The notes beneath the pieces were generated by a model. It had not been told where the DNA came from. It did no database searches and saw nothing but the letters and a program-made list of their open reading frames with translations. Source: Methanococcoides sp. EBM-47 (GTDB taxonomy: Archaea; Halobacteriota; Methanosarcinia; Methanosarcinales; Methanosarcinaceae). From it: a stretch of DNA of 64,000 nt. The translations under genes were made by a program, and so were the position numbers. This document shows, one piece after another, positions 1 through 64,000 of the stretch. The stretch covers positions 1 to 64,000 of the forward strand of contig MPPA01000047.1 in the NCBI GenBank assembly GCA_001896725.1, given 5' to 3'. Position 1 is the first letter of the stretch; each line of letters opens with the position of its first letter.

Positions 1-1
1 G

Positions 2-109
2 AATTCCATGAACTTATTGGTAAATGTTTGGTATCCAAACTGGTTAGCAGGTACTAAGACAACATCAGATCAATATCTTCTCGTTGATTGGATTAAACAG
101 AGACCTTAA
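2..109 (+). CDS. 3' end of an unidentified gene (partial)
   Basis: An open frame enters from the left edge and runs 35 codons to TAA at 107-109, ending in the residues DWIKQRP. No family is recognisable. The main support that it is a genuine gene end is a hairpin 12 nt after the stop (121-145), placed as a terminator would be. An ATG at 8-10 could also start a spurious short ORF, so the call is tentative. Confidence 0.3.
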   Translation, partial: NSMNLLVNVWYPNWLAGTKTTSDQYLLVDWIKQRP

Positions 110-120
110 TGTTGTGGTTT

Positions 121-145
121 CCGTGTTGGGTTTAATCTAACACGG
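121..145 (+). terminator. Hairpin after the partial left-edge gene
   Basis: The arms CCGTGTT (121-127) and AACACGG (139-145) form a perfect 7-bp stem around an 11-nt loop, 12 nt after the stop at 107-109. No clear T-run follows, so its role as a terminator is inferred from position. Confidence 0.35.
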
Positions 146-242
146 CTCCATATCAATTTCTTAACAATATATATATATAATATTAATATAATAGTGCTAT
201 ACCTTAGTAGAATATTGTGAACAACTAGGAAGGTACAGAACA

Positions 243-456
243 ATGAATATTATAAGACCTGTTAGAAGATTATTTTGTCGATAGTGAAGATGCTGTAAGA
301 ATCCTCATAACCTGGTTCTTGAACCAGGTTATGGAAATTAAGGACTTACATCAGTCTGGTGCAGAAAAAAATGAAAGGAATGATAGCAGAAGAGCTCAAA
401 GGAATGGCTATAGAAAACGATCACTGACAACCAGATATGAACGTCTTAAGTTGTGA
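243..456 (+). pseudogene. IS256-family (Mutator-type) transposase N-terminal relic, copy 1
   Basis: Codons 256-453 read in one frame as a typical IS256 transposase N-terminus. Recognisable pieces are LLEDYF, WFLNQVMEI, then SGAEKNERNDSRRAQRNGY and RKRSLTTRYERL, ending at TGA (454-456). The ATG at 243 is out of frame with the rest, so the start has been lost by a frameshift, and the catalytic DDE part is absent altogether. A second decayed copy at 6601-6809 aligns with this one, including the same upstream bases. Family assignment rests on the conserved GA-ERTDSR-HRNGY-RSL-TRYG type signature known for IS256 transposases. Confidence 0.75.
306..333. repeat. Perfect 13-bp inverted repeat inside the transposase relic
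   Basis: CATAACCTGGTTC (306-318) and GAACCAGGTTATG (321-333) are perfect inverse complements separated by TT. The second relic carries the same left arm (6661-6673) but an imperfect right arm (GAACAGATTATG, 6677-6688). The repeat lies in the part encoding the WFLNQVM stretch. Confidence 0.8.
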
Positions 457-721
457 GGAGTTTTGAAATGAGTTCTTTTTCATTAAGTGCAAAGCCAATT
501 AGATCATCCATAATTGTTAATTTACTTAGATATTAGTTATATTTTAGTAAAATGGCTGGGTTTATCGAAATCTTCTAAAGTAATTTAAAATATAAGGTAT
601 GAATAGATATATTTATAAAAAAAATACAATAAATTTAATATACTATAAACGATAATAAAACATACAATCTATTACTTACTAATTTGAGGGAAATCGCACG
701 AAAGCAAATAGGAAGCATTCA

Positions 722-1600
722 ATGCACAAAGATGAAAGTGCACAGATGGGAATTGGTACACTCATCATATTCATATCAATGGTTCTTGTAGCTGCAGTAG
801 CTTCTGCGCTTCTCATCAAGACATCAGGGGTATTACAGCAGAAAGCTTCACGTACGGGCCAGGAAACTACAAAGGAAGTAGCCTCCAACCTACGTGTAGA
901 TCGAGTAGAAGGTGAACGTGCGACCTATGGAACAGTCACTGTTACTAGTAGTGGCCTTTCAAACGCCAATATTGAAATTCCCAAAGGAGGCATAGTGGAA
1001 TGGATCTCAGAAGGTGAACCTTTCACAGTTAATCTTGGGAACATTACTGCAGATGTAAAGAAAAATTCATATTATGAACACAGATTCACTACTGAGGGAA
1101 CCTATTCTTTCACGGTCTCAGGCAATGTATCTGGTAACAACAGCGGGACAATTAAAGTATCTAATAAACTGGACTATGGGGAGATCACAAAATTACATAT
1201 CTCTGTATCGCTTGGTCCTGGTAGTGAAGATGTGGATCTTTCACAGCTCATTGTATACATGTCAGACGGAGCACATATTGCAAATTTAAGATACGATACC
1301 AGCAACACAGAATCAGACATCCACTTGCCAACAGAAGAATATATTTCAGTCAGCCCAATACGGATACGAGACCAGTCCATGTTCAAAGCAAATCAGCCAG
1401 TATTACGTACTGGAGATATAATGGAACTGGTCATAGATATACGTAAAGTGTTTTCAAAAGAGGAAACTGGATATAGAGGTTTACCTACAAGAACAGAGTT
1501 ATCGATCCAAGTAAGGCCTGAAGCGGGCGCATTGGTAATATTTGATTTTACAACACCTGGTGCATACTTTGATAATAGGTATGTTCTATTGTATTATTAA
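722..1600 (+). CDS. Archaellin (archaeal flagellin) with cupredoxin-like insert
   Basis: This 292-aa protein starts with a class III (prepilin-like) signal in which AQMG precedes [16 protein letters not shown], the hallmark of archaellins cleaved by FlaK/PibD. The conserved helix continues through [10 protein letters not shown] to about residue 58. The archaellin beta domain resumes at about 153 ([20 protein letters not shown]). Between them, residues 70-147 form an extra beta domain with a cupredoxin-like pattern: [11 protein letters not shown], then [13 protein letters not shown] and GTIKV. The His and Cys copper ligands of true cupredoxins are missing. Several N-X-S/T sequons (N107, N135, N139) suggest glycosylation. 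No other archaellum genes are nearby, so this is an orphan filament subunit. An AGGAAG ribosome site precedes the ATG. Confidence 0.85.
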
Positions 1601-1616
1601 CCCTCTCTCTACCTGA

Positions 1617-1642
1617 AGTCCCTGTTATATATTACAGGGACT
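1617..1642. terminator. Hairpin between convergent genes
   Basis: AGTCCCTGT (1617-1625) and ACAGGGACT (1634-1642) form a perfect 9-bp stem with an 8-nt AT-rich loop. It lies 16 nt after the archaellin stop and reaches the TAG stop of the convergent gene, so it could serve as a shared bidirectional terminator. Confidence 0.55.
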
Positions 1643-2225
1643 ATGCAGAAAAATGTGATAATGTATATGTAACATTGCCCCTTACGAGCTCAAAAACATA
1701 GGACCCTGATACAGGCTTTTCGATCACTATGCCCATATCCAATGAATTAAATGTATCAATCGGGAACCATCTGCCGGTATCTGACCGGATACCCTGACAG
1801 AAGTTGATCTGCTCAGCTTCTATTATCCATCTCTTCTTAAGGCCGTTGTCATATCTGTAAATGATGGTATTCTTTTCTGCGTTCCAATCAGAGTTCTTTA
1901 CATTGCCATCATTATCAGGGTCCGGGTCTACACCAAAACCAACATAAGTGATCTCTGGTGGAAAATCAAGCTCAATGGAGCACATACTACCCTCGGAACT
2001 GAAAGGCGCGTAAAGATCACGTGCTTTACCGCGTTGGAGAGAAAGTAGTTCAAGGGATGCTTCAGACAATTGTTTCTCAACATCATAACCATGCTTTACT
2101 GGAACAATGGTATTCCATGATATTGATACTAAAACAAGTATGCAACCCGTGATCACTAAATAGACCACCATTTTCAAGGGAACGGTATCTATACCTTCGT
2201 TATCTTTGAAGAAGCTTCGCCTCAA
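1641..2225 (-). CDS. Secreted pilin-like membrane protein of unknown function
   Basis: This 194-aa protein has a short charged N-terminus ending in DNEGIDTVPLKMVV, followed by one hydrophobic helix (about residues 19-38), resembling archaeal prepilin-like or pseudopilin N-termini. The rest is a predicted extracellular domain with two cysteines (about C82 and C142). I do not recognise a named family. The start is a TTG preceded by an AGGTGG ribosome site overlapping the stop of the upstream XTP pyrophosphatase gene, so it is probably translated from the same message. The TAG stop sits at the edge of the terminator hairpin. Confidence 0.65.
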   Translation of the reverse strand: MRRSFFKDNEGIDTVPLKMVVYLVITGCILVLVSISWNTIVPVKHGYDVEKQLSEASLELLSLQRGKARDLYAPFSSEGSMCSIELDFPPEITYVGFGVDPDPDNDGNVKNSDWNAEKNTIIYRYDNGLKKRWIIEAEQINFCQGIRSDTGRWFPIDTFNSLDMGIVIEKPVSGSYVFELVRGNVTYTLSHFSA

Positions 2226-2237
2226 AATATGCCACCT

Positions 2238-2786
2238 TTACTTAGAAAGCCATGCAAAGAACTTGTCCAGCGCCCTGCGCCTGTGAGAAAGCTTGTTCTT
2301 CTCTTCATCGGTCATCTCTGCAAAGGTCTTGCCATGATACTCGAATATTGGGTCATAACCAAATCCACCGGTACCCCTTTCATCAAAAGATATGTTCCCC
2401 TCAACCGTGCCTGTAAATACAATGGCTTCCTTTCCTGGCTCACAATAACCGATAACTGACTTAAAGACAGACTTGCGGTCGTCCTCATCTTCCATAAGCT
2501 TGAGCACTCTTTTGTTACCTATTTTATTCTGCACAAAAGCAGAATAGGGGCCTGGAAAACCATTAAGTGCATTAATGAAAAGACCCGAATCATCCACTAT
2601 AACAGGTATCTGCAATTTTTCAGCCGCCCATTTTGCTCCGAAAGAAGCTATGGGTTCCAGGTCGTCCTCCTGCAATTCAGGGTAACCATCCGAATTTTGA
2701 AGTAGCACGATGTTCTTTGCCGAAAGTATGGATCTTGCCTCACTGAACTTTTCATTGTTACCTGTCACAAATACTATTTTACGCAT
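2238..2786 (-). CDS. rdgB: XTP/dITP diphosphatase (RdgB/HAM1 family)
   Basis: The 182-aa protein hydrolyses non-canonical purine nucleoside triphosphates (XTP, ITP, dITP) to monophosphate and pyrophosphate, cleaning the nucleotide pool. Family motifs are clear: VFVTGNNEKFSEA at the N-terminus, the VDDSGLFINALNGFPGPYSA core, GTGGFGYDPIF, and SHRRRAL near the C-terminus. Length matches the archaeal family. Its start overlaps the end of bud32 by 8 nt, showing it is the third gene of the kae1-bud32 transcript, a common archaeal arrangement. Confidence 0.93.
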   Translation of the reverse strand: MRKIVFVTGNNEKFSEARSILSAKNIVLLQNSDGYPELQEDDLEPIASFGAKWAAEKLQIPVIVDDSGLFINALNGFPGPYSAFVQNKIGNKRVLKLMEDEDDRKSVFKSVIGYCEPGKEAIVFTGTVEGNISFDERGTGGFGYDPIFEYHGKTFAEMTDEEKNKLSHRRRALDKFFAWLSK

Positions 2787-3351
2787 AACGACCTCTTTTC
2801 TCGATCTCTTTCACACGTTCGATCACATCATCTGCAGATACAAAACTTTCCCTATAACCCTGACAGAAACTCGCTATCAATTTCTCATGATTGCTATGTG
2901 TGCTCTCGAATGTCTGGAAAAGTACATGTACATCCACACCCTGTGCTTCAAGAGTGTTGTCCATATAAGAGAGGCCAAAATCGATAAGATATATTCTGTC
3001 ATTAGAAAATATCATATTTGAAGTTGTCAGATCACCATGTATAATACCTTTCGAGTGAAGGCGACCCACAAGCTGGCCAACCTTGTTACTCATCTTCTCA
3101 TTCATGACATGTTTTAGGGGTGAACCTTCAATATACTGCATCTCTATTCGAAAATCCTGTATATCATATATTATAGGAGTAGGTACTCCACCTCTGCGAG
3201 CTTCAGAAATAAGCCTCGCCTCTGCACGGGTCCTTTCTTTACGTATACGTTCATCGATCTCACGTAAACGATAGTTTTTAGGAATACGCTCTTTTATCAC
3301 CGTATTTTCCATGAGTGTAACTACCGCTTCTGCTCCTCTGGCCAGGTACAT
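2779..3351 (-). CDS. bud32: Bud32/PRPK protein kinase of the KEOPS complex
   Basis: The 190-aa protein is a minimal kinase of the piD261/Bud32 family, which partners Kae1 in KEOPS and supports t6A37 formation on tRNAs decoding ANN codons. Visible motifs are the N-terminal RGAEAVV loop, a catalytic HGDLTTSNMIF loop and a metal-binding IDFGLS. Its ATG follows the TAA of kae1 with no spacer and stays in the same reading frame. In several relatives Kae1 and Bud32 are one fused polypeptide, so here a single stop codon separates the halves. No room exists for a ribosome site except inside the kae1 3' end, implying translational coupling. Confidence 0.93.
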   Translation of the reverse strand: MYLARGAEAVVTLMENTVIKERIPKNYRLREIDERIRKERTRAEARLISEARRGGVPTPIIYDIQDFRIEMQYIEGSPLKHVMNEKMSNKVGQLVGRLHSKGIIHGDLTTSNMIFSNDRIYLIDFGLSYMDNTLEAQGVDVHVLFQTFESTHSNHEKLIASFCQGYRESFVSADDVIERVKEIEKRGRYA

Positions 3352-4368
3352 TTACAGATCACCTTCCCCATCATTTTCGTTGATCCATGTAACCTCCACA
3401 GAATCTGGTCTGAAATTAGGGTTCACATGAGAGTTCTCAACAGATATGGTATTACCAGAATTCAACATCAATAAACCAAGATAAGCTATCATTGCTCCAT
3501 TATCGCCCATGAAGCGTTTTTCCGGAACGTAGAAATAAGCACCCCTGTCTTCACACATTATTTTAAGCATTTCCCGAAGGCGCATATTAGCCCCAACACC
3601 TCCGGCAAGTAATACTTCATTCTTACCTGTATGGGCAAGCGCCCTTTCTGTTACTTCCACGACCATGGAAAAAGCTGTTTCTTGGAAAGAGTAGCATACA
3701 TCTTCAAGGCTGGCCTTTGCAAGGGCGTCTGTGGCTGCTGTGGAAAGTCCTGAGAAAGAGAGGTCCATACCCTTCACAACATAGGGCATTGGGATGTAAT
3801 TTCTTGCTTTCTTTGCCAGTTCTTCGATCTTTGGTCCACCCGGATGAGCAAGTTGCGCACTCCTGGCAAACTTATCCAATGCATTTCCCAGACCAATATC
3901 CAATGTCTCACCGAACACACGGTATTTCCCCATATTATATGCCAGTACCTGTGAGTTGGCACCACTGACATACAATGTCACTGGATCCCTGGCAGGAGTT
4001 TTCCAGCGGCCAATTTCTATATGGGCAAGACAATGATTAACACCCATGAGAGGTACATCCAGGCTCAGAGAGAGGGCACGTGCTGCAGTAGCCACTGTGC
4101 GCAGGCATGCACCAAGCCCGGGACCCTGAGAAAAGGAGATACCATCTATCATAGACCTGGATATACCTTTTTTTCGTCCTTCGTCAAGCAGTTTCCCTAT
4201 TACATGCGAAGCAAATCTGGCATGATGCTGTGCAGCTTCTCTGGGGTGTATACCCCCAACTGGAGGAACATACGTATGCGTGACCTCTGCGATAACATCT
4301 TTTTCATCGACAAAAGCTGCGCTAAGATTCCATGCAGTGCCCTCTATTCCAAGAACTGTTCCCTTCAT
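3352..4368 (-). CDS. kae1: Kae1/TsaD-family tRNA threonylcarbamoyladenosine synthase subunit
   Basis: The 338-aa ASKHA-fold protein transfers the threonylcarbamoyl group to A37 of tRNA within KEOPS. Seen are the N-terminal GIEGTAWNLSAA phosphate loop, the two histidines of AAQHHARFASHV, VNHCLAHIEIG, the YVSGANSQV strand, and AGGVGANMRLREM plus the GDNGAMIAY end. It ends in TAA immediately followed by the bud32 ATG in frame. It lies 34 nt downstream of the surface protein gene on the same strand, which may or may not share its transcript. Confidence 0.95.
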   Translation of the reverse strand: MKGTVLGIEGTAWNLSAAFVDEKDVIAEVTHTYVPPVGGIHPREAAQHHARFASHVIGKLLDEGRKKGISRSMIDGISFSQGPGLGACLRTVATAARALSLSLDVPLMGVNHCLAHIEIGRWKTPARDPVTLYVSGANSQVLAYNMGKYRVFGETLDIGLGNALDKFARSAQLAHPGGPKIEELAKKARNYIPMPYVVKGMDLSFSGLSTAATDALAKASLEDVCYSFQETAFSMVVEVTERALAHTGKNEVLLAGGVGANMRLREMLKIMCEDRGAYFYVPEKRFMGDNGAMIAYLGLLMLNSGNTISVENSHVNPNFRPDSVEVTWINENDGEGDL

Positions 4369-4402
4369 TGGTATCTGGTAAAGGAAGTAAAGCAGATTAA
4401 TC

Positions 4403-6280
4403 TTACTCTTTCTTCAGGTATTCATATCCAACTGCAAGTATCCCCATCAACACTAAAACAATTATGTATGTCCATATCCTTGATTTCCCTGTTTTAGTGT
4501 TCTCCAATGCAATATCCTCTATATTCGTGTTATTTTCACCAGTACCATCGATAGATGCAGCAAATTTCTTTCCTGCTGTGATCGCAAATGGAGAAAATCC
4601 AGGTGTCTGAGCTTTGAATATAGAATAGCCGGTATTATTGCCTTCCAAGGTAGTGGGCAATATTTCCCATGCATTTCCATTATACCTCTGCAAACTTATG
4701 TCATCAGCGCTTATTGCCATCTCTTTCATCCATGAGTTGCTCACTATGAACCTCACCTGTGCATCTTCAATGTTAGCAGGTGTAGCAAATCCAGCCTTAC
4801 CTACCCATATATTGACATACTTATATAGCAAGCCTTCTGGGTTCATGGGTACAAGTTTTGATCGACCGTTCAGCACTTCTATAGTGGAAGTGATCTCACC
4901 TGAGTTCTTAAGGGAATAGAAGCTAATGGACTGTATATCATTGCCTGGCCTTGAAAACTCATAAGTGACATAGGCGTTCATTCTCAGATATCTCTTGGCC
5001 ACATCTTTCAGTGCAACGTTCGCAAAGTCCTCAACACTGTCTGCACCACCTCCTCCACCACTGCTACTACTACTCTTTTTACTGCTACTTCCTCCACTAC
5101 TGCCACTGCTGCTGGAAGAGGATGTGGTAGCTGAATCATTCACCCATGTTGTATTTATGTTCCCGGCAGTATCCACTGTTTGAATGCCAATGGTATGTAC
5201 GGTCCCTTCGAGGAACCCTGTTGCATTGTAATGATTGGAGGGAGTGGTGGTGACAAATGCACCATCTATGTATATTCTCACATGGCCGAAGTCTGCATCA
5301 GGAGGATTGGACCATATCCAGTGGACCCAGTTCGTTCCTGTAGATGTTTCCCTCAGGCCTGTAACAGATGCTGGTGGAGTGGTATCTCTGGTGTTTATGG
5401 TCCTGGTGGTCGCCTGATCGGTCACCATTGTAGGATTTATGTTCCCGGCAGTATCCACAGTTTGAATGCCAATGGTATGCAAGGTCCCTTCGGTGAATCC
5501 TGTCGCATTGTAATGATTGGAGGGAGTGGTGGTGACAAATGCACCATCTATATATACTCTCACATGGCCGAAGTCTGCATCAGGAGGATTGGTCCATGTC
5601 CAGTGTACCCAGTTCGTTCCTGTAGATGTTTCCCTCAGGTCTGTAACAGGTGCTGGTGGAGTGGTATCTCTGGTCCTGGTGGTCGCCTGATCGGTCACCA
5701 TTGTAGGATTTATGTTCCCGGCAGTATCCACGGTTTGAATGCCAATGGTGTGCACTGTTCCTTCAAGGAACCCTGTTGCATTGTAATGATTGGCGGGAGT
5801 GGTGGTGACAAATGCACCATCTATATATACTCTCACATGAGCGAAGTCTGCATCAGGGGGATTGGACCATGTCCAGTGGACCCAGTTCGTTCCTGTAGAT
5901 GTTTCCCTCAGGTCTGTAACGGGAGCGGGGGGCACCTGCCTTGAAGCATCAAAAGTAGTTTCAGCTGCTTTCAGGGCCGTAACTGCCTGGATTACATTTT
6001 CGTTCGTTGTATTTGGATCATCAGCAACTCTCTGTGCCTTAGTGATAGCTGATCTGAAAGTGTCCATTGATGCTTGCGAATACTGACCGGTCCCGGTTCC
6101 AGCAACTGCACCTTCCAATTTTATAGAAGCTTTTTCAATAGCTGATATTAATTCACTCTTGTCAACAGTCACATTATCCACTAAGGCAGCTTCTGTGCCG
6201 GTCACCACAAATAGCAATATTATTCCGAAGTAAATCATTCCTACAACCGAATATAACAATCCGTTCAGTTTGATCTGCAT
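4403..6280 (-). CDS. Secreted surface protein: FIVAR, three Fn3-like repeats, PGF-pre-PGF, membrane anchor
   Basis: A 625-aa cell-envelope protein is predicted. After a signal sequence (about residues 9-31) come a small helical FIVAR-like segment (about 40-115) and three nearly identical domains of about 91-94 residues, each containing TSTGTNWVHW and HTIGIQTVDTAGNIN, which fit a fibronectin III-like fold. A Ser/Gly-rich linker follows, then a PGF-pre-PGF domain (starting VEDFANVALKDV, ending PGFSPFAIT) and a C-terminal transmembrane helix with a YLKKE tail. The PGF-pre-PGF domain is known from methanogen surface proteins. I prefer the ATG at 6280 over the GTG at 6292 because the AGGAG site sits too close to the latter. 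The ligand is unknown; adhesion or matrix binding is inference. Confidence 0.85.
   Translation of the reverse strand: MQIKLNGLLYSVVGMIYFGIILLFVVTGTEAALVDNVTVDKSELISAIEKASIKLEGAVAGTGTGQYSQASMDTFRSAITKAQRVADDPNTTNENVIQAVTALKAAETTFDASRQVPPAPVTDLRETSTGTNWVHWTWSNPPDADFAHVRVYIDGAFVTTTPANHYNATGFLEGTVHTIGIQTVDTAGNINPTMVTDQATTRTRDTTPPAPVTDLRETSTGTNWVHWTWTNPPDADFGHVRVYIDGAFVTTTPSNHYNATGFTEGTLHTIGIQTVDTAGNINPTMVTDQATTRTINTRDTTPPASVTGLRETSTGTNWVHWIWSNPPDADFGHVRIYIDGAFVTTTPSNHYNATGFLEGTVHTIGIQTVDTAGNINTTWVNDSATTSSSSSSGSSGGSSSKKSSSSSGGGGGADSVEDFANVALKDVAKRYLRMNAYVTYEFSRPGNDIQSISFYSLKNSGEITSTIEVLNGRSKLVPMNPEGLLYKYVNIWVGKAGFATPANIEDAQVRFIVSNSWMKEMAISADDISLQRYNGNAWEILPTTLEGNNTGYSIFKAQTPGFSPFAITAGKKFAASIDGTGENNTNIEDIALENTKTGKSRIWTYIIVLVLMGILAVGYEYLKKE
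5120..5940. repeat. Three tandem domain repeats within the surface gene
   Basis: The block beginning TCCCGGCAGTATCCAC recurs at 5161, 5443 and 5716, giving periods of 282 and 273 nt. The 9-nt difference is an extra three-residue linker (INT) between two copies. Base-level near-identity points to recent duplication or ongoing gene conversion. Confidence 0.9.
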
Positions 6281-6600
6281 TTTACCATCCACTCCTAAGT
6301 AAGAGAGGACTTGTGCCTCTTACGATCAATTCACAATACTTTGATATGTCCTTTAAGACCTTATAAGTATTAAAAATCAGCAAATATCTTCTCAGCTATA
6401 TACTATATATTTAGCTCAAACTGATATTTATACCTATATGTTTGGGATTCGCTAGGGATTTCCGTGCTACTACCTGCTTTTAGACCCTGTCATTGACTTA
6501 AGGTTCCTGTATTCTTTTTTCAACAGCAGATCTATTTTTCTATAAAATGTAATAGGCTTGCATCTAATTAAAAATTGATATAACTAGAAAGTACTGGACC

Positions 6601-6809
6601 ATGAACCTACATGGCCTGTTAGAAGATTATTTAGTTTATAGTAAATGCTGTAAGAGCCCCCATAACCTGGTTCATGGAACAGATTATGGAATGTAAGGCC
6701 TTACAGCGATCTGGTGAAGAAAAATATTAAAGGAATGATGGCAGGAAAGCTCAAAGAAACGGATATAAAAAACGAACACTGGCATTGATTATGACAAGGT
6801 CGTATCAAA
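6601..6809 (+). pseudogene. IS256-family transposase N-terminal relic, copy 2
   Basis: ATG at 6601 reads MNLHGLLEDYLVYSK and then loses frame. In the shifted frame the bases encode WFMEQIMECKALQRSGEEKY, a stop, then RNDGRKAQRNGYKKRTL, matching copy 1 at 243-456. It therefore carries at least one frameshift and one nonsense mutation. Together the two copies reconstruct an intact ancestral start, which copy 1 has lost. The similarity begins about 20 nt before the ATG, so upstream element sequence is shared too. Confidence 0.72.
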
Positions 6810-7049
6810 GTCCGATATATAATATGGATATATAATATGCATTATCATCCACTGCCACAATGCATGATGCAGCACTTGTCCTACAAGGACCATGTCAAGG
6901 ATGCCTGCAAGATTGACAGAAGTGTCACTATCAGAAATAACAATACTACCACAACACGGATAATCCCATAGATTTGATCTTAATCTTTCTTACCAGCTCC
7001 CCAGCAAAAAAGAACTTTGTCCTTTTGGGAACTTAAAGAAGTGTTTCTC

Positions 7050-7072
7050 CCCCTGCACTTAGTGTACAGGGG
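7050..7072 (-). terminator. Hairpin behind the beta-propeller surface gene
   Basis: CCCCTG (7050-7055) pairs with CAGGGG (7067-7072), extended by CAC/GTG across a two-base bulge. It lies 16 nt past the stop of the minus-strand gene ending at 7088. An almost identical hairpin follows the next surface gene (9501-9526). There is no U-run, so termination is inferred. Confidence 0.4.
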
Positions 7073-7087
7073 AACTACACCATCATC

Positions 7088-9412
7088 TCATTTTTTCTTT
7101 CTGTACATGTATCCAGCTACAAACATTCCAATTAATATTACAGCTATGACCGGAACAAAGAAATTGGAGCTTTTTGGCTGCGTTTGAACATGGTCCACAC
7201 TTTCTGTCTGGGCAGGATCGACCAGTTGATCCGATCTTGTAGCCTGTAACTTGGTATCTGTACTATTTACAGAGGTTTTATCCGCAGTGATGGCAAACGA
7301 AGAAAAGCCAGGAGTTGAAGCCCTGAATATCGCATAGTTTGGTGTATTGACAACCAATTCTGTAGGCAGCGCTTCCCATGCAGTTCCATCATATCTCTGC
7401 AACCTTATACTTTCGGGACTTATATCATTCTCCCCGATCCATGAATTATTTACCTTGAATTGTACCACTGCATCCTTTAGGTTAGCTCCCGTTGCAAAGC
7501 CGGCCTTCCCTACCCATATATTGATATATTTATACACAATACCTTCTGGATCACTGGTTACAAGCTTTGATCTGTTGTTCAGTACCTCTATGGTGGAAGC
7601 GATCTCACCTGAGTTCTTAAGGGAATAGAAGCTGATGGACTGTATGTCATTGCCTGGTCTTGTGAACTCATAGGTAACATTGGCATTCATCCTGAGGAAC
7701 TCATTGTCCACGTCTTTCAGTGCAATGTTCGAAAAGTCCTCAACACTGCCTGCACCACCACCTCCGCCGCTACTACTACTCTTTTTACTGCTACTTCCTC
7801 CACTACCTTCTCCACTGCTACCATTACTACTATCACTGCCTCCACTACTGTCGGAAGACGATGTACTCAAAGTGATAGTCGCCACATTTCCTTTAGTCCC
7901 ATTAGTGTAATAAGACAACAGAGAATAGGTATAACTGGTATCACTGTCCAGTCCATTGTCCTCATATGTTGATACAGAACCCATGATGTTACCAATAAAG
8001 ACGTCATTGCGATACATTTCAACATGATCCATATCCTGAGAGTTAGTCCAGGTCAATGTTATAGCGGTTGGACTGATGGCCTTTCCAGAAAGGTTTGAGA
8101 TCTGTGGCCCAGAAGAGGTAGCATCTGGAGCTGTAACAAAAATAGTAATTATTTCTGAATCAATAAGATCGTTTGATTCCGCAGTAAATTTGATAATATA
8201 ATTGCCTTCAATATCCGGGGTCCAGCTGAAAGCACCTGTGACCGTATCAAAGGCAGCTCCATCTGGAAGGTTTGAAGCAGAGTATGAGATAGGATCACCA
8301 TCATGGTCTGTTGCTGAAACAGTGAACGTAAGTAATTGACCCATAGTTACCGACCTATCACCTATTTCTGAAATTACTGGTGGCTGATCTATTTTATTCC
8401 CTGGAGTCACATTTCCCGTGTAATTGCCTGAGAGATCATTAAGTGTGAATATCACAAGACCATTACTGGAATCGGCCACAAAGGCATAATTGTCAGCCAC
8501 AGCAACATTATGGGCATAATCACCATCATAGTTCCCTATATAGGCAGGAGATAAGGGATTGCTAACATCTACAACAGAAACACCCATACCATCAGCTAAA
8601 TAGGCATAGTTGCCTGAAACTGCAACACAATTTGAATCGCCATTGCTGGGATACTTACCCGCTAGAACTGGTACGGACGGATCACTGACATCCAGAATTA
8701 CGAGACCATTGTAATCAGCCACATAGGCATAATTACCTGATATAACAGAACTATATGCATAAATGGAATCATATGTCCCTGTAAGGCTTGGAGAAGAAGG
8801 ATCAGAAATATCTATGATCACAAGGCCGCTACTGCCATCTAAAATAGCTTTGCCATCATCAGCTACATATGCATAGTTACCTGATACAGTGACCCCATTC
8901 GCAAATCCAGCGGTATCATAGGCCCCTGCAAGGGTCGGTGATGAAGGGACAGTTATATCAAGAATAACAAGGCCGCTAAAACCAGAAGCTGCATAAGCAT
9001 AATTATCCGAAAGAGCAATACCTTGTACAAAACTGTCTTCAGTACTATATGTACCTACAATGCTTGGGGAAAATGAAGTACTGATATCAACAATAGTAAC
9101 TCCGTTGCCTCCATTGGCTACATAAGCATAATTATCTGATATTACGATATCATATATTTCTGATGAAACGGTTACCCTACCCACCTCCGAAGGAGAAGTT
9201 ACATCGCTTATATCAAGTATGACAAGGTCCTGACCCTGGTCAATATAGGCATAATCACCCGCTGCCGCAATGCATGATACATCTTCACTGAACTGACCAA
9301 CAATGTCCACATTGATGTTATCTGCTGAACAGATCCCGGTGGCCATTATCAAAAGGAACAATACTGACACTGAATAGGCCGATCTACTTACATTGGTTTG
9401 CACTTTTATCAC
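7088..9412 (-). CDS. Secreted LVIVD beta-propeller surface protein with PGF-pre-PGF module
   Basis: The 774-aa protein has an N-terminal signal (hydrophobic residues about 13-29) and seven LVIVD-type blades (about 35-325; repeated cores such as LVILDISD...SP with NYAYVA), consistent with a seven-bladed beta-propeller. An Ig-like putative cadherin fold (about 340-430, ending FSWTPDIEGNY), a fibronectin III-like domain (about 435-520), a Ser/Gly linker, a PGF-pre-PGF domain (about 555-710) and a C-terminal helix with a YRKKK tail follow. The C-terminal third closely matches the proteins encoded on either side. The start may be GTG 9412 or the in-frame GTG 9403. Function is unknown; extracellular binding or S-layer association is likely from architecture. 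Confidence 0.85.
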   Translation of the reverse strand: MIKVQTNVSRSAYSVSVLFLLIMATGICSADNINVDIVGQFSEDVSCIAAAGDYAYIDQGQDLVILDISDVTSPSEVGRVTVSSEIYDIVISDNYAYVANGGNGVTIVDISTSFSPSIVGTYSTEDSFVQGIALSDNYAYAASGFSGLVILDITVPSSPTLAGAYDTAGFANGVTVSGNYAYVADDGKAILDGSSGLVIIDISDPSSPSLTGTYDSIYAYSSVISGNYAYVADYNGLVILDVSDPSVPVLAGKYPSNGDSNCVAVSGNYAYLADGMGVSVVDVSNPLSPAYIGNYDGDYAHNVAVADNYAFVADSSNGLVIFTLNDLSGNYTGNVTPGNKIDQPPVISEIGDRSVTMGQLLTFTVSATDHDGDPISYSASNLPDGAAFDTVTGAFSWTPDIEGNYIIKFTAESNDLIDSEIITIFVTAPDATSSGPQISNLSGKAISPTAITLTWTNSQDMDHVEMYRNDVFIGNIMGSVSTYEDNGLDSDTSYTYSLLSYYTNGTKGNVATITLSTSSSDSSGGSDSSNGSSGEGSGGSSSKKSSSSGGGGGAGSVEDFSNIALKDVDNEFLRMNANVTYEFTRPGNDIQSISFYSLKNSGEIASTIEVLNNRSKLVTSDPEGIVYKYINIWVGKAGFATGANLKDAVVQFKVNNSWIGENDISPESIRLQRYDGTAWEALPTELVVNTPNYAIFRASTPGFSSFAITADKTSVNSTDTKLQATRSDQLVDPAQTESVDHVQTQPKSSNFFVPVIAVILIGMFVAGYMYRKKK

Positions 9413-9500
9413 CAGCTCCTCAACAGTAGAGGATTTTCAGCACGATCAAATTATATAAAGCTCCTATAATTTACACAGGAAGCATCTAACCTTCTGTTCA

Positions 9501-9526
9501 AGCCCCTGCACTTGTGTAAAGGGGCT
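9501..9526 (-). terminator. Hairpin behind the protease-like surface gene
   Basis: AGCCCC (9501-9506) pairs with GGGGCT (9521-9526), with a further T-A pair, CAC/GTG pairing and a short loop. It lies 11 nt past the stop at 9537 on the minus strand, and its core sequence closely matches the hairpin at 7050-7072. Confidence 0.4.
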
Positions 9527-9536
9527 AGCAGATTAA

Positions 9537-12500
9537 TCATCGTTTGCTGAGATATACATATCCAACAGCAACTAATGATATAATAAATATACCTACGATG
9601 ATCGTCCAGGTGCTGGATCTTTTTGGCTGACTTTCTTTCAGGTCTGCATCTTCCATTTGAACAGGCTCTATGTCTGCAGCACTACTTACAGAGGAAGCTA
9701 GAACATTTTCAGCTGTAATGACAAATGGAGAAAATCCAGGGGTTATAGACTCAAATGTTGAATATTCTGAGTTCACACTTTCCGGGTACGTAGGCAATAT
9801 TGTCCACACACCTCCATCATATCTCTGTAACCTTATATCTGCAGGATCCACACCCTGTTCCTGAAGCCATGGAGTGGCAACCACGAACTTTATTCTTATA
9901 TCGTTGATATTTGAAGTTGATGAAAAACCAAACTTACCCACCCAGATATTAATATACTTATACACAAGGCCTTCTGGGTCGCTGGTAACTAGTCTCGACC
10001 TGTCTTTAAGGACCTCTACAGTGGAAGTGATCTCACCTGAGTTCTTAAGGGAATACAAACTAACCGACTTAATAGGATTACCTTCTCTTTTGAACTCATA
10101 GATAGCACTGGCATTCATTCTAAGGTACTCACTATCCACATCCTTTAGCACAACATTTGCAAAGTCCTCAGCACTGCTTGCGCCGCCTCCACCACCAGTA
10201 CTCCGGCTGGATGCAGAGCCACTGCTGCTTCCACTGTTACTTCCACCACTGCTTACTCCATTTCCACCATTGTTCGGAGAGGGAGAAGAGGTTAAAAGAG
10301 TAATGTTTACCATGGCACCTTCAGTTCCACCAACATCATAAGGCAGCAATGAATATTCATAGCTTGTATTGCTCTCCAATCCACTATCTGTATACTGAGA
10401 TGTGGACCCTGTTACATTCCCAATGATAGTACTGTTCCTGTATATCTCAACAAAAGCTATACCTGGAGAATTTGTCCAGGTCAAAGTGATGGAACTTGAA
10501 CTAATATCACTTGCTAAAAGATCGGAAATAAATGGAACTGCACCAAGCACATCGATCGTTATGGTCTGTGAATCATTTAGACCGTTAGACTCTGCAATGA
10601 ATGTAACAACATAACTCCCCGCAGCTGTCGGGGTCCAGCTGAAATCGCCTGTTTCGCTATTCAGTTCAGCTCCCTCAGGAAGTGCTTCTGCAGAATATGT
10701 GATAATATCCCCATCCTCATCAGTAGCAGAGATATTGAAGCTTAGAAGCTGGTTCTCGTCTGTGACCTTGTCACCAATGGCAGCAAACTGTGGTGCTCTG
10801 TCGACATTATGAACTGTTATCACCACATTTTCAGATTTCATCAGACCATTTGAACTAGCCACAAACCGGACATTATATACGCCTGAATCACTATAACTGG
10901 GAACCCAGTTGAATTCACCGGTCACATTGTTAAGACTGGCTTCATAAGGTAGGTTAGTGGCAAGATAGCTGATAGGGTCCATATCAAGATCGATGGCCGA
11001 GACCGTAAAACTAAGTAATTCGTTCTCGTTCACCTCTTTGTTACCAATAGGATTGAGTATAGGTTCTCTGTCAACATTGTTCACAGTGATAGTAATATAC
11101 TCTGAAACACTAAGATTATTTGCCTCTGCAGTAAAAACTACATTATAGATCCCTGAATCATTATAGCCTGGTATCCAGCTGAATATACCTGTTTCAGTAT
11201 CAAATATAGCCCCATCTGGCAGTCCAGTTGCAGATAATGTGATGATACCCCCTTCTGGATCACTGGCTGAAACAACAAATTCGAGCAGATCAGCCTCATT
11301 GATGAACTTATTGCCTATCGGGCCAAGATCTGGTGCTCTACCCATATCACCGACTGTGATAATTATTACTTCGGATACACTTAGGCCATTAGCTTCTGCA
11401 GTGAATGTCACCTGATAGTTACCAGCTGTACCATTAGAAGGTATCCAGCTGAAAGTTCCTGTAGCAGCATCAAATGTGGCATCAGTAGGCAAACCGGTGA
11501 CCGAGTATGTAACCACATCACCATCGGGATCACTTGCCGAGATCACAAATTCTAAGAGACTGCCTTCATTTATCCACTTGTTGCCGATCACCTGAAGTTC
11601 TGGTGCTCTGTCAACGTTATTGACCTTTATGACAGTTGTCCTGGAATCTGTGTACGTTCCATCTGACACAGAGAATATAACATTATATGTTCCAGCATCA
11701 TCATATGTAGGGGTCCAAGAGAACACATTACCTGTTAGGGTGCCAAAAGGAGCATCTGTAGAATATATGAGATCATCACCATCCATATCTGTGGCTAAGA
11801 GGCTGATGGTCAGATGTTGGGTTTCGTCTATTTCCCGATTACCAATATCTTCAAGTACAGGAGCATGGTTCACATAAGAAGTGAAACAGTTCAGTGCATC
11901 CACTCTCCCATATCCGGAATTATAATCAAAACCTGGAGGGCCTATATCCTCGGCACTTTCATATAGTATGGTCCGCACTTCAGCGGCTGACATGGTTACA
12001 TCACTTCCCCACAACTGTGCAGCCACAGCTGCAATATGAGGTGCTGATGCACTGGTTCCTGAGAAAATCGTGCCAAAATTACCTGCTCCAGTGACAGCTA
12101 CACGATTAATACCAGCAAGATCTGGTTTCTCTCTGACCGTAGAAACGGGATATGCAATTGTCACTGGTCCTCTCGATGAAAAGTATTCTACGTCATCGTG
12201 ACCAACGTCATTGGCAGATATAGCAGCCACTGCAATAACATCTGGCACTGCAGGATGACCAAATATAGAATCACTGGACGTGAGGTTTGTCTGGTCCAGA
12301 GTTACTGCAGAGGCAGGATATATGAAAAGTTCAAGAGTACACTGTTGTGCCGTACCATCACTATTTCTGATCTTTACATAAGCTGGTTCTGTAAGATATG
12401 ATGTCTTGATCCATTCTAATGGGTCGCCGTTACCATTTTGCCTATTAGAAGAAAAGGCAATGGTCCTCCCAGACCTGTCCAGGACATAAAGGTCATAATC

Positions 12501-13556
12501 ATTCGCAGAAGATCCAAATTGATCATCCCATTGGAGGAACAGCTGAAAAGATGTTCCCTTAGGAAGAGGAAATATCTTGTTGTGAAAACCAGTACCATCA
12601 TCAATGAACATTCCCTGATAATGCCTCGTTCCCGAGTTGCCAGCAGCTGAGATATATATTATATTATCATTTGCTATTACTTTAGCGACGTGTTTAGCAA
12701 CAACCCCATCTTCAAAGAATGGCTCATCAGGCCATGTAATATCATCTACTATAATAGTACAGCCTGATGCTATTAGTTCATCTATGGCATCGTTGAATTC
12801 ATATATACTATTCCCATGATCGTGGAAGTATAACTTTGCACCGGGAGCCATATCATGTATGATCTCCATCATGGCAATACCTTCATTACCACCTATATTA
12901 TTTCTTAAAATAGTAACATCTGATGGCAGATCCCCGGAAGCCTGTGCTGTGGATATTGCATCCACCCCATTAGAGATCACACCTACCTTTATACCATTAC
13001 CGTTATGGCGATAACCAGATCTTACAAGATTGGTCCTGTGTATAGCATCCCCTGCTGTCGTAACAGAACCAAGGTTCATCAGTGGGCGTGCAACTGTCCT
13101 TATATTGCGTACTTCTTTTAAGAGCGCTATCTCTTCCAGCCTGTATACATCTACCCAGGCAGCAACTTGGGAATTATCTTCATCTCTACTGGTAATGTTC
13201 CAGACATATGGGTCTAGTATCGTTGTTGGTTCCCCTTGTAGCAGACCGATATATACGAATACCAGTTGCTGCCCCGGTTCGCTATTTACTGAGGTATCTA
13301 AAGAAATAATAGTATTGGTATATGCAGTTGCTCCCAAACTGAGGTCCTCTGGGTCCGATATTAAACCTCTAAGGTCACTGCTGATCTTCTGCTGAGCCTC
13401 AGTCAAAAATGAACTGTCATTCAAAACCATGATACCTGTCTGGTCCACATTAGTAGTTCCAGTTACTACAGACAATGGACCAAAAATGACTATACATGAC
13501 AATAGTAAAATAATTGTACAACTAATCAGTTGCTTGATCTGTGTTTTAAAGTTCAT
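9537..13556 (-). CDS. Giant secreted subtilase-like protein with five Ig-like domains and PGF-pre-PGF module
   Basis: The 1339-aa protein has a signal peptide (about 10-32), a subtilisin-family (S8) domain (about 165-560), five cadherin/He_PIG-type Ig-like repeats (about 568-1015; each with IGNK...DGD and FSWTP or close variants), a fibronectin III-like domain, a Ser/Gly linker, a PGF-pre-PGF domain and a C-terminal transmembrane helix with KR tail. In the peptidase the nucleophile motif FSGTSASAPH (S502) and oxyanion AAGNSG (N307) are present. The Asp motif reads VGVISNGVD, with Asn at 196, and the region that normally holds the catalytic His reads NEGIAMMEIIHD, so activity is doubtful. ATG at 13556 has an AGGGG site. 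It probably acts outside the cell, anchored to the membrane. Confidence 0.85.
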   Translation of the reverse strand: MNFKTQIKQLISCTIILLLSCIVIFGPLSVVTGTTNVDQTGIMVLNDSSFLTEAQQKISSDLRGLISDPEDLSLGATAYTNTIISLDTSVNSEPGQQLVFVYIGLLQGEPTTILDPYVWNITSRDEDNSQVAAWVDVYRLEEIALLKEVRNIRTVARPLMNLGSVTTAGDAIHRTNLVRSGYRHNGNGIKVGVISNGVDAISTAQASGDLPSDVTILRNNIGGNEGIAMMEIIHDMAPGAKLYFHDHGNSIYEFNDAIDELIASGCTIIVDDITWPDEPFFEDGVVAKHVAKVIANDNIIYISAAGNSGTRHYQGMFIDDGTGFHNKIFPLPKGTSFQLFLQWDDQFGSSANDYDLYVLDRSGRTIAFSSNRQNGNGDPLEWIKTSYLTEPAYVKIRNSDGTAQQCTLELFIYPASAVTLDQTNLTSSDSIFGHPAVPDVIAVAAISANDVGHDDVEYFSSRGPVTIAYPVSTVREKPDLAGINRVAVTGAGNFGTIFSGTSASAPHIAAVAAQLWGSDVTMSAAEVRTILYESAEDIGPPGFDYNSGYGRVDALNCFTSYVNHAPVLEDIGNREIDETQHLTISLLATDMDGDDLIYSTDAPFGTLTGNVFSWTPTYDDAGTYNVIFSVSDGTYTDSRTTVIKVNNVDRAPELQVIGNKWINEGSLLEFVISASDPDGDVVTYSVTGLPTDATFDAATGTFSWIPSNGTAGNYQVTFTAEANGLSVSEVIIITVGDMGRAPDLGPIGNKFINEADLLEFVVSASDPEGGIITLSATGLPDGAIFDTETGIFSWIPGYNDSGIYNVVFTAEANNLSVSEYITITVNNVDREPILNPIGNKEVNENELLSFTVSAIDLDMDPISYLATNLPYEASLNNVTGEFNWVPSYSDSGVYNVRFVASSNGLMKSENVVITVHNVDRAPQFAAIGDKVTDENQLLSFNISATDEDGDIITYSAEALPEGAELNSETGDFSWTPTAAGSYVVTFIAESNGLNDSQTITIDVLGAVPFISDLLASDISSSSITLTWTNSPGIAFVEIYRNSTIIGNVTGSTSQYTDSGLESNTSYEYSLLPYDVGGTEGAMVNITLLTSSPSPNNGGNGVSSGGSNSGSSSGSASSRSTGGGGGASSAEDFANVVLKDVDSEYLRMNASAIYEFKREGNPIKSVSLYSLKNSGEITSTVEVLKDRSRLVTSDPEGLVYKYINIWVGKFGFSSTSNINDIRIKFVVATPWLQEQGVDPADIRLQRYDGGVWTILPTYPESVNSEYSTFESITPGFSPFVITAENVLASSVSSAADIEPVQMEDADLKESQPKRSSTWTIIVGIFIISLVAVGYVYLSKR

Positions 13557-13926
13557 TCATACCCCTTAACCACTAAAATATTAAAAGATCTAGTTCCAAG
13601 AATGGTACTTTGTATCAATATGGTTTGTGGGGTATGTCATTTGAGTTTAAGTAACTAATCTTAAATTATATTTTAAATATGAATTAATTTTTGTTTAATC
13701 CTCACCAATATTAACATATTTTTCTTTTTAAAATTGGAACACTTTCTTGGAACATCAATACTTGGCTACTTACTTATCCTTAACTTATTCCAGATCCAAG
13801 CCAGCATAGCAATGGATCATCAGTATATTTCATAATTGAAAAAGAAACTTTTTTATAAAATGTATCCATATATAATCCATACAATAAACAAAACTGTATT
13901 TACATCACTTCACTAGAGAGATCCCC
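13557..13926. other. Divergent promoter region, surface protease and pfkB
   Basis: This 370-nt AT-rich region separates two divergent starts. On the plus strand, TTTTATAAAATG near 13850 or CATATATAATCC near 13868 could be the pfkB box A, with an AGAGAG ribosome site just before its ATG. No further ORF or RNA is seen. Confidence 0.5.
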
Positions 13927-14865
13927 ATGAAAACAATCGTTGCCCTGAACATGAACCCTACAATAGATAAAAGCACTACAACAGAACATGTGATCGCTGA
14001 ACGTAAGCTTTATTGTGGACCTGCCAGTTATGAGCCAGGAGGTGGTGGGGTAAATGTTTCTCGGGCCATAAAGAAACTTGGAGGAGAATCATTGCTTATT
14101 TATCCTGCCGGAGGCATGTCGGGCAAGATGTTAAACGAACTCCTGGAACAGGAGGGGATCGACCAATTACTATTACCTATAAAAGGATTCACAAGAGAAA
14201 ACCTTATTGTCCTTGAAAAAACTACAGGAAGGCAGTTTCGCTTTGGCATGCCGGGACCAGATCTTGAGAAAGATGAATGGGAGCACTGTCTTCAGATACT
14301 TTATACCACCAGCCCGGCTCCTGATTACCTGGTGGCCAGCGGAAGCCTCCCATTGGGTGTACCTTCTGATTTCTATGCCCGTGTTGCGCGTGTCGGGAAG
14401 GAGATGGGTGCAAAGGTCATAATTGATGCTGCTGGCGATGCCCTTGCACATGCACTGCAAGAGGGTGTGTACTTGATCAAACCCAATGTGCGCGAGTTCA
14501 GGGAGCTTGTCGGCAACAATACAAAAGATGAAAGACAGATAACAGAAGCAGCTCAGAGCATGATCAGGGCCGGACAGTGCGAAGTGGTGGTCATATCCCT
14601 GGGTGCAGCAGGTGCTCTTCTGATTTCTAAGGATATTGTAGAACACATAGTGCCTCCAACTGTGCCCATTAGTAGCAAGGTGGGAGCAGGAGACAGTACA
14701 GTGGCAGGTATCGTCCTAAGCCTTTCAAGGGGAAAAGAGCTAAGAGAATCTGCCCTATATGGAATAGCTGCCGGTTCTGCTGCAGTTATGACACCTGGGA
14801 CCGAGCTATGCCGAAAAGAAGATACGGAGAGGCTATTTGAAATGATGACATCTCCTTCGAACTGA
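13927..14865 (+). CDS. pfkB: PfkB-family hexose-phosphate kinase (6-phosphofructokinase 2-like)
   Basis: The 312-aa ribokinase-fold enzyme most resembles bacterial PfkB (phosphofructokinase 2) and the 1-phosphofructokinase/tagatose kinases. Signatures are EPGGGGVNVSRAI (about 36-48), PAGGMSG, TRENLIVLEKTTGRQFRFGMPGP with its break, SGSLPLGVP, and the C-terminal GAGDSTVAGI motif carrying the catalytic Asp (about 257). Predicted reaction: ATP-dependent phosphorylation of fructose 6-phosphate or a related sugar phosphate. Methanogens usually use ADP-dependent phosphofructokinase or run gluconeogenically, so an E. coli-like PfkB suggests acquisition from bacteria. It stands alone, with long gaps on both sides, so the substrate cannot be set from context. 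Confidence 0.88.
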   Translation: MKTIVALNMNPTIDKSTTTEHVIAERKLYCGPASYEPGGGGVNVSRAIKKLGGESLLIYPAGGMSGKMLNELLEQEGIDQLLLPIKGFTRENLIVLEKTTGRQFRFGMPGPDLEKDEWEHCLQILYTTSPAPDYLVASGSLPLGVPSDFYARVARVGKEMGAKVIIDAAGDALAHALQEGVYLIKPNVREFRELVGNNTKDERQITEAAQSMIRAGQCEVVVISLGAAGALLISKDIVEHIVPPTVPISSKVGAGDSTVAGIVLSLSRGKELRESALYGIAAGSAAVMTPGTELCRKEDTERLFEMMTSPSN

Positions 14866-15585
14866 ATAAAGAAAGGTATGTAACAAAGATAAGATCTGTT
14901 ATAGATCAACTGATTATTGCAAAGTGATCTTGTATTTAAAAAAAGGTGTTATAATAGAAATATTTTTTACATTTTTTCTTATAAATTATATAAATATAGT
15001 TCTAAACAACATAGGCTAACATAGCTAATGTAGTGGATGAAAAACTTATAAAAAATCCTGATGATGCACCACTTCTGCAGTGAATATTCCATATACAGTA
15101 TAAAAATTCAATAATTAATATAATTATTGTATCATACATTCTTACATCGGACTACAAGTTTGTGAAGTGTAATAAATGAGGAGACTGGTGTTGAACATAT
15201 GTTCTTTCTGGACGTTTACAACTATCCAACAGTGTACTGAAGTTTTCCGATACTTGCATAGCTATATCAATAAGAGTTTTAATTACTTATTAGGCAAAAC
15301 ACAAACATGCCTATGTGCTTATGATGCAGATAAACACAAGGGACTTTTCATTAAAGAATTTAATAATTAATAGTTTAGCTAAGCTTAGAAAAGAGGATTT
15401 CTACAGGGACACATTTATATTATTAATAGCTAGCTCAAATGGTCTAAGCTCTCGCAGACATAGGAACAGCATTTTATATATTATAATGACACTAATATAC
15501 GCTATGCACTTATGTAGTCATTGACGACAGATTTAAAAAGTTATATCTTAAATATTATGTGCCTAATTTTTCACAGGTGGTATAA
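14866..15585. other. 720-nt AT-rich intergenic region
   Basis: The short ORFs here (15176-15370 and 15315-15524) have no recognisable family or ribosome sites, and I regard them as chance. TATA-like motifs occur (AAATTATATAAATATAG near 14983). The last 15 nt carry an AGGTGG ribosome site for the KaiC-like gene. No RNA gene was recognised. Confidence 0.5.
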
Positions 15586-16320
15586 ATGGCTGATGCAGAT
15601 ATGAAAGAAAGGGTAAATACTGGTATCCCAGGATTGGACGAAATGCTACGCGGAGGGTTTTTTAAAGGTACTGCAAATGTGGTCTCAGGTGATTCGGGTA
15701 CTGGGAAGACCATATTTGGAACCCAGTTCATCCTTGAGGGGGTAAAGAAAGGCGAAAAAGTAATGTGTATAATCACATCTGAAGAATCAAAGTCCATAGT
15801 CAAAGAAATGTATACTTCATTTGGCTGGGATTTAGAAGAATACGTTAAACAAGGTTTACTGGTTTTTGTTGACATCACTGATCCAAGCCTGAGGTTGCAG
15901 AAGAGTGTGGAGATTGCGCCATCAGAGCTGATCAAGAGTTTTAAAAAACTTGTGGAAAGCAAGATCGAAGAACTAAAACCATCCAGAATATTTATCGATT
16001 CAATTGAAGCGCTATTCCTTGCCATTGAATCTAATTACAAGCTCAGGACGCTTATTGATGATGTGTTCGGTGTATTCCGCAAGCATGGGGTTACTTCTGT
16101 TATAACTGTAGGAGCTATGTATGGGCTTGATACAATGGTAGAATACGGAGCGGATTCTGTGGTGAAACTTGGTAGGATCATCGCTGGTAACAACTTGCAG
16201 CGTTCGATCTATGTTATGAAGATGAGAGGTTCAGGCACTATCAATGAAGTTCGTGTCCTTAATATCAGTGATAGTGGCATGCAGGTTCTAGCTCAATCCC
16301 CATATCTGGAGAGCAATTAA
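15586..16320 (+). CDS. KaiC-like RecA-superfamily ATPase
   Basis: The 244-aa single-domain protein carries the KaiC/RadA-type N-terminal signature TGIPGLDEMLRGG, Walker A GDSGTGKT (35-42), and Walker B-like RIFIDSIEAL. It is about half the length of cyanobacterial KaiC and belongs to the archaeal family of single-domain KaiC-like signalling ATPases, whose roles are mostly unknown; some affect motility or sensory pathways. An AGGTGG site precedes the ATG. It stands next to a convergent DUF5591 gene and an HTH regulator. No kaiA or kaiB is present. Confidence 0.88.
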   Translation: MADADMKERVNTGIPGLDEMLRGGFFKGTANVVSGDSGTGKTIFGTQFILEGVKKGEKVMCIITSEESKSIVKEMYTSFGWDLEEYVKQGLLVFVDITDPSLRLQKSVEIAPSELIKSFKKLVESKIEELKPSRIFIDSIEALFLAIESNYKLRTLIDDVFGVFRKHGVTSVITVGAMYGLDTMVEYGADSVVKLGRIIAGNNLQRSIYVMKMRGSGTINEVRVLNISDSGMQVLAQSPYLESN

Positions 16321-16367
16321 GGAATATTTCAGTTTTCTAGCAGCTAGTATTTTCTGTGTATCAATGG

Positions 16368-17048
16368 CTATAACACATACCAGTCATTGTCATTGATATT
16401 TTCTTCTTTTTCCTTTACTTCAATGACTGGTCTGCCCAAAGGTTTGCTAATAGCTTCCGTAAGATCTTGTAAGTAATCCTTTTGATTAAGGCTTCCAAAA
16501 ATGAAGCTTTTACCAGGCTGGATATTTCTTTCTATGGTCTTGGCCTTTGGGACTATAGTAACAGGAATAGACGTCATTTCAACAGCTTTTTCCATAGCTG
16601 TTCTAAAATCCCCTATGCAATAAGCTATTCTGTGTCTATAATTATCTTTTGTTTTTTCTAGATAGCGTGCAAGCCTTTCAGTTTCCATTAAGATGAAATC
16701 GCGTTTTATTTTTGATACATTGCATTTTCCCATCATGAACTGGTAGTCCATGAATGGATACTGCGTATCCAGTTCCCTGGGAGTGACACCACATGTGCCA
16801 AACACTACAATATGTACCATTTCAGGTTCAAGTATCCCGAAGATCAACCTATCGAATATTTTATGCGATGGGCTTTCATGATATGGTTTCTTTTTAGCAC
16901 ATGGCAAGAATATGCAGAAGTCACGGACCGGTGGTTCATATTCAGTAAGTATCCACTCATTGGCACGTTTCATATCAGGATGATATATTAACATATCTGT
17001 GTCAAGAGGTTCTGCAGAGCGTTCGTTTTCTGGGATTATAGGTTTCAA
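16368..17048 (-). CDS. DUF5591 protein related to the archaeosine synthase core
   Basis: The 226-aa protein contains FLPCAKKKPYHESPSHK (about 48-64), which matches the LPC-A-KPY-S-SH pattern of the DUF5591 domain found in archaeosine synthase ArcS. ArcS attaches lysine to preQ0 in tRNA for G+ (archaeosine) formation. Full-length ArcS is much longer (TGT-like N-terminus and PUA), so this is a stand-alone paralogue and its substrate is uncertain. The encoded start at 17048 is TTG without a clear ribosome site; the ATG at 16994 is an alternative. It is convergent with the KaiC-like gene. Confidence 0.65.
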   Translation of the reverse strand: MKPIIPENERSAEPLDTDMLIYHPDMKRANEWILTEYEPPVRDFCIFLPCAKKKPYHESPSHKIFDRLIFGILEPEMVHIVVFGTCGVTPRELDTQYPFMDYQFMMGKCNVSKIKRDFILMETERLARYLEKTKDNYRHRIAYCIGDFRTAMEKAVEMTSIPVTIVPKAKTIERNIQPGKSFIFGSLNQKDYLQDLTEAISKPLGRPVIEVKEKEENINDNDWYVL

Positions 17049-17155
17049 AGTAAGACGAGTTCTGAGAAACTATATATATATCTATCGATGTTATGGTTTT
17101 GTATAAACTGCACAATTGCTTATGCTTTTAGATTTTTGCGATAAAGAGGCACAAA

Positions 17156-17539
17156 ATGGCAAGTTCCATTCATGAAATGCTCCGAGCTAACTGTAAATGT
17201 GATGATGTGGCAAAATGCGTCCTTGGACTAAAGAATCTTGACTTGCTTGCCTACAAGAAACTTTTTGAATATGGCCCAATGACTGCAGAAGAACTAGGAG
17301 ATCTATTGCAGAGGGAGCGAAGTACTGCTTATCGTTCATTGCAAAACCTGATCGCTGTTGGGCTAGTTTATAGGGAAACGCGCTCCATTCAAGTAGGTGG
17401 ATATTATTATGAATATGTTGCAATTCCACCAGAAAAATTTAAGCAGATGCTCAGGCAGAATATAGCAGAATGGTATAATAAGATAGATAAACTGCTTGAT
17501 AATTTTGAAAAAGAGCTTTTGGAACCTGCCTCTGAATAA
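17156..17539 (+). CDS. HTH transcriptional regulator (TrmB/MarR-like)
   Basis: The 127-aa protein has a winged-helix segment (about 28-85) with MTAEELGDLLQRERSTAYRS as recognition unit and a wing around IQVGGYYYEY. A C-terminal helix rich in charged residues probably mediates dimerisation. Two cysteines (CKCDD) near the N-terminus plus another at about 21 could bind a metal or sense redox. It is divergent from the DUF5591 gene, with about 107 nt between them, so it may control that gene or itself. Confidence 0.75.
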   Translation: MASSIHEMLRANCKCDDVAKCVLGLKNLDLLAYKKLFEYGPMTAEELGDLLQRERSTAYRSLQNLIAVGLVYRETRSIQVGGYYYEYVAIPPEKFKQMLRQNIAEWYNKIDKLLDNFEKELLEPASE

Positions 17540-17881
17540 TCGTACATGTTACCTGCTCAATATAACTTAAAAATATATGTATAAGTATATATACATATAT
17601 TATTTCTGGCAGTGTGTTGAAGAATGTGAATCGGAGCATTTGTTTGACGGGAAGTTCGAGGGGATGTTATGCTCCTTCCTATCACATCCTTCTTGCAAAC
17701 CAATTCGTTTGTAGCCCTGTGGAAAGGCACAAAGCGCACCACCAATGTCATTCACGTTTTTCATTGTAGGTATTAGTATTACTCTTCCTTCATGTATATA
17801 TGCATTTCTATACTCATACACATAATTCTTATCATTATGATGAGGTAATATTCTCGAATGCTGCTAGGCGATCTTGCACGA
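17540..17881. other. 342-nt intergenic region, possible gene remnant
   Basis: The first 70 nt are AT-rich with TATA repeats. From about 17610 to 17770 base composition is more gene-like. The plus strand reads FDGKFEGMLCSFLSHPSC and, after a stop, PCGKAQSAPPMSF; the minus strand has a 73-codon ORF (17600-17821). I recognise neither, so this could be a decayed gene or chance. Confidence 0.4.
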
Positions 17882-19057
17882 TCATAATGACCTCATAAAC
17901 ATTTCCATCCTGTTCAAGGCCTCTATGATCTGATCCTTTGAGGTAGCATATGAGCATCTCAGGAATCCCTCTCCTGCAGGTCCGAACACATCCCCGGGAA
18001 TTGTAACAACTTTCTGTTCACGGAGCAGCCTCTCTGCAAACTTCTCGGAAGTAAGGCCAGTACCCTTAACAGAAGGAAAAGCATAGAATGCCCCTTTTGG
18101 TTCATAACATTTAAGCCCTATTCTATTCAGTCCGCTTACTATCAAGTGCCTGCGACGATCATAATCCCTTTTCATCCTCTGCATCTCTTCGTTACCATTA
18201 CGAAGGGCTTCGATAGCTCCAATCTGCGCAGTGATGGGAGCACATAGCATGCAATATTGGTGTATGCGCATCATTGCATCTACTACAGGTGAGGGCGCCA
18301 GTGCGTATGCAAGCCGAAAACCAGTCATAGCATAGGCTTTTGAAAAACCATTTAGCAAGATGGTCCTGTCTTTCATGCCTTCAATGGAAGAAAAACAAGT
18401 ATGTTTTCCATTATATGTCAGACATTCATATACTTCATCGGAAATTACAATTATATCATGCTCTGAAACAACTTTAGCAATAGCTTCAAGATCCTTCCTG
18501 TCCATTATTGTTCCCGTGGGATTATTGGGATAATTAATGATCAATGCCTTCGTTCTGGGAGTAATGACCCTTTTCAGATCTTCGGCTGTTAGTTTGAAGT
18601 TGTTGTCTGGATGGGTGACAACAGGCACAGGCACACCTCCAGCGAACATGACCGAAGGGATATAAGCCACGTAAGCAGGCTGTGGCACTATGATCTCATC
18701 ACCTGGATTGGTTATGGCCCGTATAGCTACATCGAGTGCCTCGCTGACGCCTGACATAATCAGTATCTCCGAAATTGGATCGTATTGCACACCATGCTCA
18801 TGAGAATATAGTTTAGCGATCTCTTCTCTAAGTTCCATGAGGCCAAAATTTGAAGTATATGATGTTTTACCTGATTCAAGGGAGTGGATACATGCTTCCC
18901 GTATATGCCAGGGCGTCACAAAGTCCGGTTCACCAACTCCCAAAGAAATGACGCCACCTATGCCGGATGCAAGATCAAAATACTTGCGTATTCCTGAAGG
19001 CGGAACTTTTCTCATCACATCTGCTACAAATCTCTCAGAATCACATTTGTCGTTCAT
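17882..19057 (-). CDS. Class I/II pyridoxal-phosphate aminotransferase
   Basis: The 391-aa fold type I aminotransferase resembles archaeal aspartate/aromatic aminotransferases. Motifs seen are GVGEPDFVTPWHI, SYTSNFGLMELRE, NYPNNPTGTI, SDEVYECLTY, the PLP lysine in NGFSKAYAMTGFRLAY, and the substrate arginine in GFLRCSYA. It transfers amino groups between an amino acid and 2-oxoglutarate; the specific substrate (aspartate, alanine, aromatic) cannot be told by eye. ATG 19057 is preferred over ATG 19063. It lies 36 nt after the Lrp-type gene on the same strand, suggesting co-transcription and control by that regulator. Confidence 0.85.
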   Translation of the reverse strand: MNDKCDSERFVADVMRKVPPSGIRKYFDLASGIGGVISLGVGEPDFVTPWHIREACIHSLESGKTSYTSNFGLMELREEIAKLYSHEHGVQYDPISEILIMSGVSEALDVAIRAITNPGDEIIVPQPAYVAYIPSVMFAGGVPVPVVTHPDNNFKLTAEDLKRVITPRTKALIINYPNNPTGTIMDRKDLEAIAKVVSEHDIIVISDEVYECLTYNGKHTCFSSIEGMKDRTILLNGFSKAYAMTGFRLAYALAPSPVVDAMMRIHQYCMLCAPITAQIGAIEALRNGNEEMQRMKRDYDRRRHLIVSGLNRIGLKCYEPKGAFYAFPSVKGTGLTSEKFAERLLREQKVVTIPGDVFGPAGEGFLRCSYATSKDQIIEALNRMEMFMRSL

Positions 19058-19093
19058 GATCATCCCTTTGCATCAGGTTTCACTTTTTGATGC

Positions 19094-19585
19094 TCACGGG
19101 GTTACAACCAAACGGCTTGTTTCTTCCTGTTCCTGGAGGATAACTCCGTCCTCTTTGTAAGTCTTAAGCACGAAATGAGTGGTAGTATGCTGCACTTGCT
19201 CTATGGTCGATATCTTCTCGGCAACAAAAAATGCGACTTCTTTCATTGTTTTTCCCATTACTGTGAGTGAAAGGTCATATTGGCCAGATAACAACCTTAC
19301 AGAACGTACTTCCGGAAATTTATACAGGCGCTCAGCTATTGCTTGATATCCTAAATTGCGCTCCAATGTCACTTTTAGTTCAATGATCGCATATACATGT
19401 TCATCGCCTGCTAGGTCCCAGTCAATGATAGTTCTATATTTACGGATCACTCCAATGTCTTCTAGTTCTTTGATCCGTTTGCTCACATCTTCTGCTGTGA
19501 GACCTGTCATGGTTGCGATCTCTTCATGAGTGACCCTGGCATCTTGTTCCAGACATTCTAGTATATGTCTTGTTTCAATATCCAT
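19094..19585 (-). CDS. Lrp/AsnC-family transcriptional regulator
   Basis: The 163-aa protein has an N-terminal HTH (EIATMTGLTAEDVSKRIKEL, about 20-40) and a C-terminal RAM/ligand-binding alpha-beta domain (about 65-145) typical of feast/famine regulators. A start further upstream would run into the S8e gene; the ATG at 19585 gives the standard family N-terminus (MDIETRHILECL). It directly precedes an aminotransferase gene, a common pairing in archaea, so an amino acid ligand is likely but unproven. Confidence 0.85.
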   Translation of the reverse strand: MDIETRHILECLEQDARVTHEEIATMTGLTAEDVSKRIKELEDIGVIRKYRTIIDWDLAGDEHVYAIIELKVTLERNLGYQAIAERLYKFPEVRSVRLLSGQYDLSLTVMGKTMKEVAFFVAEKISTIEQVQHTTTHFVLKTYKEDGVILQEQEETSRLVVTP

Positions 19586-19637
19586 CTCATAAGCAACCCC
19601 TGGATCTAATAAAAAAGTGAATATAAAAAAAGTGTGC

Positions 19638-20012
19638 TCAGCTGAGCAACACTGCATTGACCACGCCATCCTGTCCAGGACGGCTGGTTATCCTTGCATT
19701 ACCTATGGGAGTACGGATAACTGAACCCTTTGTAAGGATCTTACGCCTAACATAGTGCTCATTAGCCTCATTTCCAACAGCAGCTTCAATAGTTGTTTTT
19801 TGTGTCCTACCACTTGCATCTGTCACATTGGCTACATTACATTGAAGCAATCTTGCCTTGCTGTTTCCTCCTCTTGTGGAAACCAGTTTGACCTTCATAT
19901 CATCAAGACGTGTGTCAGCCGGCTCACGCCCTAGTTCAAATTTTCTTTTTGCACGGTGAGCCCTAATCTTAGCACCTGTGTACTTCCTTTTTGATCTGCC
20001 TTGCCATTTCAT
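19638..20012 (-). CDS. rps8e: Ribosomal protein eS8
   Basis: The 124-aa small-subunit protein has the family start [20 protein letters not shown] and the conserved GREPADTRL and VRTRGGN-like ([12 protein letters not shown]) segments. The ATG at 20012 is chosen because it has an AGAGGA ribosome site and matches the family N-terminus; a longer frame extends to 20069. Confidence 0.95.
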
Positions 20013-20350
20013 GATTTGTCCTCTTGGATATATAAGTTGGATGATCTCTTTAAAGTGATATTTCCACATTTGTGGTTATGGACTTACCTTTACTTGAAGG
20101 ATTCTATAAGAAGGTTTCGAGTGAGGTAAAAAGAAAAGTATTTTTTGGTTGACAGCTTGTAAAAAAGGGAACATGTCTGTTTCAGATCTATTATAAAGGA
20201 TTTCTCAAAGAGATTGGTAGTTGAAATCCTCCTATATACAATTTATGAGCAATGAGTAAGAATGGAGATTTGGTTAAATCCTCTATAGTTTTCTTTTTAT
20301 TCAGTGCTTCATTAGGTAATCAATAAATATCTTCCTTCCTATCTACCTTT
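20013..20350. other. Divergent intergenic region, rps8e and rnz
   Basis: These 338 nt separate divergent starts and should contain both promoters. The plus strand near rnz is AT-rich with no strong ribosome site before ATG 20351. No ORF or RNA is recognised. Confidence 0.45.
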
Positions 20351-21268
20351 ATGCTCCGCATATTATTTCTTGGCACGGGCGGTTCTTTGCCAACACGTAA
20401 TCGAAATCCATCTTCAATAATGATCAACATAGAAGGGGAACTTTTACTTTTTGATTGTGGAGAAGGCACTCAACAACAGATGATGCGTGCTAAGACAGGA
20501 ATGAAAGCCCTTACATCTGTCTTTATCACTCATTTCCATGCTGATCACATGCTTGGTGTCCCCGGACTCATCCAAACAATGTCTTTTCTGGGAAGGACAG
20601 AACCTTTGAAAATATATGGTCCGCAGGATGTGAAAGAGTTTGTTAATGTTTTCATTGATCTTGGCTATTACAAACCTCGCTTTGAGGTGGAAGTTATTGA
20701 ATTGTCTCCAGGGGACATTGTGAAAAGAAATGGTTATTGCATACAGGCTATCGGAACAATCCATAGTGTTCCCAGTATTGGCTATGCTCTTACTGAAGAC
20801 CCTCGAAGAGGCAGGTTCGACCGTGAAAAAGCAATTGCACTGGGAGTGCCTCCTGGCCCTCTTTTTTCAAAGCTGCATAATAATGTGGATGTTGAGATCA
20901 ATGGACAACTGATACGTTCTGCAGATGTTGTCGGACAAAAAAGGGCTGGTAGAAAGATTGTCTATACAGGTGATACCAGACCATGCGAGTCAATCCTTCA
21001 GGCCAGTATGAACGCAGACGTGCTTATACATGATAGTACTCTTGCCAGAGATAAGGAGGAATGGGCAAAGGAATCCAAGCATTCTACAGCATTTGAAGCA
21101 GCAAACCTTGCAAAGGAAGCTAATGTTATCAGGTTGGTACTGACCCATATAAGCTCCAGGTATACTGATGATACCTCACCTCTTCTGAAAGAAGCCCAGG
21201 AGATATTTAAAAATGTAATAGTAGCGGAAGACCTGATGGAAATAGATGTTCCTTTGAAGGACAAGTAA
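20351..21268 (+). CDS. rnz: Ribonuclease Z
   Basis: The 305-aa metallo-beta-lactamase fold endonuclease makes the tRNA 3' end by cutting after the discriminator base. It has FLGTGGSLPTRNRNPS, FDCGEGTQQQM, the zinc motif HFHADH (61-66), YTGDTRP and a late HIS motif (LTHISSRY). Length fits the short RNase Z form of archaea and bacteria. Confidence 0.95.
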   Translation: MLRILFLGTGGSLPTRNRNPSSIMINIEGELLLFDCGEGTQQQMMRAKTGMKALTSVFITHFHADHMLGVPGLIQTMSFLGRTEPLKIYGPQDVKEFVNVFIDLGYYKPRFEVEVIELSPGDIVKRNGYCIQAIGTIHSVPSIGYALTEDPRRGRFDREKAIALGVPPGPLFSKLHNNVDVEINGQLIRSADVVGQKRAGRKIVYTGDTRPCESILQASMNADVLIHDSTLARDKEEWAKESKHSTAFEAANLAKEANVIRLVLTHISSRYTDDTSPLLKEAQEIFKNVIVAEDLMEIDVPLKDK

Positions 21269-21279
21269 GTTCAGAACAT

Positions 21280-21546
21280 TCAGATTATCGTCCAATCAAG
21301 TTTATTATCATCTGCATCATACAGAGAAACTTCCATAGTCCTGTCTTCCAGCTCGATGGTTAACGCTTTCACTCCAATGTAAAGAATATCTCCGGGCTTA
21401 TAGTTGAATAATTCTGGTTTTGTTCTGCCAAAATATACTCTGCCACCTGAAGCGATCTCTTCTACTGTGACCCCGTACCAATCACCCTTGCTGATCACAT
21501 TTATTACTTTACATTCAAATCTGTCTGATTCGCTGATCTCTTCCAT
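21280..21546 (-). CDS. Small conserved protein with TOBE-like fold
   Basis: This 88-aa acidic protein appears all-beta and resembles the small TOBE (molybdate/oligonucleotide-binding) domain: VINVISKGDWYGVTVE, GRVYFGRT, and ILYIGVKALTI. The fold assignment is weak. ATG 21546 is preferred, with GGTGAT upstream. It lies 11 nt from the convergent rnz stop and upstream of the AAA ATPase on the opposite side, but not in an obvious operon. Confidence 0.55.
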   Translation of the reverse strand: MEEISESDRFECKVINVISKGDWYGVTVEEIASGGRVYFGRTKPELFNYKPGDILYIGVKALTIELEDRTMEVSLYDADDNKLDWTII

Positions 21547-21594
21547 ACACAATCACCCAAGCCATAACATCAATATGATAAATAACTGGTAAGT

Positions 21595-22698
21595 TCAGGA
21601 ATACATCCGGTTGTCCATGACGGTACCGTTCTTATGGAGCACTTTACCCATGGATTCTTCAAAGTGTTTTCCAGAAACTTCATCTCTGTCTTCCACTATT
21701 GCCTGATGTAAAGCAGTTTTCAGAACCTTTTCTACCAGATCCCTTCCAGAGAATCCTCTTGTCATAGCAGCGATCTTTTTTATATTTACACCTTTAACAG
21801 GCAATGGGAATGTGGTAATGTTTGCTTCAAGTATCTTTATCCTTTCTTCTTCCGTAGGCAATGAAAACTCGATCTCTTCCTCGAATCTGCTTCTTACTGC
21901 AGGATCAAGACTGCTCATGCGGTTAGTAGCACCAATCGTGCAAATGCCATCTCTCTCCATTATTCCATCCATTTCAGTAAGTAAAGCATTTACTATCTCT
22001 GCGATATCTCCTCTTATTTCTTGGTGACGCCTGTCCAGTGCAATGGCATCCAGTTCATCAATGAATATTATGCAAGGGGCCATATCTTCAGCTCTGTCGT
22101 ATAACTGATGGATCTGCCTTGCACCTTCACCTACATATTCTCCTATCAGTTGTGTTGCTTTTATAGGAATTATTGGTACGTTCGTCTTATTTGCAAGGGC
22201 CTTTGCAAGCATTGTCTTGCCTGTTCCAGAAGGCCCGTAGAACAATACATTGCGGGGAGCCCATTTTCCAAATATCTCAGGTTCCCTAAGATATTTTTCT
22301 ATCAATTTACATTTTTGCTTAGCAGTATCTTGCCCTATCACATCATCAAAACAGACATTGCAGTGATATTCCACAACAAGGTTAGCAGCACTGTCCTCAT
22401 GAACAATGATCAGGGTCTCTTTACCAATGATCGATCCAGGTGGTTCTACTTCCTTGATCCCGTATGCAAAATCAGGATACATTCTCCTGTCAAACAAATA
22501 TTCACCCTTACGTGCGATGCAGCCATTCCACTGTTCCCTGGCATAGGATTCAAACACACTGGAATTCTCTATTTCCGGGTGATCATCAAGCACACTGCTC
22601 AAAGGATACCCAACTGGCTCAAGGATCAGGAGTTTTGCTGTTGATCCTGCAGGTTCGGACCCATCTTCCCTGATGTTTTTCTGGTCTGTGCGTTGCAC
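21595..22698 (-). CDS. AAA-family ATPase (Cdc48/proteasome-activating type)
   Basis: The 367-aa protein has a variable N-terminal half (about 1-115) and one AAA module with Walker A GPSGTGKT (about 155), Walker B IIFIDELDAIALDRR, the sensor 1 region TIGATNRMSSLDPAVRSRFEEEI, and a C-terminal helical lid (GFSGRDLVEKVL). AAA proteins of this clade unfold or remodel protein substrates. The N-terminal part (after a Ser/Gly/Glu-rich start) matches nothing I know, so the target is open. The start is GTG 22698 without a clear ribosome site and may lie elsewhere. Confidence 0.82.
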   Translation of the reverse strand: MQRTDQKNIREDGSEPAGSTAKLLILEPVGYPLSSVLDDHPEIENSSVFESYAREQWNGCIARKGEYLFDRRMYPDFAYGIKEVEPPGSIIGKETLIIVHEDSAANLVVEYHCNVCFDDVIGQDTAKQKCKLIEKYLREPEIFGKWAPRNVLFYGPSGTGKTMLAKALANKTNVPIIPIKATQLIGEYVGEGARQIHQLYDRAEDMAPCIIFIDELDAIALDRRHQEIRGDIAEIVNALLTEMDGIMERDGICTIGATNRMSSLDPAVRSRFEEEIEFSLPTEEERIKILEANITTFPLPVKGVNIKKIAAMTRGFSGRDLVEKVLKTALHQAIVEDRDEVSGKHFEESMGKVLHKNGTVMDNRMYS

Positions 22699-23038
22699 TG
22701 ATTGAACTATACTCTCAACTCTATTCGTTTTCTAATTGCACATAAAGATACTTACAGATATTAAACTTATCCTCCCTCTTATCGGCTATTTCCAATCCCG
22801 TAGAAGACATATTTAGATCAAAAAATAAGCTAAATTTTTTATTATAATATCATAATTTAATAATAATAATAATAATAATAATACCTTGATCACTCTCACG
22901 AAATGAGGAACTTCTTGGATGATCCAATTTGTACTGGTTATCAGGGCAAATATGGACAGCAAAAAGAATATAATGTTAGTTAATATAATATATATTTAAT
23001 ATTTACCAGATCACTATATCCGGGAGCTATGTAAAAAC
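22699..23038. other. Divergent intergenic region with TAA microsatellite
   Basis: These 340 nt separate the AAA ATPase and histidine kinase starts. They contain a (TAA)n run at 22858-22883 and an ATATA-rich stretch near 22980-23000 that could supply a box A for the kinase gene. No gene is seen. Confidence 0.55.
22858..22883. repeat. (TAA)n microsatellite
   Basis: A trinucleotide tract of about 8.7 TAA units in the divergent promoter region. A similar tract lies at 59608-59635. Confidence 0.95.
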
Positions 23039-25255
23039 ATGATCATATGGGCAAAGGCTTTTTTTTCAATGTTTGCGATATTCATTTTATCAACATTGTT
23101 GCCTTACACCGGGATAAATGAAAATACAACGTTTAAAGTACAATTGATTCTAATGTTCTGTACTTGTGTTTTTGTTTTTTATCTCTCAGTTTCCTATTCT
23201 CTTTCTGTGTCTAAACACCACATTCCTGTAAATGATAGGATACGCCTGTCTAAGGACCCGGCAATTAGTGAATCTTCTGCATCTATGGTTCCTGATCGCT
23301 CACTTTGTAGCTTCAGATATGATCCATCAGAAATAATGTCTATCCTCTCCCTTCTTTCAGGAACAGGGGAAGGCATTGAAGAGATATTAGGACATATTGG
23401 AAAATTAACTGAGTGTACAAGATGTTCTGTTTATGAGTTACAAGGTACTTCCAAAGTAGCCAAAAGGAAATATCACTGGGCAAAAAAAGGATCCTACATC
23501 GGAACGGATGTATTCCATAATTCCCAGATGAAAAAATTCCCTTTGATATTTAGTACTATAAATAATAAAAGAACACTGTACATAAAGGATATTTTGGCAT
23601 CCGTTGACCAAGCAGTGCCTGATCTAAAAATATTACAGATGCAAGTAAAAACCTCTTTTATTGCCATCCCTCTGATCAGTGAGGGGAATGTCTTTGGTTT
23701 TATAACTGTTGAGGACTCTAAAGTAACTGGTTCATTGGAAGAAGAACCCGGAGATTTGATCTTTTTATCAGAACTACTGAGGCTAGCACTATTTCAGAAA
23801 ACTTTCATAGATGAGCTCTCTCTATTCAAAGATCTTGTAAACAGGTCCAATGATTACATTCTCGTGATAGACCGCAACAGTCCAAAGGTACTGGATGTTA
23901 ATGAGACGCTCTGTGTTCATACAGGGTATTCAAGAGCAGAGTTTATGGCAATGGATAAAGATATTTTAATAGAAACTGTAGGTGATTTCTGGAAAGAGAC
24001 TTTTTTTGAAGCTTGTGGTGACCGTTATTTGGATGTGGATTCCAGTTTCAGAACAAAAAACGGAAAGAAGATACCTGTGGAAATAAATGTCACATTTGTG
24101 ATACACGATGAAAGTGAGTATGTCCTTGCTGTTGCTAGGGACATTACTGAGCGCAAAGAAAGAGAGATCATGCTGCAAAAAACGAGGGACAGGGTGGAAT
24201 TAGCCCTCAATGGCGCCAATCTGGGAATGTGGGACTGGGATGTGGGCACCGATGAACTCGTTTTTAATGTGCGCTGGGCGGAAATGCTTGGCTGCAAGGC
24301 TTCCGATCTTTCTCCTAAGTTTACAATATTTGCTGGAATGATCCATGAGCAAGAAAGGGATAGAGTGATTTCCACCTTCAGAAATATTAGGCCACCATCT
24401 CCCTTCTTTGAAGAAGAGTTCAGGGTCAATGCTGTTGGTCATGGATATAAGTGGCTGCTTGTAAGAGGTAAGGCTACAGAGTTCGATAGTGAAAACAATC
24501 CATGCAGAATAACAGGGACCGCTATGGATATAACCCAACGTAAGCAATTCGAAGAACATCTCAGACAATATGCCGATAAACTACAGCGTTCAAATGAAAT
24601 GAAGGAGCTGTTCACTGATATCTTACGCCATGATCTGTTAAATCCAGCAGGAGCTATCAAAGGGTTCACTGAAATACTGCTGGAGACCGAAAACAATGAA
24701 CAGAAAAGATCAATTCTTGAGAAGATCCAGAAAAGTGATGAAAAACTTATCGATATGATCGATACTGCATCCAAGTTCGCTAAACTTGAATCGCAAGATG
24801 ATCTTCAATTGTCTGTAATGGATATTGGTGAGCTGATTTATAATGTAGTTGAAAATCTACGCCCCATGATCGAAAAAAAGAAAATGTCTGTTATCAGATA
24901 TTACTCGGGGGTCCATAGTTCAGCTGTTAATCCCATAATTGAAGAAGTATTTGCTAACTTCATCACCAACGCCGTGAAGTATAGTTCTGAGAACACATCT
25001 ATATCTATTGATATATTCGATGAGGGCAATATGTGGAAAGTAGCTGTCAGTGATCAGGGTGAAGGTATTTCCAATGCCGATAAACCTTATGTTTTTGACA
25101 GGTTCAAGCGGGTCACAAAAAAAGGTGTTAAAGGCAGTGGTCTTGGCCTTGCCATAGTTAAAAGGATAGCTGAGCTACACAACGGTGAAGTGGGTGTAGA
25201 GGATAATCCAGAAGGTAAGGGAAGCAGGTTCTGGATCAGGTTAAATAAGGCTTGA
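23039..25255 (+). CDS. Membrane sensor histidine kinase (GAF-PAS-PAS-HisKA-HATPase)
   Basis: The 738-aa protein begins with two transmembrane segments (about 4-22 and 31-52), then a GAF-like domain (about 95-255), a PAS domain (about 262-380, with DYILVIDRNSPKVLDVN), a second PAS/PAC (about 385-505; MWDWDVGTDELVFN), a HisKA helix with phospho-acceptor His in DILRHDLLNPAGA (about 531) and a HATPase_c domain with N, G1 (VSDQGEGIS) and G2 (GSGLGLAIVKRIAELHNG) boxes. It autophosphorylates on ATP binding and should pass phosphate to a response regulator. No receiver gene is adjacent; the nearest is at 37974. Confidence 0.93.
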   Translation: MIIWAKAFFSMFAIFILSTLLPYTGINENTTFKVQLILMFCTCVFVFYLSVSYSLSVSKHHIPVNDRIRLSKDPAISESSASMVPDRSLCSFRYDPSEIMSILSLLSGTGEGIEEILGHIGKLTECTRCSVYELQGTSKVAKRKYHWAKKGSYIGTDVFHNSQMKKFPLIFSTINNKRTLYIKDILASVDQAVPDLKILQMQVKTSFIAIPLISEGNVFGFITVEDSKVTGSLEEEPGDLIFLSELLRLALFQKTFIDELSLFKDLVNRSNDYILVIDRNSPKVLDVNETLCVHTGYSRAEFMAMDKDILIETVGDFWKETFFEACGDRYLDVDSSFRTKNGKKIPVEINVTFVIHDESEYVLAVARDITERKEREIMLQKTRDRVELALNGANLGMWDWDVGTDELVFNVRWAEMLGCKASDLSPKFTIFAGMIHEQERDRVISTFRNIRPPSPFFEEEFRVNAVGHGYKWLLVRGKATEFDSENNPCRITGTAMDITQRKQFEEHLRQYADKLQRSNEMKELFTDILRHDLLNPAGAIKGFTEILLETENNEQKRSILEKIQKSDEKLIDMIDTASKFAKLESQDDLQLSVMDIGELIYNVVENLRPMIEKKKMSVIRYYSGVHSSAVNPIIEEVFANFITNAVKYSSENTSISIDIFDEGNMWKVAVSDQGEGISNADKPYVFDRFKRVTKKGVKGSGLGLAIVKRIAELHNGEVGVEDNPEGKGSRFWIRLNKA

Positions 25256-25483
25256 AAACCACAATGAGTTTTAGAAGATTTCAATAGACCCAGTATTTTG
25301 AAAATTATCTTTTCATATTATTCATAAACAATAAATAGAAAATAAGTTTATTGAGATCCCCTTATTGTGCTTATTCGGATGACATCTGTTCATATGGTCC
25401 TTAGGCCTTATGAAGGAAAAGTTTATGTAAGAGAGATACATTTATAGGGTACTCGTGCCAAACATACGTGATTCCTACTTCGA

Positions 25484-25558
25484 GCCGGGGTGGGGTAGCG
25501 GTTATCCTGTAGCCCTGTGGAGGCTATGATTCGAGTTCGATTCTCGATCCCGGCCCCA
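25484..25558 (+). tRNA. tRNA-His (GUG), CCA encoded
   Basis: A full cloverleaf can be drawn: acceptor GCCGGGG/TCCCGGC, D-stem GGGT/ATCC, anticodon stem TAGCC/GGCTA with loop CTGTGGA (anticodon GUG), and T-arm TCGAG-TTCGATT-CTCGA. Discriminator C73 is characteristic of tRNA-His and is followed by an encoded CCA (25556-25558). The base at position -1 (25483) is A, so the identity nucleotide G-1 of tRNA-His is not encoded and would have to be added after transcription, as Thg1-type enzymes do. Confidence 0.92.
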
Positions 25559-25646
25559 TTTTCAATTATATGGTTATTCTTGAGCTCCGTGTTCTTTGTG
25601 TTCAGCAATATCATTACCGATATTGTTAACAGTTATATGATAATGC

Positions 25647-27062
25647 TCAGGGAAACTCATTAAGGTTCAGTTGTCTATGTGGGCAGTATTCACCCGGTAT
25701 GTCCAAAGGATATTCGCCAGTTAGACATGCAAGGCACAGATTTTCCTTTTCGATACCTATTGCCCGGACCAATCCTTCTATGCTTAAATATCCAAGTGAG
25801 TCAGCATTGATCACAGCTTCAACCCCAGTAACTGTTTTATGGGCTGCGATCAATTCATTTCTTGTACCCATGTCTATTCCAAAATAACAAGGAGCTATTA
25901 TAGGCGGGCTGCCAATGCGTGCATGTATCTCTTTTGCACCCGCACGCCTTATCATATCGATAATGCGCCTGGAGGTAGTCCCGCGTACTATACTGTCATC
26001 TATAAGAACTATCCTCTGACCTTTGATATTCTCAGAGATGGTGTTCATTTTGAGACGCACAGCTGTTTCGCGCATTGCCTGACCAGGAAGGATGAATGTC
26101 CTGCCAATATACCGGTTCTTCATTAACCCTTCACTGTATCTTATATTCGCTTCGTATGAATAACCAATAGCAGAGGTTATCCCTGAATCAGGTACAGGTG
26201 ATACAATATCTGCTATTACAGGATGCTCACGGGCAAGTTCCCTGCCTATTTTCTCCCGGACATTGTATACAAGCTTACCATTTATGATCGAATCAGGACG
26301 TGCAAAATACACATACTCGAACACACAATGTGCATGACACTTCCTTTGTGCCAGACGATGGCTTTCGAACGTATCGTCCTTAAAAACGATCAATTCCCCG
26401 GGCTCTACTTCCCTTATCAGTGTTCCATTGAGCGTATCTACGGCAACACTTTCAGAGGCAACTATAAAACCACGATCAAGTTTTCCTATACATAACGGTT
26501 TAAAACCCAAGGGATCTCGCAGTGCATACAATTGGTCATCTATGAGTATGGCAAGTGAATAGGAACCCTTTAGCCTTTTGATCACGTTTGAGATAGATCC
26601 TATCGGACTGTGACGCAATAGTTCTTTTACGAGAAGGTGTGCGATCACTTCCGTGTCTGAATTTGTGATGAATATACGGCCTTCCAATTCCAGTTCATTT
26701 CTCAAAGCCCTGTAGTTTGCAAGGTTCCCATTATGGGCGATCGCTATAGTACCGCTCTTATACTTTACTATCAAGGGCTGGCAGTTCTCGATCTTTGAAC
26801 CTCCGGTCGTCGAGTACCGCACATGGCCTACGCCTACGTTGCCTTTTAGTTCCACCAGGTCTTTCTTGGTATAAACTTCGGGCACCAGCCCCATACCTTT
26901 TATGGATTTTCCATGTAATCCATCATGCACAGTTATGCCTGTGGATTCCTGTCCTCTGTGTTGTAGGGCATAAAGAGCATAGTATATCTGAAGAGCAGTT
27001 GGGTTGCCTGTGGATGCACTATCCTGCATCACAACACCAACAACACCACATTCCTCTTTCAT
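25647..27062 (-). CDS. purF: Amidophosphoribosyltransferase
   Basis: The 471-aa enzyme performs the first step of purine synthesis, PRPP plus glutamine to phosphoribosylamine. The N-terminal MKEE propeptide exposes Cys5 (CGVVGVV) as nucleophile of the glutaminase domain. LQHRGQESTGI and VGHVRYSTTG follow, then the PRTase domain with VLIDDSIVRGTTS. Cysteines in HCVFEYVYFARPDS, near APCYFGIDMGTRNE, and the pair CLACLTGEYPLD match the Fe-S type PurF of Bacillus. It follows rpl37e and LSm on the same strand. Confidence 0.96.
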   Translation of the reverse strand: MKEECGVVGVVMQDSASTGNPTALQIYYALYALQHRGQESTGITVHDGLHGKSIKGMGLVPEVYTKKDLVELKGNVGVGHVRYSTTGGSKIENCQPLIVKYKSGTIAIAHNGNLANYRALRNELELEGRIFITNSDTEVIAHLLVKELLRHSPIGSISNVIKRLKGSYSLAILIDDQLYALRDPLGFKPLCIGKLDRGFIVASESVAVDTLNGTLIREVEPGELIVFKDDTFESHRLAQRKCHAHCVFEYVYFARPDSIINGKLVYNVREKIGRELAREHPVIADIVSPVPDSGITSAIGYSYEANIRYSEGLMKNRYIGRTFILPGQAMRETAVRLKMNTISENIKGQRIVLIDDSIVRGTTSRRIIDMIRRAGAKEIHARIGSPPIIAPCYFGIDMGTRNELIAAHKTVTGVEAVINADSLGYLSIEGLVRAIGIEKENLCLACLTGEYPLDIPGEYCPHRQLNLNEFP

Positions 27063-27093
27063 CTATGCTCCAAAAGAGAAAACCTTATTGTAC

Positions 27094-27264
27094 CTAGAAT
27101 TTGCACTTGCGTTCCCATTTATAATTTCTCATACGCGGTGTCCTGCCAAAACCACATGCAGTACACTGCTTCGTATGAATATTAAGTGATACTTTACTAC
27201 AACGCCTACATGTTACATGTGTGCGCTTTTGCCTTTTTCCCATCGAAGGAGTACCTTTTGACAT
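27094..27264 (-). CDS. rpl37e: Ribosomal protein eL37
   Basis: This 56-aa protein (stop TAG at 27094-27096) has the family start [19 protein letters not shown] and a zinc ribbon of the form CRRCS...[12 protein letters not shown], followed by a basic tail. It sits between LSm upstream and purF downstream on the same strand; the LSm-L37e pair is a widespread archaeal arrangement. The gene is easily missed because of its size. Confidence 0.95.
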
Positions 27265-27376
27265 CTATCTTCACCTTTTTTACTTTTCGTCTCTCTGTTT
27301 AGTTATCATTGTATTTACTATCAATTAGTTAACCATGTACCTGGCGAACCACAGACAGTCTCATAAGATAAATATG

Positions 27377-27592
<216 letters not shown>

Positions 27593-27609
27593 TTAAAGCC
27601 GCCCTCATC

Positions 27610-27643
27610 TTAATAGATCAAAGTAGTTAATAGATCAAAGTGG
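27610..27643. repeat. Tandem 17-bp repeat upstream of the LSm-L37e genes
   Basis: TTAATAGATCAAAGTAG (27610-27626) is followed without a gap by TTAATAGATCAAAGTGG (27627-27643), one mismatch in 17. It begins 18 nt upstream of the LSm start codon, so it may overlap the promoter or leader. A regulatory role is inference. Confidence 0.85.
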
Positions 27644-27854
27644 TCCGAAATGATATGTATATCAACGGAATATATTCTGGTTCCCATTGTGTATAGTCAG
27701 ATATAAAACTATCGAACGTGATATTGCATCGGATACGAAGGACAGGGTATAAAGATATAGATTTCTTAGACCATAGATGTATTATAGAACATTGCTTTTA
27801 TTTCTTCCTGTATCCTCTTAAATCCTTTTTGCAGGAAAACAGGTGGTGAACATA

Positions 27855-29240
27855 ATGTCCGGTACTCCAGTGGTAATGACAATAGCAGGTTCTGACTCAG
27901 GTGGCGGTGCAGGTATTGAAGCCGATATTAAGACTTTTGCAGCTCTGGGGGTACATGGCAGTTGTGCCATAACCTCTGTCACGGCGCAAAATACAAAAGG
28001 TGTACTCGGCGTTTATGATCTGCCTCTTCAGGTAATAAGTGCGCAGATTAACGCCGTATGTTCTGATATGGATGTCAGATGGGCAAAGACAGGCATGCTT
28101 TCCTCTGCCGAGATAATAGGTTTAGTGGCAGAAGAGGTACGTTCCCGTGGATTGTCCCTTGTGGTTGACCCAGTGATGGCAGCAGAAGCAGGAGGGGATC
28201 TTTTGCGTAAAGATGCTGTGACGGCACTTAAAGAAGAACTGCTTCCATTTAGCAAAGTAGTGACGCCTAACGTCTATGAAGCACATACGCTTTCAGGTAT
28301 AGATGTTAAAGATACAACAGATGCGAAAAAAGCGGCAAAAAAGATCACAGAGTTTGGTGCAGATGTCGCAATAGTCACAGGCGGCCACCTGGCTGCATCC
28401 GATATTGTATACGAGGCCACTTCTGATAAATTCACTGTGATACCAGGAAAGTTCCAGGAAGGTGGTACTCATGGATCGGGATGTACTTATGCTGCATGCA
28501 TTGCAGCTTTTCTATCCAAGGGATGTTCGATCATAGAAGCTGCCACATTGGCCAAATCCTTTGTGGAAAAAGCTATAATCAACAGTGTGAAGGTAGGACA
28601 TGGCGTGGGACCTGTAAACCAGTTTGGTCCTACTCTCAAAGATGCGTATCGCTATGCAGCTCTTCAAAATACTATTTTAGCTGCTGATATGCTGGTCTCA
28701 TGTGATGGATTTGAAAAACTCGTTCCGGAAGTAGGCTGTAATATTGCCATGGCAACCCCTGATGCCACTTTAGTTGCAGATGTGGCTGGAATTAATGGAC
28801 GTATAATCTGTGTGAGGAACAAGCCCTACATCGCAGGTGGTGTGGAACTCGGTGGTAGTGGACATGTTGGAAGGATGGTCCTTACAGCTATGGAGTTCGA
28901 TCCATGTGTAAGGGCAGCTGTTAATTTAAGTTACTCGGAAAAGGTACTTCTTATATGTAAGGATTTGGGGCTTTCTATTTCTTCCTTTGACGGTAATGAT
29001 ATACCTTCACAGACCAGCATGACCGGTACCATGGATTGGGGCGTGGCCCTTGCAATAAAGAAATTCGGTCAACTTGGCCTGAAAAAAGTGCCTGATGTCA
29101 TATATGATATAGGTAGTGTTGGTAAAGAACCCATGATCAGGCTTTTTGGAAAAAGTGCTGAAGAAGTTGCCCACCAAGTAGTTAAGATCGTAAGATCATA
29201 CTCTAGCATCAACGGTCTCGATGGCCACATTGATGTTTGA
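27855..29240 (+). CDS. thiDN: ThiD-ThiN fusion: HMP(-P) kinase with thiamine-phosphate synthase domain
   Basis: The 461-aa protein has an N-terminal ThiD domain (about 1-260; [20 protein letters not shown] split as [12 protein letters not shown] and [13 protein letters not shown], then [11 protein letters not shown]) that phosphorylates hydroxymethylpyrimidine and its phosphate. A C-terminal ThiN domain (about 275-455; [31 protein letters not shown]) replaces ThiE as thiamine-phosphate synthase in many archaea. The ATG at 27855 is favoured over GTG 27843 because AGGTGG lies 8 nt upstream. Confidence 0.93.
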
Positions 29241-29290
29241 TCTGCTTTAATGTATTATGTCAAAAGTTTGTTCTTTAACTGGATGGGAGC

Positions 29291-29905
29291 ATGCAGGATT
29301 TTATCATAATTGGACATAAGGCCGTTACCGCCGGTGATTTTTCACTTAATGACATGCCTGGCTCTGCAGGCAGGATGGATATCCTTTGCAGATGTATAAA
29401 TTCGGTTTTTTTCCTATCCCATGATCTACGACGGAACGTGCAGGCACACTTGTTGCTTCAGGGTGGACCTAATCCTTCCAGGATCATACGTTTCAATGGC
29501 GAGAAACTGAGATACCTCAATCCGGATGAAAGAAGCGCAGGTGCATTGATCAAAAAAGCGTTAGAAGTAGATAACATCTCTTTCCTTGAAACCCGCTCGA
29601 CCCCAGGAGTTTGGATAAGGGAGGGCGATCTGAACACATTACTGAGCGAGTTTTCTAGTGAAGGTCGCAAAATATTTTATTTCAGGGAAGATGGCGAGGA
29701 TATACGAGGTATCGCTGAGAAGGTCAAAGACAGTGTTTTTATCCTTGGTGACCATCTCGGACTTACGGAAGATGAGGAAAAGCTCGTAATGGAAAAGTCC
29801 ACCGGCACTATATCAGTAGGGCCTTTATCATTACATGCTGATCATTGCATAATCCTTATACATAATGAAGTGGATAGAGCTGCGTTCGGTCAGATACAAA
29901 GATAA
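29291..29905 (+). CDS. trmY: tRNA pseudouridine-54 N1-methyltransferase
   Basis: The 204-aa SPOUT-class enzyme (former DUF358) methylates N1 of pseudouridine 54 in archaeal tRNA using S-adenosylmethionine. The N-terminus FIIIGHKAVTAGDFSLNDMPG and the C-terminal LSLHADHCI-like end (PLSLHADHCIILIHNEVDR) fit the family. Its direct neighbour is pus10, which makes the pseudouridine that TrmY methylates, a functional pair on one transcript (54-nt gap). Confidence 0.92.
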   Translation: MQDFIIIGHKAVTAGDFSLNDMPGSAGRMDILCRCINSVFFLSHDLRRNVQAHLLLQGGPNPSRIIRFNGEKLRYLNPDERSAGALIKKALEVDNISFLETRSTPGVWIREGDLNTLLSEFSSEGRKIFYFREDGEDIRGIAEKVKDSVFILGDHLGLTEDEEKLVMEKSTGTISVGPLSLHADHCIILIHNEVDRAAFGQIQR

Positions 29906-29959
29906 CTTCTTTATCTTGTTCTGTCATTAGATGACCGGGTATAAACTCAGAGTGATCAG

Positions 29960-31252
29960 ATGAGCATATTCGATACTGCTAAGATGATAATCCATGAAGG
30001 GCCTATATGCGATAACTGCATGGGAAGGCAGTTCGCAAAGTTATCCACAGGCCTTACCAATGCCCAGAGGGGCGATAGTCTGAAGATGGCACTTGTCATG
30101 GAAGGGCACCGGCTGCATAAAGAAGGAGGGGATGATACCCTTCTCAGGGAACTTGCTTCAAGTTCCAGCTATGCGAGAAAGGTGCTTTGCATGGATGGGG
30201 AAGACGAACGTTGCTGGGTATGTCTTGGTTTGTTCAATGATCTTGAAAAATGGTCCGATTTAGCCGTTACTGCGCTTGAAGGTCTTGAATATTCCAGTTT
30301 TCTTGTAGGTACTAAGGTCAGTGGTCTTCTGAACGAGAACGAGGAAATCCTCTGGGGAGAATGTGGGATCATCCATGCCGAGCAGCTAAAGACAGAAATG
30401 AACAGGGAAGTAGGAAAACTTATAGCATCCAAGACCGGCAAAGTGGTAGACTTCGAGAGACCTGAGATAGTTGTGATGCTTGACATCGCTGCAGAGACCC
30501 TGAGCCTTCAGATCAGATCTCTTTATATTGAGGGCCGATACAAAAAGCTTATCCGGGGAATTCCACAAACAAGATGGCCATGCCGTAATTGTAAAGGCAG
30601 GGGATGTGAAAGATGCAACTTTACCGGTAAGCAATACCCGGAATCTGTAGATGAGCTGATCAAAAAAGATGTTGTAGATATTACCTCTGCTGCCGATACT
30701 GCATTTCACGGTGCTGGAAGGGAAGATATAGATGCCCTTATGTTGGGCAATGGCAGACCTTTTGTGGTGGAGGCTATCAGTCCACGGGTACGTACCATCG
30801 ATCTGAAGCATCTTCAGGAAGCTATTAACAGCCATGCCAGCGGTAAGGTGGAAGTACATGGGTTGCGGATCGTATCAAAGGACAAGGTAGAAAAGCTGAA
30901 AGCAGCTCATGCGGATAAAGTATATAACCTTAAAGTTACATTCACTGACCCAGTTTCAAAGGAAGAACTAATATCAGCACTGGAAAGCCTTTCAGGTGTA
31001 GAGATACAGCAACGTACGCCGCAACGTGTTTCCCACAGAAGGGCTGATCTTGTCCGAAAAAGGTATGTTCATAGTACAGAACTTTTAGGATGGGAGGCAG
31101 ACCATGCAATGGTGAGAGTCAGTTGCGAAGGCGGCCTCTATGTTAAAGAGCTCGTATCCGGCGATGAAGGAAGAACCGTTCCAAGTCTCACCGGAATATT
31201 AGGTAAGCAGGCAACAGTTGCTGAACTTGATGTAGTGAACGTTCATATTTGA
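29960..31252 (+). CDS. pus10: tRNA pseudouridine synthase Pus10 (Psi54/Psi55)
   Basis: The 430-aa enzyme has the N-terminal zinc-binding cysteines (ICDNCMGRQF; DERCWVCLG), a THUMP-like region, a second cysteine cluster (PCRNCKGRGCERCNFTG, about 212-228), and a catalytic core with GAGREDIDALMLGNGRPF, where the Asp of GREDID is the nucleophile. It isomerises U54 and U55 in archaeal tRNA. It sits between trmY and rpl21e. Confidence 0.94.
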   Translation: MSIFDTAKMIIHEGPICDNCMGRQFAKLSTGLTNAQRGDSLKMALVMEGHRLHKEGGDDTLLRELASSSSYARKVLCMDGEDERCWVCLGLFNDLEKWSDLAVTALEGLEYSSFLVGTKVSGLLNENEEILWGECGIIHAEQLKTEMNREVGKLIASKTGKVVDFERPEIVVMLDIAAETLSLQIRSLYIEGRYKKLIRGIPQTRWPCRNCKGRGCERCNFTGKQYPESVDELIKKDVVDITSAADTAFHGAGREDIDALMLGNGRPFVVEAISPRVRTIDLKHLQEAINSHASGKVEVHGLRIVSKDKVEKLKAAHADKVYNLKVTFTDPVSKEELISALESLSGVEIQQRTPQRVSHRRADLVRKRYVHSTELLGWEADHAMVRVSCEGGLYVKELVSGDEGRTVPSLTGILGKQATVAELDVVNVHI

Positions 31253-31294
31253 ACTGTTATCCATTGATCACAATGCATACAACGGAGAAGAATT

Positions 31295-31579
31295 ATGTCA
31301 CATGGTGAGAGGCGCTGTACAAGATACAAATTAAAGAAGACTATAAGGGAAAGAGGGATTTCCCCGGTAAGTAAAGCTATTCAGGAATTCAATGACGGGC
31401 AAATGGTACACATAGATATCGACCCAAGTGTTCAAAAAGGAATGCCAAACCCGAAATTCCAGGGAAGCACAGGTAAGGTCATTGGTCAGAGAGGCAGAGC
31501 TTATCTATTGCAGGTAAGGGATGGTAATTCCATGAAAGAGGTAATTTCTCTGCCACAGCATCTGAAACCTCAGAAGTGA
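31295..31579 (+). CDS. rpl21e: Ribosomal protein eL21
   Basis: The 94-aa large-subunit protein is basic, with family segments [31 protein letters not shown] and [11 protein letters not shown]. It starts the conserved archaeal cluster L21e-rpoF-DUF655-ksgA-hemK2. Confidence 0.95.
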
Positions 31580-31617
31580 TGGGAATTCGGCCTTGACCGG
31601 CAATATTTTAAGACCAT

Positions 31618-31665
31618 TATCGATAGATATATCTTAATGTGCGAGTGTAAGATATACTATTGATA
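31618..31665. other. Long imperfect hairpin between rpl21e and rpoF
   Basis: The left arm (31618-31636) and right arm (31648-31665) pair over 18 positions with one bulged A and one G-U pair, closed by an 11-nt loop ATGTGCGAGTG. It follows the L21e stop by 38 nt. A TATA-like TTTATACAT immediately after it, about 35 nt before the rpoF start, suggests a separate rpoF promoter. Terminator, processing site or operator are all possible. Confidence 0.65.
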
Positions 31666-31705
31666 GATTTATACATACTGTAGGATACAATAAGGGCGTA
31701 TTTAG

Positions 31706-32059
31706 ATGATAGTAAAGAACATTCTAAGTGAAGAACTTCTGACCATCTCAGAGGTCAGAGAGATGCTTAATCAGATCATGGACGATCGCCTAAATAAAGG
31801 AGAGGAGCTCAGATACGAGCTACGTAAGGCTATCAACCATGCAGAGATGTTCTCCAGGATGAGCGCCCAAAGGTCACGGGAACTTGTTAACAAGCTCATA
31901 CAATTGGAAAAGATGAAACCAGAGATTGCTGTAAGGATAGCTGATATAGCTCCCCTGACAAGGGACGAACTCAGAACCCTGTATGCAAAGGAGCGGTATA
32001 CTCTTTCAGAATCTGAGCTTGACTTGATATTGGACCTTGTGAGCGAGGCAGTAGAATAG
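31706..32059 (+). CDS. rpoF: RNA polymerase subunit Rpo4 (RpoF/Rpb4)
   Basis: The 117-aa protein is the archaeal Rpb4 homologue, which forms the RNA polymerase stalk with Rpo7. Seen are the N-terminal LTISEVREMLNQI and the HRDC-like C-terminal helices (RIADIAPLTRDELRTLYA). Length fits the family. Confidence 0.93.
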   Translation: MIVKNILSEELLTISEVREMLNQIMDDRLNKGEELRYELRKAINHAEMFSRMSAQRSRELVNKLIQLEKMKPEIAVRIADIAPLTRDELRTLYAKERYTLSESELDLILDLVSEAVE

Positions 32060-32137
32060 ATTTATATTTGGATATCCCATTTTTATTTTGATTGTTGCAC
32101 ATAAGCATTAGCTGTTAGTTTTACGGAAGTGTTTAGT

Positions 32138-32734
32138 ATGATAGCAAGAGGAAAATCACCTGAAAAAGAGGATTATGCATGGATAATAGATTATCTGCCT
32201 TACGGCAGTAGTGTGGATTCCAAGCCCTCCTACCAGAAAAAACCTCTCGTTCAAGCTGTAGGGGAGAAACACTTTACCCTCATGGAACTAGTACCAAAGG
32301 AAAATGTAGCAGCTCAGATCGGATCGAGGGTGTATATTGGCGAAGGTGATCGTGATGTCATAGATCACGTAAAGCACAGGATCGGTTTCAATGACCTCAG
32401 CTACGGTTCTCAGCTGGAGCTACCATACATTCTTGAGAAAACAGTGCTTCTTTATGAGCAGCGTTTTGTGGATTTTTTTAATAATGCGCATCCTATTACA
32501 AATAGGTTGCATATGCTGGAATTACTTCCAGGTATTGGAAAAAAGCTCATGTGGGCTATCATAGATGAACGCAAGAAAGGCAATTTTTCTAGTCTTAAAG
32601 AACTCCATGGACGGATAGTGGGTCTTCCTTCCCCTGAAAAGATCATATCCAATCGAATAATCGATGAGCTCAAGGATGACAATATCAAATACAGACTATT
32701 TACTCTACCTTCCCGCCGTTCCAAGCAGGAATAA
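32138..32734 (+). CDS. DUF655 protein (predicted RNA-binding, helix-hairpin-helix)
   Basis: The 198-aa archaeal protein begins with the conserved KEDYAWIIDYLPYG and has a C-terminal helix-hairpin-helix-like segment (LLPGIGKKLMWAIIDERKKG) of the kind seen in nucleic acid-binding proteins. Its conserved place between rpoF and ksgA suggests a role in RNA processing or ribosome assembly, but no activity is known to me. ATG 32138 is preferred over GTG 32129. Confidence 0.85.
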   Translation: MIARGKSPEKEDYAWIIDYLPYGSSVDSKPSYQKKPLVQAVGEKHFTLMELVPKENVAAQIGSRVYIGEGDRDVIDHVKHRIGFNDLSYGSQLELPYILEKTVLLYEQRFVDFFNNAHPITNRLHMLELLPGIGKKLMWAIIDERKKGNFSSLKELHGRIVGLPSPEKIISNRIIDELKDDNIKYRLFTLPSRRSKQE

Positions 32735-32748
32735 AGGTGGGAATATCC

Positions 32749-33561
32749 TTGGTCCGAAGCATACTGTACCATTATGGCATACATGGAGGGCAGCACGATC
32801 AGCATTTTTTAGTGGATGAGGCTATCCTGGACAGAATAGTCGGGTCTGCAAATATTGTTCCTGATGATATCGTCCTTGAGATCGGTGCAGGTATAGGCAA
32901 TCTGACGGAACGTTTGTTGCGGCAGGCCGGCAGAGTAATAGCAGTCGAATCTGATCCAAAGCTTGTGGCTGTATTGGAAGATAGGTTCAAGGGAGAGGAA
33001 AAACTGCATCTTATACATGGAGATGCTCTGAAAGTGGAATTTCCTTTATTTGATAAAGTGGTGGCTAATCTGCCATACTCCATTTCCTCGGAAATAACCT
33101 TCAAGCTCTTCAGATATGATTTCAAGCTGGGGGTACTCATGTACCAGTATGAGTTCGCACGGCGCATGATCGCAAAGCCGGGATCAGATGATTACAGCAG
33201 ACTGACAGTGAATACTACATACTTTGCAGATGTATCTGTTATTATGAAAGTCCCAAAAGGAGCCTTTTCCCCTCCGCCTCAGGTGGAGTCCGCTGTAGTA
33301 AAGGTATGCCCAAGACCAACTCCTTTTACTGTAGTCAACAAGGAGTTTTTCTTTAAGTTCGTAACAGCGGTCTTTACCAAAAGGCGCAAAAAAATAAAGA
33401 ATGCTATCATAGAAAGTAATCATATATTAGGTATATACAATGTCAGGCAGGTCGTTTCCAGACTGCCGGAGGACCTGATGGAACTAAGGCCTGAGAATCT
33501 ATACCCTGTTCAGCTTGCTGCACTTTCCGACAGGATACTTGAACTGCAGCAGGAGGCATGA
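32749..33561 (+). CDS. ksgA: 16S rRNA (adenine-N6)-dimethyltransferase KsgA/Dim1
   Basis: The 270-aa Rossmann methyltransferase dimethylates two adjacent adenines near the 3' end of 16S rRNA. Visible are HDQHFLVDEAILDRIV, the SAM site LEIGAGIGNLT, the catalytic NLPYSISS, and the C-terminal helical domain. The frame is open to GTG 32737, but TTG 32749 has an AGGTGG site 8 nt upstream and gives the family N-terminus, so I use it. Its 3' end overlaps the next gene's start (ATGATGG/TGA). Confidence 0.93.
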   Translation: MVRSILYHYGIHGGQHDQHFLVDEAILDRIVGSANIVPDDIVLEIGAGIGNLTERLLRQAGRVIAVESDPKLVAVLEDRFKGEEKLHLIHGDALKVEFPLFDKVVANLPYSISSEITFKLFRYDFKLGVLMYQYEFARRMIAKPGSDDYSRLTVNTTYFADVSVIMKVPKGAFSPPPQVESAVVKVCPRPTPFTVVNKEFFFKFVTAVFTKRRKKIKNAIIESNHILGIYNVRQVVSRLPEDLMELRPENLYPVQLAALSDRILELQQEA

Positions 33562-34190
33562 TGGTCAGCATTACCTACAGGAAGGCCTGTGTTAAATTGA
33601 CTGATGATGTCTATGAGCCTGCAGAAGATTCTTTTTTGCTCGCCGATGCCACACTTGGATATGCAAAAGAAGGTATGAAGGTTCTAGAGATAGGCACAGG
33701 TACGGGTTTTATTTCTGCGGTCCTGCAATCAAACCTAGACGTGGACGTGCTTGCTACTGACATAAATCCCTATGCTGTGAGATGTGCTTGTGATAATGGA
33801 GTACGGACCATAAGAGCTGATATGTTCTCTGCGTTCAAACCGGTCCAATGTTTTGATATGATCGTTTTCAATCCTCCTTACCTTCCCACCTTAGAGGAGG
33901 ATAAGGTCCCGGGCTGGCTCAACTATGCTTTTGATGGTGGTGTTGATGGTATGAGATTTATCTGCATGTTCCTTGAAAATGTTCCTCTTCATCTTCGTCC
34001 CAACGGCATTATACTACTGCTAGTATCGTCGTTTACAGAAATCGAAAAGATTAAGTTCCTGATGGAAGAAGCAGGTTTTGAATCACAAATCGTATTAAAA
34101 GAAAAATATTTTTTTGAAGAACTGATGGTCTTTAAAGGCATACTAAAAGACAAAACAGAAAAGATGAAGAGTTCAGGAAATATCACATGA
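33558..34190 (+). CDS. HemK2/Mtq2-type class I methyltransferase
   Basis: The 210-aa protein has the SAM-binding VLEIGTGTGFIS and the NPPY catalytic motif (FNPPYLPT), as in protein glutamine N5-methyltransferases. Small archaeal HemK-like proteins correspond to eukaryotic Mtq2/N6AMT1, which modifies the GGQ glutamine of the release factor. The start overlaps ksgA by 4 nt, showing coupling; the end overlaps the convergent korB-like gene by 8 nt. Confidence 0.85.
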   Translation: MMVSITYRKACVKLTDDVYEPAEDSFLLADATLGYAKEGMKVLEIGTGTGFISAVLQSNLDVDVLATDINPYAVRCACDNGVRTIRADMFSAFKPVQCFDMIVFNPPYLPTLEEDKVPGWLNYAFDGGVDGMRFICMFLENVPLHLRPNGIILLLVSSFTEIEKIKFLMEEAGFESQIVLKEKYFFEELMVFKGILKDKTEKMKSSGNIT

Positions 34191-35037
34191 ACGAATCTAT
34201 CAATTCTTCTACCAAGGTCTGATCTTTAGGTCTGCTGATAAGAGTTCCTTCTCCAAGCGTACCGAACCCATCCTCAAAAGTAGGTTTTTCTTTCTTGTAA
34301 AATATCCCTATAGGGATCCTGTCTCCCCATTCAAGTGACCTCTCGAACGCCTTTATCCGATCATCAGGCACATATCCTTCTTCATCAAGTCTGTATACTC
34401 TTTCTGCATACCACTTGAACGTATTTAGTTTATTAAAGGTCACACATGGTTGCAGGATGTCCACTAATGCAAAACCTCTGTGCTTGATCGCTTCTTCCAG
34501 AATGCCTGCCAGATGTTCGATATTTCCTGCATATCCTCTAGCCACAAAGGAGCAGTCCAGGGAAACAGCAAGTGAAAGAGGACTTAGTGGTGTGTTTACC
34601 ACTCCATGGGTCTGGACCTTTGTCTTCATACCAAGCTCACTTGTAGGGGATGCCTGCCCTTTTGTAAGGCCGTATATCTGGTTATCGTGAACAATGGCAG
34701 TTATGTTCGGATTACGTCTGATGGCATGGATCAGATGATTACCACCTTCTCCATAGGTATCTCCATCACCTCCTACTGTGAGTACCGTCAGATCGTGATT
34801 AGCTGCTTTTGATCCCGTGGCCAGAGGCAGAGTCCTTCCATGCAGGCCATTGAACGTATTGCATTTCATATAATGGGGAAGTTTACCAGCCTGTCCTATA
34901 CCAGACACGATGAGAACTTCATGTGGAGCTTTACCCACGCTTACCAGTGCTTTTCTGATAGCTTTAAGTATTCCAAAGTTTCCACATCCGGGACACCATT
35001 CTGTCTCGATGTCAGGATAATCCTCCATTGTAACCAT
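34183..35037 (-). CDS. korB: 2-oxoacid:ferredoxin oxidoreductase beta subunit
   Basis: The 284-aa TPP-binding subunit contains WCPGCGNFG (cysteines for a Fe-S cluster), the TPP/Mg motif GGDGDTYGEGGNHL followed by NPNITAIVHDNQIYGLTKGQ split at N-Q, and typical length. With the alpha subunit it oxidatively decarboxylates a 2-oxoacid with coenzyme A, reducing ferredoxin. Substrate (2-oxoglutarate, pyruvate or other) cannot be settled by eye; 2-oxoglutarate is a common annotation for two-subunit forms. The start overlaps the korA stop by one base (TAATG). Confidence 0.85.
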   Translation of the reverse strand: MVTMEDYPDIETEWCPGCGNFGILKAIRKALVSVGKAPHEVLIVSGIGQAGKLPHYMKCNTFNGLHGRTLPLATGSKAANHDLTVLTVGGDGDTYGEGGNHLIHAIRRNPNITAIVHDNQIYGLTKGQASPTSELGMKTKVQTHGVVNTPLSPLSLAVSLDCSFVARGYAGNIEHLAGILEEAIKHRGFALVDILQPCVTFNKLNTFKWYAERVYRLDEEGYVPDDRIKAFERSLEWGDRIPIGIFYKKEKPTFEDGFGTLGEGTLISRPKDQTLVEELIDSFM

Positions 35038-36761
35038 TATATCACCTTCTTTTCATACAAGGCACGCATTATATATCCTGGGGTGAAAGGCATGCCATCA
35101 TACCGTAGCAGGTTCATATCTACAGATATGTCCGCTTCGGCTTTCAATAGTTTTGCGAACTGTCCGGTCGCATTATTCTCCACACATATAGTAGTTCCTT
35201 TTCCTGTTATTATATTCCTTATCTCTTCACTGTTAATAGGATATATATGTGTGAAATGTACGAGGTTCAGACTTTGTCCCTCTTTGTTTAGAAGCTCCAC
35301 GGCTTCTGTAAGGGGTCCATATGATGATCCCCATCCAATAAGGGTGATATCTGCTTCCTGCGGCCCGTATACCTCAGGTCTTTCCATTTCCATTGTGAGC
35401 CCTTTCAATTTCCTCATTCTCTTTTCCATCATAAGTATGCGATTATCTGCTGTCTGGTCAATATGTCCCTCTTCATTGTGTTCGTCGCTATCTGCAACTA
35501 CAAGGTGCCTACTCTGTCCAGGCAGAGCACGAGGTGAGATGCCATCGGGTGTGATAGTATAACGCTTATATGTGCCCATAGTTCCCAGTTCATCATCTGA
35601 CAACAGATGCCTGTGGATGGCGATCTTTGAAGTATCGAACCTTTCGCATGTGAACTGGGAATCAATAAGGTATTGATCACTCATGACGAACACAGGAACC
35701 TGGTACTTGTCTGCCAGGTCAAAAGCCTTTGAAGTGAGATAAAATGCATCATCAGGAGTCTTCGGGGCAAGTATACATCGGGGAAACTCGCCATGTGAGG
35801 CGTGCAATGCGAACAAAAGATCTCCTTGCTCTGTCATTGTAGGCAACCCTGTCGAAGGTCCTGGGCGCTGCCCAAGGAATATGACCGCAGGTGTTTCTGT
35901 CATACCTGCCAATCCTAAGGCTTCCGCCATAAGGCAGAACCCACCCCCGGATGTAGTGGTCATAGCTCTGGCCCCAGCAAAAGATGCACCTAATACCATG
36001 TTAAGGGCGCTGATCTCATCTTCCGCCTGTTCAACCACCACATTGAACCTATCAGCATGTGCAGCCACAAAGTCCATCACTCCGGTGGAAGGGGTCATGG
36101 GATAAGAGGCAAGGAACTGTACACCTGCCGCAAGCGCACCAAGTCCCACAGCATCATTTCCATCTATTAACATCTTCATTGATGTTCTGCTGGCTTTTCC
36201 AAAAGAGTATTTACACTTACCCTTATAGTTATTCTGTACATGTTCATAACCGGCTCTTGCTGCCAGTACATTACTGTGAACTATTTTTTCCCCCTTCTGT
36301 GAGAACGTATCTCTTAATACATCTTCCAGATGATTCAGTTCAAAACAGAGCAAGCCCAGTACAGCTCCCATGGCCACAGCATTTGTATACAACTTGCTGC
36401 CACCAGTATCAGTTGCTATTTTCTGGAATGGCACATCAAATAACCGTTTATCATGGCTGGGAATATTAAATTCTTCAGCGTCCAGAAGTACAACCCCTTC
36501 ATTCAGATCGTCCATGTATTTTTCAACAGATGCTCTGTCCAGTGCGATCAGCATGTCCAGCCTGTCTGACATCGCTCTTACTGGCCTGTCGCTCACCCTT
36601 ATTTGGAAATAATTGTTACCCCCCCGTACTCTTGATAGATAGTACTGTGTTGAAAAAACATACAATCCACTTTTTTGGAATGTCTTTGCCAGTGCGAAGC
36701 CTATGGTTTGTATACCCTGCCCGGCTTCTCCTCCTATTCGTATGCTTATGTCGTGTTCCAT
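35037..36761 (-). CDS. korA: 2-oxoacid:ferredoxin oxidoreductase, gamma-alpha fused subunit
   Basis: The 574-aa protein joins a gamma domain (about 1-185; RIGGEAGQGIQTIG, YLSRVRGGNNYFQIRVSD) to an alpha domain (about 190-570; GNDAVGLGALAAGVQFLASYPMTPST split at A, then QAEDEISALNMVLGASFAGARAMTTTSGGG in pieces). This gamma-alpha fusion with a separate beta subunit is the two-gene type known from several archaea. No delta (ferredoxin-like) subunit is next to it, so electrons must pass directly to soluble ferredoxin via the beta subunit cluster. Confidence 0.88.
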   Translation of the reverse strand: MEHDISIRIGGEAGQGIQTIGFALAKTFQKSGLYVFSTQYYLSRVRGGNNYFQIRVSDRPVRAMSDRLDMLIALDRASVEKYMDDLNEGVVLLDAEEFNIPSHDKRLFDVPFQKIATDTGGSKLYTNAVAMGAVLGLLCFELNHLEDVLRDTFSQKGEKIVHSNVLAARAGYEHVQNNYKGKCKYSFGKASRTSMKMLIDGNDAVGLGALAAGVQFLASYPMTPSTGVMDFVAAHADRFNVVVEQAEDEISALNMVLGASFAGARAMTTTSGGGFCLMAEALGLAGMTETPAVIFLGQRPGPSTGLPTMTEQGDLLFALHASHGEFPRCILAPKTPDDAFYLTSKAFDLADKYQVPVFVMSDQYLIDSQFTCERFDTSKIAIHRHLLSDDELGTMGTYKRYTITPDGISPRALPGQSRHLVVADSDEHNEEGHIDQTADNRILMMEKRMRKLKGLTMEMERPEVYGPQEADITLIGWGSSYGPLTEAVELLNKEGQSLNLVHFTHIYPINSEEIRNIITGKGTTICVENNATGQFAKLLKAEADISVDMNLLRYDGMPFTPGYIMRALYEKKVI

Positions 36762-37013
36762 TTCCTTTCCCCTGCTTAAGCCAAATGTGTTCTCTGATGT
36801 TTAAGCATCTTATAAAAGATGTAAATTAAAGGTCAGTGTACAAGTTTATAGCAATTGTTATTATGGATATCATCTTATATTATTTATCCATAGGGCTGTT
36901 AGTGTGACGTTTAGATTTTTTTCAACTAGTGCCTAATGGGATAGCCATCTATATATACTTTTAATTATAATAAAAAACATATAATTAACCGCTGATATGG
37001 ACCAAGTGATAGA

Positions 37014-37814
37014 ATGGAACGCATCCCCACAGGTATAGAGAACCTTGACAAAAAAATAGGTGGAGGCTACCCTCAGGGAAAAGGGATACTCATAACAGGT
37101 GTTCCGGGTACAGGTAAAACCATATTTGGACTACATCTGTTGTACAAATCCTGTTCAGATGGTAAAAAATGTGTGCTTATAGCAACCGAAGAGTCCCCTG
37201 AGGACCTGCTGCATCAGGCAGGTATGCTCGGTTTAAAGCTGGAGCCTTTTCTGGAGCAAGGTCTACTTACTATCAAACAGGTCTTGGAGATAAGGGCAGG
37301 GGCAATAGCCCGCACAGCTCATATTGTGGATGGCTTTAATAATACTGAGATCGACCTCATTGAGGAGTGTGAACTGGACAGATCGTTTAGGCATGACAAG
37401 GCAGGTTTCAATATTGGTGAAATGGACCTTGTAGATGTGGTAAAATTAATTCCGGATGATGCTGATGTAGTTGTCGTAGATAATCTGGGGGTGCTTGCTT
37501 TTGGTCTGGAGATAAAACAGTTCAGGGACAAGTTCGACACTCTCAATCGTGTATTATCCGCTAAGCAGATCACTGTAGTGTATGTAATGGATGATGCTGC
37601 ATACCAGTTAACTCATCAGATAGCTGATTACTCGACCTATGGAGCTATAAAATTATTCGTAAAGGAAAATCCATATACCGGAAAAATGGAACGTTTCCTC
37701 AGTATTCCGAAGATGCGCAGTACATCGATATCATTGGACTTTATCTTATTTGATATCACTGCCTCGGGGATCCAGCTAAAGGGTTCCAAAGGTAAGATCG
37801 TAAATATAAGTTAA
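37014..37814 (+). CDS. KaiC-like RecA-superfamily ATPase, second copy
   Basis: The 266-aa single-domain ATPase has RIPTGIENLDKKIGGGYPQG, Walker A GVPGTGKT (29-36) and Walker B DADVVVVDNLGVLAF. A segment of about 45 residues (about 92-140, rich in Asp and Glu) between the core strands is unlike the other KaiC copy at 15586. It precedes a response regulator by 159 nt in the same direction, so the two may form a signalling unit. No histidine kinase lies between. Confidence 0.85.
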   Translation: MERIPTGIENLDKKIGGGYPQGKGILITGVPGTGKTIFGLHLLYKSCSDGKKCVLIATEESPEDLLHQAGMLGLKLEPFLEQGLLTIKQVLEIRAGAIARTAHIVDGFNNTEIDLIEECELDRSFRHDKAGFNIGEMDLVDVVKLIPDDADVVVVDNLGVLAFGLEIKQFRDKFDTLNRVLSAKQITVVYVMDDAAYQLTHQIADYSTYGAIKLFVKENPYTGKMERFLSIPKMRSTSISLDFILFDITASGIQLKGSKGKIVNIS

Positions 37815-37973
37815 GGAAGTGGGATATTGCTGAGTTCGATATATGTATCCTGCTGCATCGTGTAACATTATCATTGCAAGGGGTCGACCAGCTTCTTTCA
37901 AGATACATATGAATTAATATTTCATTGAAGAATATATGGAAGGTAGCAGGGTCTATCAAAATGGGGTGAATAT

Positions 37974-38828
37974 ATGCCAGAAGAAAAAAAATCTAAAGTG
38001 CTTATAGCAGATGATGAGCCCATGAACGTGGAACTTTTGCAGGCATATCTGGGTTCAGAATATGTGACCATTTCGGCATACAATGGTAAAGAAGCACTTG
38101 CAAAGGTCAAAGAAGAGAAACCTGATATTTTGCTTCTCGATATAATGATGCCGGAAATGAACGGTTATGAGGTTTGTAAGCTTATCAAAGCTGATGAGGA
38201 TACTAAATTCTTGCCAGTAGTTATGGTCACAGCTCTCTCTAACAGAGAAGACCGGATAAGAGGTGTAGAGGCCGGAGCAGATGACTTTCTGATAAAGCCG
38301 GTAGATAAAGTAGAGCTTACTGCAAGGATCAGATCCCTTCTTAGGATTAAACATCTGCATTATAGTTTACAGCAGGAAAAGGACAAACTGGAGATGCAGA
38401 ACCGTGTACGTTCTGTGCTTACACGGATAATCCCCACTCTTTTCAAAACCATCCCTTTGGAACAGAAGAACATGATCATTCACCAGATGACGAACATGGT
38501 GGTGGAGTCGGTGCTTGAGGACTTAATAGAATCTGAAGATATAAGCAACAGGGAGAAACCTCTTGGAGATGCTTGCTGCACATTGATGAACCAGCTTGGA
38601 GGTAGATTTGAGCCCAAGCCAAATACAGAAGATATTACCTCTTTTTATTTAATCGGAAGCCGTTGCCCGTGGGGTGCTCAAGAGGCACAGTTGAACCCTA
38701 TCCTATGCAATATTACAAGGGGTGCATTTGAAAGATTGGCTGAAAGAATAGACTATGATACGGACATAGAAGTGCTTTCGACCATAGGTAACGGCGATGA
38801 GCACTGTATTTTTAAATTCAGCAAGTAA
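37974..38828 (+). CDS. Response regulator with methanogen output domain (MetOD1)
   Basis: The 284-aa protein has an N-terminal receiver (about 8-122) with acidic pocket ADDE, phospho-acceptor Asp56 (LLLDIMMP) and the conserved Lys in LIKPVDK. A coiled-coil linker (about 122-150) leads to a C-terminal domain (about 160-284) matching the methanogen output domain MetOD1, with conserved residues around SRCPWG and CNITRGAFERLAER. It has no DNA-binding motif, so it probably signals by protein contact. A GGGGTGA site precedes the ATG. KaiC-like ATPase upstream; partner kinase unknown. Confidence 0.88.
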   Translation: MPEEKKSKVLIADDEPMNVELLQAYLGSEYVTISAYNGKEALAKVKEEKPDILLLDIMMPEMNGYEVCKLIKADEDTKFLPVVMVTALSNREDRIRGVEAGADDFLIKPVDKVELTARIRSLLRIKHLHYSLQQEKDKLEMQNRVRSVLTRIIPTLFKTIPLEQKNMIIHQMTNMVVESVLEDLIESEDISNREKPLGDACCTLMNQLGGRFEPKPNTEDITSFYLIGSRCPWGAQEAQLNPILCNITRGAFERLAERIDYDTDIEVLSTIGNGDEHCIFKFSK

Positions 38829-38854
38829 GGTTGATCGATCAATAAATATGTTCT

Positions 38855-39247
38855 TTAACTGCTTAGCAGATCAAGTATCCTTATGGCAAGATGTGCTGCG
38901 TTTGCACCATTGTCAATGCCCACACTTGCCACAGGCACCCCTGGAGGCATCTGTGCAATGGACAGCAATGCATCAAGTCCCATCATTTTCGCGCTCACTG
39001 GCACCCCTATTACGGGTTTCTTTGTTTTTGATGCAATAACTCCAGGTAATGCAGCAGAAAGCCCTGCGATCGCAATATAGACCTTTACCTTGCTCCCTGC
39101 AATATATTCATCAAGAGTATCCGGGTTGCGATGTGCTGAGATCACCTGTATGTCATAATCGTACTTGCTCTCATCCAGTACCCCAGTTACACGATTAGCT
39201 ATGGCTCGGTCAGATTCAGACCCCATTATGACTGCTATGTCTACCAT
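38855..39247 (-). CDS. purE: 5-(carboxyamino)imidazole ribonucleotide mutase / AIR carboxylase
   Basis: The 130-aa protein carries family motifs [41 protein letters not shown] and [19 protein letters not shown], with the catalytic His in the SAHR motif. It acts in de novo purine synthesis on CAIR/AIR. Archaeal PurE may use free CO2 or N5-CAIR; the sequence alone does not decide here. It follows the chorismate mutase gene by 11 nt. Confidence 0.93.
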
Positions 39248-39258
39248 TGTATACTTCC

Positions 39259-39546
39259 TCAGGGGAATTTACCCTTTCCGCTAAGTTTCTGCTGATGTTC
39301 TATGCTCATTTCAATTAGTATCTTGAATATCGATCTCACAGGATCCGTATCAAGATTGAATTCTATAGCATTGCCTACTGCCCTTTCAAGGACAACCTTG
39401 TTCTGGACATCATCATTGATAGGCAGGCCCGCCTTTTGCTTTGCCTCAAGTACTTTTTCCGCAAGCTCTGTACGTTCCTTGATAAGACAAACTATGTTTT
39501 TGTCAATACGTTGGATCTCAGCACGCACTTCCTCAAGTGGACTCAT
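39259..39546 (-). CDS. Chorismate mutase (AroQ type)
   Basis: The 95-aa protein is predicted to be all helical and matches the AroQ chorismate mutase: [27 protein letters not shown] split before KER, with the key Arg, Lys and Glu of the family at the expected helix positions. It converts chorismate to prephenate for phenylalanine and tyrosine. ATG 39546 is used (GGGAGC site); it overlaps the end of the shikimate kinase gene by 14 nt, so the two are translationally coupled. Confidence 0.85.
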
Positions 39547-40423
39547 TATTGCTCCCGATTGGTATCTTCTTAGCCTCTTCATTATATATCTTGGTGCTTA
39601 TCAGGCTTCCGCTTATTCCCAGCTGGGACCAGCTCTCCTTTAGTTTTGAACCGGACACATCGTCCACAATTGCAACATAAGCAGGCCCAGTGCCTGATAA
39701 TGTAACCCCTTTGACCCCCGCTTCAAGGGCCAGGATCATTGGTTCTGTATCAAAGCCCAGAGCATTGCAATAAAGAAATCCATTAAGGGTCATTGCCTTT
39801 TCATAATCTCCCTCCAGGGCCAACATGTATGCCATATCTACCCACGGGGCGATCAATCGTGAACGGGCTATATTAGTAGCCGAACTGAAGGTTTTCCTAT
39901 CAGGTGCAAAGATGATAACATCCTTTTCCTTCTTTTCCATACGCTCCAGTTCTTTTAGTTTGTTATCCGTAACCACTACCCCTCCAAAAAAAGAAGCACA
40001 TGCATCATCAAAGGCACCGGTGATGCTGACGCCCACGTCCAAAGCAGCTTGTACACCCAGTTTTACAGCATCAATTGGTTCCATTTCTTCGGAAAGTGCG
40101 TCCAGTGTGGCAAGGACCGTGGCATTAGCAGCTGCACTGCTGCTTTTCAATCCACTGGCAAGAGGGATCTCACTCCTTGTTTTTACAGAACCTTTCATCT
40201 GTACATCTAAATATTGCAGTACCAGTTCAACAGTTCTTTCTATAAGTCGTGTATCTGCTCCTGGATGACCTTCTATGGTCCCTGATATTTCTCCCTTGCC
40301 TTTATTCAGTTCCACATCGGCAAAAGTCTTAAGGTCCACTGCAAAAGCTGCACCTTTCCAGGTAGCGACCGCATTTACTATAGTAGCTGCTCCAAGAGCA
40401 TATGCATGTCCTGTATAGGTCAT
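39533..40423 (-). CDS. Archaeal GHMP-type shikimate kinase
   Basis: The 296-aa GHMP-superfamily enzyme replaces the bacterial AroK and phosphorylates shikimate with ATP. It has an N-terminal GHAYALGAATIVNA, the ATP loop PLASGLKSSSAAANA, and the C-terminal GVTLSGTGPAYVAIV motif. ATG 40423 is used (AGAGGTG site). It heads an operon with chorismate mutase and purE. Confidence 0.9.
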   Translation of the reverse strand: MTYTGHAYALGAATIVNAVATWKGAAFAVDLKTFADVELNKGKGEISGTIEGHPGADTRLIERTVELVLQYLDVQMKGSVKTRSEIPLASGLKSSSAAANATVLATLDALSEEMEPIDAVKLGVQAALDVGVSITGAFDDACASFFGGVVVTDNKLKELERMEKKEKDVIIFAPDRKTFSSATNIARSRLIAPWVDMAYMLALEGDYEKAMTLNGFLYCNALGFDTEPMILALEAGVKGVTLSGTGPAYVAIVDDVSGSKLKESWSQLGISGSLISTKIYNEEAKKIPIGSNNEST

Positions 40424-40672
40424 AACACCTCTATTCTTTGCCCACATTTTTTGTTATTGTTCTATCCAGTGGATAGTATACACGATCATATTTAAAATGT
40501 GGTCTAGTCGATTAGTATATTTTATAACTTATTGTTTCCATTTGTAAATGCAGAACGATAATTTTATAACAGATACAAGTAACTATAATAGCGACCTCAG
40601 GTAGTACAATAGGTCACAGGAAATGGGATATATTGTATCTGTTGCACTACTGTTGACATCAAGAGGCAAAAT

Positions 40673-41863
40673 ATGCCTTATCAGGCAGATGGAAAGCATT
40701 CTGTACTGATATCCGATCAGACGAGTTCAGGCATGTTGCCAGAATGGCCTTCAATAGATGTCTTTAGAGGAAGGGATTCTTATTGCATTGGACCTTCAAT
40801 TCACAATGCATACTATAGGCAGGATTACGGAGTAGATCAGATGAATGAAGTAATATTTGGAACAAAGGACGACAAGCAACTTGTGTATCTTCCTGAGAAG
40901 TGCATAGGATGTGGAACTTGCGTCGTGGCATGTCCGAAAGGGGTCATCACCATCGGTTCCGTGGGGGCTGTTGCCAGGGGCCTTATTGATAAGGACTACC
41001 TGGAAAATGATCCATCAGGCTGTATAATGTGTGCTATATGTGCTAAGGCCTGTCCCACAGGTGCATTGGAAATGCGGCAGGCTGGCAAGTCGATCAATGA
41101 TAGCACATATCTCAGCTTTGCACTTAAACCAACAACTGTCAATGATGACTGCGTGCACTGTGGACTATGCGAGCAGATATGCCCGCAGGGATGCATAGAA
41201 GTAAGGCAGTGGCTGGCATCTGATGGCAGTGCAAGAGTAGACGGTGAGACCAATATAGACAATTCATGCTGTGTACACTGCGGATGGTGTGCTGCTGTCT
41301 GTCCTGCGGATGCGATCACTGTACAGAAACCATTTGATGGAACATGGGTAATAGATGAGGCAACGTGTACCGCCTGCCGTTCATGTATTGATACATGTCC
41401 TTGTAATGCGCTTTTTAGTCCTGAGTGGGAATCAGGGGAGAGGGTGGATAAAGTAGCCCAGCGCGCAGATGTATGCATCTACTGTGGAGCCTGTGAAATG
41501 GCCTGTCCTGTGGATGCCATTACCGTTACCAAGACCCGGATAATCCCTGAGGTGGATAAGAAGGTCATCATCGAGAAAAAAGTGCTCAACGTCAAGGCAC
41601 CTAGGCCCACGCTCACTTCTGTGCTCATGACAGATGAAGAAGCCTGTCTTGGATGTGGCAATTGTGTTATCGTCTGCCCTGTGAATGCCCAGGACAATAA
41701 GAACCTTGCAGCCGGCTATCTTAATGAAGTGGAGAGCAAGAAGATCCTTGAGGTAAGGAATGGTACTGTCAAGGTTGTCAATCAGGATGTTTGTGGCTCA
41801 GATGGTGCATGTGCGATGATCTGTCCGGTGAACGCTATCTGGTTAGAGAGAAGGGAGTGTTAG
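40673..41863 (+). CDS. fmdF: Formylmethanofuran dehydrogenase polyferredoxin subunit F
   Basis: The 396-aa protein is a polyferredoxin. Seven complete CxxCxxCxxxCP-type motifs are seen (for example CIGCGTCVVACPKG, CVHCGWCAAVCPAD, CLGCGNCVIVCPVN) plus an eighth in which one of the spaced cysteines is replaced (CGSDGACAMICPVN). It would carry up to sixteen Fe-S clusters if all bind pairs, and passes electrons between ferredoxin and the Fmd catalytic subunits. It starts the operon fmdFACDB-fdhD, and the gene order matches the Mo-type fmdEFACDB of Methanosarcina; no fmdE is upstream here. Confidence 0.9.
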   Translation: MPYQADGKHSVLISDQTSSGMLPEWPSIDVFRGRDSYCIGPSIHNAYYRQDYGVDQMNEVIFGTKDDKQLVYLPEKCIGCGTCVVACPKGVITIGSVGAVARGLIDKDYLENDPSGCIMCAICAKACPTGALEMRQAGKSINDSTYLSFALKPTTVNDDCVHCGLCEQICPQGCIEVRQWLASDGSARVDGETNIDNSCCVHCGWCAAVCPADAITVQKPFDGTWVIDEATCTACRSCIDTCPCNALFSPEWESGERVDKVAQRADVCIYCGACEMACPVDAITVTKTRIIPEVDKKVIIEKKVLNVKAPRPTLTSVLMTDEEACLGCGNCVIVCPVNAQDNKNLAAGYLNEVESKKILEVRNGTVKVVNQDVCGSDGACAMICPVNAIWLERREC

Positions 41864-41865
41864 AT

Positions 41866-43620
41866 ATGGCTGGAACGATTGCAATAAGGAATGGTTACGT
41901 GTTCGATCCCCTCAATGAGGTCAAAGGGGAAAGGATGGATGTTTTCATCAGAGACGGAAAGGTTGTGAAAGAGCTCTCTGCATCTGAGATGGATAATGCA
42001 AAGGTCATAGACGCCAGCGGCATGACCGTCATGGCTGGCGGTGTGGATTCCCATTCACACGTTGCCGGCGCGAAGGTTAATACTGGCAGGCTCATGAGGC
42101 CCGAAGACCACTATAAATGTTATATGAAGAAAACCCCTCTTACTCATTCCGGTTCAGGTTATACTGTTCCCACCGTGTACCTGGGTGGTTATGAGTATTC
42201 CAAGATGGGGTACACGACCGTTTTCGAGGCAGCAGTGCCGCCTCTTGAAGCCCGTCACACTCATGAGGAAATGCGTGCAACACCCATGGTGGATATGGGA
42301 GGCTACCTTGTGCTGGGGAACAACTGGTTCCTTATGCGGTATATGAAGGAAGGGGACTTTGACAAGGCAGCAGCCTACGTTGCATGGATGATGAGGACCC
42401 ACAAGACATACGGTATAAAATGTGTGAACCCTGCCGGTGTGGAGAACTGGGGATGGGGAGAGAACGTCAGTTCTCTTGACCAGGCGAACATACACTTCGA
42501 GGTCACACCTGCAGAGATCATCAAGAACCTCACCGAGATCAATGAGCACCTCGGTTTTCCAATGCCACTGCATCTGCATGCAAACAACCTCGGACATCCG
42601 GGCTGCTGGGAGACCACAAGGGAATCTCTTAAGATACCGAGTACTGTGAAAGCTAAACCCAATGTGGATGTGGAATGGGCGGAAACAAAAATGAATGCAA
42701 AAAGGCATGAGTCCGTTTATCTGACACACTGCCAGTTCAATGCGTTCGGTGGAACTTCATGGAGAGATTTCGAATCCGGTGTAAAGGGCATAACCGACTA
42801 TGTAAATAGCAAGGACCATATAGTAATGGATAGTGGCTGTGTGCCATTCGGTGATGCAACAGTCATGACCGGAGATGGACCTGCTATCCATGACCTCTAT
42901 GTGCTTACAGGGAACAAGTGGTCCAATACTGACGTAGAGTGCGAATGCGGCTCAGGTGTGCTGCCGTTCACATATCTCAAGAGCAATCCTGTACACAGTG
43001 TACAGTGGGCCATGGGTCTGGAAGTGCTGCTGTATGTTAACGATCCATGGAAATCCATTATGACAACCGATAGTCCAAATGGTGGCCCGTTCACAAAATA
43101 TCCACTCATCATGACATGGCTGATGTCCCTCAAAGCAAGGCAGGATACTATGGCCGAATGTCATAAATGGGCCAATGACAGGAGCGGTATCGGTGCTGAG
43201 GAAAGAGAAATGTCTCTGTATGATCTTGCGATCCTGACCCGTGCCAACCCTGCGAGGACCATTGGTATGGCATACAGGAAGGGAACCCTGGGTGTGGGAG
43301 CTGATGGTGATGTGACCATATATAACATTGATCCGAGCAAGCTCGATGTGAACGACTATGAGAGCCTTATAAGGAACCTGCAGAACTCAGAGTATACTAT
43401 AAAGGATGGAGAGGTCGTTGCACGCCAGGGTGAGATCGTTGCCATACCGGAGAAGAGGACATATTATTCTGATATCAAGGTCCCGGATGCTGATGAAAGG
43501 CACATGCTTGAAGATGTAAAGGAGTGGTTCAGGTATTACACCTTAGGCTTCTCTAATTACCCGACGCCTGAAAGATACCTTGCAAATCCAACTCCTATGA
43601 CCGTGAATCCGTTGAGGTGA
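41866..43620 (+). CDS. fmdA: Formylmethanofuran dehydrogenase subunit A (amidohydrolase)
   Basis: The 584-aa subunit hydrolyses or condenses formate and methanofuran at a binuclear zinc site. It has the HxH motif in GGVDSHSHVAG (His63, His65), a conserved stretch GIKCVNPAGVENWGWG carrying the likely carboxylated Lys, and further His motifs (LHLHANNLGHPGCWE; LTHCQFNAF). The ATG at 41866 follows the fmdF stop by 2 nt; a frame running further upstream lies inside fmdF. Confidence 0.95.
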   Translation: MAGTIAIRNGYVFDPLNEVKGERMDVFIRDGKVVKELSASEMDNAKVIDASGMTVMAGGVDSHSHVAGAKVNTGRLMRPEDHYKCYMKKTPLTHSGSGYTVPTVYLGGYEYSKMGYTTVFEAAVPPLEARHTHEEMRATPMVDMGGYLVLGNNWFLMRYMKEGDFDKAAAYVAWMMRTHKTYGIKCVNPAGVENWGWGENVSSLDQANIHFEVTPAEIIKNLTEINEHLGFPMPLHLHANNLGHPGCWETTRESLKIPSTVKAKPNVDVEWAETKMNAKRHESVYLTHCQFNAFGGTSWRDFESGVKGITDYVNSKDHIVMDSGCVPFGDATVMTGDGPAIHDLYVLTGNKWSNTDVECECGSGVLPFTYLKSNPVHSVQWAMGLEVLLYVNDPWKSIMTTDSPNGGPFTKYPLIMTWLMSLKARQDTMAECHKWANDRSGIGAEEREMSLYDLAILTRANPARTIGMAYRKGTLGVGADGDVTIYNIDPSKLDVNDYESLIRNLQNSEYTIKDGEVVARQGEIVAIPEKRTYYSDIKVPDADERHMLEDVKEWFRYYTLGFSNYPTPERYLANPTPMTVNPLR

Positions 43621-43624
43621 GTCG

Positions 43625-44434
43625 ATGGCAGAAGTTACACTTAGACCAAAAAATGATATTGACATAATGGTGGAAGCCGAGGTCATAACTCCTGACAATT
43701 TCGCCGGCAAGAATGCAAAGGAAATTGGTGAGCTGATCGTATGGCAAGGTCCAAAAGAGTTGCCCCTTTCCAGTTTCTTTGATGTGCAGGGCAATGGTGG
43801 AAGCTCTGCACAGGAAACAACTATCATTGTTGATGGCGATGTTCCAAGGGTAAAGAGAATAGGACAAAAGATGACCGACGGCAAGATAATCATAAAGGGC
43901 AATGCAGGGATGCATGTTGGCTCCGAGATGGTCGGAGGAGAGATTATTGTAGAGGGGGATGCTGAATCCTGGGCAGGCATGGAGATGAAAGGCGGCCTGC
44001 TTCATATCAAAGGCAATACCAAAGACCATGTAGGATGTGCATACCGTGGCAGTTGGCATGGTATGACCGGCGGCCGTATCGTCATTGATGGTAATGCAAT
44101 GAACCAGGTAGGTGGCGGTATAAGCGGCGGAGAGATCATCATCAACGGTAACGTGGACAATTTCTGTGGTATCCGTGCCAATGGCGGTCTTATCGTTGTG
44201 AAGGGAGATGCTTTCAGGACCGTGGGTGCTGAGATGACCAATGGGATCATTGTTGTAGGAGGTCATATTTCCAAGTTCACTCCGGGATTCCAGTACCAGG
44301 ACACAGAGAATGATCTTAAGTTCGGTGATGTCGAATGCCCAGGCGAATACAAGAAGTTCGCAGGCGATTATGCAATACCCCAGAAAGTAAAAGGCATAAT
44401 GTACGTATCAAGCGAGTTTAACGGGGGTCTGTAA
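43625..44434 (+). CDS. fmdC: Formylmethanofuran dehydrogenase subunit C
   Basis: The 269-aa subunit has a beta-helix of repeated GG-I-I-G-N/D-A turns (for example GGEIIVEGDAESWAGMEM, GGLIVVKGDAFRTVGAEM) like the C-terminal domain of glutamate synthase. It is structural, linking FmdA and FmdB. ATG 43625, with GGTGAG upstream, is 4 nt after fmdA. Confidence 0.95.
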   Translation: MAEVTLRPKNDIDIMVEAEVITPDNFAGKNAKEIGELIVWQGPKELPLSSFFDVQGNGGSSAQETTIIVDGDVPRVKRIGQKMTDGKIIIKGNAGMHVGSEMVGGEIIVEGDAESWAGMEMKGGLLHIKGNTKDHVGCAYRGSWHGMTGGRIVIDGNAMNQVGGGISGGEIIINGNVDNFCGIRANGGLIVVKGDAFRTVGAEMTNGIIVVGGHISKFTPGFQYQDTENDLKFGDVECPGEYKKFAGDYAIPQKVKGIMYVSSEFNGGL

Positions 44435-44435
44435 A

Positions 44436-44834
44436 ATGGTATTCATTGAGGCATTACTTAATACCGGAAGTACTATAGACGAGGGCAGACTTGCCAAGGG
44501 CGGTGACAAGTACTCTGACGCGTACACAAAGGAGTGCGCAGTCTGCTGGCTTAATGAGGTTGATTATGCAGCACTGGGATTTCCTGAGAAGGTAAGGGTC
44601 ATAAGAAGAGATGGACAGCGTTCAGTTATAGTATATACCAAATGTACCAACGACATGAGGTGTGGACATGTATTCATGCCAAGAGCAATATGGGCCAATG
44701 TGGTAGTAGAACCATCCACATTCTCCACAGGTTCGCCTCTGTACAAGGGTAGTCTTGTGACCATCGAACCTGCCGAAGGCGAGGTGCTCAGTGCAGAAGA
44801 TGTTGTTCTGAAGGTGTACATGGGAGGTAAATAA
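44436..44834 (+). CDS. fmdD: Formylmethanofuran dehydrogenase subunit D
   Basis: The 132-aa subunit matches the molybdopterin dinucleotide-binding domain that completes the FmdB active site. Seen are CAVCWLNEVDYAALG and GHVFMPRAIWANVVV. It lies directly after fmdC and 1 nt before fmdB. Confidence 0.92.
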   Translation: MVFIEALLNTGSTIDEGRLAKGGDKYSDAYTKECAVCWLNEVDYAALGFPEKVRVIRRDGQRSVIVYTKCTNDMRCGHVFMPRAIWANVVVEPSTFSTGSPLYKGSLVTIEPAEGEVLSAEDVVLKVYMGGK

Positions 44835-44835
44835 G

Positions 44836-46149
44836 ATGGTTTCAAAGAACATTATATGCCCCGTATGCGGTGCATCATGTGACGATGTCATTGTGAACTT
44901 GGACCTCAAAGGTAACACCATTGATGTCCAGAACGCCTGTAAGATGGGTAATGCCAAATTCCAGGAAATTGTGAGCCATCATAGGATAAGGGAACCTATG
45001 GTAAAAGAGAATGGCAAGCTAAGGCCTGCAACATGGGATGAGGCATTGGACAGGGCCGCACAGATCCTCGCAAGTTCCAGAAGACCTTTCTTCTTCATGG
45101 GCAGTGAAACCTCAATCGAAGCACAGGAGGTCGGTCTGCATATGGGGGAATATCTTGGCGGCGCAGTTGACTCTAATGCCACGATCTGCCATGGGCCCAC
45201 AGCAATGGGCATTCAGGAATCTGGCAGGTCTGGAGCTACAGCAGGGCAGGCAAAGAACAGGGCTGACATGATCATCTATTGGGGAACCAATCCTATGGAA
45301 TCCATGCCAAGGCATATGTCTAGATATGGTGTGTTCCCAAGAGGATACTGGACCAAAAAAGGCAGATTTGATCGTACTGTTGTTACAGTGGATCCAAGAA
45401 AGACTCCAACTACAGTGGCTTCTGATCTGCATGTACAGCTTAATCCCAACACTGATTATGAGCTGCTGAGTGCATTGTTCACCATAGTCAATGGGAAAAA
45501 GCCACATCCTTCTGCAGAAGAGATCACCGGCATTCCTATCGGTGTCATGGAACAGGTGGTCACAATGATGAAGGAGTCAAATTTTGTGTCCATCTACGTA
45601 GGACTGGGTGTATCTTCATCTTATGGAAAGCATAGGAATATCGAGATCGCACTGAACCTTGTAAAGGAGATGAACAATTATACAAAGTGCGTGTTGGGAG
45701 CATTGAGAGGTCACTGCAACGTGGCGGGCTTCAATCAGCTTGCATCGTATCTATATGGCTATCCGTTCGGCCTGGATTTCTCAAGGGGTTATCCAAGATA
45801 CAATCCCGGGGAATACACATGTGTGGACCTGCTCAGGGACAGGGATATTGACGCTGCACTGGTGCTCAGTGCTGATCTTGTATGCCACATCCCTGCAGAT
45901 GCCGCAGAGTACATGGCACAGATACCCACAATCTGTATTGATATTGCACCATGTCCCACCACCACGGTATCTGAAGTGGTGCTGCCTGGTGTGATCGATG
46001 CCATGGAATGTGACGGTACTTTCTACAGGCTGGACGATGTGCCAGTGTATTTCCAGCCGTTCACTGAGTCTCCGTTCCCTTATACAAAGAGCAACGAAGA
46101 CACTATGAAACAGCTTTTCGACAGAGTGAAGAAACTTAAGGAAGCATGA
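44836..46149 (+). CDS. fmdB: Formylmethanofuran dehydrogenase catalytic subunit B
   Basis: The 437-aa Mo/W-bis-MGD oxidoreductase reduces CO2 to formate. A [4Fe-4S] cluster site is formed by CPVCGASCDD (Cys8, Cys11, Cys15) and Cys35. Cys118 in NATICHGPTAMG is the expected metal ligand, at the position known for FwdB. Whether the metal is Mo or W cannot be told from sequence, but the F-A-C-D-B order fits the Mo-type operon. Downstream fdhD overlaps by 4 nt. Confidence 0.94.
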   Translation: MVSKNIICPVCGASCDDVIVNLDLKGNTIDVQNACKMGNAKFQEIVSHHRIREPMVKENGKLRPATWDEALDRAAQILASSRRPFFFMGSETSIEAQEVGLHMGEYLGGAVDSNATICHGPTAMGIQESGRSGATAGQAKNRADMIIYWGTNPMESMPRHMSRYGVFPRGYWTKKGRFDRTVVTVDPRKTPTTVASDLHVQLNPNTDYELLSALFTIVNGKKPHPSAEEITGIPIGVMEQVVTMMKESNFVSIYVGLGVSSSYGKHRNIEIALNLVKEMNNYTKCVLGALRGHCNVAGFNQLASYLYGYPFGLDFSRGYPRYNPGEYTCVDLLRDRDIDAALVLSADLVCHIPADAAEYMAQIPTICIDIAPCPTTTVSEVVLPGVIDAMECDGTFYRLDDVPVYFQPFTESPFPYTKSNEDTMKQLFDRVKKLKEA

Positions 46150-46976
46150 GACCGGACCAGTACGCGCGTAATTCTTCCGTAAAGAGGGAATTCAGCAGGA
46201 GTGAGTATATCACTCCTTCTCTTTATACCACCATAGCGTGTACGGAGATCTCTGGTGGTCATAGAAAACAAATAGAAGTGGACGTTATTATAGAAGAGGT
46301 ATTTGACCTTTTCATCAATGATATCCACCTTACCACTTTTTATGCAAGCCCATGGGAACTCGAAGAGCTTGCAGTTGGGTTCCTGGTCTGTGAAGGTTTT
46401 ATCAGCAGGGATGATATCCGTAGCATACTTTCCATTGATGTCGGTCCTAGAAGGATAGATTGTAATATCGATATAGATGTTTCCCAGCTTTTCGATCCCA
46501 GACGTGTGGAAAGATGTGGCTCCACTCTTTTTACGCCTAAGGACCGTCCCTTATTGCCAAAGGATGTGTTTTTCAGCCCACGGGTGATCTTCGATGCTAT
46601 AGGAAAATTGAAAGAATGGGGCAATGCATGGAAAAAAACTGGCGGTGCTCATTCTTCACTGGTATGTGACCCATCTGGTGAGATCCTTGTGTTCTGCGAG
46701 GATATCGGACGCTCTTGTTCTGTGGACAAGGCTGTTGGAAAGGCACTGCTTGAAGGCATAGATGTTTCTAAGTGCGCGCTTGTCACTACTGGCAGGCTTG
46801 CAAGTACTATGGTTTCAAAGGCTATATGCTCTGGTTTTCCTCTCATGGCCAGTAAAGGCGCCACTGTGGAAGAAGCAGTATTACTTGCACGGAGCGCAGA
46901 TCTGACCCTTGTAGGTTTTGTAAGAGAACCTAATATGTATGTGTATAATGGAGAATATAGATTGATATATGCATAA
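46146..46976 (+). CDS. fdhD: FdhD-like sulfurtransferase (Mo/W cofactor maturation)
   Basis: The 276-aa protein fits the FdhD family that transfers sulfur to the molybdenum/tungsten centre of formate dehydrogenases: LAVGFLVCEGFI, KKTGGAHSSLVCD, VFCEDIGRSCSVDKAVGKAL and GFPLMASKGATVEEAV. The loop that carries two cysteines in E. coli FdhD here shows one (VERCGSTLF). Its overlap with fmdB suggests it matures formylmethanofuran dehydrogenase. This link is inference from context and the shared bis-MGD chemistry. Confidence 0.88.
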   Translation: MRPDQYARNSSVKREFSRSEYITPSLYTTIACTEISGGHRKQIEVDVIIEEVFDLFINDIHLTTFYASPWELEELAVGFLVCEGFISRDDIRSILSIDVGPRRIDCNIDIDVSQLFDPRRVERCGSTLFTPKDRPLLPKDVFFSPRVIFDAIGKLKEWGNAWKKTGGAHSSLVCDPSGEILVFCEDIGRSCSVDKAVGKALLEGIDVSKCALVTTGRLASTMVSKAICSGFPLMASKGATVEEAVLLARSADLTLVGFVREPNMYVYNGEYRLIYA

Positions 46977-47084
46977 TTTTAGTGTTGGATGAAAAGAGCT
47001 ATATTTGATCAGGGCTTAAAGGCATCCAAGCGAGTAACACTTTTAACAATATTATTGTTACAAAAATACAAAAAGGTGATATAC

Positions 47085-47483
47085 ATGAGTGATAAAATTG
47101 GTATCCTTGCCATAGGACACGGCAGCAGATTGCCCTACAACAACCAGGTAGTTACTGAAATTGCAGACATGATATCAAAAAAGCATCCTGAGTACGTTGT
47201 GAGAGCGGGATTTATGGAAATGAGCACTCCTTCTCTGGAAGATGCATTACTTTCATTTGAAGGCACTGGTGTGAGTACGATAGTTGCTGTACCGGTATTC
47301 CTTGCATCAGGTGTGCATATCACTAAAGATATTCCCAATATATTGAAGCTGGACCCGGAAACCAATCAGGGTAGTGTCCAAATGAATGGTATGCAGGTAA
47401 AGATCCTCTATGGAAAACCCCTTGGGAGCGATGAGCTCATTGCTGACCTGATCTTTAAAAGGGCACAGGAAGTTCTCCAATAA
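47085..47483 (+). CDS. cfbA: Short CbiX-type chelatase (sirohydrochlorin cobalto/nickelochelatase)
   Basis: The 132-aa class II chelatase inserts Co or Ni into sirohydrochlorin; in methanogens this family serves both cobamide and coenzyme F430 synthesis (CfbA). Motifs are [15 protein letters not shown], with the catalytic His, and [19 protein letters not shown], with the second His. Start ATG 47085, with AAGGTGAT upstream, replaces a longer upstream frame. It ends before a strong terminator. Confidence 0.93.
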
Positions 47484-47486
47484 TAA

Positions 47487-47513
47487 CTGTGTTGCATAAC
47501 ACAGCCTTTTTTT
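47487..47513 (+). terminator. Intrinsic terminator-like hairpin with T-run
   Basis: CTGTGTT (47487-47493) and AACACAG (47498-47504) form a perfect 7-bp stem with loop GCAT, followed by CC and a run of T. It is 4 nt after the cfbA stop, closing the fmd-fdhD-cfbA stretch. Confidence 0.75.
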
Positions 47514-47725
47514 TAGCTCGGAATTACTATTGAAAGTTCGTCATTTTCAATATATTTAAACATAGCTGTGCTTATAATCCTATTTACTGGTATTTTTTAT
47601 GATCTTGTTGTCTGCATCTTTTACTATTGCTCTGTGGGCAGCTGCCACACTGGTCTAGAGATCATAAGTTTCTAAAGAAGCCTTTGTTATGTTAAATTTA
47701 AATATTATTTTACGAATCATATATT

Positions 47726-48430
47726 ATGAAGAACGCGGAATTATCTCAAAAACTTGTAGAACTATTAGACCTTAGATATGAACCAATAGGTGTTAAAATA
47801 ATAAGGAAGGGAGAAAACCTTCCAGAAGGGTTCACAGAACCTGCAAATAACATCAGACATTGCCAATCCATCATGAGGGCAAGAAATGGCGAATCTTTTT
47901 TAATTCCCGCTGAAAAGCATGCATGTGTAGTGGGCGCATCAAGCCTGGGTCTGGTTCCAACTCCTCCTAAGGTAAAATCTGGTGAATTCCATACGAATCT
48001 TGCAATGTTCGAATGTACCGATGCAGCTTCGAACATGATATCCCAACGTCCTGAATTAGAAGAGGGTAGTGCAATTGCAACTGTTGTTGGTCCGTTAAAG
48101 CTTTTCAAATTCGAACCCGATGTTGTGATCCTGGTGGATGTCCCGGAGACCCTTTATTGGCTGGTGCCGGCAGCGACCTTCTTTGAAGGAGGCAGGCAAA
48201 CCTTCAGCACAGCGGCCTTCCAGGCAACTTGTGTAGATACTACCCTCATTCCTCTGCTCACGGGTAAAATGAACATGTGCCTTGGATGTTTTGGATGCCG
48301 CAGGTCTACAGATATCAAAAATGAGGAAATGATAGCAGGAATACCATATGTGAACCTGGAAAAAATGGTTGAGGCACTTGAGAAGATACATGATGGACCA
48401 ATGCAAAAGGCAAGAAAGAAAAAGGGTTAA
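47726..48430 (+). CDS. DUF169 family protein
   Basis: The 234-aa protein belongs to the DUF169 family of archaeal and bacterial proteins of unknown function. It has the N-terminal LDLRYEPIGVKII, RHCQSIMRAR, EKHACVVGASSLGL and a C-terminal cysteine cluster CLGCFGCRRSTDI that could hold a metal or Fe-S site. A box A-like TTTAAATAT lies about 22-30 nt upstream, and there is no ribosome site, so the mRNA may be leaderless. It is convergent with a paralogue. Confidence 0.8.
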   Translation: MKNAELSQKLVELLDLRYEPIGVKIIRKGENLPEGFTEPANNIRHCQSIMRARNGESFLIPAEKHACVVGASSLGLVPTPPKVKSGEFHTNLAMFECTDAASNMISQRPELEEGSAIATVVGPLKLFKFEPDVVILVDVPETLYWLVPAATFFEGGRQTFSTAAFQATCVDTTLIPLLTGKMNMCLGCFGCRRSTDIKNEEMIAGIPYVNLEKMVEALEKIHDGPMQKARKKKG

Positions 48431-48514
48431 GAGATCTACCCCTCTTTGGCCCTCTATTTATTTAGAAAATTAGTCAAAAAAGTATTTGAATTTTCATTTT
48501 AAGAAAAAAAATGT

Positions 48515-49201
48515 TCAGTTACTGAACATCGTTCTTGCGGATGCCACAAGTCCTGGCAGCATGTCAACAGGTACGCTTATGATCATCTCTTCTTCTTTTA
48601 TTTCAGTGTACTTGCGACTGCCGCTGCAGCCCACGGTCACACCCGCTTCCCCTGAAATATACGGATAGGCCACTCCATCTGCACAGACACTTTGTTTGCC
48701 TGCAAAACTTGCATTGATACGTCCTCCATTTTTATGTAACAGTGCCTGCGAAAGTTCCATTACCATTTTTGGGTTTGTAATTATAAGGATCACATCAGGA
48801 TCAAATGTTGCATTTTCCAATGGTGAGTACAATACGGCTTTTACAGAATGTCCAGGCACATAAGGTACTTTTTCCATAGTGCTCCTGGCAGCATCCATGG
48901 AATCAAAATGGTTAAGATGATAATATACTTCTCCCCTCTTTAGCTTTTCACCCATTTCGGTAAGCCCCATTACTGCTGCACCTCCTTTGCACATATGGTC
49001 ATCAATGATCGTATAGAACTGAGACCCATTTCTTCTTACATTGTCAACCATCTGGCAGTGCCTTGTCTTTTCTGATATTCTCGGCACGTCAGCCGGTAGT
49101 TCTTCATCTGCCCTGACAAGGCGTACGGCTACAGGTGATGTTTTTAGATGGAGTACATCTATGAGTTCTTTTCCTAATCTCTGGACCTCTTCGTTGTTCA
49201 T
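48515..49201 (-). CDS. DUF169 family protein, second paralogue
   Basis: The 228-aa paralogue shares RHCQMVDNVRR, DDHMCKGGAAVMGL and the PDVILIITNP strand, but where the first has CLGCFGCRR this reads VGCSGSRKYTEI, losing two cysteines. The start ATG 49201 (GGAGAAG site) is preferred over a longer upstream frame. Function unknown; paralogy and reversed orientation suggest an old duplication with divergence. Confidence 0.8.
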   Translation of the reverse strand: MNNEEVQRLGKELIDVLHLKTSPVAVRLVRADEELPADVPRISEKTRHCQMVDNVRRNGSQFYTIIDDHMCKGGAAVMGLTEMGEKLKRGEVYYHLNHFDSMDAARSTMEKVPYVPGHSVKAVLYSPLENATFDPDVILIITNPKMVMELSQALLHKNGGRINASFAGKQSVCADGVAYPYISGEAGVTVGCSGSRKYTEIKEEEMIISVPVDMLPGLVASARTMFSN

Positions 49202-49378
49202 GTGATCTTCTCCTATCTCGATCATATGTTTTAGTCGGCTGTGCGAATAATATGCAAAGGGGTATATGTAGTTTATCAAATAGGGATTTTGTTCCATCAA
49301 GGGATGTATGATACATGCAACGTATAATAAATAGTAAAATTTCCGGCCACTATGTCAATAATGGCCGGATCAGCATGT

Positions 49379-52033
49379 TCAGACCTTCTGGCTAACATCC
49401 AGTGCGATCTGATCGTCCCTGATATCCGCAACTACGGTGGAACCTTCAGCAACCTGGCCTGAAACTATGAGCTTTGCTACTTTTGTTTCAACCTCGTTCT
49501 GGATGACGCGCTTAAGAGGCCTTGCACCAAAGGACTCACTATACCCTGTCCTGCCCAGATATTGCTTTGCACTATCGGTGATCTCCAGTTGTATTCTCTT
49601 ATCTTTGAGCCTTGCCACAAGGTCCGCCACTTTGAGATCAACTATATGGACCAGTTCATCAGGCCTGAGGGCATGGAATATGGCTATTTCATCGATACGG
49701 TTTAGGAACTCAGGTCTGAAGTACTTGCCGAGCTCACTGAGTGCCTTTGCCTGCAACTGCTCATATCCATATCCTTCCTTGTGGGTTATTTCTGGCATGC
49801 CTTGTTCAGGCCTGTATGTACCGTCAGGCACGTCCAGGAGTTTGGTCAGATCACCTGCAAAGATGTTCGAGGTCATGATGAGCAGCGTGTTCTTAAAGTC
49901 CACGGTCCTGCCTTTGGAATCAGTCAGCCTTCCATCATCTAGTATCTGCAACATGACATTGAATACATCAGGATGAGCTTTTTCTATCTCATCAAAGAGC
50001 ACCACTGCATACGGTCTTCTCCTCACGGCCTCCGTGAGCTGGCCACCTTCATCATGGCCGATATAACCCGGTGGTGCACCTATCATACGGGCAACTGTAT
50101 GCTTTTCCATATATTCGGACATGTCTATACGGATCATGTTGTTCTCGTCATCGAAGAGTTCAGCTGCAAGGGCTTTTGCAAGTTCTGTCTTTCCTACACC
50201 CGTAGGTCCAAGGAATATAAAGCTTCCAATTGGCCTCTTTGGGTCCTTGATACCTGCATAGGCACGGACCACCGCATCAGCTACTGCCTTTACAGCTTCG
50301 TTCTGACCTATGATGCGCTTGTGCAGATTATCCTCTATATGTATAAGCTTCTCCCGCTGTCCTTCAAGGAGCTTGGTAACGGGTATCTTAGTCCAGACCG
50401 AAACGACGTCTGCAATATCCTCTTCACCCACTTCTTCACTCAGCAGCATCTCATCCTGTGTTCTCTTAAGTGCCTCTTCTTCCTGAGCATACTGATGTTG
50501 CAGGGGAATAAGGGTCCCATACTTCAGTTTAGATGCCAGCTCCAGGTTATTATCGTTCTCGGCAAGTTCAAGCTGCACTTTAGCATCTTCTATCTGCTGC
50601 TTGATGGAGCTGAGCTTGGCTATTGTTTCTTTTTCCTGGTCCCATCTTGCACGCATGGCATCAGATTCTGCACGGATGTCGGCAAGTTCCTTCTCCAATG
50701 CTTCGAAGCGTTCCTTGGATGCTTCATCCTTTTCTTTTTTCAGTGCCTCTTTTTCGATCTCAAGCTGCATTATCTTACGATCAGCCTCGTCCAGTTCTGC
50801 AGGCTTGCTATCTATGGCAGTCCTCTTCTTTGCAGCAGCTTCATCCACCAGGTCGATAGCCTTGTCAGGCAGGAACCTGTCTGCTATGTACCTGTGGCTC
50901 ATGACAGCTGCTGCCACCAGAGCAGAATCCTTCAAACGCACACCATGGTGCACCTCGTATTTTTCCTTAAGTCCACGCAGGATGGATATTGTATCTTCCA
51001 CTGTAGGCTGCTCCACCATCACGGGCAGGAAACGGCGTTCTAGGGCTGCATCCTTTTCTATATACTTACGGTATTCGTTCAGTGTGGTAGCTCCTATACA
51101 ATGCAGCTCACCACGTGCCAGCATGGGCTTGAGCAGATTACCAGCATCCATTGCCCCTTCTGCGGCCCCGGCACCTACTATGGTGTGAAGTTCATCAATG
51201 AACAGGATTATCTGTCCATCTGATTCAGCAACCTCTTTAAGTACAGCCTTAAGCCGTTCTTCGAATTCACCTCTGAACTTGGCACCTGCGATAAGTGCTC
51301 CCATATCAAGGGCAACGATACGCTTGTCCTTCATGGAGTCAGGCACATCTCTCTTTGCAATACGTTGTGCAAGTGCTTCGATTATGGCTGTCTTACCTAC
51401 ACCCGCCTCACCGATAAGCACAGGGTTGTTCTTTCTGCGCCGGGATAGGATCTCTATGGTACGCCTTATTTCCTGTTCTCTGCCGATAACGGGATCAAGT
51501 TTGCCATGTGAAGCCAGCTCAGTGAAATCTATGCCATACTTCTTAAGTGGCTCCATTGTATCTTCCGGATTCTCTGAAGTAATGCGCCTCCCTCCTCTTA
51601 CCTCCTTGATGGCAATAAGCAAACGGTCCTTTGTTATACCTTCTCCTGCAAGTATTTTACCTGCCACAGAATCCTTTTCTTCTGCCATCGCTATAAGCAG
51701 GTGTTCCACACTGACGAACTCGTCCTGCATCTTGCCTGCTGTTTTGCTGGCAGAGTCCAGCACTCTTCTGAGTGTCTGGGTCATGTAAACCTGCTCTCCT
51801 CCGGGACCAGATACCTGCGGCAGGCTTGCCAGCTTTTCCTCTACCTTCTCGGTGACCCTTCCCAGTTCCACATCGAGCTTTTTCAGCAATGTGGGCACTA
51901 ATCCCCCTGTTTGCTCTAACATTGCCAGGAGCAGATGCTCACAATCTATCTGCTGGTTATGATATCTGGCAGCTATCGTGGTTGAACCCTGAATAGCTTC
52001 CTGGGCTTTCTGAGTGAAACGATTTAGATCCAT
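49379..52033 (-). CDS. clpB: ATP-dependent disaggregase ClpB
   Basis: The 884-aa Hsp100 protein has an N-domain (about 1-150), a first AAA module with GEAGVGKT and [19 protein letters not shown], a coiled-coil middle domain (about 400-530) and a second AAA module with [14 protein letters not shown] and [18 protein letters not shown]. Working with Hsp70, ClpB pulls apart aggregates. It is essentially a bacterial protein, found in few archaea, and here stands with other heat-shock genes on one strand. An AGGGGG site precedes the ATG. Confidence 0.96.
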
Positions 52034-52318
52034 ACTTTTCCCCCTATGGTTCCATATTAAATAGTCAATGATCGTGTCATGTCTTATAAGCTCTGTTCTG
52101 TTTGCTGTACTAAAAAAATGCTATTGGTTTTCCACAATGATCCCTAACTAGTGGAAAATCGACTTTGCTGCTGCCATGGACCAGCACGTAAAAAGAATTG
52201 TAGGACCATGATCTGAAGGCCATGCTCACGCACCCATATGGATGCAATAATATTATAGAGAGATCTGATAAGCCTGCTTTTCAAGTAATAAGAATTATCT
52301 GATCTCCCTATAATTTTT
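52034..52318. other. Intergenic region between hsp20 and clpB
   Basis: This 285-nt gap lies between genes on the same strand and probably contains a separate clpB promoter or leader. No ORF with support and no hairpin with T-run was seen. Confidence 0.4.
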
Positions 52319-52780
52319 TCACTCGATGAGGATCTTTTTTCTCTCTTCGATCTGCAGTTTCGGCAGTTCAACAGTAAGAACACCGTTCTCCAGTTTTGCT
52401 TTGGCACCCTCTGATGTTACTGCTTCAGGCAGTGTGAGCGCCCTTGAGAACATTTTGTATGTACGTTCCCTGCGCGTGTAGCCTTCCTCCTCGCTTTCGG
52501 TCTCAGTACCAGACTTTGCTGAGATACTGATGAGATTGTCCTGGATATCGATGTTGACATCCTGCTTATCAACACCAGGAAGGTCAGCCGTTACTATAAG
52601 TTTATCTCCCTTGTCCTGAATGTCCACAAGAGGAGCCAGGGTATCAGCTTCAGTCCAGCGGTCTCCCAAGGTCATATCCTTGAACATGCTGTTCAACTGC
52701 TGCTGCATTTGTCTCATCTCATCAAAGGGATCCCATCTTGCTGTTCTTACTGGAGTCCATCTTGTCAGTCCAAATTTCAT
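52319..52780 (-). CDS. Small heat-shock protein (Hsp20/alpha-crystallin)
   Basis: The 153-aa chaperone has a Q-rich N-terminal arm, an alpha-crystallin domain (about 48-140; ADLPGVDKQDVNIDIQ, the AKLENGVLTVELPK end), and a short tail. The two hydrophobic residues of the C-terminal I-x-I motif are not obvious. It lies between groEL and clpB on the same strand. Confidence 0.93.
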   Translation of the reverse strand: MKFGLTRWTPVRTARWDPFDEMRQMQQQLNSMFKDMTLGDRWTEADTLAPLVDIQDKGDKLIVTADLPGVDKQDVNIDIQDNLISISAKSGTETESEEEGYTRRERTYKMFSRALTLPEAVTSEGAKAKLENGVLTVELPKLQIEERKKILIE

Positions 52781-52856
52781 TGCCTTTCACCTCTCTATTT
52801 AAGCTGTTTTTGATATCATAGTAGAATCTATCATTATTTTAATAAAAAAAATACGA

Positions 52857-54476
<1,620 letters not shown>

Positions 54477-54530
54477 TCATCTCCTATCTTTCGTTTATGA
54501 TTTTTCTTATTCTGTAATGCTTTGTTTCTT

Positions 54531-54806
54531 TCATTTTTCAATCACTGCAAGCAGGTCCTTAAAGTCAATGAATACGTGCAGTTCACCATCGATATCCACT
54601 TCATCGCTTCTGTAACCACCGTATATTACGTGGTCTCCTTTTTTTACAGGCAGCTCACGCCCATCATCAAATGTTCCCACAGCGACAACAACACCTTCTT
54701 TTTTTTCTTCTTTAGCTGATTCTGGCAGGTATATACCGCTATCTGTCTTTTCGGCCTGTTTGACCACTTTTATTAAAACTCTCTCTCCTATCGGTTTGAT
54801 GATCAT
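54531..54806 (-). CDS. groS: Co-chaperonin GroES
   Basis: The 91-aa subunit caps the GroEL ring. IKPIGERVLIKV at the N-terminus, a mobile loop (EKTDSGIYLPESAKEE) and DHVIYGGYRSDEV are visible. ATG 54806 has a strong GGAGGAT site 8 nt upstream; a longer frame upstream has none. It is the first gene of the heat-shock run. Confidence 0.95.
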   Translation of the reverse strand: MIIKPIGERVLIKVVKQAEKTDSGIYLPESAKEEKKEGVVVAVGTFDDGRELPVKKGDHVIYGGYRSDEVDIDGELHVFIDFKDLLAVIEK

Positions 54807-54877
54807 TGCTGATATCCTCCAAATGAAACTATGCCAACTGTCCAGCTGGCTTGTGTGCACCTATATTGTTTACCTAA

Positions 54878-54885
54878 TATATAAA
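54878..54885 (-). promoter_or_regulatory. Box A of the groES-groEL operon
   Basis: TTTATATA on the minus strand lies 72-79 nt upstream of groES. Transcription would start about 25 nt downstream (near 54855), leaving a leader of about 50 nt. A short palindrome CCAGCTGG (54842-54849) lies in that leader. Confidence 0.55.
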
Positions 54886-54944
54886 AGTTGTGGGTTTTAG
54901 ATAAATCATTTTTATTAAATCGAAATGATATCGATAAAAAATAG

Positions 54945-54962
54945 TAACTTATATATAAGTTA
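54945..54962. promoter_or_regulatory. Perfect 18-bp palindrome over the box A of the regulator gene
   Basis: TAACTTATATATAAGTTA reads the same on both strands. Its centre lies 29 nt before the ATG at 54982, where a box A is expected for a leaderless transcript, so a dimer bound here would block TBP. It is also about 60-80 nt from the groES box A. Autoregulation and groESL control are inference. Confidence 0.55.
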
Positions 54963-54981
54963 TACAAGATATGTACTATCT

Positions 54982-55398
54982 ATGACCCAGCAGAACCAGC
55001 AAATCGTTCTGATAAGCCTTGAAAAACCCAGGGACAAGAACCTTGAGGATGATGTCAGATGGTTGTGTGACAGCTTCGGGCTTTCATCCGGTAGGGACAC
55101 TGAGGACATGGTTCTCAGAATAATAATGGATATGTTACGGATGCTGGCTGAGGAAGACAGAGTGACCTCTGAGTCTATAGCTGATAATCTTGACGTAAGG
55201 CTTGCACGCGTGAACCATCATCTGCGCAACCTTATAGGTTCAGGTATGATCTACAGGAGAAAAAGGTTGCTCTACCTGCGTGGAGGAAGCCTCAAGGCAG
55301 CGGTTCAGGAAATGAGAAAAGATTCTGAACGTATTCTTGATGAACTGGAGGTCATGGCCGAAGAGATAGACAGAAAAATGGGCTTGAAGAACAGATAA
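54982..55398 (+). CDS. Winged-helix regulator divergent from groES
   Basis: The 138-aa protein has a winged-helix fold (about 48-100) with the ArsR/MarR-like recognition helix TSESIADNLDVRLARVNHHL and a wing around YRRKRLLYLRG, then a C-terminal helix. No ribosome site precedes the ATG, and a box A sits 29 nt upstream, suggesting a leaderless mRNA. It is divergent from the heat-shock genes and is a good candidate to regulate them; it is not clearly Phr. Confidence 0.7.
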   Translation: MTQQNQQIVLISLEKPRDKNLEDDVRWLCDSFGLSSGRDTEDMVLRIIMDMLRMLAEEDRVTSESIADNLDVRLARVNHHLRNLIGSGMIYRRKRLLYLRGGSLKAAVQEMRKDSERILDELEVMAEEIDRKMGLKNR

Positions 55399-55422
55399 AT
55401 TATGGATGTCTATCTTCTCTTT

Positions 55423-56256
55423 TTATTTTTCCATATCATGCACCCAGAAACCGCCTTCTAGTGTCAGTTCTTTCTTCCACACCGGTACTTCCGACTTTAG
55501 CATTTCCAGAGCATCACTAAGGGCTATGAACAGTTCCTGCCTGTGTGCAGCAGCGACGACTATGTAAACAATATCTTCTCCAGGTCCGATAGTGCCAGTA
55601 CGGTGGTGCATCCTTATATCCAGCACTCCCTCTCTTTGCATAAGTTCGTGACAAATCTTTTGCATTGCCTCCTCGGCAACTTTTTCATATTTCTCAAAAT
55701 ACAATGCCTTTGTTTCCACATCTTCAGAAAATTGTCTGACGATCCCGGTAAATGTACCGATACCACCTGTATGTTTTATCTTTTGTCCCTGCTTTACCTG
55801 TTCTATGAGCAATGGGAGAGTTATCCAATCCTCTTGTTGATTAACGAGCTCAGCGAGTATATCAATGTTCCAGTCCCCTCTTGCTGGCAGCCTGGATACT
55901 ACATTCTTTATCTCGTTGATATTTTCCAGCTCTCCGAGAACTATCTTTGGTAAGTTGCTTTTCTTAGCTCCCTCCACCACTGCAAAGTCCAAGCCCTTAT
56001 CTGCTAGGGCATCAAGTGCCTTGCTAAGAGAAGGATTGCGACCCACAAGCACAAGTTCGCTATCTGTTAGTGCCACCACGGCCTCGGCCCCTGCATCAAA
56101 ATGTTTACCTGTATCAGTGTTCTTGGGATTGAACCGATGATGGAACATCTGTTTTACAGTACCGACCTTGCCTCTTTTTGAAAGGGTTTTCACTAGCTGT
56201 GTGACCAGTGTCGTTTTACCTGTTCCCTTATAGCCGACCACGCTTATGACTTTCAT
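55423..56256 (-). CDS. MobB-MoaE fusion: molybdopterin cofactor synthesis
   Basis: The 277-aa protein joins a MobB GTPase-like domain (about 1-140; VVGYKGTGKTTLVTQL, FDAGAEAVVA, FAVVEGAKKS) that supports guanine dinucleotide addition to a MoaE domain (about 145-277; GTFTGIVRQF, MHHRTGTIGPGED, VPVWKKELTLEGGFWV) that is the catalytic part of molybdopterin synthase. ATG 56256 is preferred. Both are needed for the bis-MGD cofactor of the Fmd enzyme encoded 9 kb away. Confidence 0.92.
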   Translation of the reverse strand: MKVISVVGYKGTGKTTLVTQLVKTLSKRGKVGTVKQMFHHRFNPKNTDTGKHFDAGAEAVVALTDSELVLVGRNPSLSKALDALADKGLDFAVVEGAKKSNLPKIVLGELENINEIKNVVSRLPARGDWNIDILAELVNQQEDWITLPLLIEQVKQGQKIKHTGGIGTFTGIVRQFSEDVETKALYFEKYEKVAEEAMQKICHELMQREGVLDIRMHHRTGTIGPGEDIVYIVVAAAHRQELFIALSDALEMLKSEVPVWKKELTLEGGFWVHDMEK

Positions 56257-56422
56257 ATACATTCCTATGTAAATCAATAATATAAACAGAACGTAGGGTT
56301 GTAAGACATAAGATTAAAAGATCCTGCCGATAAAGGTCTACGCCCACTAATAATTATATTATGTTTATTTTAATTTAATAAATATAGAATAATTTATATT
56401 GTATTGAGTAATTGGGGAGATC

Positions 56423-57112
56423 ATGAGCGATTATAGACTGAGGATGCATGACATTCCTATTGATGACAGGCCTACTGAACGCCTGTTGAAATATGGCCCT
56501 GAGTCTTTATCCACTGCCGAGCTTCTGGCTGTGATCCTTAGAACGGGAACTAAAAGAGAAAATGTAGTGAATATGTGCCAGAGGATCTTCTCAGAGTATA
56601 ACGTGAAACAGTTGAGCCAGGTACAAATATCTAAACTGATGCAGATACATGGCATAGGTCCCACTAAAGCTGCACAGATAGCTGCAGTCTTCGAACTTGC
56701 GCGCAAGCTGGAGCGACATGTGGATGGGCCAAAGCGCAAGATACGATCACCTGCAGATGTTTATTCAATGCTGTATCCAGGTATGAGGGAGCAGAAGCGT
56801 GAGAAGCTTGTGGTGCTCTATCTGGACACAAAGAACCAGGTGCTAAAGGAGGAAGTAGTTTCCATTGGCAGCCTGAATTCCAGCATAGTACATCCCAGGG
56901 AGGTCTTTAAGTCCGCGCTCATGGAGTCATCTGCATCAGTTATTATCTCTCATAACCATCCTTCAGGTGACCCTACACCTAGTAAAGAGGATATAGCAAT
57001 TACAGAAAAGCTCATAGAAGGTGGTAAGATACTGGGTATCGATGTGCTGGACCATGTTATCATAGGTGACGGCAGATATGTGAGCCTCAAGGATGAAGGT
57101 CTTGTCGGTTAA
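56423..57112 (+). CDS. radC: RadC-family protein (JAB/MPN fold)
   Basis: The 229-aa protein has an N-terminal helix-hairpin-helix region (ERLLKYGPESLSTAELLA, IHGIGPTKAAQIAAV) and a C-terminal JAB1/MPN domain with the metal motif SHNHPSGDPTPSKED (about 175-189). The family is common in bacteria, often annotated as DNA repair though a direct role is doubtful, and occurs in some methanogens. A GGGGAGATC site precedes the ATG. Confidence 0.93.
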   Translation: MSDYRLRMHDIPIDDRPTERLLKYGPESLSTAELLAVILRTGTKRENVVNMCQRIFSEYNVKQLSQVQISKLMQIHGIGPTKAAQIAAVFELARKLERHVDGPKRKIRSPADVYSMLYPGMREQKREKLVVLYLDTKNQVLKEEVVSIGSLNSSIVHPREVFKSALMESSASVIISHNHPSGDPTPSKEDIAITEKLIEGGKILGIDVLDHVIIGDGRYVSLKDEGLVG

Positions 57113-57158
57113 AGGAAAACAAAACCTTTAAAGTATTTACTATCAATTAAGCACTCAG

Positions 57159-58079
57159 ATGAAAGATATAGAACTCAATGACCCATATACAACTCCTTAT
57201 AGAGGTATATATGCAATATGTGATGAAAACAATGAATATGTTGAGATAATTGAACATTCCAATTGTTTTGGTGGTGCTGCATGGTCAAAATTCCATTATT
57301 CACATTCTCCTCTCATATTAAAGACAAGTTCCATAGGTAACATGGTCCGTTACCTTGCAAAAACAGGTGTATGCAAACTGGAACTGAAGCCATCGGTTGC
57401 AGCTGCTGGTATAGAATCCATTGTTGTGGATAAAGATGAGGTACATATCACATACGCAGGTCTGGGTGGCGGAGGTGTAGGCGCTACCAATTGCCGGGCC
57501 CTTGCACAGGGTGTCTTGCGCTGTGAATACAGCGAATCTGGAGGGGGGCGTGCAGCAAGGGGTACGGTCATCGTTCCAAGAAGAGAACGGGTGCTTATAG
57601 GTATCGATGATACCGACTCTAAGGAAAAGGGTGCTACATGGACACTAGCCCATAATATAGCAAATGAGCTGGATTGTCATGAGACGGTATATCTTTCGCA
57701 TTCCCTCGTCCAGCTATTTCCGGTGTCTGCAAGAACGCAGAACTGTGTGTCCACTGTGCTGGAGTTCGGATGTGTGGATGCAAGATCGACCACAGAACTG
57801 CTTGAAAGTATAAAGGCAGCTCTTCTGAAATATAGTGTCTCGGATGAAACAGGTATGGTCGTACTCCAGCATTTCAATGCTCATGAGATATGCTCTTATA
57901 GCAGAAAATGCCGCAATGGTGAGCTTACTAAAGAATATGCGGTGCAGTATGCCAAGGACAATGGCGTGGAAATATGGATGAACGGAAATGGTGTTATAGG
58001 TGCACTGGCCTCACTTGCATGGTTCGCAAGGCCGGAAGAATCCGTCAGAATGGACGCTGAGATACATGATACACAATGA
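57159..58079 (+). CDS. Methanogenesis marker protein 11
   Basis: The 306-aa protein matches methanogenesis marker 11, found across methanogens and of unknown function. Landmarks are NCFGGAAWSKFHYS, the glycine-rich THITYAGLGGGGVGATNCRAL region, RVLIGIDDTDSKEKGATW and NGNGVIGALASLAW; the LIGIDDTDSKE motif recalls DUF1743-type tRNA-modifying proteins. Its end overlaps the IorA-like gene by 14 nt, so the two are probably made together. Confidence 0.88.
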   Translation: MKDIELNDPYTTPYRGIYAICDENNEYVEIIEHSNCFGGAAWSKFHYSHSPLILKTSSIGNMVRYLAKTGVCKLELKPSVAAAGIESIVVDKDEVHITYAGLGGGGVGATNCRALAQGVLRCEYSESGGGRAARGTVIVPRRERVLIGIDDTDSKEKGATWTLAHNIANELDCHETVYLSHSLVQLFPVSARTQNCVSTVLEFGCVDARSTTELLESIKAALLKYSVSDETGMVVLQHFNAHEICSYSRKCRNGELTKEYAVQYAKDNGVEIWMNGNGVIGALASLAWFARPEESVRMDAEIHDTQ

Positions 58080-59607
58080 TACAGCGTTTGACATAAAAAA
58101 CTGTACTGGCATAGAGGCTCTTTTCCTCTCTTTTATTAACAGCAAGGTACGGATCGTAACTGGTGTGGCCGGTTATCCCATAACTGCCTTAATGGAGATG
58201 TTGATCAAACATCAAATTAAAGGATACAAAGCTTTTTGGCTGACCAATGAAAAGGCAGCTCTCGAAAAAGCTCTGGGTGCATCTGTTACGGGGCAGCGTT
58301 CAATGGTAGTGGTAAAGCATGTGGGTATGAATGTGCTCAGCGATCCTTTGATGACATCTGTATACCACACCATCGGAGCAGGTGTTGTGATCATTGCCGG
58401 GGATGATACAGGTGCAAGAGCTTCTCAGAACGAGCAGGATTCTAGGTTCTATGGAAATCTTGCAGAGACTGCTCTGTTCGATCCATCGACACCTCAGGGA
58501 GCATATGATGCCGTTAGAAGGGCATTTGAAATATCTGAACAGGCAAAGGTCCCTGTGATCATTAGAATAACGGACAGGCTGCTCGATAGTGAGGGGCATG
58601 TCCTGGGAAGCCGGCAAAATGAAGTAAGTGCTACTTTCGATAAGGACATTTGGAAACTTACTACTAAGGGAAAACACCAACGATTCCACAGGGAGTCTAT
58701 GCCCCTGCTTGAAAAGTTCGTGAAAAACACTTCCTTGAACAGATTTCTTTCAGGGAACAGTGGAATAGGTATCATTTCATCCGGCTATCTTTCAGTACTT
58801 GTGGATAAAGTACTTTCAGAAGCAAGATGGGCAGATCATGCGCATCTTTCCATGCAAATGATGTCCCCCTTTCCCTTTGACACTGTACGGCAGTTCATCA
58901 CTGGATGCAAAAAAGTCCTTGTGGTCGAGGAGACCGAACCGTATATTGAATCTCATGTTGCCATAACAGGAAAAGTGATGGGAAAGAGAACAGGACACAT
59001 TCCATATGGACAAGTGGAAGAAGAACATATTATCTATGCTCTGGACCATCTGGATGAGGACAGGATGGAGAAGTATACTGAAGTACAGACCATTAAGAAC
59101 AGAGGTCCAAGACCTTTATGCATGGATTGCCCTTTCATGCCTCTTTACAAATGTCTGGCGAGCATTGACGTCATGGTAGCAGGAGATATGGGCTGTTCCA
59201 TACGGGCAGCACCGGAACCTCTGCAGGCCATCGATACAGGTTTTGCCCTTGGCTCGGCTATATCCACAGCATCTGGTTTTAAGGATAAGGGTATTGCGGT
59301 CATAGGTGATTTTGCACTTGCCCATTCGGGTATAGTTGGTCTGATCAATGCTGTGAGCTCCGAGGATGATGTTGTTATCGTTGTAGTGCATAATCGGGTT
59401 GCTGCCATGACGGGAGGGCAGGAAGCCCCTGATCTGATGTCCGTTGTAAAATCACTTGTATCAGATATCACTGTTCTGGAAATGCCTGTTTATACATCTG
59501 AGATATCAAATGATACAGAAGATCAACTGAAAGAACTGCTTCTGTCCAAACTGGGTCAAAAGGGAGTTGCCGTACTATATCTTCTTGGAAAGTGCACAAA
59601 ACAATGA
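58066..59607 (+). CDS. IorA-like TPP-dependent oxidoreductase subunit, no ferredoxin domain
   Basis: The 513-aa protein resembles indolepyruvate:ferredoxin oxidoreductase alpha subunit. An N-terminal pyrimidine-binding half (about 1-180; TGVAGYPITALMEM) is followed by a core and a TPP-binding half with CMDCPFMPLYKCL, VAGDMGCSI, GDFALAHSGIVGLINAV and HNRVAAMTGGQ. The C-terminal 8Fe ferredoxin domain of usual IorA is absent, and no iorB is adjacent. ATG 58066 is preferred over a longer frame in the marker gene. Its physiological substrate is unknown; the pairing with marker 11 hints at a methanogen-specific role. Its stop is followed directly by an AAT microsatellite. Confidence 0.8.
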   Translation: MIHNDTAFDIKNCTGIEALFLSFINSKVRIVTGVAGYPITALMEMLIKHQIKGYKAFWLTNEKAALEKALGASVTGQRSMVVVKHVGMNVLSDPLMTSVYHTIGAGVVIIAGDDTGARASQNEQDSRFYGNLAETALFDPSTPQGAYDAVRRAFEISEQAKVPVIIRITDRLLDSEGHVLGSRQNEVSATFDKDIWKLTTKGKHQRFHRESMPLLEKFVKNTSLNRFLSGNSGIGIISSGYLSVLVDKVLSEARWADHAHLSMQMMSPFPFDTVRQFITGCKKVLVVEETEPYIESHVAITGKVMGKRTGHIPYGQVEEEHIIYALDHLDEDRMEKYTEVQTIKNRGPRPLCMDCPFMPLYKCLASIDVMVAGDMGCSIRAAPEPLQAIDTGFALGSAISTASGFKDKGIAVIGDFALAHSGIVGLINAVSSEDDVVIVVVHNRVAAMTGGQEAPDLMSVVKSLVSDITVLEMPVYTSEISNDTEDQLKELLLSKLGQKGVAVLYLLGKCTKQ

Positions 59608-59635
59608 AATAATAATAATAATAATAATAATAATA
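59608..59635. repeat. (AAT)n microsatellite
   Basis: About nine AAT units begin at the base after the TGA stop of the IorA-like gene. Such tracts are prone to slippage and could alter the 3' UTR. Confidence 0.95.
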
Positions 59636-60308
59636 GAAGGGGCGCCCGATCGTGGTAGGAGGAAGGATTTGGGAAAACTATATAAGGCTAGGTTACAGTG
59701 CAGGCACCCGGATTAATATATGCTATTATAAATATATAAATATATTGCACACTAGTTTCTAGTCTTTTTGATTTTATATTAATTTGCCTAATGACAATAT
59801 CATCTAATTAGCTCATTAGAGCTCTATCCTAATTTGATATACCTTTTTAGAATAGCTTACAAACGAATTCCTAATATTGACATTATCTTGCAATTCAGTA
59901 AACACCAATAGTTGATAAGAAACGAAATTGAGCAAAAGGGAGAGGGCTTTGCTCTCTATTCTTATTCATCTGACAACGAAGTTCATCGTATCTTTCATAT
60001 ACTGTATACTTTTTCTCATTCTCCTCTTTTTTTGCACAACTCTAAAAATCATCTCGTCTTCGTAATGCAATATTCTGTATTGCTTTTGTGCTCTGTAGAA
60101 ATGATAATGAAATCACTATCGTTCAATCTAATTCCACAGATAAGACCACTGTATAAGAGCGCATTTGAAAATGTTCCAGGCAGATAAAACTGTATGATCA
60201 ATGAGGATTTCTACAGAACCCTTTTTTGTAATTGATCACATAAAGAGAAGACTTAATAGTGCTCGAAGAAAATAAGCATTATGATCGCGCATGAGGTGGT
60301 GCAGGAAA
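59636..60308. other. Intergenic region, possible small RNA locus
   Basis: Positions 59636-59715 are distinctly GC-rich (with GGGGCGCCC and CAGGCACCCGG) against an AT-rich background, which can mark a structured RNA in an AT-rich archaeon. No tRNA or known RNA could be drawn. The rest is AT-rich; a 91-codon ORF at 59912-60187 has no ribosome site or family and is not called. Confidence 0.35.
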
Positions 60309-60674
60309 ATGCCAGAGGTCACAAAAGTATTATTGCTACTTAAGAACATGGTTTATGAAAGTACAAGTCCGCAGGAAACAATCAGATTTGCAAAATATTA
60401 TCAAAAAAAAGGATTGTATGTGACAGTTGTGCTTTTTGGACCCATGGGAGTAATGCTGGCCAAAGCTGGAAAAAAGGGTTTACCAGAATATGATTCTAAA
60501 ATCAAAGATTGTTTAGAGATGGGTATAAAGTTCAAATGTTGCGAATTGGGTGCATCTGTAATAGGGCTGAAAAAAGCTGAACTGATACCGGGAATCGAAA
60601 TGGTCAGTTCCTATGAAATAGCGGATCTTTTTCTGGAATTTTGTGAACAAGGACAGTTGGTAATAACATTGTAG
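60309..60674 (+). CDS. DsrE-family protein
   Basis: The 121-aa protein has a small alpha-beta fold like DsrE/DsrF/TusD sulfur-relay proteins (VLLLLKNMVYESTSPQETIRF split after V; FGPMGVMLAKAG). The active-site Cys of sulfur carriers could be in FKCCELGAS, which has two adjacent cysteines (about 78-80). It may carry sulfur or bind small thiols, but this is unproven. ATG 60309 is preferred. Confidence 0.7.
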   Translation: MPEVTKVLLLLKNMVYESTSPQETIRFAKYYQKKGLYVTVVLFGPMGVMLAKAGKKGLPEYDSKIKDCLEMGIKFKCCELGASVIGLKKAELIPGIEMVSSYEIADLFLEFCEQGQLVITL

Positions 60675-60715
60675 GGTTAATATACTTCTAGCCGTTAAAC
60701 AAGTGAAAAGTGATC

Positions 60716-61966
60716 ATGATGCAAAGTCAAGACAAAACCGAATATAATGAAAAAGATATTTTGCAAAAAGTAGTGGCTGGGAAAATATCATTCAGGAACA
60801 TAGATAAACTAGTAGAGAACGTGGACTCAGCAGTACACGTTCGCAGAAATGCACTGGAAGAGATCACCGGAACCAGGTTCGAAGAAATACAGAATTATAC
60901 ATTTGATGCTGAGGTAGCAACAAAACGTAATATCGAGAACATGATAGGAGCTGTACAGATACCCCTTGGAGTGGCGGGGCCTTTGAAAATAAATGGTGAA
61001 TTTGCCATAGGTGATTTTTATCTACCCCTTGCAACTACTGAAGGAGCGCTGGTGGCAAGTGTCAATAGAGGATGTTCAGCCATTTGTAGTTCAGGAGGAG
61101 CTAATGTTCGCATCTTCCAGGATGTGATGACCAGAGCACCTGTATTCAAACTTGATGGCGTTGTTCAGGCAAAAGCATTCACTGACTGGGTCAGAAGACC
61201 TGGGACATTTGCTCAGATGAAAGAAAAAGCAGAAGGGACCACACGTTTCGGAAAGTTATTGGCCGTAGAGCCTTACGTTACAGGGGATACAGTATATCTG
61301 AGATTCGTATTTGATACCAAGGATGCCATGGGAATGAATATGGTGACCATTGCAACTGAAGCGATAACACACTTTATACAGGACGAGTTCGGAGCCATAC
61401 CTATATCCCTTTCAGGTAACATGTGCATCGACAAGAAACCAGCCGCGATCAATACCATACTTGGACGAGGCAAGACGGTCATTGCAGATACGATCATCCC
61501 GGAAAAGATAGTGGAAGAAAAACTAAAATGCAAGCCTAAGACCATGGAAGATGTCAATTACAGAAAGAACCTATTAGGATCAGCACGTGCCGGAGCACTG
61601 GGATTCAATGCTCATGCCGCTAATATAGTAGCAGCATTGTTCCTTGCCTGTGGACAGGATGCAGCCCATGTAGTAGAAGGGAGTACAACAATTACAACAA
61701 TGGAAGTTATAAAAGATGGGGATCTCTATTGTTCAGTGACAATGCCTGCTTTGCCTGTAGGTACTGTAGGAGGGGGCACCGGCCTGGGAACTCAGAAAGA
61801 TTGCCTGAAGCTGATGGGTGTTCAGGGACCTGGGAAAATAGCAGGTTCTAATTCAAAAAAACTTGCAGAAATCATTGCTGCAGGAGTTCTTGCCGGGGAG
61901 ATAGCACTGATAGCAGCTCAGGCGGCAGGCCATCTTGCAAGGGCCCATGTAGAACTTGGCAGGTAA
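60716..61966 (+). CDS. hmgA: Hydroxymethylglutaryl-CoA reductase (class I)
   Basis: The 416-aa enzyme makes mevalonate from HMG-CoA for isoprenoid lipid synthesis. Seen are the HMG-binding TTEGALVASVNRGC with catalytic Glu, DKKPAAINTILGRGKTV with Lys, GQDAAHVVEGSTTITTMEV with Asp (split after STT), GTVGGGTGLGTQKDCLKLMGV in part, and the terminal HLARAHVEL with His. ATG 60716 is preferred over GTG 60710. Confidence 0.95.
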   Translation: MMQSQDKTEYNEKDILQKVVAGKISFRNIDKLVENVDSAVHVRRNALEEITGTRFEEIQNYTFDAEVATKRNIENMIGAVQIPLGVAGPLKINGEFAIGDFYLPLATTEGALVASVNRGCSAICSSGGANVRIFQDVMTRAPVFKLDGVVQAKAFTDWVRRPGTFAQMKEKAEGTTRFGKLLAVEPYVTGDTVYLRFVFDTKDAMGMNMVTIATEAITHFIQDEFGAIPISLSGNMCIDKKPAAINTILGRGKTVIADTIIPEKIVEEKLKCKPKTMEDVNYRKNLLGSARAGALGFNAHAANIVAALFLACGQDAAHVVEGSTTITTMEVIKDGDLYCSVTMPALPVGTVGGGTGLGTQKDCLKLMGVQGPGKIAGSNSKKLAEIIAAGVLAGEIALIAAQAAGHLARAHVELGR

Positions 61967-62032
61967 TGAATGAAAAAGTATACAATGTTACAGGATATCC
62001 TGTAACATTGATCAGATACAAGTACTTTCTTT

Positions 62033-62239
62033 TCAGATACTATCTTTGGCCTGCTGTAGCTTTTGATTGCATTCTTCCATCTTGCCGGCTGCTTCGAGGA
62101 TTTTCAATGCGGTTTCTTCGTACCCTGCTTCCCTGATCTTTCTGCTCCACTCATTGAAACTTCTCAGATGGGTCTCATTATGCTCTATCCAGTGCTCCAT
62201 CAAATGGAGTATCCTATGTTCATCTATGTTCTCTGTCAA
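62033..62239 (-). CDS. Small helical conserved protein, function unknown
   Basis: The 68-aa protein is predicted as a helical hairpin with a His/Glu-rich segment (HLMEHWIEHNETH) and a second helix (EETALKILEAAGKMEECN), which could bind a metal. I recall such small proteins in methanogens but no confirmed role. TTG start with GGAAGTGA upstream. It lies 13 nt downstream of the isopropylmalate dehydratase-like gene on the same strand. Confidence 0.6.
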   Translation of the reverse strand: MTENIDEHRILHLMEHWIEHNETHLRSFNEWSRKIREAGYEETALKILEAAGKMEECNQKLQQAKDSI

Positions 62240-62252
62240 TAGATCACTTCCT

Positions 62253-63494
62253 TTATATTTCCCGAGGATCGGTGATATAACCAGTTATGGCAGATGCTGC
62301 AGCTGTTGCAGGAGATGCAAGATATATATAACCACCTGTACCCATGCGCCCTCTGAAATTACGGTTAGACGTGGATACACACACTTCTCCCGGAGCTATA
62401 ACACCCATATGCCCGCCCAGGCATGGACCGCAACCGGGCATGCCAATGGTTGCTCCTGCCTCAAGCAGTGTAGCAAGCGTGCCGTTCACTAAGGCTTCTT
62501 TCATCACTTCCCTGGACGCAGGTATAATTATTGTCCTTACTGCAACCTTTTCATTCTTTAGGACCTTTGCAGCAAGCTCCAGGTCTTCAAGCCTTCCGTT
62601 AGTGCAGGTACCTATGAATACCTGATCGACCTTTGTCTTTGGAACTTCGGAGACACTGACCACATTATCCACCTGATGAGGAAGGGCAACCTGAGGCTCC
62701 AGATCAGAAGCATTTATTTGGAAATCCTTAATATAATTTGCATCTTCGTCCGCATAGACAGGTTCATACTCTTCTGCTGCCCTATCCTGAAGATAATCAA
62801 AAGTGATCTTATCTGCAGGAACTATGCCAGCTTTGGCGCCCATCTCTATTGCCATATTACATAAGGTCATTCTGCCAGATATAGAAAGCTCGGAGATCGT
62901 CTGTCCATAGAACTCCATTGCTTTATAGGTAGCTCCATCAGCACCTACTTTACCAACGATATGCAGAACTAGGTCCTTTGCTGTGATCATGTTGTTCAGT
63001 GAACCATGACTTGTGACCTTTATTGTCTGGGGAACCTTGAACCAGAGCTCTCCAGTTGCAAATATTTCGGCCATATCAGTTGCACCAACACCTGTACCAA
63101 AGGCACCAAATGCTCCATAGGTACACGAATGAGAATCTGCACCTACGATCAGTTTACCTGGAAGTGCAAAACCTTGCTCTGGCAATACTTGATGACATAT
63201 ACCACTTCCGACATCGTAGAAATGCTCTATGCCCTGTTCTAAGACCCATTTACGAATATTGAACTGCAAAGTAGCCGTGCTCTCATTATTGGCAGGTACA
63301 AGATGATCAAATGGTATTATGATCCTGGAAGGGTCCCACACTGAATTGACCTCCATGGCCTTAAATGCACGGACTGCCAGTATGCTTGTCCCGTCATGAG
63401 CCATTGCATAATCGATCTTTGCCATTGTAAAATCATCGGCTTTCACATCCTTACCTGATGCCCGACTGAATATTTTCTCGCTGATAGTTCCCAA
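62253..63494 (-). CDS. Aconitase-family large subunit (homoaconitase / 3-isopropylmalate dehydratase)
   Basis: The 413-aa hydro-lyase subunit has the [4Fe-4S] cysteines in [13 protein letters not shown] and [12 protein letters not shown], plus [19 protein letters not shown] and [12 protein letters not shown]. In methanogens this family includes leucine pathway isopropylmalate dehydratase and homoaconitase of the coenzyme B route; the large subunit alone does not decide. No small subunit is adjacent. TTG start with CGGAG upstream. Confidence 0.85.
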
Positions 63495-63655
63495 GAGAAA
63501 AACTCCGTATATGATATTGAATTACAATAATTAGACCTTTTATTCCATGATCTGATATGACATAAAATCTTCGATGGTAAAAAAGGGTTACTGGAGCATA
63601 AGAACATGTTCTGATCAAAAAGTAGCTGCCTTGCAAAAAAGACGGTTTAAAAAAT

Positions 63656-63985
63656 TTATGTCAGGCTTTTGAGCCTTTCTATACTTTTAAGCACTGACAA
63701 TTTCTGATACATCACATCATTCTCGATCTGCTGAATGATGTGATCAAGGGGGACAACCAGTTTGTAGAGCTTTACTGGTCTGCCTTTGCCTTCAGTCTTC
63801 TTTTCCTCACGAACTTCGATCCAGTTGTTGTCGCAAAGATATCTCATCGCTATACTGACTTCAGGCTGTCTGAGACCTGCCTTTTTTTCAATGGACCTGG
63901 ATGTTACTTCCTCACCTGTAGATAGACAGGCAAGGATGATAGCAACTGAACGATTCATATTCAGTTTGCGTAAAAGTTCCACCAT
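63656..63985 (-). CDS. HTH transcriptional regulator (ArsR/MarR-like)
   Basis: The 109-aa winged-helix protein has recognition unit SRSIEKKAGLRQPEVSIAMR and wing EKKTEGKGRPVKLYKL. It resembles small archaeal regulators with the GRP wing motif. It starts at ATG 63985, 15 nt from the window edge, and appears complete. Confidence 0.75.
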   Translation of the reverse strand: MVELLRKLNMNRSVAIILACLSTGEEVTSRSIEKKAGLRQPEVSIAMRYLCDNNWIEVREEKKTEGKGRPVKLYKLVVPLDHIIQQIENDVMYQKLSVLKSIERLKSLT

Positions 63986-64000
63986 TTCGTATTCTCTTTC

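Follow-up and report, generated by a model that had tools for sequence, protein, structure and literature searches.

The window analysed here, a DNA stretch of 64,000 nucleotides, carries a stand-alone archaellin gene whose product is probably (at a rough estimate of 0.6) a specialised minor archaellin with an outer, metal-free cupredoxin domain that bears nearly all of its N-glycosylation sites and would, in few copies, offer a glycan-bearing surface for contact or adhesion. As judged from sequence comparisons, the protein is a separate, widely conserved paralogue and not an ordinary filament archaellin, which the preliminary description of this locus had missed. The features of the gene and its upstream region are collected in Table 1.

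Table 1. Features of the stand-alone archaellin gene (positions in the window)
Feature	Position	Strand	Basis
GAGGG, Shine-Dalgarno-like	686..690	+	spaced for ACG, not for ATG 722
ACG, candidate start codon	698..700	+	300 aa (698-1597); place of the ATG in MKAN-type archaellins
Stand-alone archaellin gene	722..1600	+	PF01917 (E 3e-28), TIGR02537, orthologues 65-88% identical
Archaellin N-terminal hydrophobic helix and first head strand	740..919	+	residues 7-66, invariant positions
Inserted domain, predicted metal-free cupredoxin	920..1177 (approx.)	+	residues ~67-152; AF2, Foldseek, hhalign
Phe101, invariant, first copper His position	1022..1024	+	F in 37/37; aligned to plastocyanin/lipoprotein His
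Sequon N107-I-T	1040..1048	+	sequence motif
Sequon N135-V-S, at the second copper His place	1124..1132	+	sequence motif, alignment to cupredoxins
Sequon N139-N-S	1136..1144	+	sequence motif
Remaining archaellin head domain, canonical metal site degenerate	1178..1597	+	residues 153-292

An archaellin interrupted by an additional domain

The open reading frame at 722-1597 (+), followed by a stop codon at 1598-1600, encodes 292 aa if read from the ATG at 722. Its PF01917 match is split in two stretches and the match to TIGR02537 (E 7e-7) lies over the cut-off; together with the alignment to solved archaellins these matches identify a type IV pilin-like N-terminus. The alignment with solved archaellins covers residues 8-66 and resumes at 153-155, and the solved proteins have few residues in between, so that residues ~67-152 represent an insertion of ~86 residues. 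The preliminary description had proposed that residues 70-147 (929-1162) break the archaellin domain; these lie inside the insertion, which is larger than was seen at the time. The insert recurs in 37 orthologues and is absent from the genome's four arl-type archaellins, which are encoded on contig C51. The four closest genome records, Methanomethylovorans or Methanosarcinaceae MAGs, show 72-88% identity across the whole protein, which puts the window in or very near Methanomethylovorans.

The scaffold of these orphan archaellins also deviates from that of the arl archaellins. The helix differs at fixed positions, for example Lys33 for Gln. The canonical metal site D.D.S..N..D, which is a trait of several solved members and does not define the family, is intact in the arl archaellins, where the region reads IRDEDxSF..NPVMNTGD; in the orphan clade, where the corresponding stretch begins with IRx, the site is lost (D to I, T or S; N to R). 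A model of the full-length protein reached a pLDDT of 73, with parts of the head at 50-60 and the strands of the insert present at 80-90; because this model is only moderately confident, the orientation of the domains is not predictable from it. Foldseek with this model returned archaellum filaments first (E to 1.7e-10) and cupredoxins next.

Predicted fold and relatives of the insert

Modelled alone with AF2 from the 37 orthologues, the insert yielded eight strands with a mean pLDDT of 92.1 and a pTM of 0.82. When this model was compared with the PDB using Foldseek, the best 50 matches listed were all of the cupredoxin fold (best E 7e-6, probability 1.00), among them 5fc9, pseudoazurin, amicyanin, CuA and plastocyanin. 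The insert is thus predicted to fold as a domain of its own, a Greek-key beta sandwich, as had been suggested for a cupredoxin-like domain, and not as part of a standard archaellin barrel alone. Homology points in the same direction: plastocyanin ranked first in a PDB search with the insert profile (E 0.013), and hhalign of the insert profile against eight cupredoxin-type proteins from a genome search, seven of them with copper ligands, gave 96.8% at E 2.4e-10, with the reversed, column-shuffled and archaellin-head controls failing at E 0.035-0.66. When the profile was run against 393 genomes of the phylum, 20 regions with matches beyond the orthologues were fetched and read; for the most part they hold small proteins, secreted or anchored by a lipid, that show a cupredoxin pattern. 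Both copper-type and ligand-less proteins were present, one protein being much longer, and several of the cupredoxin-type matches from this search pass the Pfam cupredoxin cut-offs. The nearest relatives of the domain outside archaellins are ligand-less lipoproteins with a GTYNFSV-type strand. We consider the assignment of the insert as a cupredoxin confirmed by predicted fold and homology and well outside what chance would give, in line with the pattern that had been noticed in residues 70-147.

Searches with the single sequence proved too weak to reveal this relationship: a Pfam scan of the window's own insert gave no match, with only weak matches among its relatives, and single-sequence searches of Pfam, NCBIfam and the PDB with it returned nothing or matches at E 0.016-0.9. 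Bacterial flagellin and oxalate decarboxylase are among these matches and were dismissed as chance. In one stretch, an alignment to 9v95 and 9v96, archaellins of 454-463 aa, extends into the region of the insert; both were absent from the matches when insert plus flank served as the query.

Loss of the copper site

The copper His and Cys had been described as replaced, and alignment of the insert to copper cupredoxins bears this out: Val132 stands in place of the Cys and Asn135 in place of the second His, with the first His position taken by Phe (Table 1). The blue copper ligand set of His, Cys, His and Met is absent from the insert, and the 37 inserts share no conserved His/Cys/Met set, Cys occurring 13 times in all. 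Since fold and homology hold and the ligands are replaced, the term metal-free cupredoxin was well chosen.

Two other readings of the domain were considered. Some cupredoxins use unusual ligands, and with its cupredoxin fold the insert could bind a metal or other ligand at a rearranged site and serve electron transfer or metal capture; the invariant Phe at the first His position and the missing His/Cys/Met set make this very improbable. Just as little weight is due to the disfavoured reading of the insert as another beta-sandwich, immunoglobulin- or PKD-like, whose resemblance to cupredoxins is coincidental. In Pfam scans of single members weak PKD matches are indeed as frequent as cupredoxin ones, but a coincidence is hard to reconcile with the uniform cupredoxin fold of the best 50 Foldseek matches listed, with the cupredoxin-type lipoproteins that come next in the 393-genome search, or with the hhalign result and its clean controls.

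Outer face of the filament, sequons and evolutionary rate

The insertion is located in the beta1-beta2 turn of the archaellin head. The same turn of M. villosus ArlB2 contains Asn70, which is among six glycosylated residues in the filament map (PMC8821640); the correspondence was derived by alignment to the solved archaellin, minus a 12-residue leader. As the insertion turn is glycosylated in the M. villosus archaellum, the insert should, by analogy, lie on the outer face of the filament and have room for bulk there, which agrees with the outer-surface decoration proposed earlier.

Sequons are concentrated in the insert. Counted as sequence motifs alone, N-x-S/T sites number 111 in the inserts of the 37 orthologues, where shuffling expects 51, and 3 in the scaffolds, where 18 are expected; the insert also contains more Asn, Ser and Thr, and the composition control [ST]xN occurs 70 times in inserts and 16 times in scaffolds. 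This distribution supports the glycan display that had been put forward for the domain. The insert also changes about four times faster at the protein level, with a median dN of 0.21 versus 0.05 in the scaffold; both parts are under purifying selection (dN/dS about 0.18 and about 0.06, respectively). Sequons are nearly absent from the scaffold, which is hyperconserved. Together, these patterns suggest a conserved polymerising body combined with a variable, putatively sugar-bearing outer domain.

A conserved ACG codon as candidate start

The frame ahead of ATG 722 runs ACG AAA GCA AAT (TKAN), which is homologous to the ATG AAA GCA AAT (MKAN) of the arl archaellins; the orthologues of genus g12 and the printed ones of families f38 and f39 have MKAN with ATG. 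The ACG is found in 37/37 orthologues from genera g1, g2, g3, g11 and g14, no other Thr codon occurs in its place, and codons 2-4 after it show synonymous changes only. A GAGG/GGAG core at the right spacing precedes the ACG in 37/37 and the ATG in 0/37, and most g11 sequences have an in-frame stop directly upstream of the ACG. Initiation at the ACG would give an arl-like leader of 14 residues beginning with M/T, initiation at 722 one of 6 residues, which is still above the five leader residues required by FlaK (PMC4307647). Annotation would put the start at 722. The ATG at 722 is likewise present in 37/37, but it does not decide the start, because a Met also occupies this place in the leader of some arl archaellins that truly start at MKAN. 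A short upstream ORF coupling translation to ATG 722 in genomes presumably of Methanolobus type was also considered and rejected, as by eye its frame varies between species.

From these comparisons we favour the ACG as at least one real start. The further idea is tentative and falls somewhat short of even odds: an ancestral ATG may have changed to ACG and been kept with its Shine-Dalgarno sequence and leader in five genera as a built-in low-output start, giving few copies per filament of a glycosylated, cupredoxin-bearing archaellin.

Distribution and genomic context

Within the family, 37 genomes have a full-length orthologue (65-88% identity) and four further ones a split or altered copy; more distant full-length orthologues come from two more families, f38 and f39, of the same class. 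A maximum-likelihood tree calculated without the insert separates 27 orphan from 20 arl archaellins with a support of 100/100, and the orphan clade is monophyletic across three families of the class; no root is claimed for the tree because both sides are long branches. ArlG is present in 50/52 orphan-bearing genomes and in 53/186 of the rest (Fisher p 6e-20, uncorrected for kinship), and the two carriers without it are genomes of 76% and 85% completeness. The genome of the window (G000) has ArlG and four arl archaellins alongside the orphan archaellin. The orphan archaellin is not needed for the archaellum, since 53 ArlG-positive genomes lack it.

The orphan gene has kept its neighbourhood across genera and in most genomes lies apart from the arl genes; in g12 it adjoins an archaellum protein of the Arch_fla_DE family. 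An operon function was rejected: the neighbours in most genomes (PHP phosphatase, cyclase and Ham1) are housekeeping, so that the synteny shows age and not a pathway. The window lacks the upstream neighbours, since it begins where the contig does. A remnant of a Mutator-family transposase (PF00872) lies at the contig start (~331-456), and the PHP gene, normally two genes upstream of the archaellin, is found on another contig (G000:C34:963-1610). Convergent with the archaellin gene, a gene at 1644-2225 (-) encodes a protein of 194 aa that has a hydrophobic segment at its N-terminus, matches nothing in Pfam or NCBIfam and is kept beside the archaellin in Methanomethylovorans and several g11 genomes. 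Three large surface proteins follow in a row at 4403-13556 (-), with fn3, with LVIVD repeats, and a subtilase with Ig-like repeats; their C-terminal regions are similar, and the first matches PGF-pre-PGF (TIGR04213, E 2.7e-49).

Among the more distant orthologues the insert varies. Those of g12 (L050 8576-9592 and L052 15250-16302) carry a longer, different insert of 136-148 aa at the same place, and comparison did not establish these or the f39 insert as cupredoxins. The f38 insert is homologous to that of the window (E 2e-7) and weak when compared directly with copper cupredoxins. The arl archaellins of f38 (L106, L107, L108) reach an unusual length of about 300-370 aa and have extensive variable regions in the head domain.

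Proposed role of the orphan archaellin

According to the reading we prefer, the protein would be exported and processed like other archaellins and polymerise via its conserved N-terminal helix. The copper-free, cupredoxin-derived insert would thereby be presented on the outer face of the filament with nearly all N-glycosylation sites. Its most likely role is that of a glycan-bearing surface for contact or adhesion, few copies of which would sit on the archaellum, perhaps at the tip or the base. What the analysis shows is the predicted fold of the domain and its homology, the replaced ligands, the distinct paralogue, its occurrence together with the archaellum and the placing of the sequons; we infer that the orphan archaellin enters the filament, is glycosylated in vivo, is present in few copies and mediates adhesion.

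The gene's distance from the arl genes and its own conserved neighbourhood, the fixed differences in the helix and the degenerate metal site would also suit a protein outside the archaellum, namely an archaellin-derived pilin that is membrane-anchored or forms an adhesive pilus of its own. We regard this as unlikely, given that the gene occurs almost strictly with ArlG, adjoins archaellum genes in g12, and encodes a complete and hyperconserved archaellin head. A little more plausible, though still doubtful, is a mainly structural hook or terminal archaellin at the base or tip, in which the cupredoxin domain acts as a spacer or cap contact instead of an adhesin. The conservation of the scaffold suggests fixed partners, and there is precedent in Methanococcus and Halobacterium, where specific archaellins form the curved hook region (PMC4307647). 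The insert, however, which would be expected to make the special contacts, evolves fast and is loaded with sequons.

Relation to known systems and implications

With the archaellins ArlB/FlaB (PF01917; M. villosus ArlB1/ArlB2 7ofq, Pyrococcus furiosus 5o4u, Methanococcus maripaludis 5z1l) the orphan protein has the N-terminal helix, the head domain and the class III signal peptide in common; it differs in the ~86-residue beta1-beta2 insert, the replaced metal-site residues, the position of the gene outside the arl cluster and the nearly sequon-free scaffold. The insert shares the fold and strand-by-strand pattern of cupredoxins (the purple cupredoxin of Nitrosopumilus maritimus 5fc9, amicyanin, pseudoazurin, plastocyanin 1bxu; PF00127/PF13473), but cupredoxins are soluble or lipid-anchored, whereas the insert has no copper ligands and sits within a filament protein. 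The metal-free cupredoxin-like lipoproteins of Methanosarcinaceae and relatives (L075, L076, L088) have the same ligand-less pattern and GTYNFSV-type strand; unlike the insert, they are lipobox-anchored and free-standing, without an archaellin scaffold. Lipoproteins with the GTYNFSV pattern form a ligand-less cupredoxin-like family in Methanosarcinaceae genomes (L075, L076, L077, L081, L088), and the two that were scanned, L075 and L076, fall below Pfam detection.

Most descriptions of archaella depict fairly smooth filaments built from one or a few similar subunits. Additional archaellin material is also seen in Oxiplasma meridianum, as a spike formed by V126-L153 (PMC12448462), and in Halorubrum FlaB2, as an AidA-superfamily insert (PMC7349177), with adhesion proposed by the authors in both cases; there, however, it occupies another place or is another domain, and it is not a cupredoxin. 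In the open-access literature searched, we found no paper linking cupredoxins with archaellins, the five that contain both terms being judged by titles, abstract openings and term counts. If the ACG is the start codon, the gene would provide a testable case of start-codon-based dosage control in Archaea. As a conserved, separately encoded, cupredoxin-displaying archaellin, the protein is a concrete candidate for how methanogens may touch surfaces or partners with their swimming filament.

Follow-up and report, generated by a model that had tools for sequence, protein, structure and literature searches.

In the window, a stretch of 64,000 nucleotides of DNA from Methanococcoides sp. EBM-47, two genes on the forward strand overlap by 14 nucleotides (58066-58079), as the initial annotation of this locus had described. 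The upstream gene (57159-58079) encodes methanogenesis marker protein 11, hereafter M11, a protein of 306 amino acids that matches the TIGR03280 family. The downstream gene (58066-59607), hereafter IORS, encodes an IorA-like TPP enzyme of 513 amino acids that lacks a ferredoxin domain and is a candidate 2-oxosuberate decarboxylase. The first ATG of IORS, at position 58066, lies upstream of the M11 stop codon, and an alternative GTG start at position 58000 would yield a protein of 535 amino acids. Upstream on the same strand is a gene for a RadC family protein (56423-57112), which is a frequent neighbor of the pair in Methanosarcinaceae and probably lies outside the M11-IORS system. On the reverse strand, 2.6 kb downstream, is a gene for a large subunit of the AksD/LeuC type (62253-63494). 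Its nearest equivalog is the homoaconitase HacA_Meth (539.7 bits, cut-off 550), followed by LEU2 (519 bits, cut-off 610.65), and the gene product scores under both cut-offs.

M11 matches its family profile at 363.7 bits, over the curated cut-off of 255.8, and Pfam recognizes a TiaS_TCKD domain (PF22641, 5.7e-15) and a TiaS_FLD domain in the protein. The C-terminal half (residues 142-300; 57582-58058, forward strand) carries a GIDDTDS motif and has the fold and the GxDDTD motif of the kinase domain of TiaS, the tRNA(Ile2) agmatidine synthetase. Specifically, VIA-align places this part of the M11 AlphaFold model (pLDDT 89.4) on TiaS (3amu_A) with a Z score of 20.2 over 149 aligned residues at 2.2 Å, whereas the best unrelated entry reaches only 7.2. 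Sequence profiles agree with this assignment, and residues G148, D150, D151, T152 and D153 are invariant across 35 M11 sequences. TiaS phosphorylates the carbonyl oxygen of cytidine, which is then attacked by an amine. Unlike TiaS, M11 has an N-terminal half of its own, contains none of the TiaS domains beyond the kinase/FLD pair as judged by Pfam, and scores 20.9 bits against the TiaS equivalog, below the full-length family cut-off of 600.

IORS is composed of POR_N and TPP_enzyme_C domains (Pfam). It shares with IorA (TIGR03336) the TPP-binding domains, the TPP/Mg motif and four cysteines, but is not an IorA by the defining features of that family. Its score against the IOR_alpha profile TIGR03336 is 310 bits, less than half of the cut-off of 650.9, and the alignment stops at position 473 after beginning at position 7 of the 595 in the profile, indicating that the C-terminal ferredoxin tail is missing. 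Indeed, the cluster motif of the tail is present in 21/21 IorA rows and in 0/45 IORS rows. By alignment, residues D415 and N443 of the TPP/Mg motif (G414-D415 ... N443; 59305-59394, forward strand) are kept in 38/38 IORS and 21/21 IorA sequences. The same is true of all four cysteines, of which C352-x2-C355 and C377 are encoded at 59119-59196 and C510 at 59593-59595, both on the forward strand. We take these to be the ligands of the proximal [4Fe-4S] cluster in the OFOR family. Thus, the description of IORS as an IorA-like protein that keeps its TPP motif and has lost its Fe-S tail stands, but the four core Fe-S cysteines remain.

A tree of 38 IORS and 21 IorA rows (59 of 66 rows, the other seven being dropped as repeats of genomes already included) is split by a single branch that separates the two groups with support of 100/100. 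IORS is therefore a distinct clade and a real subfamily. Because this clade is separate and its motifs are conserved, the possibility that IORS is a decayed or frameshifted IorA is ruled out. The AlphaFold model of IORS (pLDDT 68.9, with Foldseek matches at an rmsd near 19 Å) is too weak for use. When 80 of the 92 initially selected genomes were searched with the IORS alignment, short IORS proteins were found in 43, all of them Halobacteriota, and in the 18 genomes sampled by way of named M11 loci (G392-G409) there is at most a full-length IorA or weak partial matches. Proteins from Methanomicrobiales (order labels of this kind were inferred from gene content and kinship) are about 380-440 amino acids long and lack the larger part of the middle domain as well.

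The initial annotation had noted that no gamma partner lies nearby, and we likewise see no IorB-type gene beside IORS, and no hidden partner of this kind by the pair, in the list of open reading frames between 53000 and 64000. A KorA-like match at position 35655 (L003) belongs to a separate gamma-alpha protein, and tblastn gives no IORS match there. The same genome carries on another contig a full IorA of 601 amino acids with a gene directly behind it that we identified from its sequence as IorB. More generally, rather than taking the place of IORS, as the initial annotation had considered, a full-length IorA accompanies IORS in the majority of genomes that carry the latter.

The phyletic comparison proposed in the initial annotation reveals that the M11-IORS pair is conserved. 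The two genes are neighbors in 30/30 further loci (L004-L033, one of which, L024, has one intervening gene), in 12/20 diverse Halobacteriota M11 loci, some with at least one gene between them, and in 15/15 Methanotrichaceae loci within the best 80 of 389 relatives. Similarly, all 43 genomes with a short IORS also encode M11 at E ≤ 1.3e-90. Near two divergent IORS genes, in genomes G149 (L171) and G218 (L170), there is no M11 and no aks gene.

The recurrent association of both genes with aks genes points to a pathway. Coenzyme B is 7-mercaptoheptanoylthreonine phosphate, and AksA, AksD/E and AksF build its precursor 2-oxosuberate. Among the named M11 loci, which are the best 80 of 389 relatives, include many short loci and are grouped here by their record titles, M11 has an aks gene no more than 6 kb away in 26 cases. 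These associations are found in Methanomethylicota (8/8), Methanofastidiosa (5/5), Methanobacteriales (11/14), Undinarchaeota (1/1) and Thermoplasmata (1/1). Within the same 80 loci and the same distance, no aks gene is seen in Methanococci (0/7, five of these loci being short), Methanotrichaceae (0/15), Archaeoglobi/Mnemosynella (0/15), Actinomycetota MAGs (0/4), Korarchaeia (0/1), Hydrothermarchaeota (0/1), Methanoflorens-like genomes (0/3) or others (0/5). IORS is also linked to aksA in its own right (L172-L176 and L199), in several genomes at a site apart from M11 (L172, L173 and L175), and L199 holds a separate block of the order IORS-aksA-aksD-aksE-aksF. In Methanomicrobiales the arrangement is M11b-M11a-radical SAM-IORS-aksA-aksD-aksE-DUF7714-aksF, which in L047 is preceded by ftr. 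The window genome carries a radical SAM homologue and a short AksA on two other contigs (C33 and C51, respectively).

The synthases linked in this manner are short (375-405 amino acids) and lack a regulatory domain, and longer LeuA/CimA-type homologues (about 493-584 amino acids) are encoded elsewhere in the Halobacteriota genomes searched (AksA/LeuA-type synthases were sought in 31 chosen genomes at a threshold of 1e-60). An AksD linked to M11 in Methanosphaera scores 587.7 bits, over the homoaconitase equivalog cut-off of 550. The linked radical SAM protein carries the motif CX3CX2C and a C-terminal CX2CX2C, and in L051 it is fused to IORS in one open frame of 719 amino acids. It matches LipS2 at 65 bits, tied with MSMEG_0568 and under every equivalog cut-off, and its best PDB matches are biotin synthase and lipoyl synthase. 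These sulfur-inserting enzymes are the closest to the protein, which differs from them in its residence with M11, IORS and aks genes. DUF7714 has a distant likeness to the coenzyme M-linked XcbA family (53-57 bits, cut-off 150).

In some lineages, the position of IORS is taken by a different TPP enzyme. In Methanomethylicota and Methanofastidiosa, an acetolactate-synthase-like protein of about 530 amino acids is encoded beside aksA/aksE and M11, and such a gene lies within 6 kb in 14 of the 26 aks-linked M11 loci (from the best 80 of 389). The three of these cluster enzymes that were examined have the TPP_enzyme_N/M/C architecture, and BLASTP gives no meaningful alignment between this type of protein and IORS. 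Acetolactate synthases were sought in six genomes. In all five from Methanomethylicota/Methanofastidiosa, a true acetolactate synthase (756-776 bits, cut-off 538.35) is encoded elsewhere, accompanied in the genome by a further paralogue at 361-437 bits, and nothing in the one Undinarchaeota genome exceeds the cut-off. That two unrelated TPP enzymes occupy the same slot is consistent with a single reaction of the TPP type. The coenzyme B pathway described by R. White reportedly includes one such step, the decarboxylation of 2-oxosuberate to 7-oxoheptanoate.

The pair is also lost together with the aks genes. Three genomes of one genus, in the family of G305, have the whole cluster (G202, G422 and G121), whereas in three smaller sister genomes (G421, G423 and G424) the locus is reduced to ftr-M11b-DUF7714, such that M11a, radical SAM, IORS, aksA, aksD, aksE and aksF are gone. 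Genome-wide searches of these three find no M11a, no IORS (only IorA of the full-length type) and no radical SAM homologue at 1e-20 (50 chosen genomes), and they return neither a synthase of the AksA/LeuA type at 1e-60 nor a large subunit of the AksD/LeuC type (18 chosen genomes). M11a, radical SAM, IORS, AksA and AksD are all present in the three sisters. G421 has McrA. A trpD gene over the cut-off is present in the sister genomes and in none of the three reduced ones.

According to the title of a 1991 study, coenzyme B reportedly substitutes for the growth factor of Methanomicrobium mobile. The review PMC10658910 tabulates both indole and coenzyme B as requirements of M. mobile BP, although its text describes the nature of the growth factor as still unknown. 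From their size, the genus grouping and the loss of trpD, which matches the need for indole, we infer that G421, G423 and G424 represent the coenzyme B-requiring M. mobile group. Two of the three genomes are less than 90% complete, and the joint loss is not wholly specific since this clade has lost many biosynthetic genes. Both facts weaken the inference from joint loss, although the deletion is flanked by the retained M11b and DUF7714 in all three genomes.

A related case is genome G136, which in comparisons covering nine chosen genomes and the AksD set of 18 keeps M11b, M11a, radical SAM and DUF7714 and has no IORS. It encodes one gene of the AksD type instead of two, and its sole short AksA homologue lies beside a gene that we name nifH-like from its sequence. 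In the sister genome G343, IORS sits with the aks genes in a separate block, so G136 may have lost this block or may have an assembly gap there.

M11 is not confined to methanogens, contrary to the expectation in the initial annotation that it is found only in those organisms. Among the 42 chosen genomes searched for McrA, M11 occurs without a McrA match in four Archaeoglobi (G024, G034, G132 and G188), in Mnemosynella (G149) and in others (G052, G394, G396, G397 and G406-G409), often with a radical SAM protein adjacent. At a threshold of 1e-60, short AksA is absent from the Archaeoglobi genomes G024 and G132. Since these two lack both McrA and short AksA, M11 cannot serve there solely as an enzyme of de novo coenzyme B synthesis. 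Conversely, McrA is present and no M11 scores over the cut-off in three ANME-1-like genomes (G058, G088 and G113) and two f11 genomes (G007 and G027).

From the conservation, linkage, slot replacement, joint loss and domain make-up observed above, we infer the reactions as follows. That the M11-IORS pair participates in coenzyme B synthesis is very likely, given that it lies with coenzyme B genes in several lineages, that IORS is replaced in its slot elsewhere and that the loss is shared with aks genes. This agrees with the suggestion in the initial annotation that the linkage reflects a specific step, such as one in the synthesis of a cofactor. The best single reading of IORS, which we favor with some confidence, is a non-oxidative 2-oxosuberate decarboxylase that would use TPP to remove CO2 from 2-oxosuberate and release 7-oxoheptanoate. 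If the decarboxylation is non-oxidative, no electrons need leave the enzyme, and the unclear electron route noted in the initial annotation is then probably a false problem. A precedent is sulfopyruvate decarboxylase ComDE, which also carries out non-oxidative TPP-dependent decarboxylation of a 2-oxo acid in the pathway of a methanogen coenzyme, but belongs to a different TPP family and serves a different coenzyme, coenzyme M.

M11 would act after IORS and would use ATP, its TiaS-like kinase half phosphorylating an oxygen. For example, M11 could phosphorylate the carboxylate of the 7-mercapto acid, and the amine of threonine or phosphothreonine could then attack. By analogy with TiaS chemistry, this would ligate 7-mercaptoheptanoate to (phospho)threonine. 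Alternatively, and equally open, M11 could phosphorylate the threonine hydroxyl directly. An ATP-dependent ligation or phosphorylation is a tentative assignment that we put at somewhat less than an even chance. The sulfur step may fall to the LipS2/BioB-like radical SAM protein, which many genomes encode in linkage with M11 and IORS. Taken together, we give a probability of about 0.64 to the explanation in which IORS decarboxylates 2-oxosuberate and M11 catalyzes a later ATP-dependent step, with both enzymes serving coenzyme B synthesis. A broader scheme is considerably more speculative, and we doubt that all of its parts will hold. It casts IORS and the acetolactate-synthase-like enzyme as alternative 2-oxosuberate decarboxylases, the LipS2-like radical SAM protein as the enzyme that adds sulfur, and M11 as a coenzyme B synthetase/kinase that shares the TiaS catalytic domain. 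In non-methanogens (Archaeoglobi and some Actinomycetota), M11 and the radical SAM protein would make a thiol resembling coenzyme B.

Several other explanations must be weighed against this assignment. IORS might still be an oxidoreductase of the coenzyme B pathway, performing oxidative decarboxylation of a 2-oxo acid or reductive addition of sulfur through its own proximal Fe-S cluster, and exchanging electrons with free ferredoxin or with a radical SAM partner. The retention in 38 of 38 IORS sequences of all four IorA cysteines, which OFOR enzymes use for the proximal cluster, would permit a redox function, and the fusion with the radical SAM protein in L051 provides an example of a potential partner. 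We nevertheless regard this explanation as unlikely. The tail cluster motif of IorA is absent from every IORS row, no IorB is seen beside IORS in the window, and Methanomicrobiales proteins dispense with most of the middle domain. Moreover, the enzyme that replaces IORS elsewhere is of the acetolactate synthase type, and such enzymes are not known to carry an Fe-S cluster of this kind.

The remaining alternatives concern the pathway itself, and we consider each of them improbable. The linked leu-like genes could be genuine leucine/isoleucine genes, with the pair serving branched-chain amino acid metabolism. AksA, AksD, AksE and AksF are indeed homologous to LeuA, LeuC, LeuD and LeuB, several of the linked proteins score under coenzyme B equivalog cut-offs, and the genomes without the cluster also lack a LeuA-type synthase at 1e-60. 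This interpretation is difficult to reconcile with the short length of the linked synthases and the longer homologues elsewhere, with the linked AksD that exceeds the homoaconitase cut-off, and with the separate location of the true acetolactate synthase. Little better or worse is the idea that M11 modifies RNA as TiaS does and that its neighborhood is incidental. The kinase domain in its C-terminal half is consistent with such a role, but no other TiaS domain is matched in Pfam, an equivalog-level score is lacking, coenzyme B gene linkage recurs in several phyla, and M11a disappears together with the coenzyme B genes. Least probable is that the pair serves the synthesis of coenzyme M instead of coenzyme B, an option suggested by the presence of the distantly XcbA-like DUF7714 in the same clusters. 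That likeness falls far short of the family cut-off, and the M. mobile-like genomes keep DUF7714 and M11b while lacking M11a, IORS and the aks genes. Furthermore, the table in PMC10658910, in the part available to us, gives coenzyme B and not coenzyme M as the need of M. mobile.

Assignment of IORS and M11 to coenzyme B synthesis would address a part of the pathway, the steps after 2-oxosuberate, for which we know of no genes. Among the intermediates in a 2011 review, in the portion we could consult, are 2-oxosuberate and a semialdehyde, and the only steps to which it assigns genes are those of chain elongation. In the literature that we searched, which lies largely outside subscription papers, we found no proposal of a role in coenzyme B synthesis for M11 or IORS, and no pertinent paper under the names methanogenesis marker protein 11 or TIGR03280.

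Coenzyme B is required for biological methane formation. For the decarboxylation, the sulfur step and the ligation/phosphorylation in its synthesis, the gene clusters described here provide specific candidates that can be tested. If true, this would be the first role for marker 11 and would explain the nutritional requirement of Methanomicrobium mobile, and the enzymes would represent new targets that are enriched in methanogens.

DUF7714 (PF24830) is encoded within clusters that contain M11, the methanogenesis marker protein 11, and the aks genes for coenzyme B (CoB) synthesis (L047 3724-4524; L051 15034-15879; L110 11859-12755). Despite this position, the gene is retained where CoB genes have been lost, which hints that its role concerns CoM rather than CoB. 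The domain also bears a distant likeness to the CoM-linked XcbA family (NF052538).

M11 itself (M11a) has a paralogue, M11b (L047 10405-11361; L091 3875-4822; L164-L169), which scores only about 183-217 bits against TIGR03280, below the cut-off of 255.8 bits. M11b adjoins ftr in Methanomicrobiales and is also found at one Korarchaeia locus. Three genomes that we take to be Methanomicrobium mobile-like have retained M11b and lost M11a.

In Methanomethylicota and Methanofastidiosa, where an unrelated acetolactate-synthase-like TPP enzyme occupies the slot of IORS, the IorA-like enzyme lacking a ferredoxin domain, the companion of this enzyme is a GMC-type flavin oxidoreductase (L066 10938-12125; L089 4250-5479), and the 3 kb on either side of M11 showed no homologue of the radical SAM protein. 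In several lineages, MtxX-like genes (methanogenesis marker 4) lie close to M11 or aksA (L066 5662-6492; L057, L058, L061, L110 and L112).

A short way downstream of the M11-IORS pair in the window is a gene for a small DsrE/DsrF-like protein (60291-60674), possibly a sulfur carrier. Beyond the stop codon of IORS comes a series of TAA repeats (59608-59635), and elsewhere in the genome the start of a poly-Asn open reading frame, a trinucleotide repeat, lies behind iorB (L002, 3980 onward). The domain search further identified a MobB-MoaE fusion within one protein (window 55423-56277).

The radical SAM protein and IORS are fused in a single open frame of 719 amino acids at L051 (10089-12248). 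A radical SAM gene adjoins M11 on four contigs filed as Actinomycetota metagenome-assembled genomes (L073, L075, L081 and L083). On some of these contigs the surrounding genes, a dnaK-like one for example, look bacterial; a search for McrA gave no match in two of these genomes (G396 and G397). In Archaeoglobi (Geoglobus/Archaeoglobus; L064, L068 and L082), M11 is flanked by a thioredoxin-reductase-like gene and a radical SAM gene, a neighbourhood that may reflect a CoB-like thiol used outside methanogenesis.
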